Part shown: positions 1-47,025 of the stretch, piece after piece
How the letters are laid out: each line of letters opens with the position of its first letter
Numbering within the stretch: the first letter of the stretch is position 1
From: Oscillospiraceae bacterium
Lineage (GTDB): Bacteria; Bacillota; Clostridia; UBA1381
Assembly (NCBI GenBank): GCA_015068965.1
Contig: SVJN01000002.1
Location: forward strand, 1 to 47,025
Length of the DNA stretch: 47,025 bases
Direction of reading: 5' to 3'
The notes under the pieces: generated by a model
Database searches by the model: none
The model's input: the letters and a program-made list of their open reading frames with translations, nothing else
Told to the model about the DNA's origin: nothing
Position numbers and translations under genes: made by a program

Positions 1-1364
1 TTCCCATCAAGTAAAAGCTTAATCTGATTTGCAAGCTCTATATTCCGATAAACATCCCCGGTATCAATCATGATGTAGCTCAGGCTATTCTCTTTTGCTT
101 TTTTGCAAATTTCCCGGACGCAATCCATGCCATACAGCTTCTCACAGATACAGTTCACACAATACGGCATATCCGGTAACGGGAAATACTTATCCTCATT
201 CTTTCTCAATTCCTCTAACGCCGAATGTAAGCCCCCCAGCATCCATTCTCTTTGGTCTGCCTCAGCATCATAGATGTGATAATTCAGCGGAAAAGCTCTG
301 TATTCTCCATCCTTTTGTATCGCCAACTGGTTGTTGATAACAAACTGCTTGTATATCTCCCGACTCAATTCTCCAAACCCAAGCATAAATACATCTATTT
401 TCGCATCTGCCTTGACGGAAGTATCCGTCTCAAACAGTTCCGCTCCCATATGCTTGGTAATCGGATTTTTTTCAACAAAGGTCCGTGCAATCAGCTCGTT
501 GCGGTTAAATATCGTAATATACTCCCGATATGTACTCTTTTCTCCGCTTTGATTCTCCGACTCTTCCTTTTTATCAATCTGATTCTGAACAATTTCCAAA
601 ACCCTTGCATCTGCTTCCAGATAAAAATATATCTTCTTTTTCTCTCTCCTTTGCAGATAAGAAAAAATCACATCCATTTCTTCAATCAGATTGTTATCAT
701 TCGGGCAGATAATATTGTAGGTGGTTTGCTGATTAAAAATTCTTCCGCTAAACAGCTCTGCCGACAGATTTTTTCTCAAAATGACATATCCGGTCTCAAT
801 CAGGGACTTTTTGTACTCCTTGTCGACGTTATCGTATAACAACAGTACACAATTGGGATTTTGTTTTGCATACCCCAATGCAGTCTGACTGTTCCCAATC
901 ACGATATCACAAAAGTCCCCTTCCATAATACGCCTGCATCTGCGATAATTCAGAATTTCCTTCCCAAACAATCCGATTGCCGCACCAAACGTTGATATCA
1001 ATGCAAGTGCTGTACCAATGAAAAACACAACCGTGTATAACGGAAATACTTTTGCATAATCTGCAATTTCCTCCACCCTGACTTCTCCCACAAATTGCTT
1101 TATGGTGGCAGATACGCTCTCTAATATATTCAATACAGCATTTTCCTCTTTGCCTAATTCTGAAATGTTATATATCCACGGAATATTATACAAAACCAGA
1201 TTCAAAACAAAAACCCCACACACAAAGAAAAAGGTTTTCCCTGCGTTGTTTTTTCTTAGGACAACCAACGCCCCAACCAATATCAATGCAATTTCTGACA
1301 GCAGCATAAGTATATTGATTGTCTGCCAGATATCCAATATTCCCCCAAAAATTGTTTTTATCAT
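1..1364 (-). CDS. Membrane protein with nucleotide-binding-like cytoplasmic domains, C-terminus beyond window
   Basis: This frame is open from an ATG at 1364 to the window edge (about 454 codons) and is absent from the ORF track because it has no stop here. A GGGGGA ribosome site precedes the ATG. Three hydrophobic segments are visible: about residues 5-35, 43-63 and 105-132. A soluble part follows with two segments resembling the start of Rossmann folds: DIVIGNSQTALGYA, and further on VFMLGFGELSREIY. This layout (membrane N-terminus, tandem TrkA/RCK-like domains) recalls ligand-gated channel or sensor proteins, but the first glycine pattern is degenerate and no pore signature is evident. It lies downstream of prmC on the same strand, after a likely terminator. 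Function is not assigned. Confidence 0.75.
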   Translation of the reverse strand, partial: MIKTIFGGILDIWQTINILMLLSEIALILVGALVVLRKNNAGKTFFFVCGVFVLNLVLYNIPWIYNISELGKEENAVLNILESVSATIKQFVGEVRVEEIADYAKVFPLYTVVFFIGTALALISTFGAAIGLFGKEILNYRRCRRIMEGDFCDIVIGNSQTALGYAKQNPNCVLLLYDNVDKEYKKSLIETGYVILRKNLSAELFSGRIFNQQTTYNIICPNDNNLIEEMDVIFSYLQRREKKKIYFYLEADARVLEIVQNQIDKKEESENQSGEKSTYREYITIFNRNELIARTFVEKNPITKHMGAELFETDTSVKADAKIDVFMLGFGELSREIYKQFVINNQLAIQKDGEYRAFPLNYHIYDAEADQREWMLGGLHSALEELRKNEDKYFPLPDMPYCVNCICEKLYGMDCVREICKKAKENSLSYIMIDTGDVYRNIELANQIKLLLDG

Positions 1365-1380
1365 TTGTTTTCCCCCATTG

Positions 1381-1418
1381 TTTAAAATGGCATATGCGTA
1401 AAAATACACGTATGCCAT
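1381..1418 (-). terminator. Likely terminator after prmC
   Basis: Read on the minus strand, ATGGCATA pairs with TATGCCAT and is followed by TTTTAAA. It lies just after the prmC stop and before the next gene's ribosome site, so it probably ends the DUF5685-to-prmC operon. The T-run is short. Confidence 0.5.
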
Positions 1419-1424
1419 ACTGTT

Positions 1425-2264
1425 TTACACCTTCTGTTTTCTTCCTGCTACAACCCGGTCAATACCGCATAAATCCGGGATGACATCGGTTTTTAGTCCG
1501 ACATCGGAAAGTAGCTTTTCCACCGCTTCTGCCTGCGTATGTCCGACCTCTAAGTAAATGATTCCGCCTTGCTGCAACAGCTTCGGTGCGATTTCTGCAA
1601 TTCTCCGGTAAAAATCCAAGCCATCCGTACCGCCATCCAATGCCAGATGCGGTTCAAAACCGACCACTTCCTTTTGTAAGGTCGGAATCACATCACGCTC
1701 AATATAGGGCGGATTGGAAACAATGACATCATAAACCCCTGCCGGGAGTTCTGACAGAATATCCATCCGAGAAAAACGAACCCGATCAGAAACCTTGTTC
1801 TTTTCTGCATTTTCCTCTGCAATCCGCAGGGCGGCTTCGCTGATATCTATTCCGTGAACATACGCATTTTTATTATAGTGTGCAATGCTTACCGCAATAC
1901 AACCCGAGCCGGTACACAAGTCCAGTACATTCATGCCATGATTTTCCAAAAGCACCGCTTCTACCAGGGTTTCGGTATCTGCTCTTGGAATCAAAACATC
2001 CGGCGTTACTTTAAATTCCAACCCCATAAATTCCTGTGTGCCGAGAATATATTGCATCGGTTCGCCATCAAGCCGTCTTTTTAGCGCCGACAACAGGCGT
2101 TCCTCATCTCCTTGCGAAATCTTCTTCTGATAGGCTAACACCAAATCCAACGCAGAAAGCTTTAAGGTATCCCGCAAAAGGAGGTTTGCCTCAAACAACG
2201 CATTTTCCACGCCTGCTTCCTTGAGTTTTTCCGAAAGTGCATTCAATGCCTCCCGGGTTACCAT
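1425..2264 (-). CDS. prmC: Release factor glutamine methyltransferase PrmC
   Basis: PrmC (HemK family) methylates the glutamine of the GGQ motif in peptide chain release factors RF1 and RF2, using S-adenosylmethionine in the cytoplasm. The 279-residue protein has the family's length. It shows the SAM-binding motif LDLCTGSGCIA at residues 114-124 and the diagnostic NPPY motif at 184-187, which holds the substrate glutamine. The N-terminal helical domain that recognises the release factor is present. The start overlaps the end of the YqhQ gene by 7 bp, so the two are translationally coupled. In many Firmicutes prmC sits beside prfA; here prfA is not in view. Confidence 0.96.
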   Translation of the reverse strand: MVTREALNALSEKLKEAGVENALFEANLLLRDTLKLSALDLVLAYQKKISQGDEERLLSALKRRLDGEPMQYILGTQEFMGLEFKVTPDVLIPRADTETLVEAVLLENHGMNVLDLCTGSGCIAVSIAHYNKNAYVHGIDISEAALRIAEENAEKNKVSDRVRFSRMDILSELPAGVYDVIVSNPPYIERDVIPTLQKEVVGFEPHLALDGGTDGLDFYRRIAEIAPKLLQQGGIIYLEVGHTQAEAVEKLLSDVGLKTDVIPDLCGIDRVVAGRKQKV

Positions 2265-3223
2265 TTTGCTTCCTCCCTATCCTCCGGAATTACCGCTTGC
2301 ATTGAGGCAATTGCAACCTCAATCTGCGATTCATCCGGCTCCCGGGTGGTCAGCTTCTGAAGCCACAAGCCGGGCTTGGAAAGCCATGTCACGCACGCCG
2401 CCTTGGAACGTCCTGCCCATTTGATTACCTCATAAGAAAGACCTGCAACCACCGGAAGCAATGCTAAACGCATCAGCATTCTTAGAATAATTCCGGTTTT
2501 TGGCAAGAGTGCAAACAAAATAATACTGATAATCATAACAAACAGTAAAAAGCTGGTTCCGCATCTGGGGTGGAATCTGGGGTATTTTTTCACGTTTTCC
2601 ACCGTCAGCTCCTCACCGCTTTCATAGCAGGCAATCGTCTTATGCTCTGCACCGTGGTATTCAAATACCCGGCGAATGTCCTTCATCTGTGAAACTGCCG
2701 CCAGATAACCGATAAAAATCAGCATCCGCAAAATACCCTCTGTGATACTGGTAAATGCCTTGGTCTCTGCGATTGCCGCCGCCGGAGTCAGCGAGAACAA
2801 GAACTCAATGCCTCTGGTGACTGCAGTCGGCAGAAGAATAAACATACCGATGCTCAAAAAGATGGATAACACAATCGAAACATAGATGACAATATCCTTG
2901 ACCTTATCCCCGAATTTACGCTCTAACCATTGGTCGAACTTGCTCTCTGTCTCTTCCTCGTCCTCCAGGTCCATAAACTCTGCCGAAAACATGAGTGCCT
3001 TCATCCCAATCACTAAGCTTTCCACAAAATTAACACAGCCACGAATGATCGGAATCCGCAGAATTTTTTTCTTTTTCTTAGTTCCGTTTTCGTTGCATTC
3101 CACAACGATTTCCCCGTCCGGCTTGCGGACAGCCATCGCTGTTTTGTGCGGACCGCGCATCATAACGCCCTCAATAATCGCCTGACCTCCGATAGAGGTT
3201 TTGTGTTGTTCTTTTTCGTTCAT
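2258..3223 (-). CDS. YqhQ-like DUF1385 membrane protein
   Basis: The 321-residue protein opens with the family signature IGGQAIIEGVMMRGP and carries a FEYHGAEHKTIACYE segment typical of DUF1385 (YqhQ) proteins. About four membrane segments are visible: near residues 110-135, 150-180, 220-245 and 250-270. Biochemical function is unknown in the family. A DUF1385 gene directly upstream of prmC is a common Clostridia arrangement, which supports the call. The ribosome site AGAAAGG precedes the ATG. The gene lies 18 bp after the J-domain gene on the same strand. Confidence 0.9.
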   Translation of the reverse strand: MNEKEQHKTSIGGQAIIEGVMMRGPHKTAMAVRKPDGEIVVECNENGTKKKKKILRIPIIRGCVNFVESLVIGMKALMFSAEFMDLEDEEETESKFDQWLERKFGDKVKDIVIYVSIVLSIFLSIGMFILLPTAVTRGIEFLFSLTPAAAIAETKAFTSITEGILRMLIFIGYLAAVSQMKDIRRVFEYHGAEHKTIACYESGEELTVENVKKYPRFHPRCGTSFLLFVMIISIILFALLPKTGIILRMLMRLALLPVVAGLSYEVIKWAGRSKAACVTWLSKPGLWLQKLTTREPDESQIEVAIASMQAVIPEDREEAKW

Positions 3224-3241
3224 ATCCCTTTTTTCCTTTCT

Positions 3242-3847
3242 CTAACAATAGCAACAGCAACACCGTGAACAAAGCAGGGTACTGCATAAAAGACTTCCGA
3301 TTCCGCAAGGACTGCAATCATTGTACGAGGTGAATGTACGGTAATTCTGCCCCTGCGTCGTAAAACGATCCTGTGCCTGCTGATATTCATAATTGTTCGG
3401 GTCAAGCCGTACCGCCTCATCAATCGACGCTTTTGCCCGGTCATACCAGCCACGGTTTAAATAAATCAAGCCCATCAGATAATGCCACTCGGCATTATGC
3501 ACAAGCTTTAACAGCATCTGCTCCGCCTCAACCAGCCGGTGCATTGAAATCAGAATCCGCACACTCTGAAAGCTGGTTTCAAAGCTCTGTTGCTGATAGT
3601 AACCGCCCGAACCGCCGTAAGCATTCTGATACGGATTATAGCCCTGCCTTTGACTGGAGCTTGTATTCTTATTCGTCAGAATATCATAGGCTTCATTGAT
3701 TTCCTTCAGCTTTTCGGTTGCCATATCTGCCATCGGCGTATTCATATAACGGTCGGGATGGTATTTTTTTACCAATGCCCGATATGCTTTTTTAATTGTC
3801 TCTTCATCTGCATCGGGACTTACCCCTAACACCTTATACGGATCCAT
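3242..3847 (-). CDS. J-domain (DnaJ-like) protein with helical repeats and Cys-rich tail
   Basis: Residues 1-60 form a J domain with the HPD tripeptide at 30-32, so it should stimulate a DnaK-type ATPase. A linker rich in Gly, Tyr and Gln follows. Residues about 95-165 look like TPR-type helical hairpins ([20 protein letters not shown]). The last 20 residues are unusual, ending [11 protein letters not shown]. The tail could bind metal, be acylated or hold disulfides. DnaJ zinc-finger CxxCxGxG repeats are absent, so this is a class C J-protein rather than DnaJ itself. The start overlaps the DUF5685 gene by 14 bp, and that pairing suggests a shared function. Confidence 0.88.
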
Positions 3848-4694
3848 TCTTTTCCTCCGTCTGTTTCAAAATTGCGTCCTGACGCATCCGGACGCCGTCA
3901 AATAAAATATTTTTTAAAATTGCATCATAATCAGAAACACTCAGTAAATCATATGCCGCCGCAATATTTGCAAGGCAAAAGGTCAGCGTCACATCCAACT
4001 GCTCGTATAACGCCGGCTGATCGGTTTCTGATTCCCGGATTTTTGCAGAAAACGGATTGTAGCTGTTTCGTTTGATATCCTTTTCCAAATCCTCCGCCGC
4101 ATCTAAAAGATAAATCCATCTGCCCAAGTTATAGCCAAGCCAGGAAAGGATTTTCCGGCTTTGTTCATCCCGGATGAAATCCGGCACAAACAAGGCTTCT
4201 AAAATTTTGGCAAAGCGGTCTGCAACCATATCCACATCCTGCAGATTTTCCTTTTCTGCCCGGGACAAATCCTTTAAGCATTCCGAAATCACCGCACTCT
4301 GATGCGGAAATTCCTTTTGTATACTCCGGACTGTCCGACGGAATAAAAACGCCGATAATGCATATGGCTTTTTTTCGTCCTTCCAATCGTCCAGCAATTT
4401 CTCGTATTGCAACAAAATGCTCATCTTTGCCGCATAGGAAAGCACAATATCCTCACACACCATATTCCGTTTTGCAAACGGATGCAGAAGACACCGTTTT
4501 TTCTTGATTTTAGCTTGCTTGCCCACAACTGCCGACAACAAAATTGCCAGAAAGGTCATGTCATAGCTCAGTCCCAAACGTGCGCCCTGATGATATTTTC
4601 CGATTTGCTTGCAAAGTCCGCAGTAAAAGGCACGGAAGGTGTCATAGTCTGCTTCTGCAAGCGTTGGTTTACAAATGGTTACATATCCGAACAT
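3834..4694 (-). CDS. DUF5685 family protein
   Basis: The 286-residue protein starts [10 protein letters not shown] and contains YCGLCKQIG and [14 protein letters not shown], matching the N-terminus of the uncharacterised DUF5685 family of Clostridia. The N-terminal cysteines (CGLC) may bind metal. The rest is predicted alpha-helical without clear membrane spans. It is the first gene of the DUF5685 - J-domain - yqhQ - prmC run, with a good promoter upstream. Its role is unknown; overlap with the J-domain gene implies co-translation. I rely on recall of the family signature, so the name is likely but not checked. Confidence 0.8.
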
Positions 4695-4725
4695 CTTCTA
4701 TCTCCCCATTTTATCAACTGTAAAT

Positions 4726-4754
4726 AGTATACCCCGAATCGGTGTTAATTGCAA
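4726..4754 (-). promoter_or_regulatory. Sigma-A promoter for the DUF5685-prmC operon
   Basis: On the minus strand TTGCAA, a 17-bp spacer and TATACT lie about 30 bp upstream of the DUF5685 start, with a GGAGA ribosome site between. Confidence 0.8.
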
Positions 4755-4844
4755 GTCATTGGATAGAATTTTTATAGAAAATTTTGTTTTTATTCATATT
4801 TTCCGCAAAAAAACAGAATAATAACGGTGAAAGGAGTGAAAAAA

Positions 4845-5294
4845 ATGTCAGAAAAACTCTCACCCGAGGATTATCAGAAGCAGGTAGAGAAGAAAATGCA
4901 CCCCTCCAAAACCTGGAAAAACTGCCTGATGGCATTTTTATACGGCGGCGCAATCTGCACGGTCGGGGAATTTGTGCGAAAGCTTTTTGAATCTCTCCAT
5001 TTAACCGAAGAATTGGTCGGCTCTGCAACCTCCGTTACCATGGTCTTTTTCGGCGTTCTTTTGACCGGCCTGGACCTTTATCAGAAAATGGCAAAGCGTG
5101 CCGGAGCCGGAACGGTTGTCCCAATTACGGGCTTTGCAAATGCGGTCGCCTCCCCTGCCATTGAAGCCAGAACAGAAGGGCTGGTTTTAGGAGTTGGGGC
5201 AAAAATATTTACGATTGCAGGGCCTGTCATTACCTATGGCGTGGTTTCAAGTATTGCATACGGTCTGATTTACTGGTTTTGCAAGCTGATTTAA
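4845..5294 (+). CDS. spoVAC: Stage V sporulation protein AC (SpoVAC)
   Basis: SpoVAC is an inner-membrane protein of the forespore that takes part in dipicolinic acid movement and can act as a mechanosensitive channel. The protein matches the family across its length, with an N-terminal basic region containing YQKQVEKKMHPSKTW, then membrane segments and the conserved GAGTVVPITGFANA stretch. The start at 4845 is chosen (149 residues) because AAGGAGTG lies at proper spacing; the track's GTG at 4827 has no such site. In most spore formers spoVAC is followed by spoVAD and spoVAE. Here both neighbours are on the other strand, so it stands alone. An AT-rich leader could hold a forespore promoter, but no convincing sigma-G box was found. 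Confidence 0.92.
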   Translation: MSEKLSPEDYQKQVEKKMHPSKTWKNCLMAFLYGGAICTVGEFVRKLFESLHLTEELVGSATSVTMVFFGVLLTGLDLYQKMAKRAGAGTVVPITGFANAVASPAIEARTEGLVLGVGAKIFTIAGPVITYGVVSSIAYGLIYWFCKLI

Positions 5295-6076
5295 AGCTTT
5301 CGGTATACCTCGCGGTATCGGCTTGGCGACATCTGGTAATGCTTCCGGAACAGCTTATTAAAGTAGATACTGTCCTCAATGCCGACCGCATCGGAAATTT
5401 CAGAAATCCGCATATCGGAACCGGATAAAAGCTCTGATGCAACCGATAACCGATAATGATTCAGATAAGCAATCGGAGATGCTCCGGTTGCTTTTTTGAA
5501 CGCACTAAAAAAACGTGAGGCTGATAAATGAACCATTTCTGCCAGTAGTTCGACGGTGATTTTTTCCCGGTAATGTGTATGAATATAAGAAATCGCCACA
5601 CCCAGCTTCATACCCTTCTTTTTTTCTTTTTCCCGGGCAATTTCCGACAAAATTCTTACAATTTCATAATAACAGACATATTCTGAAAAAGGATTCGCCG
5701 TATCAAACAAGCGGTCAAATATGCAGTTCATTTCCGCCTTTTTTTCATCCGGCAGAAGGGTTGGAACGCTGTAAAGCTCATCGAACCAACAAGCATCATT
5801 CAGTCGGATTTTCAAAAAAACCCATCGGTTTGTCATAGTTCCGGTTTCGGGGTTCACATGATGCACAATGGTCTGCTTCACATCCGCAGGTGCAACAAAG
5901 AAACCGCCCTCACCCGTCTGGTAGGTTGCTCCGGTACCCAGACGAATATCATAGCTCCCCTCCACCGACTGCACCACCGACAGATACGGCAAGGTTTTCA
6001 CGTGGCAAATCCCTTCACAACGGTTTTTCGTATTGTCTTTTTTGCAATATTCTAATCCTATTTTTTGAATCTCCAT
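5291..6076 (-). CDS. AraC-family transcription regulator
   Basis: The N-terminal part (about residues 1-130) is a cupin-like sensor domain. The C-terminal 100 residues hold two helix-turn-helix units, with VELLAEMVHLSASRFFSAFK and the closing motif FNKLFRKHYQMSPSRYR typical of AraC/XylS proteins. The start at 6076 (MEIQKIG, 261 residues) is preferred over the track's TTG at 6088 because GGGTGAT lies just upstream. It is divergent from the glycyl radical enzyme gene and shares a 93-bp control region with it, so it probably regulates that gene in response to its substrate. Its stop overlaps the spoVAC stop region. Confidence 0.9.
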   Translation of the reverse strand: MEIQKIGLEYCKKDNTKNRCEGICHVKTLPYLSVVQSVEGSYDIRLGTGATYQTGEGGFFVAPADVKQTIVHHVNPETGTMTNRWVFLKIRLNDACWFDELYSVPTLLPDEKKAEMNCIFDRLFDTANPFSEYVCYYEIVRILSEIAREKEKKKGMKLGVAISYIHTHYREKITVELLAEMVHLSASRFFSAFKKATGASPIAYLNHYRLSVASELLSGSDMRISEISDAVGIEDSIYFNKLFRKHYQMSPSRYREVYRKL

Positions 6077-6092
6077 ATTATCACCCAATAGT

Positions 6093-6121
6093 ATTATACT
6101 AAGAAATGATAGAAATGTCCA
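6093..6121 (-). promoter_or_regulatory. Promoter of the AraC gene at 5291-6076
   Basis: On the minus strand TGGACA, a 17-bp spacer and TATAAT lie just upstream of the AraC start. The region is shared with the divergent glycyl radical enzyme gene, whose own -10 may be the TATAAA near 6143. Confidence 0.65.
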
Positions 6122-6169
6122 TTGTTTTTGATAGTTTTTTTCTATAAAATGGGTTTGAGGTGAAAAAAC

Positions 6170-8308
6170 ATGGAATTTTTTGCAAGCACCGGCAAGCGAC
6201 CGGTTCGGCTATCTGAACAAACACGACAATTTGCATACGATTCCCTGATGCATAAATATGGAAAACAAACCATGGAAGCTCCGGGGGTTGTAATGGATGA
6301 TACAGAAGGCTTTGCAGAATGCACACCCTTAGAAAAATATGATGCAAGCATCAAAAAAATTGCTGAAACTGCCCCCATCCGCATCTGCGAAGGTGAAAAA
6401 ATCAGCGGTGCGGCAACCCTTGGTCTTGCAATCTCCCACGTCGTTCCTGCAACCTTTGGCAAGGAACCGATTTTTCCGTCTGTCAGCCATCTGACCATTG
6501 ATTTTGAAACGGTATTAAAAAAAGGCATCAATGCCATCCGGGAGGATGCAAAAAATGCTCTGGAACGACATAAAAACACCGGGAAAGAACCGTTTTTAAA
6601 AAGCTGTCTTTCCTGCCTGGATGCGATGAAGTGTTGGCACGCCCGATATTTAGAAGAGCTTCGGGGAAAACCGCAATACCGCAATAACTATGAAAATCTT
6701 TTGAATGTCCCGTTTGCTCCGGCAAAAAGCTTTTATGAGGCGGTGCAGAGCATCTGGTTCACCTTTGCCTTTGTCCGCCTTTGCGGAAACTGGCCGGGCA
6801 TCGGACGCATTGACTGGTTGCTGGGCAGTTATTTAGAAAAGGACCTTTCAGAAGGAATCCTGACCTTAGACGAAGCACGTGAAATCCTTGCACATTTCTT
6901 TATCAAGGGCTGTGAATGGATTCGCGGTGCCGACTATGGCAGAAGAAGCGGAGATGCCCAGCATTATCAGAACATTCTGTTATCCGGCATTGATGAGGAC
7001 GGAACAGATGTGACCAATGCCGTCACCTATTTAGTGCTTGATATTATTGAGGAGCTTGGCATCAGCGATTTTCCGACAACTGTACGGCTCAACCGCAACA
7101 CAGACGAAAAGCTGCTCCGTCGCACAGCCGAGGTACTCCGTTACGGTGGCGGTGTCCTTGCTTTTTACAACGAGGATTTGATTATCGAATCCCTGACCGC
7201 ATATGGCTATCCCTTGAAGGAAGCCAGAAAATTTGCCAATGACGGTTGCTGGGAGGTACAGATTCCAGGGAAAACATATTTTATCTATTGTCCCTTTGAC
7301 TCCTTGCAGATTTTGCAGAAGCAAACCTTAAAGGGCTACGATTCCCCGGTGTCCTTTCCGGATTTTGATTCGCTTTATCAGGCATACCTGTGCGATTTAT
7401 CCGCTCATGTAACAAAAATCTGTACCGATATTGCGAATCGGTATGAGGATACCTCCCTTCCGCAAGACAAATGGAAATGGAAAACGGCTACCCCATGTAC
7501 GGTGGTTTCCCTCTTTGAGCAGGGCTGTATCGAAAACGGTCTTTCCTATTTTGAAGGAGGACCCGTGTATCATATGATTTCTCCGCATATCGGCGGGCTT
7601 CCGGATACTGTAAACGCACTTTACACCATCAAAAAGCTGGTGTTTGAGGAGCAAAAGCTGACACTTTCTGAACTGACAGAAATTCTGAAAAACAATTGGA
7701 ATGACCATGAAGCCTTACGGCAGTATGTGATGACAAAATATCAATATTTCGGGAACGACAATGATGAGGTGGACCTGCTTGCGGCGGATATTGTCCGGCA
7801 CTTTGCCGACGTTTGTGACCGCCAAAGCGGTCGTTATGGCTATCTGACTCCGGCAGGCATCAGCACCTTTGGAAGGCAGCTTGACTGGTCCCCTGACCGC
7901 ATGGCAGTCCCAACCGGGAAACACGCACATGACATTCTTTCCGGCAATTTTTCTCCGGCTCCCGGTACAGATAAAAACGGCGTTACCGCCATCTTGAAAT
8001 CCTATTGCAAAACAGATTTCCACCGTACCGTTTCGGGTGCCGCTTTGGATATTAAACTCCTGCCCTCGGTTGTGCAGGGAAATACCGGTCTGGATTCGCT
8101 GATTGCACTTTTAAAAAGCTTTGTTGTGCTGGGCGGTCATTTTATGCAACCCGATATTGCAGATGCCGAACTTCTGAAAAAGGCACAACTATTCCCGGAG
8201 GAGTATCAGACACTCTCCGTCCGGATTTCCGGCTGGAATGCACGGTTTGTAACACTCAACAAGGAATGGCAGGATATGATTATTGCACAAACAGGCAGTA
8301 AATTCTAA
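6170..8308 (+). CDS. Glycyl radical enzyme of the pyruvate formate-lyase/dehydratase family
   Basis: Glycyl radical enzymes use a protein-based glycine radical, installed by a radical-SAM activase, to abstract hydrogen from a substrate through an active-site cysteine under strictly anaerobic conditions. This 712-residue protein has the radical site RISGWNARF with Gly688 near the C-terminus, and the active-site motif NDGCWEV with Cys360 and Glu362. The Cys-x-Glu pattern is that of the dehydratase, lyase and decarboxylase branches rather than true PFL, which has Cys-Cys. It is somewhat shorter than usual (about 780-850). The substrate cannot be named. No activase gene lies beside it, which is unusual. 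GAGGTGA provides the ribosome site, and the AraC gene upstream is its likely regulator. Confidence 0.92.
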   Translation: MEFFASTGKRPVRLSEQTRQFAYDSLMHKYGKQTMEAPGVVMDDTEGFAECTPLEKYDASIKKIAETAPIRICEGEKISGAATLGLAISHVVPATFGKEPIFPSVSHLTIDFETVLKKGINAIREDAKNALERHKNTGKEPFLKSCLSCLDAMKCWHARYLEELRGKPQYRNNYENLLNVPFAPAKSFYEAVQSIWFTFAFVRLCGNWPGIGRIDWLLGSYLEKDLSEGILTLDEAREILAHFFIKGCEWIRGADYGRRSGDAQHYQNILLSGIDEDGTDVTNAVTYLVLDIIEELGISDFPTTVRLNRNTDEKLLRRTAEVLRYGGGVLAFYNEDLIIESLTAYGYPLKEARKFANDGCWEVQIPGKTYFIYCPFDSLQILQKQTLKGYDSPVSFPDFDSLYQAYLCDLSAHVTKICTDIANRYEDTSLPQDKWKWKTATPCTVVSLFEQGCIENGLSYFEGGPVYHMISPHIGGLPDTVNALYTIKKLVFEEQKLTLSELTEILKNNWNDHEALRQYVMTKYQYFGNDNDEVDLLAADIVRHFADVCDRQSGRYGYLTPAGISTFGRQLDWSPDRMAVPTGKHAHDILSGNFSPAPGTDKNGVTAILKSYCKTDFHRTVSGAALDIKLLPSVVQGNTGLDSLIALLKSFVVLGGHFMQPDIADAELLKKAQLFPEEYQTLSVRISGWNARFVTLNKEWQDMIIAQTGSKF

Positions 8309-8310
8309 AA

Positions 8311-8467
8311 AATGAGGTTGTTGCGTTAAATGCATATCGTGTATAAAAATTCATTTTCTTGTAGGGGACGATGCCCACATCGCCCCGCAATTCGGGCGGA
8401 TGCAGGCATCCGCCCCTACAATTTTGAATCGAATGTACACAAAAATGTGAAACGTAACAGCCTCATT
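8311..8467. repeat. R3 element, copy 1 (GGGGCG palindromes with terminal inverted repeats)
   Basis: The ends AATGAGGTTGTTGCGTT and, inverted, AATGAGGCTGTTACGTT form imperfect terminal repeats. The core holds two palindromes, GGGGacGATG..CATCGCCCC and GGGCGGATG..CATCCGCCC. It fills the space between the convergent glycyl radical enzyme and PHP genes, and its right end supplies the last codons of the latter. It may act as a two-way terminator. Confidence 0.8.
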
Positions 8468-9212
8468 TATGAAACATATTAAAAATTGTTTTTGGTTTGA
8501 ATTTCCGGAAGGAAACACTCTGGTTCTGAAGAATTGCTTCTGCATTTTCATTCAGATGTGCAAGGCAATCTGCACCGTAGATTTTTTTGATTTTATCTGC
8601 CGCTTTTCCAAGGTTGGGCGGACGGTGTGTCAGGTTATGCATATCGGTACCGATGAGCTGTACCATCTCATTCCGGAACAAAAACTCAACATCCTTTGCC
8701 GCTTTTGGTGTAAGCATCGATGCAGAATTAATCTGACAAATCGGATCAAAATCCAGAAGAGTCGCAAAATGCTGTTTATGATCCATGAACCGTTCCAGAT
8801 GTGCAAGAATAATCCGATATTTTGTTGAGAGTGCATCCAGCGATTCAAAGTGCTGGGTTGTCCATGGTGTATAGGGCATCTCAACCAGAAGATAATTGGT
8901 ATCGGCAATACAAAGTGAGGAAATCGCTTCTGTCTGCAGAATTTCGGTATTCAACGAAAGCTCGCATCCGAGATAAAGCTTCGGAAGCGGCTCCCCTGCC
9001 GAACGGATTGCATCAGTCAACGCATCATAGCTTTTCTGACGTTGTTCAATATATCCGTTTAATTCTTCCCGCTTAATTGCTCTGCCATGAGAGGTGGCAA
9101 CCACCCCACGAACACCCTGCGCATAGCTTTGGCGGAGCATTTCCATGCTCATTTGGATATCATGAGCTCCGTCATCCATAAAGGGCAGGATGTGAGAATG
9201 AAAATCAATCAT
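8463..9212 (-). CDS. PHP-domain CpsB/CapC-type tyrosine phosphatase-like protein
   Basis: The N-terminus MIDFHSHILPFMDDGA carries the HxH motif of the PHP metallophosphatase fold, followed by TSHGR, CELSLN, LAHLERF and GTDMHN, which supply the other metal ligands. This matches the CpsB/CapC/YwqE group, manganese-dependent protein-tyrosine phosphatases that control capsule-type polysaccharide synthesis through bacterial tyrosine kinases. Length (249) fits the family. No capsule genes or tyrosine kinase are in this window. It is the last gene of the eutS-eutP-ireB run, 18 bp after ireB. Its last codons overlap the end of an R3 repeat, so the C-terminus may have been altered by the repeat. Confidence 0.87.
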   Translation of the reverse strand: MIDFHSHILPFMDDGAHDIQMSMEMLRQSYAQGVRGVVATSHGRAIKREELNGYIEQRQKSYDALTDAIRSAGEPLPKLYLGCELSLNTEILQTEAISSLCIADTNYLLVEMPYTPWTTQHFESLDALSTKYRIILAHLERFMDHKQHFATLLDFDPICQINSASMLTPKAAKDVEFLFRNEMVQLIGTDMHNLTHRPPNLGKAADKIKKIYGADCLAHLNENAEAILQNQSVSFRKFKPKTIFNMFHK

Positions 9213-9230
9213 CTGACTGCTCCTTTAACC

Positions 9231-9476
9231 TTACAGGGTTTTGATATAATTCTTGACCAATTCTTCTATCAGCTCGTCCCGCTCCACACGAACGATTGTG
9301 CCACGTGCGCCGTTATGACTTGTGATATAGGTCGGGTCGTCAGAAATCAGGTAGCCGACAATCTGGCTGACCGGGTCGTATCCCTTTACCTTCAACGCAT
9401 TATATACAGAGGATAGAATTTCCCGGATTTCCCGTTCTTTATCAAGCTCTAAGTTGATTTTTCTGGTGTTATCCAT
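9231..9476 (-). CDS. ireB: IreB-family regulatory phosphoprotein (UPF0297)
   Basis: IreB is a small phosphoprotein that in Enterococcus is a substrate of the IreK Ser/Thr kinase and modulates cephalosporin tolerance. The protein shows the family pattern [21 protein letters not shown] and [15 protein letters not shown]. The start at 9476 (MDNTRK, 81 residues) is chosen because AGAAAGGA lies about 10 bp upstream; the track start at 9500 would place that site inside the gene. In most Firmicutes ireB sits with alaS and ruvX. Here it follows eutP directly and precedes the PHP phosphatase gene, an atypical setting. A threonine-containing N-terminus (DNTRK) could hold the phosphosite. Confidence 0.9.
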
Positions 9477-9499
9477 TATCATCAGTCCTTTCTGTTTCA

Positions 9500-9925
9500 T
9501 TACTGGTTCAAATAATCTAAAATATCAGAAACGCCTTCCCGGGTGCGGGAGCTGACAAAAAATATTTTTTCGCACCCTGCTTCCCGGAGCCATAATTCTG
9601 CTTGTTGTGGGTTTGCATAGGGTTCGTCAATTTTTGTCACAATGCCGACCACCTCACGGTTGGCAAGTGGTGTAATGCAGGGGCCGAACAAGGAATAAGG
9701 CTCGGTTGCACTTGCTAAGAGTCCGACCACATCCGCCTCAAAGGTGTACATCGCCAGCGCCGCACCGAGGGACTTTGTCTGAATATATTCGCCCGGGGTG
9801 TCGATGATGATGTCCGAGTGGCTGACATACTGCGTCTTTTCATAGTGTAGCTGTTCGCCTCGCAATGCCTGCTGCAGAGAGGTTTTTCCTGCTTCACTCC
9901 TGCCGATTAAAATAATTTTTTTCAT
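9500..9925 (-). CDS. eutP: EutP/PduV-like P-loop protein
   Basis: EutP and PduV are small GTPase-like proteins linked to bacterial microcompartments; EutP has also been described as an acetate kinase. The 141-residue protein has the P-loop GRSEAGKTS at residues 8-16, a DTPGEY G3 motif and TKID as G4. It starts on the last base of the upstream eutS stop, so the two are translationally coupled. The full eut or pdu operon (lyase, aldehyde dehydrogenase, other shell proteins) is absent. Together with eutS it forms a minimal microcompartment-related pair of unknown purpose. Confidence 0.9.
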
Positions 9926-10305
9926 TATGTACGGGTAATTTCACAGACTGCAAAATCCAGCGTTTCCTTTGCATAGGAAAGAATCGCGCGCATTGCTGTG
10001 TCTGTATCAGATACCTTTCCGGTAATAATCAGCGTTCCGCTGAACCGGTCTACAAATCCAAGCTCAACATTGGAGGATTTCATGGCAATATCTGCCGCAA
10101 TCACTGCGGTTTCTGCCGGGCTGATGGTTAAAATTCCGATTGCACTGTTACTGTAGTCAATATTCGGATTCAAACCCAGCTTTTGATAAAGAATTTCGTC
10201 CGGTGCTGCAATTACATGGGCAAGAGAGATCTGTTTTCCCGGAACCAATTCCTGAATGATACGGAACTTGTCCTGCAATGTCATTGTATTTTCTGAAATA
10301 TCCAT
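9925..10305 (-). CDS. eutS: EutS/PduU-type microcompartment shell protein
   Basis: The 126-residue protein has the EutS N-terminal motif RIIQELVPGKQISLAHVIAAP and a single permuted BMC domain with NSAIGILTISPAETAVIAAD. EutS and PduU form trimmed hexamers with a small beta-barrel over the pore in ethanolamine and propanediol compartments. No ordinary BMC-H shell protein is encoded in the window, so a closed compartment would need genes elsewhere. The upstream ribosome site is weak (GGGTGTG). The internal ATG eight codons in has no ribosome site, so the first start is kept. It heads the eutS-eutP-ireB-PHP run. Confidence 0.92.
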   Translation of the reverse strand: MDISENTMTLQDKFRIIQELVPGKQISLAHVIAAPDEILYQKLGLNPNIDYSNSAIGILTISPAETAVIAADIAMKSSNVELGFVDRFSGTLIITGKVSDTDTAMRAILSYAKETLDFAVCEITRT

Positions 10306-10348
10306 AATGGTATCACACCCGTTTCTGATAATTTTTCACCATACTATC

Positions 10349-10377
10349 AGTATACCATATTCTTTTTCAAATTGCAA
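10349..10377 (-). promoter_or_regulatory. Promoter of the eutS-eutP-ireB-PHP operon
   Basis: On the minus strand TTGCAA, a 17-bp spacer and TATACT lie about 45 bp upstream of the eutS start. The following CTGATAGTATGGTG could be operator sequence but is not a clear palindrome. Confidence 0.75.
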
Positions 10378-10472
10378 GAAAGGAATGCAGTTTTTTTGTT
10401 ACCTGCACATTAAAATTTCATTACCGGAATATTTCTTACTTCTATTCTATGAAAAAAGGGTAAAAAAAAGAA

Positions 10473-10612
10473 GAGGTTATAGCAAAATGTATAAATATGC
10501 ACGAACAACAACCGCAGGGGCGACTATCAGTCGCCCGCGGGCGGATAATATCCGCCCCTACAACGGTCAATTATATTTCGATGCATAAATATTAATTTTG
10601 CTACAACCCCTC
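10473..10612. repeat. R3 element, copy 2
   Basis: The terminal inverted repeats are GAGGTTATAGCAAAAT and, on the other strand, GAGGGGTTGTAGCAAAAT. The core has two palindromes, GGGGCGACTATCAGTCGCCC and GGGCGGATAATATCCGCCC. It fills the gap between the eutS promoter and the 33-residue gene. The TIR sequence differs from copies 1, 3 and 4, so it is a divergent or separate subfamily sharing the GGGGCG core. Besides this element, 10378-10472 holds nothing recognisable. Confidence 0.78.
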
Positions 10613-10622
10613 GTAAGTATCA

Positions 10623-10724
10623 TTAGTTGTTACACATACAGGTCACGATTACAATGATAATCAAAACCCATAATACCATATCCAGATCAAAGCTGCATCC
10701 GTTGGAGCATCCGCAGTCACCCAT
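10623..10724 (-). CDS. Small Cys-rich single-span protein (33 residues), not in ORF track
   Basis: A strong ribosome site GGGAGGCGACAAC precedes an ATG that opens a 33-residue frame, MGDCGCSNGCSF..., ending in TAA at 10623. The N-terminus carries three cysteines in the pattern CxCxxxC. Residues about 15-28 (MVLWVLIIIVIVTC) form one membrane segment, followed by CNN. The organisation (short polar Gly/Cys head, one hydrophobic helix) is like the tiny YjcZ/SscA-type proteins of spore formers, but the sequence is not close enough to name. It lies between an R3 element and the deacetylase gene, with no shared operon evident. Confidence 0.65.
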   Translation of the reverse strand: MGDCGCSNGCSFDLDMVLWVLIIIVIVTCMCNN

Positions 10725-10820
10725 GTTGTCGCCTCCCTTCTCTGTCTTGTAATACATACTATGAAGAAAGGCTCATTTTGGTCACGCATTTGAGAAGGGA
10801 ATAAAAATTATGTCCAGGCT

Positions 10821-11912
10821 CTATCTGAAGCTGTTATAGGTTTTGTGTGCCGGCATGGTATACCCCTTATAAAGTGCAAGCTCATCCACCGTCACCAGCT
10901 GATATCCTGCCTGAATCAGCGACGGGATAATGGTTTGTGCCGCCGTTGCACTGGTATCGTGGATATCATGCATCAGGATAATATCGCCGTCCTTGACTTT
11001 GGAGAGTACGGCATTGATCACATAAGAGGCATTGCGATGTTTCCAGTCGAGCGTGTCTAACGACCACAGAATCAGCGGTTTTCCAATTGCAGAACGAACC
11101 GTACTGTTCACAGAGCCGTAGGGCGGTCTTACTACAGTCGAATATTTTCCGATTGCACGATAAATATTGTAATCGGTTCCGGATATTTGCGATGCAATTC
11201 CGCCTGCAGACTGCTTTGCCAAATCGGGATGATTATATGTATGGTTTCCAACCTGACAGCCGAGTGCATCCATCCGTTTGAGAATATCCTCATTTCCGGG
11301 GATTCGGTTGCCAACCACAAAGAAGGTTGCCCGTGCCTGATAGGTTTCCAATGCCTTTAAAATCCGCTCGGTGGAGGCACGTTTGGGGCCGTCGTCAAAG
11401 GTGAGTGCCACCATTGGCTTTGCCGGGTCTACCTCTTTCGATTGGCAAAGGAACCATCCTACCTTCTGATAATCTGCAACCTGGGTTTGAAACACAGTAA
11501 TCTGTCTGCCATCTGCGGCACACATCAAAACGGTAACATCACTCTTGTTTTCATACCAGCCGACCGCCTTGTAGGCTTCGATTTCGGTAATCCAGACGGT
11601 TAGCTCCCTACCGTCGGGCGCATACATTGTTTTGGTGACATCGCTTTTATTTTCGTACCAGCCAACTGCCTTGTAGGCTTCGATTTCGGTCAGCCAGACG
11701 GTTAATTCTCTGCCATCCGGCGCATACATGGTTTTCGTCACATCGCTGTAGTTTTCGTACCAACCAACTGCCTTGTAAGCATCCTTGTCGGCAAGCGAAA
11801 CTTCAATTGTCCGTCCGTCAGGCGCAAACATGGTAATGGCAGAATCCTCCGCAGACGGATGCAGAACAATCAGCATAAAAAATACTGTCAGAAAAGAAAT
11901 CAGCTTTTTCAT
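10821..11912 (-). CDS. Secreted polysaccharide deacetylase with four 34-residue repeats
   Basis: The first 21 residues are a signal peptide (MKKLISFLTVFFMLIVLHPSA). Residues 28-163 are four tandem 34-residue repeats of the type APDGRELTVW...YKAVGWYENKSDVT. Residues about 170-345 form a NodB/CE4 deacetylase domain with TFDDGP (metal-binding Asp pair), HTYNHPDL (His-x3-His), RPPYG, LWSLDTLDW and ILMHDIH, so all metal and catalytic positions appear intact. Such enzymes remove acetyl groups from peptidoglycan GlcNAc or MurNAc or from other surface glycans. The repeats may tether the enzyme to the wall. The ribosome site is GTGAGGA. It appears monocistronic, with a hairpin terminator between it and the upstream gene. 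Confidence 0.93.
   Translation of the reverse strand: MKKLISFLTVFFMLIVLHPSAEDSAITMFAPDGRTIEVSLADKDAYKAVGWYENYSDVTKTMYAPDGRELTVWLTEIEAYKAVGWYENKSDVTKTMYAPDGRELTVWITEIEAYKAVGWYENKSDVTVLMCAADGRQITVFQTQVADYQKVGWFLCQSKEVDPAKPMVALTFDDGPKRASTERILKALETYQARATFFVVGNRIPGNEDILKRMDALGCQVGNHTYNHPDLAKQSAGGIASQISGTDYNIYRAIGKYSTVVRPPYGSVNSTVRSAIGKPLILWSLDTLDWKHRNASYVINAVLSKVKDGDIILMHDIHDTSATAAQTIIPSLIQAGYQLVTVDELALYKGYTMPAHKTYNSFR
11424..11831 (-). repeat. Four tandem 102-bp repeats inside the deacetylase gene
   Basis: The DNA encoding residues 28-163 is a four-fold repeat with a 102-bp period. Units 2 and 3 are nearly identical at protein level, differing mainly at WLTEIE versus WITEIE and at the end, which indicates recent duplication. 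Units 1 and 4 are more diverged. Confidence 0.9.
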
Positions 11913-11928
11913 TTTTATTCCTCACAAA

Positions 11929-11984
11929 AAAATATGATTGTAAAAGACTTTTTTGTCGAGCTTTGTCTCTTACAATCATATTTT
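11929..11984 (-). terminator. Hairpin terminator after the 171-residue gene
   Basis: On the minus strand AAAATATGATTGTAA pairs with TTACAATCATATTTT and the 3' side continues into a T-run. It lies between the stop at 12021 and the deacetylase ribosome site. Confidence 0.75.
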
Positions 11985-12020
11985 ATCATAAACAATGGAA
12001 AAAAACAATACCTTTGTGCA

Positions 12021-12536
12021 TCACGATTCGTCATAATACCAGAATACTTTCCGGAATTCATCAAACCATTTATAGTCATAAACGGTCAGATACCGTGAAC
12101 TGAAATTCATCCGGAATTCATTCCGGCTATGTACCCGCTCCAAAACATCCCAATCGGTGCAGTCTACAGTATACTGCCGGGAAACAACATTATGATTATC
12201 ATCATATTCCTCTTTTACAGTTACATCTCCCCACAAAACGAAATAGGTAGGCATATCCCAAAGATACAAATCTCCCGAAATGACATCCTCAAAATTCTTA
12301 CCCACAATCCCGACCGGTTGGTCAGAAACCGTATTCCAATCATACAAGCCTGTTTCGTCCCCTGCTAAAATCCACCAATTTTTCATGCCGTCATATCGTA
12401 CCACACAAAATGGTGCATCCCCGTCAGGGTAAGAGCGAAGACAAAACTTTACCGGAAAAACAAAAGAAACAGAAAGAAGAACAACCATAGTCAAGAAAGC
12501 AATCATCAGGCTTTTGTAAAATATAGTCTTTTTCAT
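12021..12536 (-). CDS. Membrane-anchored or secreted protein of unknown function
   Basis: The 171-residue protein starts MKKTIFYKSLMIAFLTMVVL, an N-terminal membrane segment or signal peptide without a clear cleavage site or lipobox. The outer part is rich in aromatic residues and Asp, with motifs such as MKNWWILAGDET and YLWDMPTYFVLWGD, and looks like a beta-strand domain. I do not recognise a family. GAAAGGAG is the ribosome site. It lies 21 bp downstream of the ABC transporter gene on the same strand, so it is probably co-transcribed with it, and a terminator follows. Confidence 0.75.
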   Translation of the reverse strand: MKKTIFYKSLMIAFLTMVVLLSVSFVFPVKFCLRSYPDGDAPFCVVRYDGMKNWWILAGDETGLYDWNTVSDQPVGIVGKNFEDVISGDLYLWDMPTYFVLWGDVTVKEEYDDNHNVVSRQYTVDCTDWDVLERVHSRNEFRMNFSSRYLTVYDYKWFDEFRKVFWYYDES

Positions 12537-12557
12537 CGGAGTCTCCTTTCCAACACG

Positions 12558-14336
12558 TTAATCCTGCAATTTTTTCAGCTCATAAAACTCACCTTTTTTC
12601 GCCATCAGCTCATCATAGGTTCCGATTTCGGTAATCGTTCCCTGATTGACTACGGCGATTCTATCAGCATTTTTAATGGTGGAAAGTCTGTGTGCAACCA
12701 GGAAAGTGGTACACTTTTTCATCATATTATCAACCGCCGCCTGGACTTTTTTCTCGGATGCTGAATCGAGTGCGGAGGTTGCTTCGTCAAAGATGATGAT
12801 TTTCGGATTTCTCAATAAAGCTCTTGCAATGGAAATTCTCTGTCGCTGACCGCCCGAAAGCTTACCGCCATGCTCACCAAGCTGGGTATGCATTCCCAGA
12901 GGCATATTGTCTACCAGCTCGTCCAGTCCGACTGCCTGTAACACCTCCATGACCTGTTCATCCGAAACATTGTCAAGCCCATAGGTAATATTATCCTTGA
13001 CCGTTCCCGAAAACAGAATGGTATTTTGCGGTACTACTGCAATCTGGCTTCGGTACTCTGCCATGTCAAGGTTCATCATATTTACCCGGTCAATCAGAAT
13101 TTGTCCCTCCTGCGGCCGGTCAAAGCCAATCAGCAGATTTAAAATGGTAGATTTTCCGGCTCCTGAACCGCCTACAAAGGCAATACTTTCGCCCGGAGCC
13201 ACCTTAACATTGAAATTATTTAAAATCCATCGGTCTCCGTCTGCATACTTGTAGCATACATCCTGGAAGGTGACGCCGCCTTTCATATCCGGAAGCGGAA
13301 TGATAGAATTGTCGGTTTCGATATTTTCTTCGTTTAACACCTCGCTGATAGAGTTAATGGATTCTGCACCCTTGGTAAGCTGGGGATAAAGATTGATGAT
13401 GGTATTTACCGAGGCAACAATCTGCGCAAAATATGTACGGTAAAGCACAACCTCGCCGACCGAAATTTTCCCCTGATACGCCATAATTCCGGTAAATGTG
13501 AGACAAGCAAGGCTCGAAAGCTCCATCAGCACCCAACTGCCGGCACCGAAAAAGCTGTTGGTTTTGTCCAGATGATAACCGGTGTCCATGACACTGCCTA
13601 AACGCCGGTTCATACGGTTTACCTCCCGCTTTTGCAGACCGTGTGCACGGGTGACAGGAATCAACTCCAGCATTTCCGAAACATCGGACTGCGTTTCCTC
13701 CATTTCGGTTCTGAATTTTCGGTTTCTTTTTCTGACATGACCGCCCAAAACACGCAGGAGTAAAATCTCACACGGCACAACAAAAACAAAGAACAGCATC
13801 ACAATCGGACTGTTTTTGATGGTTACGGTAATGGCAATTGCCAGATTGGTGACAATGAAAAATATATGTCGGAACAAGGATGCCAGCATGGCTTCTACAT
13901 TTTCAGAATCACGCATAATCTTGGATTGCAGCCTGCCCGAGCTGACATTCTTGTGATAGGACATGGAAAGCTGTTGAAGCTTCTCGATGATACTGTATCT
14001 TAAGCTATATTCAATTCTTCGCACCAGCTTGTCGTAAACCTTAGAAACGGCGAAGGTGGAAAATGCATTCTGAAAAATACTGATAAACGCAATCACACTA
14101 CACAGAATAATATAGGAAAGCGGTTTGTTCTGATAGGTGACCGCATTGATGATTTCGGTTGTAACAATCGGAATCACCCAGACCGGTAGCTGTTGAAAGG
14201 TCAGCGCAAGGGTACTTTTTACAAGTGTCCACCCCTCCCCCTTGTAAAAGCCGAGCATAATTTTAAAGGGATGCCCCTTGTTTTCGGTGAAATTTCTTAC
14301 ACAATCATTGACCGGATTATTGCTACGTTTTGCCAT
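12558..14336 (-). CDS. ABC exporter half-transporter (fused membrane and ATPase domains)
   Basis: The 592-residue protein has an N-terminal six-span ABC exporter domain (about residues 40-330) and a C-terminal ATPase domain with Walker A GGSGAGKST, signature LSGGQRQRI, Walker B IIIFDEATSALD and the AHRLSTI switch histidine. It should work as a homodimer exporting a lipid, peptide or drug, as no partner half-transporter is adjacent. The substrate cannot be inferred. GGAGGG precedes the ATG, and a promoter lies upstream. The small secreted protein gene downstream may be functionally linked. Confidence 0.95.
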   Translation of the reverse strand: MAKRSNNPVNDCVRNFTENKGHPFKIMLGFYKGEGWTLVKSTLALTFQQLPVWVIPIVTTEIINAVTYQNKPLSYIILCSVIAFISIFQNAFSTFAVSKVYDKLVRRIEYSLRYSIIEKLQQLSMSYHKNVSSGRLQSKIMRDSENVEAMLASLFRHIFFIVTNLAIAITVTIKNSPIVMLFFVFVVPCEILLLRVLGGHVRKRNRKFRTEMEETQSDVSEMLELIPVTRAHGLQKREVNRMNRRLGSVMDTGYHLDKTNSFFGAGSWVLMELSSLACLTFTGIMAYQGKISVGEVVLYRTYFAQIVASVNTIINLYPQLTKGAESINSISEVLNEENIETDNSIIPLPDMKGGVTFQDVCYKYADGDRWILNNFNVKVAPGESIAFVGGSGAGKSTILNLLIGFDRPQEGQILIDRVNMMNLDMAEYRSQIAVVPQNTILFSGTVKDNITYGLDNVSDEQVMEVLQAVGLDELVDNMPLGMHTQLGEHGGKLSGGQRQRISIARALLRNPKIIIFDEATSALDSASEKKVQAAVDNMMKKCTTFLVAHRLSTIKNADRIAVVNQGTITEIGTYDELMAKKGEFYELKKLQD

Positions 14337-14378
14337 GCCGATTCCCTCCGCATTGTCATTTTTTCTGTATGTACCACC

Positions 14379-14406
14379 ATTATAATTGTTTTTAATGATT
14401 CGTCAA
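14379..14406 (-). promoter_or_regulatory. Promoter of the ABC exporter gene
   Basis: On the minus strand TTGACG, a 16-bp spacer and TATAAT lie about 40 bp upstream of the start codon. Confidence 0.72.
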
Positions 14407-14441
14407 GAGGATTTTAAAAAAAAGGGGAAGTTTAAAAATAG

Positions 14442-14520
14442 TGCAGAACGAATGAAACGAAGTATTGTGCGGTTCTCTGACGCACAATACCTTGCCCGAT
14501 GGCGTACGCGGGTACGTCGA
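14442..14520 (-). repeat. R2 paired-hairpin repeat, copy 1
   Basis: Read on the minus strand it has a first hairpin ending in GTACGCC, then ATCGGGCAA, a second hairpin with stem GTATTGTGCG/CGCACAATAC, and a CGTTCTG end. The same order occurs at 28637-28713 on the plus strand with a different second stem. It lies between the ABC gene promoter and R1 copy A. Confidence 0.7.
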
Positions 14521-14550
14521 GAGGTTCGTTGAATTCGTAGTTTGACGGCA

Positions 14551-14732
14551 TAACAAAGCGGCTTCGCCGCAACCGCTCCATAAAATTATCGTGTACTTTG
14601 AACTGTTACAGAGCGGTAAGAAGAAGCATAACGCTTTGTTACGCCCATGTGCGTTTCCGCTATTAGCGGAAAATTTCGCACGGGCATTCAATTCTTTTTA
14701 CTTTATAGGAACGAAGTTTCCTATAAAGTAAA
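14551..14732 (+). repeat. R1 structured repeat, copy A
   Basis: This about 182-bp unit begins TAACAAAGCGGCTTCGCCGC and ends CCTATAAAGTAAAA. It contains three hairpin modules: TAACAAAGCG with CGCTTTGTTA enclosing ACCGCTC/GAGCGGT; GCCCATGTGCG with CGCACGGGC enclosing TTTCCGC/GCGGAAA; and TTTATAGGAA/TTCCTATAAA. Copies at 17059 and 32107 are largely identical. This copy is also flanked by GTTTGACGGC and GCCGTCAAAC (14540 and 14820). Confidence 0.9.
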
Positions 14733-14734
14733 AA

Positions 14735-14765
14735 TAAAGAGAAATCCGCATTTTTTGCGGATTTC
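14735..14765 (-). terminator. Hairpin terminator after the 201-residue gene
   Basis: GAAATCCGC pairs with GCGGATTTC; on the minus strand it is followed by TCTCTTTATTTTT. It lies about 100 bp past the stop at 14868. Confidence 0.7.
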
Positions 14766-14867
14766 TACAAAAATTTGCAAGTTTAAACGTTCTGTAATGC
14801 TTGTAAATGCTTATGAAAAGCCGTCAAACGGTCGGTACATTTTTAAACATCCCCTCAAAAATATCTG

Positions 14868-15473
14868 CTACCTTTTTCCCTTGCTCGTCCACAAGGTTCT
14901 TTCGTGCAGTTCATCCTTGCCGATTGTTTTTTCATATTCAATCGCATTGATTTCCAATCGGTTCGGAAAGAACATCACATCAATCAACGCAATCAACATA
15001 AGTATCAGTCTTGTATCTGCCTCATCTGAAACATCAACCCTGTAACAGTTTTTTCCCCAGATTGTGAGGTTGTTTTTTTTCACAAGAGCGATTTGTCGCT
15101 CATCCATCATAATCGAAACATAGTTATCGTTATGTAGATACAGCTCATAGATATGGTCATTGATGACAATGTTCCGCTTTGGCGTATGAAAAGAGACCTT
15201 TGTTTCTCCTGACAATTGATTGCCTATATATATCTTATATTTGGGGAATAAGCCGATTGACAAAATCCAGAACAGCGGAATCCATGTCAGCATTTTAAAT
15301 ATAAAATTCGTTTGTTTCATGCTGCAAGCGACAGTACGCATACAATCTCTGACCAGAATCCTTCTGGTCCATATCCCAAACGTATAATTGCATTCTGCAA
15401 TGTAATCAGGCGATTCCTGGATGTGGTATTCGTATTTGGTTGTTCGCATTTTCCTTACAATATTTAAAATCAT
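14868..15473 (-). CDS. Predicted membrane protein of unknown function
   Basis: The 201-residue protein has one clear hydrophobic segment near residues 57-75 (FIFKMLTWIPLFWILSIGLF) and a second near residues 155-170 (LILMLIALIDVMFF). Between them lies a beta-rich stretch with ISGETKV-like and VINDHIYELYLHNDNY motifs. AGGAGACCGGAG supplies the ribosome site. It is 21 bp downstream of the WG-repeat gene on the same strand, so the two probably form one transcript. No family is recognised. Confidence 0.7.
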   Translation of the reverse strand: MILNIVRKMRTTKYEYHIQESPDYIAECNYTFGIWTRRILVRDCMRTVACSMKQTNFIFKMLTWIPLFWILSIGLFPKYKIYIGNQLSGETKVSFHTPKRNIVINDHIYELYLHNDNYVSIMMDERQIALVKKNNLTIWGKNCYRVDVSDEADTRLILMLIALIDVMFFPNRLEINAIEYEKTIGKDELHERTLWTSKGKR

Positions 15474-15494
15474 CTCCGGTCTCCTTTATTTACT

Positions 15495-16958
15495 TCATGC
15501 TTTTGGGGTAATCATCTCACCGGTTTCAGAGAAGAAATAGCCTTTCTGATTCACAAAAAACAAACCGCAATCATTGACAATCATAAACATTTCTGCGTGA
15601 ATATCCCCGGACAGAAAAGCACCCGTTTTATCAATGTAATGATAGATTCCCGGCTCGGTTTCCACAATGGCTTTTCCATCAAAAAATTCGCTTGCATCAC
15701 AAAAAATTGGCGGAATAACTATCTGTTGATTGATATCAAGATATCCCCATAATCCATTTTCACAAAACGCAAACAGACCTTCAGAACAAGGCTTCAGCTT
15801 TTCGTATTGAAAATCAATGATAATTTGATGTTCCATATCTACTACACCGTACCGATTGTTTTTACAAGCAACAATCCAGCCGTCGCACAGTTCAAAGGAA
15901 TCATATTCTTCACCACAAAACACGGTCTCAAACGCTGTATTGATGATATTATGATTTATTTTTGCGTAACCATTCTGAAAATTTCCAAGCGCACAAGATG
16001 AATCATTTCCAGAAGGATATTTTGCTTTTATTTCACCCGTTCTATCAATATAACAATCATAATATTTCCCATTTTCCTGAATCGTCACCGGGGCTAACCC
16101 ATTATGAAAAGCTCCGTCCCCGGATTCGTTCCAGAATCTTTCCGCTATCACAGTATTTCCTTGTTTGTTGATAAAGGAAAACAAACCCGGATAACCATCA
16201 TGCCTTTCAGAAACCATTGCCAGACCTTCCGAAAACTCTTTGGCATAATGATATTTACAAGGAATTACCTCAACGCCCCTCTTATCAATATATCCGTAAT
16301 TCCCATCCTTTTCGACAACTGCCAGTCCCTCCGAAAAGTGACCGATTGCGTTATATTTGGGCGTGGTGATTATATGCCCGTTTTTGTCCATCAATCCATA
16401 AAGCACATCCGATTCGTTTTCGTCTGAATACCACAGATAAATTTCTTTTTCTTCCTGTACTGGTTTTGACAAGCCTTGCATCAAAATCATTCTTTGTTCC
16501 TGATTCCAATCAACAGAAAATCCCAATAATTCTGCCAATTGACGCAATGGAAGATAGGCACTGTTTTGTATAACAACAATCGGTTGTTGCAGCTGTACCC
16601 GATATCCATTGACCTTGATTGAAAAATCGGAAACGGTTGCAGGCACAACCGCAGCCTCTTCCAAAGCCGACATCATGTTTGTTTCCTGTGCATGAATGAT
16701 ACCAATACTGCTGATATTGATTGTTTTTTCGGCGCTATCCCATGCGATATACATTTGAAAAAGCTCTCCGATTTCCCGGATTGGCAGATAAGTATAATCA
16801 TCAACCAAAAACATCGCATTTTTCATTTGATATTCCTGCCCGTTTAACATCAACGGGTACCGGACTGCAAGTGCATTTTTGGTGGTATGATTCTGCGCCG
16901 AAACAACCGGTACAAAAAGTATCATGACAAAAAGGAATAACCATTGTTTTATCTTCAT
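15495..16958 (-). CDS. Secreted WG-repeat protein with copper-amine-oxidase-type N-terminal domain
   Basis: The start at 16958 (MKIKQWLFLF, 487 residues) is preferred over the track start at 17006 because GGGAGGGAAGG lies immediately upstream and a clean signal peptide follows (cleavage near VVSAQ). Residues about 25-170 carry two units of the stalk domain often named copper amine oxidase N-terminal, with TYLPIREIGELF and AYLPLRQLAELLGFSVDW. The rest is a series of WG-type repeats (EGLAVVEKDGNYGYIDKRG, GLFAFCENGLWGYLDINQQ) that fold as a beta-propeller-like or solenoid array. These proteins are surface-exposed and of unknown binding target. Confidence 0.9.
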   Translation of the reverse strand: MKIKQWLFLFVMILFVPVVSAQNHTTKNALAVRYPLMLNGQEYQMKNAMFLVDDYTYLPIREIGELFQMYIAWDSAEKTINISSIGIIHAQETNMMSALEEAAVVPATVSDFSIKVNGYRVQLQQPIVVIQNSAYLPLRQLAELLGFSVDWNQEQRMILMQGLSKPVQEEKEIYLWYSDENESDVLYGLMDKNGHIITTPKYNAIGHFSEGLAVVEKDGNYGYIDKRGVEVIPCKYHYAKEFSEGLAMVSERHDGYPGLFSFINKQGNTVIAERFWNESGDGAFHNGLAPVTIQENGKYYDCYIDRTGEIKAKYPSGNDSSCALGNFQNGYAKINHNIINTAFETVFCGEEYDSFELCDGWIVACKNNRYGVVDMEHQIIIDFQYEKLKPCSEGLFAFCENGLWGYLDINQQIVIPPIFCDASEFFDGKAIVETEPGIYHYIDKTGAFLSGDIHAEMFMIVNDCGLFFVNQKGYFFSETGEMITPKA

Positions 16959-17004
16959 AAAAGCCTTCCCTCCCATTTTATGAACGAAGCCTTCCCACAA
17001 TTTC

Positions 17005-17033
17005 ATTATATACTATTTGCCTGGAAATTACAA
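17005..17033 (-). promoter_or_regulatory. Promoter of the WG-repeat gene
   Basis: On the minus strand TTGTAA, a 17-bp spacer and TATAAT lie about 45 bp upstream of the chosen start. This position also argues against the track start at 17006, which would fall inside the -10 region. Confidence 0.78.
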
Positions 17034-17058
17034 GATTTTTCATAGATTCTTAAAAACG

Positions 17059-17240
17059 AACAAAGCGGCTTCGCCGCAACCGCTCCATAAAATTATCCTG
17101 TACTTTGAACTGATGCAGAGCGGTAAGAAGAAGCAGGTCGCTTTGTTACGCCCATGTGCGTTTCCGCCATTGGCGGAAAATTTCGCACGGGCATTCAATT
17201 CTTTTTACTTTATAGGAACGAAGTTTCCTATAAAGCAAAA
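17059..17240 (+). repeat. R1 structured repeat, copy B
   Basis: It matches copy A along its length. In the second module the stem pair changes from CCGCTATTAGCGG to CCGCCATTGGCGG, a paired change that keeps the hairpin. It is directly followed by an R3 element, and the two fill the gap between the WG-repeat gene and oadA. Confidence 0.9.
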
Positions 17241-17242
17241 AA

Positions 17243-17346
17243 GGCTATTGCGTGAAACATTCTTGTGTATATTTGATTCAAAATTGTAGGGGCGATATAA
17301 ACATCGCCCCTACAAGAATACACTATATGCTTTTCACGCAATAGCC
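17243..17346. repeat. R3 element, copy 3 (short form)
   Basis: The ends GGCTATTGCGTGAAA and TTTTCACGCAATAGCC are nearly perfect inverted repeats. The core has only one palindrome, GTAGGGGCGATataaacATCGCCCCTAC. The element lies just after the oadA stop and could terminate the oad transcript. Confidence 0.85.
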
Positions 17347-17362
17347 CTCTATATTTTTTATC

Positions 17363-18778
17363 TTATGACAAGTCTTGTACAAACAAGGTTCTTACACCTT
17401 CTGCAGCCGCATTCTTTTCAGCTTCTGCCTTTGCCGCACCACCGTTATCACGGTAATCGAAGAACTTCGGTGCAACCTGCGGGAAGAGTGCATAGCTCAG
17501 AACATCCTCTTCCGACTTTGCAATGCCCTTGGTTTCTTCTCTGTAGCCCGGCAATTCCGGCTTTAACAAATCAGCAGGACGGCAGGTAATCGGAGCTTCA
17601 TCCCCGATTGCGAGCTTTCTTACTTCTTCGTTTACTTCTCCCGGAAGCTGACCGTACTCACCCTTTAACAAGCCCTTGGATTCCTTGGAAATCATCTTGT
17701 ATCTTCCCATCAGGACATTCAGAACTGCTTGTGTTCCGACAATCTGGCTGGTCGGGGTTACGAGCGGCGGATAACCGAAGTCTTTTCTGACTCTGGGCAC
17801 TTCTTCGAGCACCTCATAGTAACGGTCTTCAGCATTTGCCTGCTTCAGCTGAGAAATCAGGTTGGAGAGCATTCCGCCCGGAACCTGGTACAATAACGCA
17901 TTCGGGTCAACATTCAGCACCTTCGGGTCGAGGGTGCCTTCTGCCTTCATCTTGTCTGCAACCTTTCTGAAGTGTTCAGCCGCTTCTGCGAGAACCTTCA
18001 AATCCAGACCGGTATCACGGTCGGTTCCCTTTAAGGTAGCAACCAATGCTTCAGTAGACGGGTTTGCTGTACCGTTTGCCAACGGAGACAATGCACAGTC
18101 AACAATATCAACGCCTGCCTGAACTGCCATGAGATTGGTCATATCACCGGTACCTGCAGTATTATGGGTATGCAGGTGAATCGGAACACTTACATTTTCC
18201 TTGAGCTTCTTCACCAGCTCATACGCATCGTACGGGAGCAGGAGGTTTGCCATATCCTTGATACAGATGGTATCTGCACCCATCTTTTCTAAGTCGCAAG
18301 CCAATCTGACAAAGTAGTCGATATCATGCACCGGGCTGACGGTGTAGGAGATTGCAGTTTCACACATACCGCCATATTCCTTTACGAACTTGACAGCCGC
18401 TTCTAAGTTTCTCTTATCGTTCAATGCGTCGAACACTCTGACAACGTCAATACCGTTTTCAATCGACTTTTTACAGAACTGTTCTACCACGTCATCTGCA
18501 TAGTGCTTATAGCCTAAAATATTCTGACCGCGGAACAGCATCTGGAGCTTGGTGTTCGGCATTGCCTTTTTCAAAGCTCTTAAGCGTTCCCACGGATCTT
18601 CATTTAAAAAACGCATACAAGCATCAAAGGTTGCTCCGCCCCAGCACTCCAAAGACCAATAGCCAACACGGTCTAATGCTTCACAAGCCGGAAGCATATC
18701 CTCAAGCTTCATTCTGGTTGCCGCCTGAGATTGATGCGCATCACGCAAAATTGTATCTGTGATAAATAATTTACTCAT
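17363..18778 (-). CDS. oadA: Oxaloacetate decarboxylase alpha / carboxyltransferase subunit
   Basis: The protein is the carboxyltransferase of a sodium-pumping decarboxylase. It moves the carboxyl group of oxaloacetate (or a related acid) to biotin on the separate carrier protein. The 471 residues show the family's TIM-barrel start DTILRDAHQSQAATRM, the FRGQNILGYKHYADD segment, and the metal-binding HTHNTAGTG. The biotin carrier domain of long OadA proteins is missing and is encoded by the neighbouring BCCP gene. AGAAAGGATG is the ribosome site. It is last in the operon, and a 277-bp palindromic element separates it from oadB. The substrate could also be methylmalonyl-CoA-linked or glutaconyl-type, but the sequence favours the pyruvate/oxaloacetate group. 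Confidence 0.92.
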   Translation of the reverse strand: MSKLFITDTILRDAHQSQAATRMKLEDMLPACEALDRVGYWSLECWGGATFDACMRFLNEDPWERLRALKKAMPNTKLQMLFRGQNILGYKHYADDVVEQFCKKSIENGIDVVRVFDALNDKRNLEAAVKFVKEYGGMCETAISYTVSPVHDIDYFVRLACDLEKMGADTICIKDMANLLLPYDAYELVKKLKENVSVPIHLHTHNTAGTGDMTNLMAVQAGVDIVDCALSPLANGTANPSTEALVATLKGTDRDTGLDLKVLAEAAEHFRKVADKMKAEGTLDPKVLNVDPNALLYQVPGGMLSNLISQLKQANAEDRYYEVLEEVPRVRKDFGYPPLVTPTSQIVGTQAVLNVLMGRYKMISKESKGLLKGEYGQLPGEVNEEVRKLAIGDEAPITCRPADLLKPELPGYREETKGIAKSEEDVLSYALFPQVAPKFFDYRDNGGAAKAEAEKNAAAEGVRTLFVQDLS

Positions 18779-18797
18779 AATTCTATCATCCTTTCTG

Positions 18798-19074
18798 TAG
18801 GGTGACAGAAGTTATCTGAACCTCGATTTTCAATGGTTAATTTTCGCTTCTGCCACGTTAAAATACTCGGTAATCCGCCAGGATTACCTGCGTTTTTGCC
18901 TTACATAAGCATAAATTTCCCTCTTTGAAAATTCTTCGACCTTAAGCTGATGAAATTTCGTGGGGATTTTGGCTCGGAAGATGAAGCAAGGCTGACGCCT
19001 TGCAAAGATGACAAGCCGAAATACACCGAAATTACGCTGCTTAAGGCGTGGTTCGGATATCTCCTGTCACCCTA
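18798..19074. repeat. 277-bp palindromic element between oadB and oadA
   Basis: The ends TAGGGTGACAG and CTGTCACCCTA form inverted repeats that extend, imperfectly, to about 25 bp (through ATCTGAACC and GGTTCGGAT). Inside are further hairpins, including GGTAATCCgccaGGATTACC and GCAAGGCtgacGCCTTGC. It begins four bases after the oadB stop and ends just before the oadA ribosome site. It has no open frame of note. It looks like a MITE-type insertion or a conserved structured RNA in the operon mRNA. Confidence 0.85.
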
Positions 19075-19077
19075 TCA

Positions 19078-20328
19078 TTACAGAATCGCAAGCAATACAC
19101 CTGCCGCGATTGCCGAACCGATAACACCGGCAACATTCGGGCCCATTGCATGCATCAAGAGGAAGTTTGCAGGGTTTTCCTTCTGTCCAACCATCTGCGA
19201 AACTCTTGCCGCCATCGGAACTGCGGAAACACCGGCAGAACCAATCAACGGATTGATTTTCTTCTTCAGGAAAAGGTTCATGAACTTCGCCAGCAATACA
19301 CCGCCTGCGGTACCACAACCAAATGCAACAACACCCATCGCCACAATTCCGAGTGTCTTGAAGGACAAGAAGGTTTGTGCGGTTGCGGTTGCACCAACAG
19401 AAATACCAAGGAAAATGGTTACAATGTTCATCAATTCGTTCTGAACGGTCTTGGAAAGTCTTTCGGTTACACCACAAACATTCAACAAATTACCGAGCAT
19501 CAGACAACCTACCAACGGTGTTGCAGACGGAACCAGAAGCGAAACAAAGATGGTTACCACAAACGGGAAAATAATTTTCTCTGTCTGAGAAACCGGACGC
19601 AATTCCTTCATCACAATCTGTCTTTCCTTCTTGGTGGTTAACAGCTTCATAATCGGAGGTTGAATTACCGGAACGAGTGCCATATAGGAATATGCCGCAA
19701 CAGCAATTGGACCTAAGAGGTCAGGCGCCAATCTGGAGGTTACAAAAATTGCGGTCGGGCCGTCTGCGCCACCGATAATACCGATAGAACCTGCTTCTGC
19801 CGGAGTAAATCCAATATAACGTGCACCGATAAATGCAAGGAAAATACCAAGCTGTGCCGCCGCACCCAACAAAAGACTCTTCGGGTTTGCAATCAACGGG
19901 CCGAAATCGGTCATTGCACCAACGCCGATGAAAATCAAACAAGGATAAATACCAAGCTTTACACCCAAGTAAAGAATATCAAGCAAACCAAGGCTGATTT
20001 CTTTTCCAACCTCTACGGTTGCAAGTACGGCTTCTGAAACACCTGCCGCCTTCATTTCTGCGATAAATTCAGCAGTAACCGGTGCACCGCCAAATAAATC
20101 CCAATGAATGTGTCCGCCTGCAAACAGAATTTCATGATACATTTCCGCACCAAACAAGTTGGTCAAAAGCATACCGAAAGAAATCGGCAACAACAATAAC
20201 GGCTCAAACTTCTTTACGATTGCTAAGTATGCCAGCACACAAGCAACCAGAATCATAACTAATTGCAACGGGTTCTGAGAAACCATGTAAAAACCCGTCT
20301 GCTCTAAAAAGTTCAAAATTCCTTCCAT
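19078..20328 (-). CDS. oadB: Sodium-translocating decarboxylase beta subunit
   Basis: OadB is the integral membrane subunit that decarboxylates carboxybiotin and pumps sodium ions out of the cell. The 416-residue protein has about nine to eleven membrane spans and the strongly conserved [20 protein letters not shown] segment that carries the Na+-binding aspartate, plus [11 protein letters not shown]-like sequence near the C-terminus ([20 protein letters not shown]). Length and motifs fit the family well. It is downstream of the biotin carrier gene by 19 bp and shares its transcript. Confidence 0.95.
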
Positions 20329-20347
20329 GTTTTACTCACCCCTTCAA

Positions 20348-20710
20348 TTATTGAATGGTGCAAAGAACAGTTCCGGTCTGAACGGTGGTACCCTTTGCAA
20401 TGACAGAGGTAACCTTACCTGCGCACGGAGCCATGATTTCATTTTCCATCTTCATTGCTTCCAAAATCATCAGGACATCACCTGCGTTTACGCTCTGACC
20501 TTCAGAAACCTTGACATCCAGGATGGTACCCGGCATCGGACAAGCAACCTGCTCGCCTGCACCACTTGCTGCCGCCGGAGCCGGTGCTGCCTGCGGAGCC
20601 GGTGCCGGAGCTGCCTTAGGAGCCGGAGCTGCTGCAGCCTGGTCGTCTGATAATAATTCGATTCCGATTTCGTATTCTGTTCCGTTTACATTTACCTTAT
20701 ACTTTTTCAT
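20348..20710 (-). CDS. Biotin carboxyl carrier protein of the decarboxylase
   Basis: The 120-residue protein ends in a biotinyl domain with the ILEAMKMENEI motif; Lys87 is the biotinylation site. A flexible linker of Ala and Pro (residues about 24-50) lets the domain swing between OadA and OadB. The first 20 residues form a short beta-structured region. It corresponds to the C-terminal part of full-length OadA proteins and is a separate gene here, as in several Clostridia. It lies between oadG and oadB. The ribosome site is AGAAGGATAAG. Confidence 0.95.
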   Translation of the reverse strand: MKKYKVNVNGTEYEIGIELLSDDQAAAAPAPKAAPAPAPQAAPAPAAASGAGEQVACPMPGTILDVKVSEGQSVNAGDVLMILEAMKMENEIMAPCAGKVTSVIAKGTTVQTGTVLCTIQ

Positions 20711-20737
20711 ATTCTTATCCTTCTTTCTTTAAAATTA

Positions 20738-21031
20738 TTAGACTCTTTTGAATGATACAACACGAATGTTCTTGACATCCGTTCCCAGCTCCTCCGCAAT
20801 CACTGCGCAGATGCCTGCAATCATTGCCTGCTTGTTTTCAATCGGAGCATCCGCAACGGGCTTTGCCGCCGGTGCCGGAGCCGCCTTGGGAGCAGGTGCT
20901 GTTTCCTTGTTTTTTGTGAATGCTCTGACAACTGCGCTCATAATTCCACACAGTAAAACCAGACAAATCAGGCCTACAAAAACCGTACCAAGACCCAAAC
21001 AAATCACAAAAGCATTACTTACCTCTGGCAT
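20738..21031 (-). CDS. oadG: OadG-type gamma subunit of the decarboxylase
   Basis: OadG is a small membrane protein that holds the decarboxylase complex together and usually binds zinc through its C-terminus. The start at 21031 (MPEVSNAF, 97 residues) is chosen because AAGGAGG lies about 10 bp upstream; the track start at 21094 would include untranslated leader. One membrane helix (residues about 5-32) is followed by an Ala/Pro linker and a C-terminal segment IAGICAVIAEELGTDVKNIRVVSF, which resembles the end of the OadG/methylmalonyl-CoA decarboxylase delta group. It is the first gene of the oadG-BCCP-oadB-oadA operon. Confidence 0.85.
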   Translation of the reverse strand: MPEVSNAFVICLGLGTVFVGLICLVLLCGIMSAVVRAFTKNKETAPAPKAAPAPAAKPVADAPIENKQAMIAGICAVIAEELGTDVKNIRVVSFKRV

Positions 21032-21256
21032 AAAATGTTTGCCTCCTTTCTGCTGTAGGTTATCGTGCGATTGTAACACACAATCGCAATGCAAAATTCA
21101 AAATGCGAAATGCAAAATGATTGTAGCTTTGCACTTTGCAGCATATTTTTTACCGTCGGATATGGTAAATACAAACAACAATACAATGGTTAAAGCCTTA
21201 TATTTTTGTTCATATTTTTCTTCTTTTTAAAGAAATACCAAAATCCGCCCATTATC

Positions 21257-21284
21257 ATTTTACCTGAAAATAGCAATATTTCAA
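21257..21284 (-). promoter_or_regulatory. Candidate promoter of the oad operon
   Basis: On the minus strand TTGAAA, a 16-bp spacer and TAAAAT lie about 225 bp upstream of oadG. The intervening leader contains short AAAATGC repeats (21090-21120) and nothing else I recognise. Confidence 0.45.
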
Positions 21285-21375
21285 GTGGAAATTTTATTTT
21301 TTAGCACACCTGACATTTTTTTGTCAAATTCCGCCCTCCCTTTTGTTGGAAATACCCATACACAAGACAAAAAAA

Positions 21376-21688
21376 GCTGTTGCCTAAAACGCATAATTGT
21401 GTATTCATTTTCTTGTATGGGGCGATGCCTACATCGCCCCGCAATCCGGACAGATGTAGACATCCGCCCCTACTGCAATGTAACAACTAAAAGTTGACAA
21501 TCCCTCAGTCACTTCGTGACAGCTCCTTTTACACAAGGGAGCCGGACATGGGAGCCTTCAAGCCCTCCTTGTGTAAAGGAGGGTGGCACGCAAAGCGTGA
21601 CGGGAGGATTGATTTGTGTAAAGTTTTAGTTGATACAAGATACTACAAGCTTGAATCAAATATACACAAGAATGTTTCACGCAACAGC
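21376..21688. repeat. R3 element, copy 4, split by a nested element
   Basis: The left end GCTGTTGCCTAAAACGCA and the inverted right end GAGGCTGTTGCGTGAAACA match copies 1 and 3. The left half has the usual double palindrome (GGGGCGATGcctaCATCGCCCC and a weaker CGGACAGATG..CATCCGCCC). The right arm resumes at ACTACAAGCTTGAATCAAAT after a nested insertion. It lies just past the histidine kinase stop. Confidence 0.8.
21485..21631. repeat. Nested palindromic element inside R3 copy 4
   Basis: The ends AACTAAAA and TTTTAGTT are inverted. Inside, AATCCCTC pairs with GGGAGGATT, and the arms hold GTCACTTCGTGAC, CTCCTTTTACACAAGGGAG and the inverse CTCCTTGTGTAAAGGAGGG, then CACGCAAAGCGTG. There is no coding content. 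It is probably a non-autonomous mobile element inserted into the R3 copy. Confidence 0.75.
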
Positions 21689-21699
21689 CTCAATTATTT

Positions 21700-23118
21700 T
21701 TATGCTTTTGTCAATGTAAAGGTAAACTTTGTAAATTTCACACCGTTTCCTTCCTTGGTTTCTGAGCTATCCACCCAGATTTGTTGCTTGTGCAATGTGA
21801 TAATATTCTTGACCATCGCAAGCCCGAGTCCTGCGCCCTTTTTATCACCGCTTCTGGATTTATCCGTCTTGTAGAACCGGTCAAAAATATGGTTGATATT
21901 ATCTTTTTCAATGCCGATTCCGAAATTCCCGACCGAGACATAAGCACGTTCATCCTTTGCCCAGGTAGAAATCAGAATTTTGGTGTTTTCAAAACTGAAC
22001 TTGATTGCATTGTCTAAAATATTAATGATAACACGTTTCATGGCATCCTTATCTGCAAGCACCTGAATCACATCCCTGGAAAATTCCACCTCAAGCTCTA
22101 AATTTCTGTCGGTGATGCGTTGCTCCAGCTGTATGATACACAAGCGTACCAATTCATTGATGTCAAATTTGGTGATATCCAGCTTGTATTCTGATGAGGA
22201 CATTTTCGACATTTCCAGCATATCATTGGTCATTTTTGTGAGCCGTACCGTCTCATCATATACCAGCTTTAAGTATTTCTTTTCCTCCTCGGGCGGAATG
22301 GTGCCGTCCAAAATACCGCCGATAAATCCGGTGATTGAGGTCATCGGTGTGCGTAGCTCGTGCGATACATCCGAAATAAATCCGGCACGCATTTCCTCCA
22401 ACCGCTCCAGATTATCCGCCATATAGTTAAAGCTGGATGCAAGCTGACCGATTTCATCCGCACTCGATACCTTGATCCGGTAATCAAATTTTCCGGATGC
22501 AATTTTGTTTACCGCACTGTTGATTGCCTTAATCGGTACCGAAATCCGTTTGGACTCAATATATACCAGAATAAAGGCAAGCAGAATTGCCATACCGCAG
22601 GACATCGTGAGCATATACAAAAATTCCAGCACCGTCCGGTTCATGTCGGGTAATGGTGTTGTGAAGAACATCGCCCCGGCAACACGGTCCCGATAATGAA
22701 CGGGAATCCCTACAATAAATTCCTTCTGAGCATAAACATTGCCAAAATAGGAACGGGTGGAAATCGTGTTTCCTGCCAACACTGCTGACATCAGCTGTGC
22801 CGGAACACGTTGCATTCCTGCAGTCGAGGCATACACCTTTCCCTGCGTGTCAATGACCGTGATGTCCGAATTAATCAGCTCCGACCAGGATTCGAGCATA
22901 TCCGCATACATTTTCTCCGACCGGGGATAACCGCCCTCAATCTGAAGCATTCCCGTCAGATACTCGATATCCTCTGCCGCCTTGTGTGCAATTTCAAATT
23001 GCTTGCGTGCGGTGTAGTTGTTGATAAATAAGGCCATTGCGACCGATACTGTCATCAGAACGAGGAAAAAATTCATCGCATTGGTCCAGAACAGTCGCTT
23101 GAAAATTGACCGGAACAT
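21700..23118 (-). CDS. Membrane sensor histidine kinase
   Basis: The 472-residue protein has a membrane helix near residues 12-33, an extracytoplasmic sensor region to about 155, and a second helix near 160-183. A HAMP domain follows (about 185-240, with SVPIKAINSAVNKIASGKFDYRI), then the phosphoacceptor motif FISDVSHELRTPMTSI, and an ATPase domain with the N box DNAIKFS, a G1-type FGIGIEKDNINHIFDRFYK and G2 GAGLGLAMVKNI. It should phosphorylate the response regulator whose gene ends 3 bp upstream. The signal and targets are not evident from neighbours. Confidence 0.95.
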   Translation of the reverse strand: MFRSIFKRLFWTNAMNFFLVLMTVSVAMALFINNYTARKQFEIAHKAAEDIEYLTGMLQIEGGYPRSEKMYADMLESWSELINSDITVIDTQGKVYASTAGMQRVPAQLMSAVLAGNTISTRSYFGNVYAQKEFIVGIPVHYRDRVAGAMFFTTPLPDMNRTVLEFLYMLTMSCGMAILLAFILVYIESKRISVPIKAINSAVNKIASGKFDYRIKVSSADEIGQLASSFNYMADNLERLEEMRAGFISDVSHELRTPMTSITGFIGGILDGTIPPEEEKKYLKLVYDETVRLTKMTNDMLEMSKMSSSEYKLDITKFDINELVRLCIIQLEQRITDRNLELEVEFSRDVIQVLADKDAMKRVIINILDNAIKFSFENTKILISTWAKDERAYVSVGNFGIGIEKDNINHIFDRFYKTDKSRSGDKKGAGLGLAMVKNIITLHKQQIWVDSSETKEGNGVKFTKFTFTLTKA

Positions 23119-23121
23119 CTG

Positions 23122-23808
23122 TTATCTCACCTCAAATTTATAGCCGACACCCCAAACCGTTTTGAGCTGCCAGTTACCTTCAATTCCCTCTAATTTTTCC
23201 CGGAGTCGCTTGATATGCACATCTACCGTTCTGGAATCGCCGAAATAGTCAAAGCCCCAGACCTCCTCCAAAAGCTGTTCTCTGGTAAATACCCGATTCG
23301 GATTGGATGCTAAATAGTATAACAGCTCCAGCTCCTTCGGTGGGATTTCAATGATTTTTTCCTTCAGCTTCAATTCGTAATTGGATAGGTTTACAGAAAT
23401 GTTCTGGAAGGAAATTTCCTTGTCCTGCTCCACATCCTTGCTCTCGTACCGACGCAATACCGCCTTGACACGAGCCACTAACTCCTTGGTTTCAAACGGC
23501 TTTACCATATAATCATCCGCACCAAGCTCCAGACCTAACACCTTGTCAAAGGTCTCTCCCTTTGCGGTCAGCATGATAATCGGTACCTCGCTGGTTTTGC
23601 GGATTTCCCGGCAAACCTGCCAGCCGTCTATCTCCGGCATCATGATGTCTAAAATAATCAGAGCCGGGTTTTCCATTTTGAACTTGTCCATTGCAATTTT
23701 TCCGTTTGCGGCACATACCGTCTGGAAACCTTCCTTTTCCAGATACAGCCGAATCAGCTCGGAAATATTCGCATCATCGTCTACAATCAGAATTTTATGT
23801 GTTGACAT
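23122..23808 (-). CDS. OmpR/PhoB-family response regulator
   Basis: The receiver domain (residues about 1-120) has the acidic pocket IVDDD and the phosphorylated Asp54 in LIILDIMMPE, then the conserved Thr and Lys (MLTAKGE, MVKPF). The C-terminal winged helix (about 130-228) shows IPPKELELLYYLASNPNRVFTREQLLEEVWGF. The start at 23808 (MSTHKILIVDDD, 228 residues) is chosen because GAGGTGATG lies upstream and receivers start this way; the track start at 23877 has no ribosome site. It is co-transcribed with the kinase gene. Confidence 0.95.
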   Translation of the reverse strand: MSTHKILIVDDDANISELIRLYLEKEGFQTVCAANGKIAMDKFKMENPALIILDIMMPEIDGWQVCREIRKTSEVPIIMLTAKGETFDKVLGLELGADDYMVKPFETKELVARVKAVLRRYESKDVEQDKEISFQNISVNLSNYELKLKEKIIEIPPKELELLYYLASNPNRVFTREQLLEEVWGFDYFGDSRTVDVHIKRLREKLEGIEGNWQLKTVWGVGYKFEVR

Positions 23809-23929
23809 AATCATCACCTCATCTCTATTGTAACATAAAAAAAAGAAATAATAAAGTCCCTGTGAAATTATTTTCAAAAATTTAACATTCTTGACACCTT
23901 TTTCGTTATAATCAACAGATCATAACATA

Positions 23930-23974
23930 AGAAAAAGAATGTTAAAAACCTGAATTTTTTAACATTCTTTTTCT
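23930..23974 (-). terminator. AT-rich palindrome, likely terminator of the sialidase-like gene
   Basis: AGAAAAAGAATGTTAAAAA pairs with TTTTTAACATTCTTTTTCT over 19 bp. It lies between the sialidase-like stop at 23995 and the response regulator start. A third copy of TTTAACATTCTT at 23881 could pair as an alternative. Confidence 0.6.
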
Positions 23975-23994
23975 TTACACGAGGGATGCGGACA

Positions 23995-25341
23995 TCATCC
24001 TTTCAACCCTTCCTCCAATTTCGTCATAATCTCAGATGTAATTTCTTTTCCTAATATATTATATTTTCTGTCGGGATACCAAAACATTGTCTTCCCCTGC
24101 CAATGTGTCAAGGCAACATAAGAAGGTGCCGTACAACATTGTTTGTACATACCAAGTGCCACACAATCCGTATCAATAAACAGATACGGCTTTCCGAAAC
24201 GAATCGGTTGTTTTCCTGTTTTGTCAAATTCACCCAGCATGAGATGCAAAGGTCCACGGGTTACATTCATTGCCTGATTCATCATCGGGTAACCGTTACT
24301 GTCAAATCCCAGACGCTTGCCGGGGTTGTTATAAAATACACATAAGAATCTGCCGTCTGCAAGTCTGAACATCGGGCAAGGACCTAACGGATGAGGTACG
24401 GGATTGCCGTCATGTCCAATCATCGGTGCTGTTTCTCTCCAGCTACCGTTTTCATAAACGGTGTAATAAATATAGCCGGTGATGGTACGCATTGTTGCAA
24501 ACATTCTGCCATCCGGTAACAATACAGGTGATGCCTCCTGCGCCACAGAATTCCCCTCAAACATAGGATCCGGCACAGATAAGCCATTTTCCGGCTCAAT
24601 GGTAATTTTGATATCTTCAATTTCAGGATCATCATCCAGATTTTCAAAACACAAAAATGCAATCTTTGTCACTTCATGGGGATAACCCACAACCTCGCCC
24701 CAATACGGACTGCGCTTCATTGTAAAGCCACAAACAAAACGCCCTTTTGCATCCCGGATGGGTTGTTGCTGATTCCACCAGTTCTTTGCCTTGGTTGTGT
24801 CAGGATTATCATAATCGCATCGCGGAAGCGGTACGATTCCCGGTTTTGACCAGCTATGTCCCATATCGTCGGAATAAATCAACGCCAAATCACCGTTGAG
24901 ACATCCGGGCATCCCCGGCTCCTGGCGTTCGCCCTCCGATGCCTGAAGGTAAAGCAGGTAGAGTCTGCCGCTTTTAGTAAACATCGGCATACCCCAGGAA
25001 GACTGCGGTACATCTGCAGTATAAGCACCCACGATTACCTCAGGATAACTCCAGTTTTCACCGTCGCTTGTGCGGGAAATGACAATACGGTTGTTCCCGC
25101 CCCCTTCCACAGAACTCTGTGTCCACACGGCAATCAGTTCCTTACTGTCCGGAGTGGGTGTAACTGCCAACACACAGTTGTCACAGTTGTTACCGCCGTC
25201 CTTTTCGGGAATAAAAACCTTGACATCAGGCTCGCTTCTCATCCACTCATTTTCTGGGTTTCCAAAAGGAATAAAATCACTTACTTTTCCAAATGGATAT
25301 CCCTGTTGTATCAGTTCTTCTCTGCTGAACAATTTTTCCAT
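23995..25341 (-). CDS. Sialidase-like (BNR/Asp-box) glycosidase, cytoplasmic
   Basis: The 448-residue protein has two clear Asp-box motifs of the SxDxGxxW type (SRTSDGENW and YSDDMGHSW), which mark the six-bladed propeller of the exo-alpha-sialidase superfamily. No signal peptide is visible, so it acts in the cytoplasm on imported glycans or is misassigned in substrate. The catalytic Arg triad cannot be placed with certainty by eye, so true sialidase activity is unproven. AAGGAGG precedes the ATG. No sialic acid uptake or catabolism genes are adjacent. A near-palindromic site lies just upstream. Confidence 0.82.
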   Translation of the reverse strand: MEKLFSREELIQQGYPFGKVSDFIPFGNPENEWMRSEPDVKVFIPEKDGGNNCDNCVLAVTPTPDSKELIAVWTQSSVEGGGNNRIVISRTSDGENWSYPEVIVGAYTADVPQSSWGMPMFTKSGRLYLLYLQASEGERQEPGMPGCLNGDLALIYSDDMGHSWSKPGIVPLPRCDYDNPDTTKAKNWWNQQQPIRDAKGRFVCGFTMKRSPYWGEVVGYPHEVTKIAFLCFENLDDDPEIEDIKITIEPENGLSVPDPMFEGNSVAQEASPVLLPDGRMFATMRTITGYIYYTVYENGSWRETAPMIGHDGNPVPHPLGPCPMFRLADGRFLCVFYNNPGKRLGFDSNGYPMMNQAMNVTRGPLHLMLGEFDKTGKQPIRFGKPYLFIDTDCVALGMYKQCCTAPSYVALTHWQGKTMFWYPDRKYNILGKEITSEIMTKLEEGLKG

Positions 25342-25365
25342 GATAAACCTCCTTCAAAAGCAATT

Positions 25366-25381
25366 GTTATATCGTTATAAC
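25366..25381. promoter_or_regulatory. Possible operator upstream of the sialidase-like gene
   Basis: GTTATATCGTTATAAC is a 16-bp near-perfect palindrome (two central mismatches) 25 bp upstream of the start. Its form fits a LacI- or GntR-type operator. The regulator is not in this window. Confidence 0.45.
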
Positions 25382-25472
25382 TTCATGCAAATTGTAGCAA
25401 AGTTGCAACAGAAAGTCAATTGAAATTTGTATAGATTATTATGCAAAAAATACACAAAATCATATAGACCTA

Positions 25473-25501
25473 TTGACTATTGGGTAGTATTATGATACAA
25501 T
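25473..25501 (+). promoter_or_regulatory. Sigma-A promoter of ychF
   Basis: TTGACT, a 17-bp spacer and TACAAT lie about 110 bp upstream of the ychF start. The leader (25510-25590) is AT-rich with no clear structure. Confidence 0.75.
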
Positions 25502-25610
25502 TTTAAAATGTGTTAGAATGTGCTTTTATAATGTAAATAAAGCAAAAAATTGTAAAGTAAATACATACAAACGCTGAAAATACTGATAAATCAAGGAGAT
25601 GTAATAAATT

Positions 25611-26705
25611 ATGAAGTTGGGAATCGTCGGATTACCAAACGTAGGTAAATCCACATTATTTAACGCAATCACACAGGCAGGTGCAGAATCGGCAAACTAC
25701 CCATTCTGTACCATTGAGCCGAATGTCGGCATTGTGGATGTGCCGGACGAGCGGATTGACAAGCTTGCCGAAATGTACAACCCGAAAAAGGTGACACGGG
25801 CGTACATCGAGTTTGTGGATATTGCAGGTCTGGTAAAGGGTGCATCCAAGGGTGAAGGCTTGGGAAACAAGTTCTTATCCCACATCCGTGAGGTGGACGC
25901 AATCGTGCATGTGGTACGTTGCTTTGAGGATGCCAACATCACCCATGTAGACGGAAGCATTGACCCGTTGAGAGATATTGAAACCATTCAATTGGAGTTG
26001 ATTTTCTCTGATATTGAAATTCTGGAGCGTCGCATCGACCGCACCAAAAAGGCGATGAAGGGCGACAAGACCTTAGCATCCGAATTGGAATTATTAGAAC
26101 GCGTCAAGGCAGCTTTAGAGGATGGTAAACCTGCAAGAAGTCTTACCTACACTCCGGAAGAAGCAGAAATCATGAAAGAAATTGCCTTGATTTCCTTAAA
26201 ACCGGTTTTATATGCCGCAAATGTTGCAGAGGATGATTTTGCAAAGGGTATTGAAAACAATGTCTTTGTGCAAAAAGTTGCAGACCTTGCCGCTTCGGAA
26301 AACTCTGAGGTGATGCCGGTTTCTGCAAAGATTGAGGAAGAAATCTCCCAATTGGATGCGGAAGAAAAAGCTATGTTCTTATCTGAGCTTGGCATGGAGG
26401 AATCCGGGCTTGACCGTCTGATTAAAACCAGCTATCGTCTGCTCGGTTTAATCAGTTATCTGACCGCAGGCGAGCCGGAAGTTCGTGCATGGACCATTAC
26501 CAACGGCACAAAAGCACCGCAAGCGGCAGGAAAAATCCACACCGATTTTGAGCGTGGCTTTATCCGTGCCGAAGTTGTTGCTTACGATGACCTGATGGCT
26601 TGTGGTAACATGGTTGCGGCAAAGGAAAAAGGCTTAGTCCGTTCAGAAGGCAAGGAATATGTGATGAAGGACGGCGACATCGTTTTATTCCGCTTTAATG
26701 TCTGA
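25611..26705 (+). CDS. ychF: Redox-regulated ATPase YchF (OBG-like)
   Basis: YchF is a P-loop NTPase of the Obg group that prefers ATP and binds ribosomes; it is linked to translation and oxidative stress control. The 364-residue protein opens with [15 protein letters not shown] (P-loop), has [17 protein letters not shown] as the switch II region, a helical insert and a C-terminal TGS domain ending [12 protein letters not shown]. All are standard for YchF. AAGGAGATG precedes the ATG. Its 3' end abuts the convergent galactokinase-like gene with no spacer, and its terminator lies inside that gene. Confidence 0.97.
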
Positions 26706-27749
26706 TTATTTTGTATCAGCCATATCACAAATCAGAAAGGCAGGCAGTTCGCCTGCCTTTTTTTGATATGCTTCATGTACAGTTTCAATAAAACGGTCTA
26801 CCTCCGCATCCGGAACAATACTGATGATTCCATGCTCTGCAAGCAGATTGCACCCAAGGCTGATTGGCTCTGCAATCCGGAATAAAAGCTCCTGCATATG
26901 TGCTTTCTTTCCGCAGACACGAAGCCGTTCCGCCGCAGAATGGTTCATGATTTTTCCAAATCCGTCACGGTCTTTTTTTTCCAGACAACGCATTGCCTCC
27001 GTAATCCTTCTCTGCTCCGCTTCTGCAAACAAGAGCCAACGCCGGTATCCCGGTTCCGCCTCTGAGGCAGAGCGGCTGATTGCCTCCTTCCCTGCCCCGC
27101 GGTACCTTTTGCAAACCATTTTTCGCAGCCGCTCCGTTTTTTGCGGCTTCTCTGTCAAGGTCAGAACAATTTTACACGCTTCTGCCGGAGACGGAGCATA
27201 TTGCACCTGCTTTCCATCCGTCAAAAGCACCTTGTTCTGCCCGGAAAAGAGTGCTACCGCCTCCTCGCATCGTTTTTCCTCGTCAGTAACCACCGTTTGC
27301 AAAACCTGCTCCGGAATTATTTTTTCCGCATTCATACGCTCTGCTGCAAGTGCAACCGCCATCGGCAGATGGGTTCCGAGTGCAGATATCCGCTTTTGGT
27401 AGAGCAAAAAATCCGTCCCGGTTTCTGATTTTGAAATTCTGCCCAGAACCCCAAACAACTCCCGTGCAAAATCCTTACTTTCATACTGGGACAGTTTTCC
27501 CTTCGGACAGGTACATTCTAAAACAGAATCATGCTCCCGCATCCGGAAAATATCATCCTCCCGCTTCCGGAACGCTACCATAGAATATGGCGTAATCCCT
27601 ACTGCCATCAAAGGCACACTGAGCGGTTGTAATCCGCTTCCGAAAAAAGGGATTGGGGTTGCAACCGAGACAACCTCAACCTTCGCATTCTCCTTACCAA
27701 AGCATTTTTCAAAATCCTCCCGCAGTTGTTGTGCATTCACATCCAACAC
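26706..27749 (-). CDS. Galactokinase-like GHMP-fold protein lacking kinase motifs
   Basis: The 347-residue protein resembles galactokinase in layout. It opens with LREDFEKCFGKE, as in GalK, has a RRWLLFAEAEQRRITEAMRCLEKKDRDGFGKIMNHS-type helical region (quoted in part: FGKIMNHSAAERL), and ends with ISIVPDAEVDRFIETVHEAY and KAGELPAFLICDMAD, the GalK C-terminal pattern. The kinase signatures are missing: the GEHTDYNGG position reads FFGSGLQPLSVPL, no GLSSSAA loop is seen, and GAGFGGC is replaced by LLAEHGI. It is thus a probable pseudoenzyme or a binding protein. The family call is by eye and moderate. It is convergent with ychF; its ribosome site is AGGAGTG. Confidence 0.6.
   Translation of the reverse strand: MLDVNAQQLREDFEKCFGKENAKVEVVSVATPIPFFGSGLQPLSVPLMAVGITPYSMVAFRKREDDIFRMREHDSVLECTCPKGKLSQYESKDFARELFGVLGRISKSETGTDFLLYQKRISALGTHLPMAVALAAERMNAEKIIPEQVLQTVVTDEEKRCEEAVALFSGQNKVLLTDGKQVQYAPSPAEACKIVLTLTEKPQKTERLRKMVCKRYRGAGKEAISRSASEAEPGYRRWLLFAEAEQRRITEAMRCLEKKDRDGFGKIMNHSAAERLRVCGKKAHMQELLFRIAEPISLGCNLLAEHGIISIVPDAEVDRFIETVHEAYQKKAGELPAFLICDMADTK
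26736..26764 (+). terminator. ychF terminator inside the convergent coding sequence
   Basis: AAAGGCAGGC pairs with GCCTGCCTTT, followed by TTTT on the plus strand. It starts 31 bp after the ychF stop and is fully within the last 20 codons of the galactokinase-like gene. Confidence 0.85.
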
Positions 27750-27839
27750 TCCTATCCTTGAATTTTATTTATTTTGCTGAAAATGTATCATATTTATACA
27801 CACATTTGCATAGAATACTCTATCAGGAGAAAAAAACAT

Positions 27840-27868
27840 TTGACTTTTTTCCAAAAATGTAGTATACT
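27840..27868 (+). promoter_or_regulatory. Sigma-A promoter of greA
   Basis: TTGACT, a 17-bp spacer and TATACT lie about 75 bp upstream of the greA start. Confidence 0.8.
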
Positions 27869-27941
27869 ATAGGGCGGTTATGGAATAAAATTGTAGATAT
27901 CCAAGCTATGATGCGATATTTACGGAAAGGAAGAAGACGGC

Positions 27942-28421
27942 ATGACAGAGAATAAAGAAATTATTTTAACTGTTGACGGGATGAAGAGCTTAAAGGACGA
28001 GCTGGAATATTTAAAAACCATCAAACGCAAAGAAGTATCCGAAAAAATCAAGCAAGCATTATCGTTTGGCGACTTGTCCGAAAACTCCGAGTATGACGAA
28101 GCAAGAAACGAGCAGGCTGAAGTAGAGTCCCGTATCAATCAAATTGAGAATATGCTGAAATTTGCACGTGTTTTGGATGAAACCGAAATCGCAAGTGACG
28201 AAATCAGCTTAGGCACCAAGGTAACACTCTGGGATCAGGAATTCGAAGAAGAAGTGACCTATTCAATTGTTGGAACAACCGAAGCAGATCCCGAAAATAA
28301 CAAGCTTTCTCAAGAATCTCCGGTCGGTTCTGCACTTTTACATCACAAGGTAGGCGACATCGTGGAAGTCAGTACGCCGGGCGGCATCATCGAATTTAAA
28401 GTTTTGGCAATTTCCAGATAG
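27942..28421 (+). CDS. greA: Transcription elongation factor GreA
   Basis: GreA rescues backtracked RNA polymerase by stimulating cleavage of the nascent RNA 3' end. The 159-residue protein has the N-terminal coiled coil with the tip motif GDLSENSEYDEARNEQ, which carries the catalytic acidic residues, and the C-terminal globular domain ending SPVGSALLHHKVGDIVEV. Length is typical. GGAAAGGAAG is the ribosome site. It has its own promoter and terminator, so it appears monocistronic. Confidence 0.98.
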   Translation: MTENKEIILTVDGMKSLKDELEYLKTIKRKEVSEKIKQALSFGDLSENSEYDEARNEQAEVESRINQIENMLKFARVLDETEIASDEISLGTKVTLWDQEFEEEVTYSIVGTTEADPENNKLSQESPVGSALLHHKVGDIVEVSTPGGIIEFKVLAISR

Positions 28422-28437
28422 CATAGCATATCCAAAG

Positions 28438-28475
28438 ACACTCACAGCATATGATAGTTGTGAGTGTTTTTTTGT
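28438..28475 (+). terminator. greA terminator
   Basis: ACACTCACA pairs with TGTGAGTGT, followed by TTTTTTTG, starting 17 bp after the greA stop. Confidence 0.88.
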
Positions 28476-28636
28476 TTATAGGAATATGAAAAAAAGTTCA
28501 GAACGCAAAAGGCAATCTTAATATGCAATGGAAACAGCTTATCATTCTTAAATTATTTTCATTTGGATGAAAAATCTCAGTTTTATCGATTTTTCTAAAA
28601 TTTAGTGCCTTTTTGCTACGAACAATCTTCGCCACT

Positions 28637-28713
28637 TGGCGTACCTCTGTACGCCGTCGGGTAACCCAAAACAAGGAAACTCCTTGTTTTGGCTCAGTTT
28701 GTCCGTTCTGAAG
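28637..28713 (+). repeat. R2 paired-hairpin repeat, copy 2
   Basis: The hairpin GGCGTAC/GTACGCC is followed by GTCGGGTAA, a second hairpin CCAAAACAAGGA/TCCTTGTTTTGG, and CGTTCTG. The wider region 28497-28712 is bounded by TTCAGAACG and CGTTCTGAA and contains GCAAAAGGCA/TGCCTTTTTGC, so the repeat may be part of a roughly 215-bp palindromic unit. No gene is present in 28476-28789. Confidence 0.72.
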
Positions 28714-28789
28714 CATTTTTTCTTATCCCTATCAGACAAATGATGTAAAAAAGCTCAGAACGCAAAACAAAGAAAAAGGAGCTGAACAT

Positions 28790-29809
28790 ATGAAACAGGC
28801 ATTGCTTATCACCGGAGTATTTGTTGCCACCGTAATCGGGGCAGGTTTTGCATCCGGGAGCGAGGTGGTACACTATTTTATTGCCTATCACAATACATGC
28901 TTCTGGGGAATTCTGGTTTCTTCCCTTCTGTTCGGTGTCTTTGCAGAGCTTTTGCTTTCGCTGGAGGGAGCTTCCTTTGAGGCTTGTATGCAACAGCTTA
29001 TGCCTGCACCGTTTGCAAAGCTGACCGACCTATTTTCTTTCTTTTTTATGGGAATTGTTTTTTTAACCATGCTTTCCGGAAGTGGTGAAATTATTGCACA
29101 GACAATTGGGGCGGACCGCCATATCGGTATATTCTTTGTCTGCATCATCTGCCTCATTATCTTTTTATTTGATTTAAAGGGTTTTCTTGCCGCAAACAGC
29201 ATTCTTGCCATTTTTATTATTGTCGGTATGGTAGGCGTATGTGTTTTTCTGCTTGCTTCGGGTTCTCTGCCTGCATCACAGACAAATAGTTCCAGATGGT
29301 TGCTTGCAAGCGGTAATTATGTCAGCTACAATCTTCTGACTGCAGCGGCAGTCCTGGTCAGTCTTGGGAATACACAAAAACCGCCCCGGTTTCTTTGTGG
29401 CATCTTGAGCAGTATCACATTTTTTGTGATTCTGAATCTGCTCCGGATTGTTTTAATGCGCTCGCCCGATTCGGTTCTTGCGAGCGAATTGCCGATGCTG
29501 ACACTTTGTAAACTGCAGAACCCTCTGCTTGCACTTTTTTATGCTGCAGTTCTGTTTGCCGCCATGCTCACCACCGCTCTGAGCAACGGATTTACTGTGG
29601 TCGGGCGCATTCCGCTCCCGCAAAAGCTTTCTGTTTGTCTGCTGATTTCGGTCGGTTATTTCGGTGCCGGAATGAACTTTTCCTTTCTGGTAAACCGAAT
29701 CTATCGCCTGGCAGGGGATTGTGGAATTGTGCTGTTTCTCCTGATTCTGATATTTTATCTAAAAAAATATTTAAAAATGCAAAATAGCAAGAAAACAAAC
29801 GATATTTAA
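28790..29809 (+). CDS. YkvI-type membrane transporter
   Basis: The 339-residue protein has about ten membrane spans and begins with GVFVATVIGAGFASGSEVVHY, the GAGFASG signature of the YkvI family, distant relatives of LeuT-fold sodium-coupled transporters. The substrate is unknown. AAAGGAGCTGAAC is the ribosome site. It lies alone between an R2 repeat and the tRNA cluster. The last residues are a basic tail typical of a cytoplasmic end. Confidence 0.88.
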   Translation: MKQALLITGVFVATVIGAGFASGSEVVHYFIAYHNTCFWGILVSSLLFGVFAELLLSLEGASFEACMQQLMPAPFAKLTDLFSFFFMGIVFLTMLSGSGEIIAQTIGADRHIGIFFVCIICLIIFLFDLKGFLAANSILAIFIIVGMVGVCVFLLASGSLPASQTNSSRWLLASGNYVSYNLLTAAAVLVSLGNTQKPPRFLCGILSSITFFVILNLLRIVLMRSPDSVLASELPMLTLCKLQNPLLALFYAAVLFAAMLTTALSNGFTVVGRIPLPQKLSVCLLISVGYFGAGMNFSFLVNRIYRLAGDCGIVLFLLILIFYLKKYLKMQNSKKTNDI

Positions 29810-29861
29810 AGATAATAAAAGCATTTTAAATCTATTTTGATTATTTGGTATGTTTTTCAAC

Positions 29862-29890
29862 TTGCAATTGTGATAAAATAATGTTATCAT
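29862..29890 (+). promoter_or_regulatory. Promoter of the tRNA cluster
   Basis: TTGCAA, a 17-bp spacer and TATCAT lie 37 bp upstream of tRNA-Pro. Confidence 0.7.
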
Positions 29891-29927
29891 ATACAAGTCG
29901 TCCGGTGATGGCGAAGAACTGGTCCAT

Positions 29928-30004
29928 CGGGATGTAGCGCAGTTTGGTAGCGCATCTGGTTTGGGACCAGAGGGCCGCAGGTTCAAATCCTGTCATCCCG
30001 ACCA
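29928..30004 (+). tRNA. tRNA-Pro (anticodon TGG)
   Basis: The acceptor stem CGGGATG/CATCCCG, anticodon loop TTTGGGA and T loop GTTCAAATC are present; CCA is encoded. The length is 77 nt. Confidence 0.97.
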
Positions 30005-30015
30005 GATAAGGAAAT

Positions 30016-30091
30016 GGGAGTTTAGCTCAGCTGGGAGAGCGTCTGCCTTACAAGCAGGATGTCACAGGTTCGAGCCCTGTAACTCCCACCA
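30016..30091 (+). tRNA. tRNA-Val (anticodon TAC)
   Basis: The acceptor stem GGGAGTT/AACTCCC, anticodon loop CTTACAA and T loop GTTCGAGCC are present; CCA is encoded. The length is 76 nt. Confidence 0.97.
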
Positions 30092-30122
30092 CTTTCTTTT
30101 ACACCTACGATAGCCACAATTT

Positions 30123-30198
30123 GCTGGTGTAGCTCAATTGGTAGAGCAGCTGATTTGTAATCAGCAGGTCGCGGGTTCGAGTCCCATCACCAGCTCCA
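30123..30198 (+). tRNA. tRNA-Thr (anticodon TGT)
   Basis: The acceptor stem GCTGGTG/CACCAGC, anticodon loop TTTGTAA and T loop GTTCGAGTC are present; CCA is encoded. The length is 76 nt. Confidence 0.97.
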
Positions 30199-30203
30199 TA
30201 TAT

Positions 30204-30288
30204 GGAAGAGTTCCCGAGTGGCCAAAGGGGGCAGACTGTAAATCTGTTGCGTCTCGCTTCGATGGTTCGAATCCATCCTCTTCCACCA
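30204..30288 (+). tRNA. tRNA-Tyr (anticodon GTA)
   Basis: The acceptor stem GGAAGAG/CTCTTCC, anticodon loop CTGTAAA and a long variable arm typical of class II tRNAs are present; CCA is encoded. The length is 85 nt. Confidence 0.97.
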
Positions 30289-30289
30289 G

Positions 30290-30320
30290 AAAAAAGCACT
30301 TCTTTGGAAGTGCTTTTTTT
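30290..30320 (+). terminator. tRNA cluster terminator
   Basis: AAAAAGCACTTC pairs with GAAGTGCTTTTT around a TTTG loop, followed by a T-run, directly after tRNA-Tyr. Confidence 0.92.
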
Positions 30321-30321
30321 A

Positions 30322-30495
30322 ATGAAATACGCCTTTCGGCGTGTGAAATATTGCTACGCAATGTGAAATAGCCTTGCTGTGAAATATTTGCTTCGCAAAT
30401 ATTAAAGGCGTATTTTATTTCACAGAAAGCATAAGCCTTCTATTTCACAATTTCAACAGAAATTATTTCACATCAAGCGTTGCTTGATATTTCAT
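30322..30495. repeat. Hairpin cluster with four forward and four inverted TGAAATA motifs
   Basis: Between the tRNA terminator and the GH32 leader, TGAAATA occurs four times in the left half and TATTTCA-type sequence four times in the right half. Small hairpins separate them: CGCCtttcGGCG, TTGCtacGCAA, ATTTGCttcGCAAAT and TCAAGCgttGCTTGA. AAATACGCCTTT also pairs with AAAGGCGTATTT across the cluster. The whole can fold as a branched palindrome. No coding content is seen. Confidence 0.75.
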
Positions 30496-30571
30496 GTTGA
30501 CATCATTCCTCCTTTATGATATTATGTGAATATTACTTCGCAACAAAATTCATTCCAAAGGAGAATCCGCC

Positions 30572-32089
30572 ATGTCAGCACATACAAAGGAAACCATTGA
30601 CAAACTGATTGCCGACCCGCACCGACCACGATATCACTTTGCCGGTCCCGCAGTAGATTGCGGTCCGGGTGATCCGAACGGTGCATTTTTTGCAGAGGGA
30701 CGTTATCATCTGATGTATCTTTATCACAACAAAGCCACCAATGCCTACCACTGGGGGCATTTATCCTCTGCGGATTTACTGCATTGGCAGAGCCATCCCG
30801 ATGCCCTGACACAAGAAAACGGAGACGGCGGTTGTTACAGCGGCGGAGCATTCTTAGACGATGACCTGACCGCTTACATCCCTTTCTGGAAATTCAAAGC
30901 ACCCGACGGAAGCGACAACGGTGGCATTGCGATTGCCTATTCCAAACCACCCTACGACAAATGGGAACGGATTCATCCGCTTGCAATCAACGGCTCTGCC
31001 GAGCAATGGGGCATTGTGGATTTAGAGGTCGATGGTAATGTGGAGCACTTAGGCTGTTCCGATCCCAGCAATATCTGGAAAGAAAATGGTTACTACTATA
31101 TGCAGACCGGAAATCTGGTGGTTTTAAACGTCTACGGAAGAGCACCTGATTCAGAAGAAAAATACAAAGGAGACTGGACTGATTTGTTCCGCTCCTCCGA
31201 TATGAAACATTGGGAATTTGTGCATCGTTTTTATAAAAACGAACATTCAGACGAGGATTGGCCGGACGAAACCGAGGACGATATGTGTCCCTCCTTTCTG
31301 CCCTTACCGGATGAAAAAAGCGGCGGCAAGCTGACCGACACCTATTTACAGCTTTTTATCTCACACAACAAAGGCACACAATACTATTTGGGGAAATTAA
31401 GAAATGAAACCTTCTCCCCCGAAAAGCACGGCAGAATGTCCTGGAAAAACCGCGGTTTCTTTGCGCCCGAAGCGCTGATTGACGATAAAAACCGTCAGCT
31501 TGCTTGGTTCTGGATGTTTGACGAAAAGAACAGCACCCATTTTGAACAATATGGATGGTCAGGCGTTTATACCTTTCCCCGTGTCTTATGGTTGGAAAAC
31601 AACGAATTGAAGATGGCACCTGCTGAAGAATTAGACCAACTGCAAACGAAACCGCAACAATTTGCATTTGGCACCGTCGACGGCAAGGAAGAATTTTACC
31701 TGAACAACCCAAAATCCTTCCGGATTAAGGCAAAAATTTCGATGAAGAATGCCGATTATGCCGGCTTTATTGTCCGTGCCGGAGACAGCGACGAGGGAAC
31801 CAAAATCATATACTCCAAATCTGAGCAGAAACTGATTTTTGAAAGTATGTCAGATGGAGAACCCATGGTGGAGCAGGCACCCTTTATTCTTACCTCCGAC
31901 GAAATGCTTACATTGGATATTTTTGTTGACCATTCTATGTTTGAGGTCTATGCCAATGAACGCCAAGGAACCGCACGTCAGGTTTATCTGTCCGATCCCG
32001 AAACTGCAATCAAGGCGTTTGCAATTTCTGACGGTGCAGAATTTACCGAGGTTACCGCTTACGAAATGATGCCTGCCAATCTGTTCTGA
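30572..32089 (+). CDS. GH32-type glycosidase with altered active-site motifs
   Basis: The 505-residue protein has the five-bladed propeller plus C-terminal beta-sandwich of GH32 (invertase, levanase and fructanase family), with the nucleophile motif DPNG (Asp34), HWGHLSSADLLHW, FRSSDMKHWEF and a C-terminal FVDHSMFEVYANE. Two catalytic motifs deviate: RDP reads SDP (163-165), and the acid/base EC motif reads MC (238-239, in DDMCPSF). It may use another acid nearby, act on a different sugar, or have low activity. No signal peptide is present, so it is cytoplasmic. AAAGGAGAATCC is the ribosome site. An AraC gene lies downstream, separated by an R1 repeat. Confidence 0.88.
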   Translation: MSAHTKETIDKLIADPHRPRYHFAGPAVDCGPGDPNGAFFAEGRYHLMYLYHNKATNAYHWGHLSSADLLHWQSHPDALTQENGDGGCYSGGAFLDDDLTAYIPFWKFKAPDGSDNGGIAIAYSKPPYDKWERIHPLAINGSAEQWGIVDLEVDGNVEHLGCSDPSNIWKENGYYYMQTGNLVVLNVYGRAPDSEEKYKGDWTDLFRSSDMKHWEFVHRFYKNEHSDEDWPDETEDDMCPSFLPLPDEKSGGKLTDTYLQLFISHNKGTQYYLGKLRNETFSPEKHGRMSWKNRGFFAPEALIDDKNRQLAWFWMFDEKNSTHFEQYGWSGVYTFPRVLWLENNELKMAPAEELDQLQTKPQQFAFGTVDGKEEFYLNNPKSFRIKAKISMKNADYAGFIVRAGDSDEGTKIIYSKSEQKLIFESMSDGEPMVEQAPFILTSDEMLTLDIFVDHSMFEVYANERQGTARQVYLSDPETAIKAFAISDGAEFTEVTAYEMMPANLF

Positions 32090-32106
32090 TTTGCATTGAA
32101 AGCCAA

Positions 32107-32289
32107 AACAAAGCGGCTTCGCCGCAACCGCTCCATAAAATTTTCATGTACTTTGAACTGATGCAGAGCGGTAAGAAGAAGCATAACGTTTTGTTACGCC
32201 CATGTGCGTTTCCGCTATTAGCGGAAAATTTCGCACGGGCATTAAATTCTTTTTACTTCATAGGAACGAAGTTTCCTATAAAGTAAAAA
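32107..32289 (+). repeat. R1 structured repeat, copy C
   Basis: It matches copies A and B. Its first outer stem has GTTTTGT in place of GCTTTGT, a wobble that keeps pairing with ACAAAGC. The third hairpin has one mismatch (CTTCATAGG). It separates the GH32 gene from the AraC gene. A short palindrome, AAATTACAACATaaATGTTGTAATTT, follows at 32350-32375 and may be an AraC operator. Confidence 0.9.
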
Positions 32290-32410
32290 AGCTTCTGATA
32301 GAAGCCCCGCCTGCGGGCGTGGGATTAAGGAAGCAATTTTGTTATTCCAGAAATTACAACATAAATGTTGTAATTTCCTATATAATAAAAAATATAGTGA
32401 GGACAAAAAA

Positions 32411-33187
32411 ATGTATGATATCAGGTTTGAAGCAGAATTTGAACAATGCGCCCCCGACAAGGGGGAAATCCGGGTAATTCCTGCCCATGCCGTCATCCAT
32501 TATATTACTGCCGGAGAAGGGATGTTTAATGGCAAAAGGCTATCTGCCGGTCAGTTCTTTGCAGTCAACAAGAATCAGCAAATGGTGTATGCCCCCGACA
32601 AAAAGAATCCCTGGTCCTATCTCTATATCCGCTTATATGGGCAGGATGTCAATCAGGCGATGCAGGATTGTGGATTCGGCGATAAAATCACAATCGGACA
32701 GTTTCAGGATATCACCCCGCTTTCCCAGCTTTTAAGCCTTTATCATACCATTTCCAAAACACATCCGAATGATAAAATCCTCGGACAAGCGGCGGCAAAC
32801 CTGTTTTTTCTGCTTCATGCACCGGCACACAACGCAAGCTCTGCAGTCTCCTTGTCCGAGCGACACGTTCAGGAAATCAAGGCATATTTAGATAAAAACT
32901 ATCATCAGAAGCTGAGCATGGACGATGTGGCAAAAAAATTCTTTTTAAGCCGCGCCTATATTCGCAATCTGTTTGTGCGTTATCTGGGTATTTCTCCAAA
33001 ACAATATCTGCAACAAATTCGCCTGCGACGAGCCTGCGAGCTTTTGAAAGAAACGGATCTGAGCATCGGCATCATCGCAAACTCTGTAGGATATGAGGAT
33101 GCATTGCTGTTTTCAAAAATATTTTCTGTTGCAATAGGAATATCTCCTAACATATACCGAAAAACAAACCAAGGGACACAAAACTAA
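32411..33187 (+). CDS. AraC-family transcription regulator
   Basis: The protein has an N-terminal cupin-like ligand domain (VIHYITAGEGMFNGKRLSAGQFF) and a C-terminal double helix-turn-helix with LSMDDVAKKFFLSRAYIRNLF and ALLFSKIFSVAIGISPNIYRK. The start at 32411 (MYDIRFE, 258 residues) is chosen because GTGAGGAC lies upstream; the track start at 32339 falls within the upstream palindrome. It probably responds to a sugar and controls the GH32 gene and the nearby minus-strand island. Its last codons form one arm of a terminator. Confidence 0.9.
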   Translation: MYDIRFEAEFEQCAPDKGEIRVIPAHAVIHYITAGEGMFNGKRLSAGQFFAVNKNQQMVYAPDKKNPWSYLYIRLYGQDVNQAMQDCGFGDKITIGQFQDITPLSQLLSLYHTISKTHPNDKILGQAAANLFFLLHAPAHNASSAVSLSERHVQEIKAYLDKNYHQKLSMDDVAKKFFLSRAYIRNLFVRYLGISPKQYLQQIRLRRACELLKETDLSIGIIANSVGYEDALLFSKIFSVAIGISPNIYRKTNQGTQN

Positions 33188-33212
33188 TCTTTGTTTTGTG
33201 TCCCTTGGTTTT
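33169..33212. terminator. Two-way terminator overlapping the end of the AraC gene
   Basis: CCAAGGGACACAAAAC pairs with GTTTTGTGTCCCTTGG over 16 bp, with TTTT after it on the plus strand and a TTTGTTTTT run (from AAAAACAAA) on the minus strand. Its left arm is the coding sequence for the last AraC residues, and it lies between convergent genes. Confidence 0.9.
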
Positions 33213-34056
33213 AAAAATCTACCCTATCCGGATGACTGCTTCCGCCACAAGCAGGAAGTCGATTGATGATTGCGACATCCTCTGCCGAAAGCTCAAAATC
33301 AAACACCTTTGTATTTTCATAAATTCTGGACGGTGTAACCGATTTCGGAAGCGGAACAGTTCCGTTTTGCAAGCACCAGCGAATACAAATCTGCGCAACA
33401 GAACGCTGATATTTTTCTGCAAGCTTTACAAGTGTTGCATCCTCTAAAAGTGCGCCTGCTCCAATCGGGCTCCAAGCCTCTATCAAAATTCCGTTTTCCT
33501 TACAAAAAGTAACTGCCTCATCCTGCAGATACCCCGGATGATATTCAATCTGATTGACTGCCGGAACGACATCGGTTTCCATCAGGCTTTTGAGATGATG
33601 CGGCAGGAAATTGGAAACTCCGATTGTCTTGATTCTGCCTTCCTGATAAAGCTTTATCATTGCTCTCCAGGTATCCAGATTCAAAGCATCCCAATTTTCA
33701 AACTGCTTTGCATTTGCCGGCCAATGAATCAGATATAAATCCAGATATTCTAACCCCAGCTTTGTCATTGTTTCCTCAAATGCACGCAGAGTTTTGTCAT
33801 AGCCACGTTCTGTATTCCAGAGCTTACTGGTGATAAAAAGCTCCCTCCGGTCAATGTCTGATTCTGCAATTGCCTGTCCGACACTTTTTTCATTTCCATA
33901 AATTGCGGCAGTATCAATATGACGGTATCCTGCCTCAATCGCACACTTTACCGCAGAAACCGCCACATCTCCATCCGGCGTCTGCCAGGTTCCGTAGCCG
34001 ATGCACGGAATCTCATATCCGTTATTGAGCTTGATTCTGTCTGATAATTGTTTCAT
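33211..34056 (-). CDS. Aldo/keto reductase
   Basis: The 281-residue protein is a TIM-barrel NADPH-dependent oxidoreductase that reduces aldehydes or keto sugars. The catalytic tetrad is visible: Asp and Tyr in HIDTAAIYGNE, Lys in ITSKLW and His in YLIHWP. Substrate-loop and cofactor motifs IGVSNFLPHHL and LPKSVTPSRIYEN are also typical. It lies downstream of the glycerate kinase gene with a 4-bp overlap, so it could reduce a hydroxypyruvate- or tartronate-type intermediate or a sugar that feeds into glycerate. Confidence 0.93.
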   Translation of the reverse strand: MKQLSDRIKLNNGYEIPCIGYGTWQTPDGDVAVSAVKCAIEAGYRHIDTAAIYGNEKSVGQAIAESDIDRRELFITSKLWNTERGYDKTLRAFEETMTKLGLEYLDLYLIHWPANAKQFENWDALNLDTWRAMIKLYQEGRIKTIGVSNFLPHHLKSLMETDVVPAVNQIEYHPGYLQDEAVTFCKENGILIEAWSPIGAGALLEDATLVKLAEKYQRSVAQICIRWCLQNGTVPLPKSVTPSRIYENTKVFDFELSAEDVAIINRLPACGGSSHPDRVDF

Positions 34057-35204
34057 ATTTTGTCTCCTTTCAGGGTTCTGATTAATAAAAATGCCTGCTC
34101 TACACTATCAGCAAGATTGGAAAACGCATTCTTCTCGTCCATTGCCTCTTCCAATGTGCAGGGAATTCTTAGTATCGGGAAAAAGGCATCTATCCCTTGC
34201 TGATTGCACGCCGTTGCATCCGATGTCACACAGCCGGAAAACGCCAGTACCGGCTTTTGATATTGTTTTGCCAACCTTGCAACGCCGACGGGTGCTTTTC
34301 CCATCGCTGACTGTCCGTCAAGGCGACCTTCACCGGTCACTACAAAATCCGATTCCCGGATAAATTTCTCCATACCGGTCTCCCGGATCACCAAATCCAC
34401 ACCCGACTCCAGCGTTGCGCCCAGATAGGACAAAAACGCAAAGCCCAGACCTCCTGCCGCACCTGCACCGGGATATTCCGGGTTCGCAGTCGGATAAACC
34501 TCTTTTGTTTTTTCGGCATAATGTTGCATCCAGGCATCCATCCTTTGCACCATTTCCGGGGTTGCCCCTTTTTGCGGTCCGTAAACGGCACTGCATCCAG
34601 ACTCTCCGCAAAGCGGATTGGTTACATCGCACGCCACACAGAACTGACATTCTGACAACTCTTCCAAGGCGTTTTCTGTCCGGATTGTCACAATCCTTCC
34701 AAGCCCCTCTGCCCCATACGGAACTTCTTTTCCGTCTGCATCCAGAAATTCAAAACCTAATGCCTGCAACATTCCGATTCCGCCATCGTTGGTGGCACTG
34801 CCACCAATTCCGACTACAAAATGCCTGCATCCGCTTTTGATTGCATCTACAATCATCTCGCCAACACCATAGGTTGTAGTCTTTTGAGGATCTCGTTCCT
34901 CCTTTGAAATCAGGGTAATGCCTGATGCAGATGACATTTCAATTACTGCAGTTTTTGTTTTGGAAATCAAACCATACCCGGCAGAAATCATTTTCCCGAG
35001 TGGATTGTGCACCGACACTTCCCTGATTTCTCCATCCATTGCAGAAATAACTGCATTTACTGTCCCTTCACCGCCATCTGCCAACGGACAGATTCGTACC
35101 TCTGCATCCGGATATACACGTTTGATTCCGACACTTGCCGCCTCACCCGATAAAAAGGTGGAAAGACTTCCTTTGAATGAATCAATCGCGACTGTTACTC
35201 GCAT
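34053..35204 (-). CDS. Glycerate kinase (GlxK/GarK family)
   Basis: The 383-residue protein begins MRVTVAIDSFKGSLS and contains CPLADGGEGTVNAV, GIGGSATNDGGIGML and DFVVTGEGRLDGQSAMGKAP, all typical of type I glycerate kinases, which phosphorylate D-glycerate to 2-phosphoglycerate using ATP. This fits a route in which a sugar acid or aldose is broken down to glycerate and enters glycolysis. It overlaps the aldo/keto reductase gene by 4 bp and follows the TIM-barrel glycosidase gene by 37 bp, so the three are probably one transcript. Confidence 0.95.
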   Translation of the reverse strand: MRVTVAIDSFKGSLSTFLSGEAASVGIKRVYPDAEVRICPLADGGEGTVNAVISAMDGEIREVSVHNPLGKMISAGYGLISKTKTAVIEMSSASGITLISKEERDPQKTTTYGVGEMIVDAIKSGCRHFVVGIGGSATNDGGIGMLQALGFEFLDADGKEVPYGAEGLGRIVTIRTENALEELSECQFCVACDVTNPLCGESGCSAVYGPQKGATPEMVQRMDAWMQHYAEKTKEVYPTANPEYPGAGAAGGLGFAFLSYLGATLESGVDLVIRETGMEKFIRESDFVVTGEGRLDGQSAMGKAPVGVARLAKQYQKPVLAFSGCVTSDATACNQQGIDAFFPILRIPCTLEEAMDEKNAFSNLADSVEQAFLLIRTLKGDKI

Positions 35205-35241
35205 ATTTTCCCTCCATGTCTATGAGCTACTTAATAACAAA

Positions 35242-36915
35242 TCATATAAGGCCTTTGTTTTCTCTTATCGCTTTTTTCGTTATGGGCGAAACCACATAAT
35301 CAGCCTGTTCAGCATAATAAATCTGTTTCAGCCTTTGTGCTGCTTCTTCAATGGCATCTGTAATATTGCCTTGATTCTTTTCAAGCTCAAAATCAATCAC
35401 TGCTCTCAGATAAAGCATTAAAAATCTCGGGCTTTCCCTGACGGTATCAGAAACCCTGCAATAAAGCGTCTCGGCAATTTCTCTCACTCTTTTCACAGAG
35501 CTTGTATTTTTGATTTCAAACACCGGAAGCCGGTCTGAAGTTTCTCCAAACGGATAATCGTTTATCACCCCGTCTGCACCGATTCGATGTCTGGGAAGGG
35601 TTTCTTCCAGACCGTCAATCAGCTCCGGAGCATATTCTACCGTATTTTCTCCGAAATAAAAACGAAAATAATCTCTTATCACATCTTCACGAGTGCTGTT
35701 ACCCATATAAAGGCTCAACATGAGTGCCTTATTGATATCTTCAAAAATCCCTTCTGAATAACAAAATCCTCCATCTGCATTCAATTCATTTTTTTCAAAA
35801 ACCCCATTCAGATGCTTTGTCGCCGGTGCAGCTCCAAAACCTCCCCACGGAGTAGCGAGCATACTGATATCCGGGAAGCCGACAAGTCCCATACCCGCTT
35901 TTTTCACATACTGATGAAGCTCTTCCGGTGTTTCCGATGCCGCAAAATCTGCCATGATAAAATCAAAATATTCCCTCAGATGATTCAACTCTTTTAAAAG
36001 GATATCCCACTCCCCGGTTGTGAAGTCGTCAAACCTCCACGCCGAAAGAATACATTTTGCTTCCGGGAAAAATTCACGAAGCAACACAGAAAGCTTCTTT
36101 GAAATTTCCAAAAATCCCTTTCCTCCCCACGGACGACACTGACTGCAGGTGCATCCTCCCTGGTCATAAGGCCAGAGCAAAAGAAAATCAAGCTTTGTAT
36201 CTTTAAAAAATTCCAGCATTTTCCTTCTTGCACTTATGATAAGTGCCTCACCCTCAACAGAGGAAGGACAAATTTCGGTTCCGTAAAAGCCCACCATTTT
36301 TTTCGTGTAGCCGGTTCCCTCTGTAGAATTTTGCGCAAGCAAATTTTCGGGCGCACCACAATAATATTCATTTGCAAGCATTGTAAGCGATGTTTTCATC
36401 CCCATGCTCTTTGCAACAGAAAATACATCCCGGATTCTGAAAAGCAATTTCTTTGCCGCCGGATCATCTATGCCACAAAAATGATGCATATCGAACCACA
36501 TAGCAATACAATTACACCCCCAAAGCATTTGTTCTTCCATATGGTGAATCACCTCTTCAATGGGTGCTGACTGATAAAAATTACCAAAATGAGTTGCATA
36601 ATATACTGCCCTGATGTGCTTTTTTGGAGTGCATTGTTCATCCTTTATTTCTTCCATTCCCTTGTGAAGCATTCTCCCGATTCCGTATACCAGTCCCAAA
36701 AAATCAGCCCCATATACAGATATATGTGCATCATCTGTCTTTTCTATGCGATAAGACTCTTTTTCCATATTTTTTTCAAGAAAAAGCGCCACGAAAAAGT
36801 CTGCAACACGATTCTCTTCTTCAATCAGATATAATCCACTATGCCTTTTCATCAATTCAAAAGCAGAAGATATGATATCGTTTTGTTTATCAAATTTCAC
36901 GCCGATTGTATACAT
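35242..36915 (-). CDS. Putative TIM-barrel glycoside hydrolase with GH20b/GH67N-like N-terminus
   Basis: The 557-residue protein has an N-terminal segment (residues about 1-105) ending in GADFLGLVYGIGRMLHKG, which recalls the small domain preceding the barrel in GH20, GH67 and GH84 enzymes. The barrel part contains LLLWPYDQGGCTCSQCRPW, with a Cys-x-Cys-x2-Cys cluster as in uncharacterised DUF4838-type proteins, and ISMLATPWGGFGAAPA. Paired acidic residues as in GH20 or GH84 could not be placed with certainty. No signal peptide is present. It heads the glycosidase - glycerate kinase - aldo/keto reductase run. The 132-bp gap to the next gene holds a terminator. Confidence 0.55.
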   Translation of the reverse strand: MYTIGVKFDKQNDIISSAFELMKRHSGLYLIEEENRVADFFVALFLEKNMEKESYRIEKTDDAHISVYGADFLGLVYGIGRMLHKGMEEIKDEQCTPKKHIRAVYYATHFGNFYQSAPIEEVIHHMEEQMLWGCNCIAMWFDMHHFCGIDDPAAKKLLFRIRDVFSVAKSMGMKTSLTMLANEYYCGAPENLLAQNSTEGTGYTKKMVGFYGTEICPSSVEGEALIISARRKMLEFFKDTKLDFLLLWPYDQGGCTCSQCRPWGGKGFLEISKKLSVLLREFFPEAKCILSAWRFDDFTTGEWDILLKELNHLREYFDFIMADFAASETPEELHQYVKKAGMGLVGFPDISMLATPWGGFGAAPATKHLNGVFEKNELNADGGFCYSEGIFEDINKALMLSLYMGNSTREDVIRDYFRFYFGENTVEYAPELIDGLEETLPRHRIGADGVINDYPFGETSDRLPVFEIKNTSSVKRVREIAETLYCRVSDTVRESPRFLMLYLRAVIDFELEKNQGNITDAIEEAAQRLKQIYYAEQADYVVSPITKKAIRENKGLI

Positions 36916-36994
36916 ATATACACACCCTTCTATGCAACAAATCTTTATTTATATATTAACTCATATTCCTTTCTAAGTCAATATATTTTTTTAC

Positions 36995-37034
36995 ATAAAA
37001 ACGCCCTTGTATGGAGCAAAAGTTCCACACAAGG
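36995..37034 (-). terminator. Terminator after trhP
   Basis: On the minus strand CCTTGTGTGGA pairs with TCCATACAAGG, followed by GCGTTTTTA, about 15 bp past the U32 gene stop. It ends the long rimP-to-trhP transcript. Confidence 0.82.
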
Positions 37035-37047
37035 ACACATCTCGATT

Positions 37048-38280
37048 TTATTTTTCCTCCCGTTTTTTTCGGAGCATGGCATCCTTCACAACCGATTGCT
37101 CCATCGGAATTTTTACAATCATTGCCGCATGAGGGGCAACGGTAATTTCCTCGCCCTTTTCATTCTGCATGGTTTTGATTGTCTGGCTGAAGAAGGGTTG
37201 TTGGGGTTGCATCACTTCGATTTCATCACCTGCAAAGAAACGGTTTCTTTGCGTGACGGTTGCTATCTTTGTTTCGGCATCATAATCGGTCACAATTCCA
37301 ATTAAGTCATAGTCCCGGATATAGGAGCTATCGGTATAAACCTGTTCTTCACCGGTCGGTTTTCTGAAGCTAAAGCCGGTGGTATAGGGACGGTGGCTGA
37401 CCTTACAAAGCTCATCAAACTGTTTTTCGTCAAAAACATAGTGTTCGGGGTCTTCAAAATATCGGTCAATTTCCGTCCGATATGCCTGAATGATGGTTGC
37501 AACATAGTAGGAGGTTTTCACCCGTCCCTCAATTTTAAAGCTGGTAATTCCGCTTTCAATCAATTCCGGAATATGCCGGATTAAGCACAAATCCTTGGAA
37601 TTAAAGATAAAGCTTCCACGTTCATTTTCGTAAACATCCATATATTCCCCCGGACGTGTTTGCTCCACTAAGGAATAATTCCAACGGCAGGGATGTGCGC
37701 ACGCACCCTGGTTGGCATCCCGTTGTGTCATATAATTAGAAAGCAGACATCTGCCCGAATAAGAAATACACATTGCACCGTGTACAAAAGCCTCCAGCTC
37801 CAAATCCTCCGGTGTCCGTTCCCGGATTTCTTTCATCTCCGCAAAGCTCATTTCTCTTGCCAGCACCACACGCTTTGCCCCCATTTCGTGCCACTTTGCA
37901 GCAGAACGGAAGTTGACATTATTTGCCTGCGTGCTGATATGAATCGGAATTTCAGGTGCTAACTCCTGCACCATAGAGAACATTCCTAAATCGGATACTA
38001 AAATCCCGTCAAATCCAAGAGGACGGACGACTGCAAGATAGCTTGCAAAATCGTCAATATCCGCATTATGCGGCAGGATGTTTGCCGTCAGATAGACCTT
38101 TTTTCCACGTTCGTGTGCAAAGGAGATTCCCTCCTTCATATCTTCAATGGAAAAATTCTCCGCCGCCACTCTGAGGCTGAACGCCTCACCGCCGATATAA
38201 ACGGCATCTGCCCCGTAGAGAATGGCTGTTTTCAGTTTTTCCAGGCTTCCGCCCGGTGCTAATAATTCCGGTTTTTTCAT
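37048..38280 (-). CDS. trhP: U32-family protein, tRNA wobble-uridine hydroxylation (TrhP-like)
   Basis: The 410-residue protein has the U32 signature ELLAPGGSLEKLKTAILYGADAVY (quoted in part: LLAPGGSLEKLK), QANNVNFRSAAKWHEMGAKR and the cysteine motif GRCLLSNYMTQRDANQGAC with AHPCRW, likely iron-sulfur ligands. U32 proteins of the TrhP/YrrO group make 5-hydroxyuridine at tRNA position 34. The nearby trmR methylates that product to mo5U, so they act in sequence. The ribosome site is CAGGAGAAAC. It is the last gene of the long minus-strand run. Confidence 0.88.
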   Translation of the reverse strand: MKKPELLAPGGSLEKLKTAILYGADAVYIGGEAFSLRVAAENFSIEDMKEGISFAHERGKKVYLTANILPHNADIDDFASYLAVVRPLGFDGILVSDLGMFSMVQELAPEIPIHISTQANNVNFRSAAKWHEMGAKRVVLAREMSFAEMKEIRERTPEDLELEAFVHGAMCISYSGRCLLSNYMTQRDANQGACAHPCRWNYSLVEQTRPGEYMDVYENERGSFIFNSKDLCLIRHIPELIESGITSFKIEGRVKTSYYVATIIQAYRTEIDRYFEDPEHYVFDEKQFDELCKVSHRPYTTGFSFRKPTGEEQVYTDSSYIRDYDLIGIVTDYDAETKIATVTQRNRFFAGDEIEVMQPQQPFFSQTIKTMQNEKGEEITVAPHAAMIVKIPMEQSVVKDAMLRKKREEK

Positions 38281-38298
38281 GGTCTGTTTCTCCTGTTT

Positions 38299-39105
38299 TT
38301 ATGACAAAGTACGTAGCTTGTCCTTTAAATATCGTTTATAATATTTCAGTTGTACATAATTTAATATCTTTTTGTAATAAATGGGATTAAACACACCGCC
38401 AACCATACCGATAACCGGTATCCCCTGAATGAACTTTAAAACAAGCATATCGGTTGCAAACAGTCCGGAGGTTTCTTCGATTTCCAGCTCGATTGCAGTC
38501 TCGTTGACCTGCGGAAGTGCTTGGAGCATTTTATCCAGCTCACCATTTCTTTTTTCCCATTCTTCATTTTTAGAAAGTGCCGTTCCCATCAGCTTCAGAA
38601 TGAAATATTTTTCAGACGGCAACTCATAATCATATCCGTAACGCAAGGAAACCTCGTAAATCCCTTTTAATACCATGCCGAGAAACAGCACAACATCCGG
38701 CAAGCCAATTCCCAAGGCACCTAACCCGATTCCCTCAACTGTTGTAATTGACAGATTGAGAAAATCCGATTTTTCTGCCGTTCGTCTTAGCTTTCTGATT
38801 TCCCGACGGTTCCCAATCCGGTCAATGGCAAATTTTTGTATGTCGCTTTCTGCCGTGATATTGTCCTTATTGTAAGTCTTTTCGATGATTTCAATTCCAT
38901 GCTTGAAAATCAGACCGAATGCTTTTGAAAACGCATTCTGCAGGGTGTGATTCAAGCCCTCCGGGATTTTTTTCTGCAGCTTTTCTTTATAGGATGAATC
39001 CTTTTCCCGTGCCTTTTTTCTGCATTTTTCTTCATGCTTCGATACGGATTTTAATTCCTTATAGATAGAATCCTCTAAGCTTCTGCGTGTGCTCTTGATT
39101 ATCAT
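38299..39105 (-). CDS. EcsC-family protein
   Basis: The 268-residue protein has a basic coiled N-terminus and a hydrophobic, glycine-rich centre, GIGLGALGIGLPDVVLFLGMVLKG, typical of the EcsC group, followed by YEVSLRYGYDYELPSEKYFIL and a second hydrophobic part near residues 215-235 (IQGIPVIGMVGGVFNPI). EcsC proteins are of unclear function; some are linked to secretion or membrane association. It sits between two tRNA-modification genes, trmR and trhP, an unusual place. AAGGGGAG is the ribosome site. Confidence 0.85.
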   Translation of the reverse strand: MIIKSTRRSLEDSIYKELKSVSKHEEKCRKKAREKDSSYKEKLQKKIPEGLNHTLQNAFSKAFGLIFKHGIEIIEKTYNKDNITAESDIQKFAIDRIGNRREIRKLRRTAEKSDFLNLSITTVEGIGLGALGIGLPDVVLFLGMVLKGIYEVSLRYGYDYELPSEKYFILKLMGTALSKNEEWEKRNGELDKMLQALPQVNETAIELEIEETSGLFATDMLVLKFIQGIPVIGMVGGVFNPIYYKKILNYVQLKYYKRYLKDKLRTLS

Positions 39106-39116
39106 ACCAGCTCCCC

Positions 39117-39776
39117 TTACATTCTGACCGCTACCGTCACACCGTCACCGACCGGCAACAAGACGGATTTTAGTTCCTTTCTCTGCATTTGTGCCGCAAT
39201 AAAATGACGAAGCCGTTTTACAATCGTTATTTTTCTGCGGACAACGTGCTCCTCATCCGCCGTCATGCCCTTGTAAAGAACATTATCGGCAACCAGAATC
39301 CCGCCCTTTCGCAAGAGCCGGATACAGTCATTGAGCATATGAATGTAATGTGCTTTCGGTCCGTCTAAGAAAATCATGTCATATTCTCCGGTCAGGGTGG
39401 GCAAAAGCTCCTTTGCATCCTGATTCACCACCCGGATTTTTTCCGAAAGACCTGCCTTTTCAATATTGGAACGGGCAATTTGCGTCATATCCGCATCCCA
39501 TTCCACCGTTGTGATACTGCCATCCTCTGCCATGCTCTCCGACATTAAAATTGCAGAATAGCCAATTGCACAACCGATTTCTAAAATCCGCCTCGGACGT
39601 ATCATCTGTGTCAGCACCGTTAATAGCTGTGCCGTTTCCGGCTGTACAATCGGGACACTGTTCTCTTTTGCATATGCCTCTAATTCCCGGAGGATTCCTT
39701 CCTTTGGAGGAATGACTTCCCGTAAATATTCCGTAATGTAGGGATGCACAATCGCATCCAAATCATATTCTATCAT
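39117..39776 (-). CDS. trmR: tRNA 5-hydroxyuridine O-methyltransferase TrmR
   Basis: The 219-residue class I methyltransferase has the SAM motif LEIGCAIGYSAI, an acidic second strand TTVEWDADM, and MIFLDGPKAHY with the metal-binding Asp. It is of the catechol-O-methyltransferase-like YrrM/TrmR group that converts ho5U34 to mo5U34 in tRNA. It overlaps the nrnA stop by 4 bp. Together with trhP it completes the mo5U wobble pathway. Confidence 0.9.
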   Translation of the reverse strand: MIEYDLDAIVHPYITEYLREVIPPKEGILRELEAYAKENSVPIVQPETAQLLTVLTQMIRPRRILEIGCAIGYSAILMSESMAEDGSITTVEWDADMTQIARSNIEKAGLSEKIRVVNQDAKELLPTLTGEYDMIFLDGPKAHYIHMLNDCIRLLRKGGILVADNVLYKGMTADEEHVVRRKITIVKRLRHFIAAQMQRKELKSVLLPVGDGVTVAVRM

Positions 39777-40726
39777 GCCAAAAGCTCCTTACAAAGTGCT
39801 ACAATGATTTCTTCTGCTTCCTCGGGGGTTGTTTCAAACAGACGTGCCCCCGCCGCCATCGTATGACCGCCGCCACCCAAGCGACCGGCAAGCTCTGCAA
39901 CATTGTGCTGACCGTTAGAACGGAAGCTCAGCTTTATTTTATCCGGAGTCTGTGTGAGGGAAACCGCTATTTCTGTTCCAAAAAGTTCTCTTGGAATATT
40001 GACAAAATCCCCGGTATCCTTCTCTGCAACTCCATATTTTTGCAGCATTTCCTCCGTGATATTGGCAATACAAAGCTTTCCGTCATAATAGCGGTGCAGA
40101 TTCAGCATAATATGTGCCTTTAACTGCACCACTTCAAATATTTCACTGTCAAAAAGTCTGCGGCAAAGCTCCGCATGGTCAAACTCAAAACGCATCAGCT
40201 CGCCAACGGTATGCACCGTTTCTGCAGATGCACAGCTATATTTGAGACAGCCGGAATCCGACATAATCGCAAGATAGAGATTTTTTGCCATGGAATCGGT
40301 GATTGCTACCTGCATTTCGGAAAATAGCCGATAGAGGATTTCTGCCGTTGCCGCAGCATTGCCGTCCACATAGTTAAACTGTGCATAGCCGGGATTGGTA
40401 TAGTGATGGTCGATATTGACTGTTTTTTCCGCACGGTCGAACAAAATCTCCCGGGTGTCCATGCGTTTTTTGTCGCCGCAATCAATTGCGATACACAAAT
40501 CATATGCCGGCACCTCGGTTTCCTCTGTATAAACCCGGTAATTCTTCTCCAAAAAACGAAGCCGCCACTCCGGCTCCTGACTGACATAAAATTCTGCTTT
40601 TTTCCCGAGATTTCTGATCATCTCTAAAAGAGCCAAGCCACTCCCAAAAGCATCAGCATCCTCGCCCACATGGGCGAGGATGATTACAGATTCTGCTTGT
40701 TTGATTGTTTCTGCGATTGCTTTCAT
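39773..40726 (-). CDS. nrnA: Oligoribonuclease/pAp phosphatase NrnA (DHH family)
   Basis: NrnA degrades short RNA oligomers and dephosphorylates 3',5'-pAp. The 317-residue protein has the DHH phosphoesterase motifs: ILAHVGEDADAFGSG, CIAIDCGD, VNIDHHYTN and, in DHHA1, GGGGHTMAAGARL. The first motif has GED in place of the more usual PDGD, yet the metal-binding aspartates are kept. AAAGGAG precedes the ATG. It follows rbfA, as in most Firmicutes. Confidence 0.95.
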   Translation of the reverse strand: MKAIAETIKQAESVIILAHVGEDADAFGSGLALLEMIRNLGKKAEFYVSQEPEWRLRFLEKNYRVYTEETEVPAYDLCIAIDCGDKKRMDTREILFDRAEKTVNIDHHYTNPGYAQFNYVDGNAAATAEILYRLFSEMQVAITDSMAKNLYLAIMSDSGCLKYSCASAETVHTVGELMRFEFDHAELCRRLFDSEIFEVVQLKAHIMLNLHRYYDGKLCIANITEEMLQKYGVAEKDTGDFVNIPRELFGTEIAVSLTQTPDKIKLSFRSNGQHNVAELAGRLGGGGHTMAAGARLFETTPEEAEEIIVALCKELLA

Positions 40727-40750
40727 CGTATGAACTCCTTTCGCAGTTGA

Positions 40751-41095
40751 TTATTTTTTATTGATATCATTCAAAACCTGGTTGATGTGAGCGCCGTGTT
40801 CAATGGAGTGATCCAATTCAAAAATGAACTCCGGTGTATGACGCAAGGAAAGCCGATGCCCGATTTCCCGACGGACAAAGCCTGCCGCACTTTTCAATCC
40901 CTGCAACGCTCTCTTTTGCGTTTCCTCATCGCCCATGATGCTGATATAAGCCTTTGCATAGCTCAAATCATTTGTGACCTGAACCGCCACAACACTGGTC
41001 ATCATCGGGATGCGGCTATCCTTTAATTCCCGGATTACCGCACTCAACTCCCTCCGAACCTCTTCGTTGATTTTATTGATTCTTTCTTTCGCCAT
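40751..41095 (-). CDS. rbfA: Ribosome-binding factor A
   Basis: RbfA helps mature the 30S subunit and its 16S rRNA 5' end. The 114-residue KH-like protein has INEEVRRELSAVIRELKDSRI at the N-terminus and VRREIGHRLSLRHTPEFIFELDHSIEHG at the C-terminus (quoted in part), the usual family pattern. GGAAAGGATAAATT is the ribosome site. It lies between infB and nrnA in the standard order. Confidence 0.97.
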   Translation of the reverse strand: MAKERINKINEEVRRELSAVIRELKDSRIPMMTSVVAVQVTNDLSYAKAYISIMGDEETQKRALQGLKSAAGFVRREIGHRLSLRHTPEFIFELDHSIEHGAHINQVLNDINKK

Positions 41096-41121
41096 AATTT
41101 ATCCTTTCCGATTCAGATGGC

Positions 41122-43614
41122 TTAGCGTTCAATTTCCTCCATGATGAAGCATTCAAGGACATCGCCTTCCTTGATATCATTGAACCGTTCCAGTCCGATA
41201 CCGCATTCAAAGCCCTCTGCAACTTCCTTTGCATCGTCCTTGAATCGCTTGAGACTGTCGATTAAGCCTTCGTGAATCACGATTCCGTCACGCACCAGAC
41301 GAATCTGTGCGTTTCTTACAATCTTACCGTCTGTGACATATGCACCGGCAATCGTACCAACACCCGAAACCTTAAAGGTTTGACGGATTTCTGCATAGCC
41401 GATTACCTTTTCGCGGAATTCCGGATCCAGCATACCCTTCATTGCCGCTTCAATTTCTTCAATCGCCTGATAGATAACACGATACAGACGAATATCAACC
41501 TCCTGGCGTTCTGCCGCCGCAGATGCACCGGCATCCGGACGGACATTAAAGCCGACAATAATTGCATTGGATGCGTTTGCGAGCATAACGTCAGATTCAT
41601 TGATTGCTCCAACACCGCCGTGAATTGCTTTTACACGAACCTCTTCGTTGGAAAGCTTTTCCAAAGACTGACGAACTGCTTCAACAGAACCCTGAACGTC
41701 TGCCTTGATGATGACATTAAGCTCCTTCATGTTACCTTCGTCAATCTGTGAGAAGAGATTATCCAGAGAAACCTTAACAGTTGCATTGAAGCGTGTTTCC
41801 TTTTCTTCACGTTTTCTTGCCTCTGCAACATCCTTTGCAAGCTTTTCATCGGTAATGACACGGAACTGGTCACCGCCGGACGGAACCTCATCCAGACCGA
41901 GAATCTCAACCGGAGTAGACGGGCCTGCAACCTTGACTCTGCGTCCCTTATCATTAATCATTGCACGAACGTGACCAACCGCTGTTCCTGCAATTACGAT
42001 ATCCCCAACATGGAGTGTTCCCTCCTGCACTAAAACGGTTGCAACCGGGCCTCTTCCCTTGTCAATCTGTGCTTCGATTACAGTACCCTTTGCCGGCTTA
42101 TCCGGATTTGCTTTTAATTCCTTCATATCAGCAATTAAAAGTACCATTTCCAGCAAGCCGTCAATATTGATATTCTGCTTTGCAGATACCTCTACACAAA
42201 CGGTGTCACCGCCCCATTCCTCCGGAATCAGCTCATGCTCTACCAGCATCTGCTTCACCCGTTCTACGTTTGCACTTTCCTTATCAATCTTATTGATTGC
42301 TACGACAATGGTAACACCAGCCGCACGCGCGTGATTGATTGCTTCTACTGTCTGCGGCATGATACCGTCGTCTGCCGCAACAACGATGATGGCAACATCA
42401 GTTACCTGCGCACCACGCAAACGCATGGTGGTAAATGCTTCGTGTCCCGGGGTATCCAGGAAGGTAATGTCACGGTCATTCAGACGTACATTGTACGCAC
42501 CGATGTGCTGTGTGATACCGCCTGCTTCGGTCGAAATAACCGATGTATTCCGGATTGCATCCAACAAAGAGGTCTTACCGTGGTCAACGTGACCCATAAC
42601 AACAACAACCGGCGGACGCGGAACTAAATCTTCCGGCTTATCCTCTTCCTCCTGGAACAGAATATCCTCTTTGGTCAGAACGATTTCCTTCTTTACCTGA
42701 ACGCCTAATTCTTCTGCAATCAAAGCCGCAGTATCATAGTCAATGGATTGTGTGATGGTAGCCATGATGCCGAGCATCATCAGATTTTTCACGATTTCAG
42801 CCGCACCTCTGCCAAGCTTTTGTGCCAGGTCGCCAACCGTAATGGTTTCCGGAATTTCAATCACTTCATCCACAGCTTCCTTCTTTTCCTTTTTGGAAGG
42901 CTGTGCAGGTGCTTGCTCCTTCTGCATCTGCTTTTCGTGATTCTTGTTCTTCTTTTTCTTTTTACCATGATTATCTGCCAGCTTATGCAGGTCATCCGAA
43001 ACCATATCCTCTAACCGCTCTCTGGTTTCAATCTTATCCAGCTCTACGGTAGCGGTACGGGTGTCGACATAGCGAACTGCCTTGCTCGGTTCTGCCGCAA
43101 TGACCAGCTCCTCGTCGCTGACATCCTCTGCCGGGCGTACCGGTTCTTCCTTCTTTTTCGGCTTCGGAGGCTGTTTTTGTTCTGCCGGCTTTGCTTCCTT
43201 CTTGGGTTCCGGCTTTTTCTCCTCCTGCTTCGGTGCTGCTTTTTTTGCTTCTGCAGGCTTTTTCTCTTCTTTTTTTGCCGGTACTTCCGGCTTCTTCTCT
43301 TCCTTCTTTGCCGGTGCTTCGGGTTTTACTTCCTCCGGCTTCTTTTCTTCCGGCTTCTTTTCCTCCTGCGGAGCTTCCGGTTTTACTTCTTCTTTCTTTT
43401 CCGGAGCCTTTTTGCTCTTCTCCGGACGCACCAGCGGTGCATCGCCGATATCATTTAACTGTGTATAGATATCCATTACAATGCCGAGCTGTTCCTCGGT
43501 CAGCACGGTAGAAGCCTTGACCTCAATTCCGACTGCCGCCAGACGCTCAACAATATCTTTTCCGGTAACTTTTCCCAATTCCTTTGCCAATTCCTGAACC
43601 TTCATACTTGCCAT
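41122..43614 (-). CDS. infB: Translation initiation factor IF-2
   Basis: IF-2 is the GTPase that brings initiator tRNA to the 30S subunit and promotes subunit joining. The 830-residue protein has an N-terminal IF2_N module, then about 110 residues of low-complexity Lys/Glu/Pro/Ala repeats ([20 protein letters not shown]), a second IF2_N module, and the GTPase domain with [19 protein letters not shown] and NKIDK. The C-terminal domains end [14 protein letters not shown]. The overlap with the ylxQ gene is 13 bp. The low-complexity part explains several false plus-strand frames in the track. Confidence 0.98.
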
Positions 43615-43937
43615 ATGTTCTCACCATTCCTTTCCTGATTCGCAGAATACTTTTGCAAAATAGCCTGCGCAAAATTCCGGTCATTCACCGAAACAACTGC
43701 TCTGTACGCACTACCTGTAAACTGTCCCAATGCCTCTTTGCTTCCATATTCTATATATTGTACCCGATAATGCCTACAGCAATCGGTAATCGCTTTTTTT
43801 GCATTTTCGGAGCTGTCGCAGGCGATGATAATCAGTTGAGAATCGCCTGATTTAATTGCCTTTTCGCATAACTGTTCACCGCTTATCACCCGCCCGGCAC
43901 GTTTTGCCAGACCGAGCATTCCTAACACCTTATCCAT
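43602..43937 (-). CDS. ylxQ: L7Ae-type ribosomal protein YlxQ
   Basis: The start at 43937 ([15 protein letters not shown], 111 residues) fits the family; the track start at 44021 adds sequence that overlaps ylxR. The protein has [20 protein letters not shown], the L7Ae/L30e RNA-binding pattern, and binds kink-turn RNA. It lies between ylxR and infB as in the usual nusA-infB operon and overlaps both by a few bases. Confidence 0.92.
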
Positions 43938-44184
43938 GAACATACTCCTCAATCTGCTGATAAATTTCTTCCGGTACCGCCATTTTAAAATGCTTAGACA
44001 GTGCCTTTTTTTTGTGTGCATTCAGTACACACGCATCATTTCTGCACAAGTATGCACCCCGCCCCGGTAAATTCATTTGTTCATCAAGCCGGGCACCCTG
44101 TTCTGTTTTTATGATTCTGATTAAATCCTTTTTCGGATGCTTCTGCCGGCAGGCAATGCACATCCTTTGGGGTACATATGTCAT
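43930..44184 (-). CDS. ylxR: YlxR-family RNA-binding protein
   Basis: The start at 44184 (MTYVPQRMC, 84 residues) follows AAAGGATAAGAC; the track start at 44259 lies inside nusA. The protein has the family core QRMCIACRQKHPKKDLIRI and LPGRGAYLCRN, with paired cysteines. YlxR proteins are linked to RNase P and to transcription control. Its stop overlaps the ylxQ start. Confidence 0.93.
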   Translation of the reverse strand: MTYVPQRMCIACRQKHPKKDLIRIIKTEQGARLDEQMNLPGRGAYLCRNDACVLNAHKKKALSKHFKMAVPEEIYQQIEEYVHG

Positions 44185-44207
44185 AGTCTTATCCTTTCTT
44201 GACGAGC

Positions 44208-45275
44208 TTATTCTGCCTGGAATCCATCCTCCGGAGCAGAAGTGATATCTATCTTCCAACCGGTCAGTCTTGCCGCTAAGCGGACATTCTGTCCGGCTTT
44301 TCCGATTGCCAGCGAAAGCTGATAATCCGGAACAACAACACTTGCCGTCTTTTCTTCTTCATTTACGGTAACGGAAAGCACCTTGGAGGGGCTCAGACTT
44401 GCGGCAATAAACTCTGCCGGATTTTCGCTCCATTTTACAATGTCAATCTTTTCACCCTTCAATTCCTCACCGATTCTCTGTACACGCAAGCCATTCGGTC
44501 CGATGCAGGCACCCTGCGGATCCACGTTCGGGTCCTCGGAATAAACTGCAATTTTGGTTCTGGAGCCTGCTTCTCTGGATACGCTCTTAATCTCTACCAG
44601 ACCGTCTGCAATTTCCGGAACCTCCTGCATAAACAGCTTCTTTACCAGACCCGGATGGGTTCTGGATAAAATAATCTGCGTTCCTTTTGATACATTCTTA
44701 ACCTCGCTGACATAGCAACGAATCCAGTCATGGACTTTGAAATGCTCAGATGCAGGCTGTTCTGTAACCGGGATTTCTCTCGACGGCAGAGTTGCGGGAA
44801 CCTTGTCAATGCTGACATAAACATTTCCGTTTTCAATCCGCTCTACCTTTGCAGAAACAATCTCGTTTTCCTTTTCGGTATACTCATTATAAATCATATC
44901 ACGTTCTGCTTCACGCAGTCTTTGTGTGATAACCTGCTTTGCAGTCATTGCCGCAATTCTTCCGAAATTTCTTGGAGTTACTTCAATGTCAACAATATCG
45001 CCGATTTCATAGATACCGCTGATTTTCTTTGCATCCTCCAACGAAATCATTGTCTGTGCATTTTCATCCTCAACCAACTCAACAACCTCTTTTTTTGCAA
45101 CTACCTTTACAACACCGGTTGTTCGGTCTAATTGAACCTCAACATTTTGTGCGGACGCAAAGTTTCTTTTGTAGGCTGCAACCAAAGCCGCCTCCAAAGC
45201 ATCTAAAATGACGTCACGTTCAATCCCCTTTTCCTTGCAAATGTCCGCCAATGCGGTTAATAACTCTTCATTCAT
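44208..45275 (-). CDS. nusA: Transcription factor NusA
   Basis: NusA binds RNA polymerase and controls pausing, termination and antitermination. The 355-residue protein has the N-terminal polymerase-binding domain, an S1 domain (about 135-200) and two KH domains, with DPQGACIGPNGLRVQRI and LAIGKAGQNVRLAARLTGWKIDI. Acidic C-terminal repeats of proteobacterial NusA are absent, as is normal in Firmicutes. GAAAGGATGAGAG is the ribosome site. It is the second gene of the rimP operon. Confidence 0.98.
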   Translation of the reverse strand: MNEELLTALADICKEKGIERDVILDALEAALVAAYKRNFASAQNVEVQLDRTTGVVKVVAKKEVVELVEDENAQTMISLEDAKKISGIYEIGDIVDIEVTPRNFGRIAAMTAKQVITQRLREAERDMIYNEYTEKENEIVSAKVERIENGNVYVSIDKVPATLPSREIPVTEQPASEHFKVHDWIRCYVSEVKNVSKGTQIILSRTHPGLVKKLFMQEVPEIADGLVEIKSVSREAGSRTKIAVYSEDPNVDPQGACIGPNGLRVQRIGEELKGEKIDIVKWSENPAEFIAASLSPSKVLSVTVNEEEKTASVVVPDYQLSLAIGKAGQNVRLAARLTGWKIDITSAPEDGFQAE

Positions 45276-45302
45276 TTTGTTCTCTCATCCTTTCTCTTTT
45301 GC

Positions 45303-45761
45303 TTACATTACAAAATTCAAGCGGATATAAACCGCTTCCTTTGGACTTACCTCGACTGTTGTTCCGTCAAAGGATAAAATCGCTTTTTTATCCCGGTAAT
45401 CTTCTAAAATCGCAACAAACTCCTTTTTTCCGTCTATTGCTTTGTAGAGCTTGACCTCGACCTCTCTTCCGATATAGTAGGAAAACTCACGGTCGGTTTT
45501 TAGCTTCCGGTCTGCACCGGGAGAGGAAACCTCCAGGCAATATGCCTCCGAAATCAAATCCGCCTCATCCAGAAGCACCTCTGCCGCCCTGCTGAATGCT
45601 TCGCAGTCCTGCAATCCGACACCTCCGGGCTTGTCGATATAGATTCTTAAGAAACGGTCACCGTTTTCTTTTTTGTACTCTACATCCACCACATAAACAC
45701 CCTGCTGCTCCGATAATGCCTGTGTCATTTCAAGCACGGCTGTTTCAATTGTATTTGCCAT
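45303..45761 (-). CDS. rimP: Ribosome maturation factor RimP
   Basis: RimP is needed for late 30S subunit assembly. The 152-residue protein has VDVEYKKENGDRFLRIYIDKP and YCLEVSSPGADRKLK, the core RimP motifs, and a C-terminal SH3-like domain. GAAAGGAGAAGG is the ribosome site. It is the first gene of the operon rimP-nusA-ylxR-ylxQ-infB-rbfA-nrnA-trmR-ecsC-trhP. Confidence 0.97.
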   Translation of the reverse strand: MANTIETAVLEMTQALSEQQGVYVVDVEYKKENGDRFLRIYIDKPGGVGLQDCEAFSRAAEVLLDEADLISEAYCLEVSSPGADRKLKTDREFSYYIGREVEVKLYKAIDGKKEFVAILEDYRDKKAILSFDGTTVEVSPKEAVYIRLNFVM

Positions 45762-45800
45762 ACCTTCTCCTTTCTCCGGTCAGTTCTTTTTTTGAAATAT

Positions 45801-45831
45801 GAAAGAGTGGGTTTTTTTTACCCACTCTTTC
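45801..45831 (-). promoter_or_regulatory. Leader hairpin of the rimP operon
   Basis: GAAAGAGTGGGT pairs with ACCCACTCTTTC around a poly-A (minus strand) loop, about 40 bp upstream of rimP and about 20 bp after the -10 box. It has no following T-run on the minus strand, so it is more likely an mRNA 5' stabiliser or autoregulatory site than a terminator. Confidence 0.6.
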
Positions 45832-45855
45832 GCAATTCCTATCTTAACATGGTAT

Positions 45856-45884
45856 AGTATACCACATTCTGTTTGATATTTCAA
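45856..45884 (-). promoter_or_regulatory. Sigma-A promoter of the rimP operon
   Basis: On the minus strand TTGAAA, a 17-bp spacer and TATACT lie about 95 bp upstream of rimP. Confidence 0.82.
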
Positions 45885-45964
45885 GCCTTTTTTGAAAATT
45901 TTTTAATTTGTATGTGTAATTCTTTTGTTTTTTTATATTTTTCTTTTGTTTTTTATATTTAAAC

Positions 45965-45993
45965 TTGAATAATCCGTTGGTACATGTTATAAT
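45965..45993 (+). promoter_or_regulatory. Sigma-A promoter of the structured RNA locus
   Basis: TTGAAT, a 17-bp spacer and TATAAT lie just before the outer stem at 45997. The divergent rimP promoter is about 80 bp away. Confidence 0.82.
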
Positions 45994-45996
45994 ATA

Positions 45997-46209
45997 GTCA
46001 CCACAATTTATTACTTTAATTAAATATGCCAGATTATACCTATTCTTATTATGTATAACAATGAGTACAAGGTGTACGCTATGTAAAAAGCGTATGCTTA
46101 TTCCGTTATCCTTGTACTCTTGTGCATATGGTAATAAGTTGTGGTGACTTTTCGGAATAGCCTCTGCGTTTTTTGGTGCGTGGCTCTGCGAAGAGTCACG
46201 CACTTTTTT
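45997..46209 (+). ncRNA. Structured non-coding RNA, possibly 6S-like or another known class
   Basis: An outer stem of 18 bp pairs GTCACCACAATTTATTAC (45997-46014) with GTAATAAGTTGTGGTGAC (46131-46148), with one G-U pair. Within it ATATGC pairs with GCATAT, TTATAC with GTATAA, and GAGTACAAGG (46063) with CCTTGTACTC (46110), which is capped by GTACGC/GCGTAT. TATTCCG (46099) can also pair with CGGAATA (46153) as a pseudoknot or switch. A strong promoter and a strong terminator frame it and there is no open frame. A long closing stem with an open centre recalls 6S RNA, but the pseudoknot does not. The true start may be near 46000. Confidence 0.72.
46176..46209 (+). terminator. Terminator of the structured RNA
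   Basis: GTGCGTGGCTCT pairs with AGAGTCACGCAC around a GCGA tetraloop, followed by TTTTTT. The SLOG gene's ribosome site begins 5 bp later. Confidence 0.93.
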
Positions 46210-46226
46210 AATTTAGAGGTATGATG

Positions 46227-46745
46227 ATGACAGAAGAGAAAAAAACCTGCTGTTTCTTTGGGCATAGAAAAATAGCAGACACAGAGCAGTTACGGGAAAA
46301 GCTTTTTAAAATAATTGAGGGACTTATTATCCATAATCATGTAAATGTATTCCTTTTTGGTAGCCGTAGCGACTTCGACAAGTTGTGCCTTGCAGTTGTT
46401 GCAGAACTAAAAGATAAATACCCACATATACGGCGTGTTTATGTTCGTGCAGAATTTCAGTATATTGATGACGACTACAAGGCATACCTTTTACAAAGCT
46501 ATGACGATACATATTATCCGGAACAGATTTCAGGTTCAGGGCGTGCAGTTTATGTAGAACGTAATTACATTATGATTGACCGTTCTGATATCTGTGTTGT
46601 ATATTATGATGAAGATTATCAACCCCCAAAGCGAAAAAATAGCCGACGTGATATAATACCATATCAACCAAAAAGCGGAACAAAAATAGCATATGAATAT
46701 GCACAGAAAAAGAAAAAAGTAATCATACAAACTGCCGATTTTTGA
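46227..46745 (+). CDS. SLOG-family (DUF1273/YpsA-like) nucleotide-binding protein
   Basis: The 172-residue protein begins with CCFFGHRK, the start of SLOG/DUF1273-type Rossmann-like proteins, and has FLFGSRSDFDKLC, a glycine-rich loop, and DRSDICVVYYDED. These domains bind nucleotide-derived ligands; some act in signalling or defence, but many are of unknown function. The third of three tandem ATG codons (46227) is preferred for spacing from AGAGG. Since a terminator lies just upstream with no separate promoter, it may depend on read-through from the RNA locus. Confidence 0.85.
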   Translation: MTEEKKTCCFFGHRKIADTEQLREKLFKIIEGLIIHNHVNVFLFGSRSDFDKLCLAVVAELKDKYPHIRRVYVRAEFQYIDDDYKAYLLQSYDDTYYPEQISGSGRAVYVERNYIMIDRSDICVVYYDEDYQPPKRKNSRRDIIPYQPKSGTKIAYEYAQKKKKVIIQTADF

Positions 46746-46834
46746 CACATTGCTTGCAATTTTAAATTGATTTGTTGTAGAATATGGAAATATATGCTAT
46801 AATAAAGAAAAATGTTGTGTTAGGAGGATTTTAT

Positions 46835-46996
46835 TTGAAAAGTCTAAAAAAAGAACATTTTTGTTACGGTGCAATCTTGTCAGCAATCGGTGACAGGGGG
46901 ACGTGCCAGTTTGTCACATTTCCCCGCAAATCAAAAGGAGTTGAGTTTTTTCTCTCAGCTCTTTTTCTCTTTTATTTTATAATCATTTTTACATGA
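46835..46996 (+). CDS. Doubtful small frame with strong ribosome site (53 residues)
   Basis: A TTG start follows AGGAGG at good spacing, and TTGCAA/TAGAAT promoter-like boxes lie near 46750-46780. The frame starts LKSLKKEHFCYGAIL. Its middle is GTGACAGGGGGACGTG..TGTCAC, a REP-like palindrome, and its 3' part overlaps a GAGTTGAG/CTCAGCTC hairpin with T-runs. It may be the remnant of a gene cut by a repeat. The rest of 46746-47025 holds nothing else I can identify. Confidence 0.3.
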   Translation: MKSLKKEHFCYGAILSAIGDRGTCQFVTFPRKSKGVEFFLSALFLFYFIIIFT

Positions 46997-47025
46997 ATTT
47001 GACATTATTCTGTTTTTATGATACA

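Follow-up and report, generated by a model that had tools for sequence, protein, structure and literature searches.

Our analysis indicates that the RNA element at positions 45965–46209 of the 47,025-nucleotide stretch of Oscillospiraceae DNA studied here (the window) is probably the 5′ leader of a SLOG gene, and one of a dispersed set of cis-acting, riboswitch-like transcription attenuators. Four overlapping, mutually exclusive helices covary across the family, namely a–b (P3), b–c (a pseudoknot), c–d (an antiterminator) and d–e (the terminator), so that strands b, c and d each hold two conserved partners that are incompatible with one another; these incompatible partners, as read from the aligned sequences, are the main evidence for a putative switch. 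Among the readings offered by the initial annotation, control of the SLOG gene by the RNA is now the best supported. That annotation had missed that the window RNA belongs to a dispersed multi-copy family, that its key feature is four mutually exclusive helices as opposed to a single fold plus a pseudoknot, and that SLOG is one among many types of downstream gene, points that an unaided reading of the sequence could not reveal.

Structure of the probable leader

The features of the element and its gene are as follows.

45965–45993, + strand: sigma-A-type promoter (consensus scan; spacing from −10 to P1 fixed across the family), with −35 TTGAAT at 45965–45970, a 17-nt spacer with a TG extension, and −10 TATAAT at 45988–45993
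45997–46014, + strand: 5′ strand of closing stem P1 (fold; family P1 pairs covary, 99% of cells paired)
46024–46029, + strand: 5′ strand of the lower P2 helix, pairing with 46124–46129 (fold)
46034–46058, + strand: side hairpin, 46034–46039 with 46053–46058 (fold; not general in the family)
46063–46072, + strand: P2 5′ strand, pairing with 46110–46119 (fold)
46074–46080, + strand: strand a (GUACGCU), the P3 5′ strand (a–b covariation)
46085–46105, + strand: strand b, AAAAAGCGUAU (the P3 3′ strand) plus loop UUAUUCCG (a–b and b–c covariation)
46110–46119, + strand: P2 3′ strand (fold)
46131–46148, + strand: P1 3′ strand (fold; covariation)
46153–46174, + strand: strand c, CGGAAUAGCCUCUGCGUUUUUU (b–c and c–d covariation)
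46175–46187, + strand: strand d, GGUGCGUGGCUCU, the terminator 5′ strand (alternative partner c)
46188–46191, + strand: GCGA loop of the terminator
46192–46209, + strand: strand e, AGAGUCACGCACU, plus the terminator U-run (pairs with d)
46221–46745, + strand: open reading frame of a YpsA-type SLOG gene (Pfam PF06908, E = 1.9e-6)

The predicted fold of the window RNA has an energy of −84.5 kcal/mol, compared with −50.3 ± 4.1 kcal/mol for 200 shuffles, none of which was as stable (z = −8.3). This agrees with the earlier description of a stable structured RNA that carries a promoter and a terminator of its own, and every element named there is present: the TTGAAT-17-TATAAT promoter; the 18-bp outer stem said to enclose about 150 nt (P1, 18 pairs including one G–U, spanning 152 nt); at least three inner helices, which in the fold are the lower P2, the side hairpin, P2 and P3 (46074–46080/46089–46095); and the GNRA-capped terminator at 46175–46204, with 13 bp, the GCGA loop and the U-run. 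The 7-bp pseudoknot that had been proposed between TATTCCG (46099–46105) and CGGAATA (46153–46159) is real and covaries, and it is longer than first described, because the A-run and P3 3′ strand (46085–46094) also pair with the conserved TGCGTTTTTT (46165–46174). As had also been claimed, the window RNA contains no convincing open reading frame, the 119-aa minus-strand frame being mechanical; the short frame MPDYTYSYYV (start near 46026) was rejected for want of a Shine-Dalgarno site.

A single promoter match, taken alone, means little, because the region gave 10 matches in the consensus scan and shuffles gave 6.7; the family-wide spacing is described below. Transcription is expected to start near 46000, with the first base of P1 as aligned in the family. 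The SLOG start is likely at 46227, 17 nt past the U-run and in line with the family, because AGAGG lies at 46215–46219.

The RNA lies near a rimP–nusA–infB operon, which, like the records that contain the closest SLOG relatives, points to a clostridial lineage. A perfect hairpin of roughly 13 bp (45804–45836), with a homopolymer loop and no U-run on either side, separates the likely rimP promoter (45884–45856, minus strand) from the start of rimP (45761); it may be a feature of the rimP–nusA leader. Elsewhere in the window, a Gut-1 RNA (RF01706, 30320–30390) directly follows a four-gene tRNA cluster.

A dispersed RNA family

A BLASTN search of 70 genomes from the taxonomic family recovered dispersed relatives of the RNA in differing gene contexts, 23 of which were aligned to build a covariance model (R1) whose structure comprises P1, P3 and the terminator. 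The model detects six copies in the source genome. At order level it matches 78 of 95 genomes, as many as 26 times in a single genome, and at class level 78 of 291, spread across many families; in the class scan, per-genome copy counts are bounded by the number of candidates scored. Many of the genomes used throughout are incomplete drafts. In a sample of 249 genomes from the phylum the source genome was the sole carrier, with no match in the 248 others. A phage or plasmid origin was considered and rejected: viral contigs held no exact match to the pattern, and phage and plasmid collections held no DNA similar to the one member used as query.

The family is apparently undescribed to date. We found no description of it in the papers searched, though supplementary motif lists may include it. 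Against Rfam release 15, the window matched no family at the gathering score and gave chance-level matches only up to E = 10, so that the check set out in the initial annotation returned nothing convincing at gathering or relaxed thresholds; 20 relatives likewise had no match at the gathering threshold, and a relaxed scan of two relatives gave sub-threshold, unconvincing matches only.

The family layout runs from a −10 element through 6 nt to P1 (GCUACA...UGUGUAGC, of varying stem length) and a variable P2, which carries P3, formed by strand a (GUACGCU) and strand b (AAAAAGCGUAC), with a 3′ bulge that extends strand b and in one common form reads ACUCUUGUUUCGUCAUAC. On the 3′ side of P1 come GCAAC, strand c (GAAAC..GAGUCAC UGCGUUUUUU), strand d (GUGCGUGGCUC), a loop, and strand e (GAGCCACGCAC-UUUUUU). 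The −10 element matches at least four of six consensus positions in 114 of 115 copies (background 65%), with a −35 element at 16–18 nt as well in 77% (background 28%), and it ends exactly 6 nt from the first P1 base in 69 of the 115. The most conserved part of the family is the switching platform, much of P1–P2 varying in length and sequence, and column conservation also reveals conserved nucleotides outside the mapped pairs that flank P1 and P2. An apparent conserved internal loop between P1 and P2, UAAUA opposite GUAUGA, was discarded, since conservation fails on its 3′ side and an alignment effect in AT-rich sequence may account for the AAUA on the 5′ side.

Covariation of the alternative helices

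For each of 85 non-redundant copies we compared the duplex energy of matched strands with that of permuted partners. The four helices gave z scores of −12.6 (a–b), −15.3 (b–c), −12.5 (c–d) and −16.4 (d–e), and the control pairs were null (b–d −0.1, b–e −1.2, c–e −1.5). Relatedness among sequences can look like covariation. We therefore ran a second test in which each strand was exchanged solely with its counterparts from that genome (62 copies in 22 genomes), a design that takes out common ancestry; the scores remained at −5.0, −6.0, −5.5 and −6.2 for a–b, b–c, c–d and d–e, with 0 of 5000 permutations reaching each, and all five control pairs were null.

Column-wise measures give a consistent picture for three of the helices. 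The P1, P3 and terminator columns are 96% paired, with two-sided changes in 19 of 23 pairs, counts that come from an alignment fitted to that structure; the c–d columns, which lie outside the fitted structure, show two-sided changes in 7 of 7 pairs. In the b–c helix the A–U/C–G core is 90–95% paired; its columns, in the present alignment, show fewer two-sided changes, and two of five column-wise measures (pairs with two-sided changes, further pair types) do not exceed shuffles, a shortfall perhaps due to alignment register. In predicted folds, c–d forms in 82 of 84 family transcripts cut before e, and among full-length folds c–d appears in 47 of 84 and the terminator in 37 of 84, a near balance in which pseudoknots are ignored.

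Genes downstream of the RNA

An open reading frame with a Shine-Dalgarno site follows on the same strand within 130 nt in 80 of 111 copies (about 72%), compared with 17% at random positions and 5 of 111 on the upstream divergent side, and in 58 of the 80 it begins 10–39 nt past the U-run. The products include surface proteins (BspA-type LRR, SLH, copper-amine-oxidase-N, and CHAP with lectin, dockerin or FG-GAP repeats) as well as YpsA/YAcAr SLOG proteins, DUF4177, Band-7, an ABC transporter and small unknowns. A small protein of about 77–86 aa recurs 16–18 nt behind the RNA in several genomes (loci L112, L137, L162, L023 and L136), with endings such as SDFEAIEEIVCIFEKYNID; the L137 protein has no Pfam match.

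In about 28% of copies no obvious frame preceded by a Shine-Dalgarno site begins in the next 130 nt, and some copies look free-standing (L126, L127, L029, L063, L135, and L120 in the source genome). Tandem copies also occur, and among those examined most units have their own promoter. Locus L148 has two RNA copies: the first precedes the opening codons of a SLOG gene that breaks off, after which come a second promoter–RNA unit and an intact SLOG gene, an arrangement that looks like duplication of the leader plus the gene start.

We considered and rejected an obligatory partnership between the RNA and SLOG. Genes of other kinds follow most copies, and SLOG homologues from other genomes occur without the RNA; thus SLOG and the RNA are not tied together. 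By eye, the place upstream of several RNA-less SLOG relatives (L035–L043) seems to be taken instead by a divergent gene that looks like a regulator.

Proposed mechanism

That these helices act as a switch in vivo, and which way control runs, we infer from the sequences. We propose that the five strands would act as a ladder of mutually exclusive pairs on a transcript that begins at the base of P1. By order of synthesis, P3 would form first, and c would then compete between b and d, with the free part of b beside P3 capturing c first and then displacing a. In the OFF state b–c and d–e would be paired and RNA polymerase would stop ahead of the gene; in the ON state a–b, as P3 atop P1–P2, would stand together with the c–d antiterminator and the gene would be read. 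The b–c pseudoknot, followed by U6, has the look of a possible first terminator, and c–d would take one strand from it and one from d–e. An effector, whether a small molecule or an RNA-binding protein, that stabilised or blocked P3 or the b–c contact would set the choice.

For the window copy, the duplexes of strand b are −9.5 kcal/mol with a and −18.8 kcal/mol with c. Its c–d duplex is weak (−9.4 kcal/mol) relative to d–e (−23.2 kcal/mol), so that, unaided, it is expected to be OFF for the most part. In the model, b–c alongside the long P1–P2 stem with a linker of about 8 nt would need a bend or a partial opening.

Comparison with known regulatory leaders

The ladder resembles trp-type attenuators in its ordered, overlapping strands that form exclusive pairs (1–2, 2–3, 3–4), the last of which is the terminator, and the covariation of neighbouring but not of non-neighbouring strands fits that plan. 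In contrast, trp-type attenuators have a leader peptide over strand 1, whereas Shine-Dalgarno-preceded short frames occur in 19 of 122 family RNAs against 30 in shuffles and the family has no conserved start codon (best ATG column 27%). Strand b is, moreover, held by strand a within a hairpin that tops a long stem, and five strands make four alternating helices. T-box leaders share the cis-acting choice between antiterminator and terminator in leaders of Bacillota, but the family has no T-box core (0 of 122 RNAs), no Rfam match and no amino-acid gene theme.

ZTP, preQ1-I and fluoride riboswitches place a pseudoknot domain ahead of a terminator and then a gene, and exchange strands among pseudoknot, antiterminator and terminator. 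The family shares this order and this strand exchange. Like riboswitches, its copies stand in cis upstream of a gene far more often than random positions do, a likeness of position only, and they carry an expression platform with alternative folds, in which c–d and d–e covary and are near-balanced. Contrasting with those three classes, the family has no Rfam match, its P1–P2 region is variable, conservation is greatest in the switching platform, and the many copies in one genome stand ahead of mixed genes.

Within the proposed attenuator, the leader may be a metabolite-sensing riboswitch, with the P1 base, the GCAAC linker, a CAUAC bulge and P3 forming the pocket, a possibility we take seriously while judging it somewhat short of probable. 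The conserved nucleotides beyond the mapped pairs, the pseudoknot with its antiterminator/terminator layout, and the wide and varied regulon would all suit such a sensor; conservation that peaks in the switching platform and not in an aptamer-like core, and a gene set with no enzyme or transporter theme pointing to a ligand, argue against it. Riboswitches for c-di-GMP are leaders of surface-protein genes in Clostridia, as the family is, but the family differs in matching no Rfam model, and a GGDEF match is missing from 24 of the 78 carriers, among them eight genomes that are 90% complete or more; if GGDEF is truly absent there, c-di-GMP is unlikely as the general signal.

Alternatively, an RNA-binding protein on P3 or the bulge might set the choice, which we consider rather unlikely. 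The long stems, together with sequence conservation in P3 and at the base of P1, are consistent with protein binding, and so wide a range of surface and accessory genes might be under a global regulator; against the version that invokes LoaP-type processive antitermination, none of 95 genomes has a LoaP over the curated cut-off.

Beyond these two forms of the attenuator stands an improbable reading in which the RNA is autonomous and acts in trans, its downstream genes being bystanders reached by leaky read-through. The element's own promoter and terminator, the copies without a downstream frame and the self-promoted tandem units are what such an RNA would show. Yet 72% of copies precede a frame with a Shine-Dalgarno site, mostly at 10–39 nt, a free-standing small RNA would not need the covarying c–d antiterminator, and copies within one genome match themselves best, as expected for cis action. 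Still less credible, to the point of being very improbable, is a DNA-level repeat, MITE-like or a recombination site, whose palindromes merely look RNA-like: the copies are dispersed, numerous and built of imperfect inverted repeats, but those of the same genome differ in their stems while all four helices are matched inside each copy, promoter spacing is fixed and the downstream genes are strand-consistent. That the element is 6S RNA or another known class is scarcely conceivable, since 6S RNA (RF00013) shares the long closing stem with an open centre, a length of about 190–210 nt and its own promoter but not the downstream gene or the terminator–antiterminator ladder, no convincing Rfam match was found, 45750–46350 gives no 6S match up to E = 10 while the sole 6S match of the source genome lies on contig C133, and the raiA-type alternative that had been suggested alongside 6S fares no better, the raiA model matching neither the window up to E = 10 nor the relatives at the gathering threshold.

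Significance

Returning to the cis-acting attenuator, we tentatively put forward, as a plausible but not yet probable extension, that the family constitutes a previously undescribed class of effector-sensing leader or riboswitch that co-ordinates surface, SLOG and accessory genes across several families of Clostridia, with one antiterminator that draws on two tandem terminators (b–c with U6, and d–e). It would be a widespread, multi-copy family of regulatory RNA missing from Rfam release 15, and its switching mechanism would be unusually legible, with covariation and within-genome controls for each of four alternative helices. The effector, once found, would reveal the signal for on/off control of surface-protein and SLOG genes in many Clostridia.
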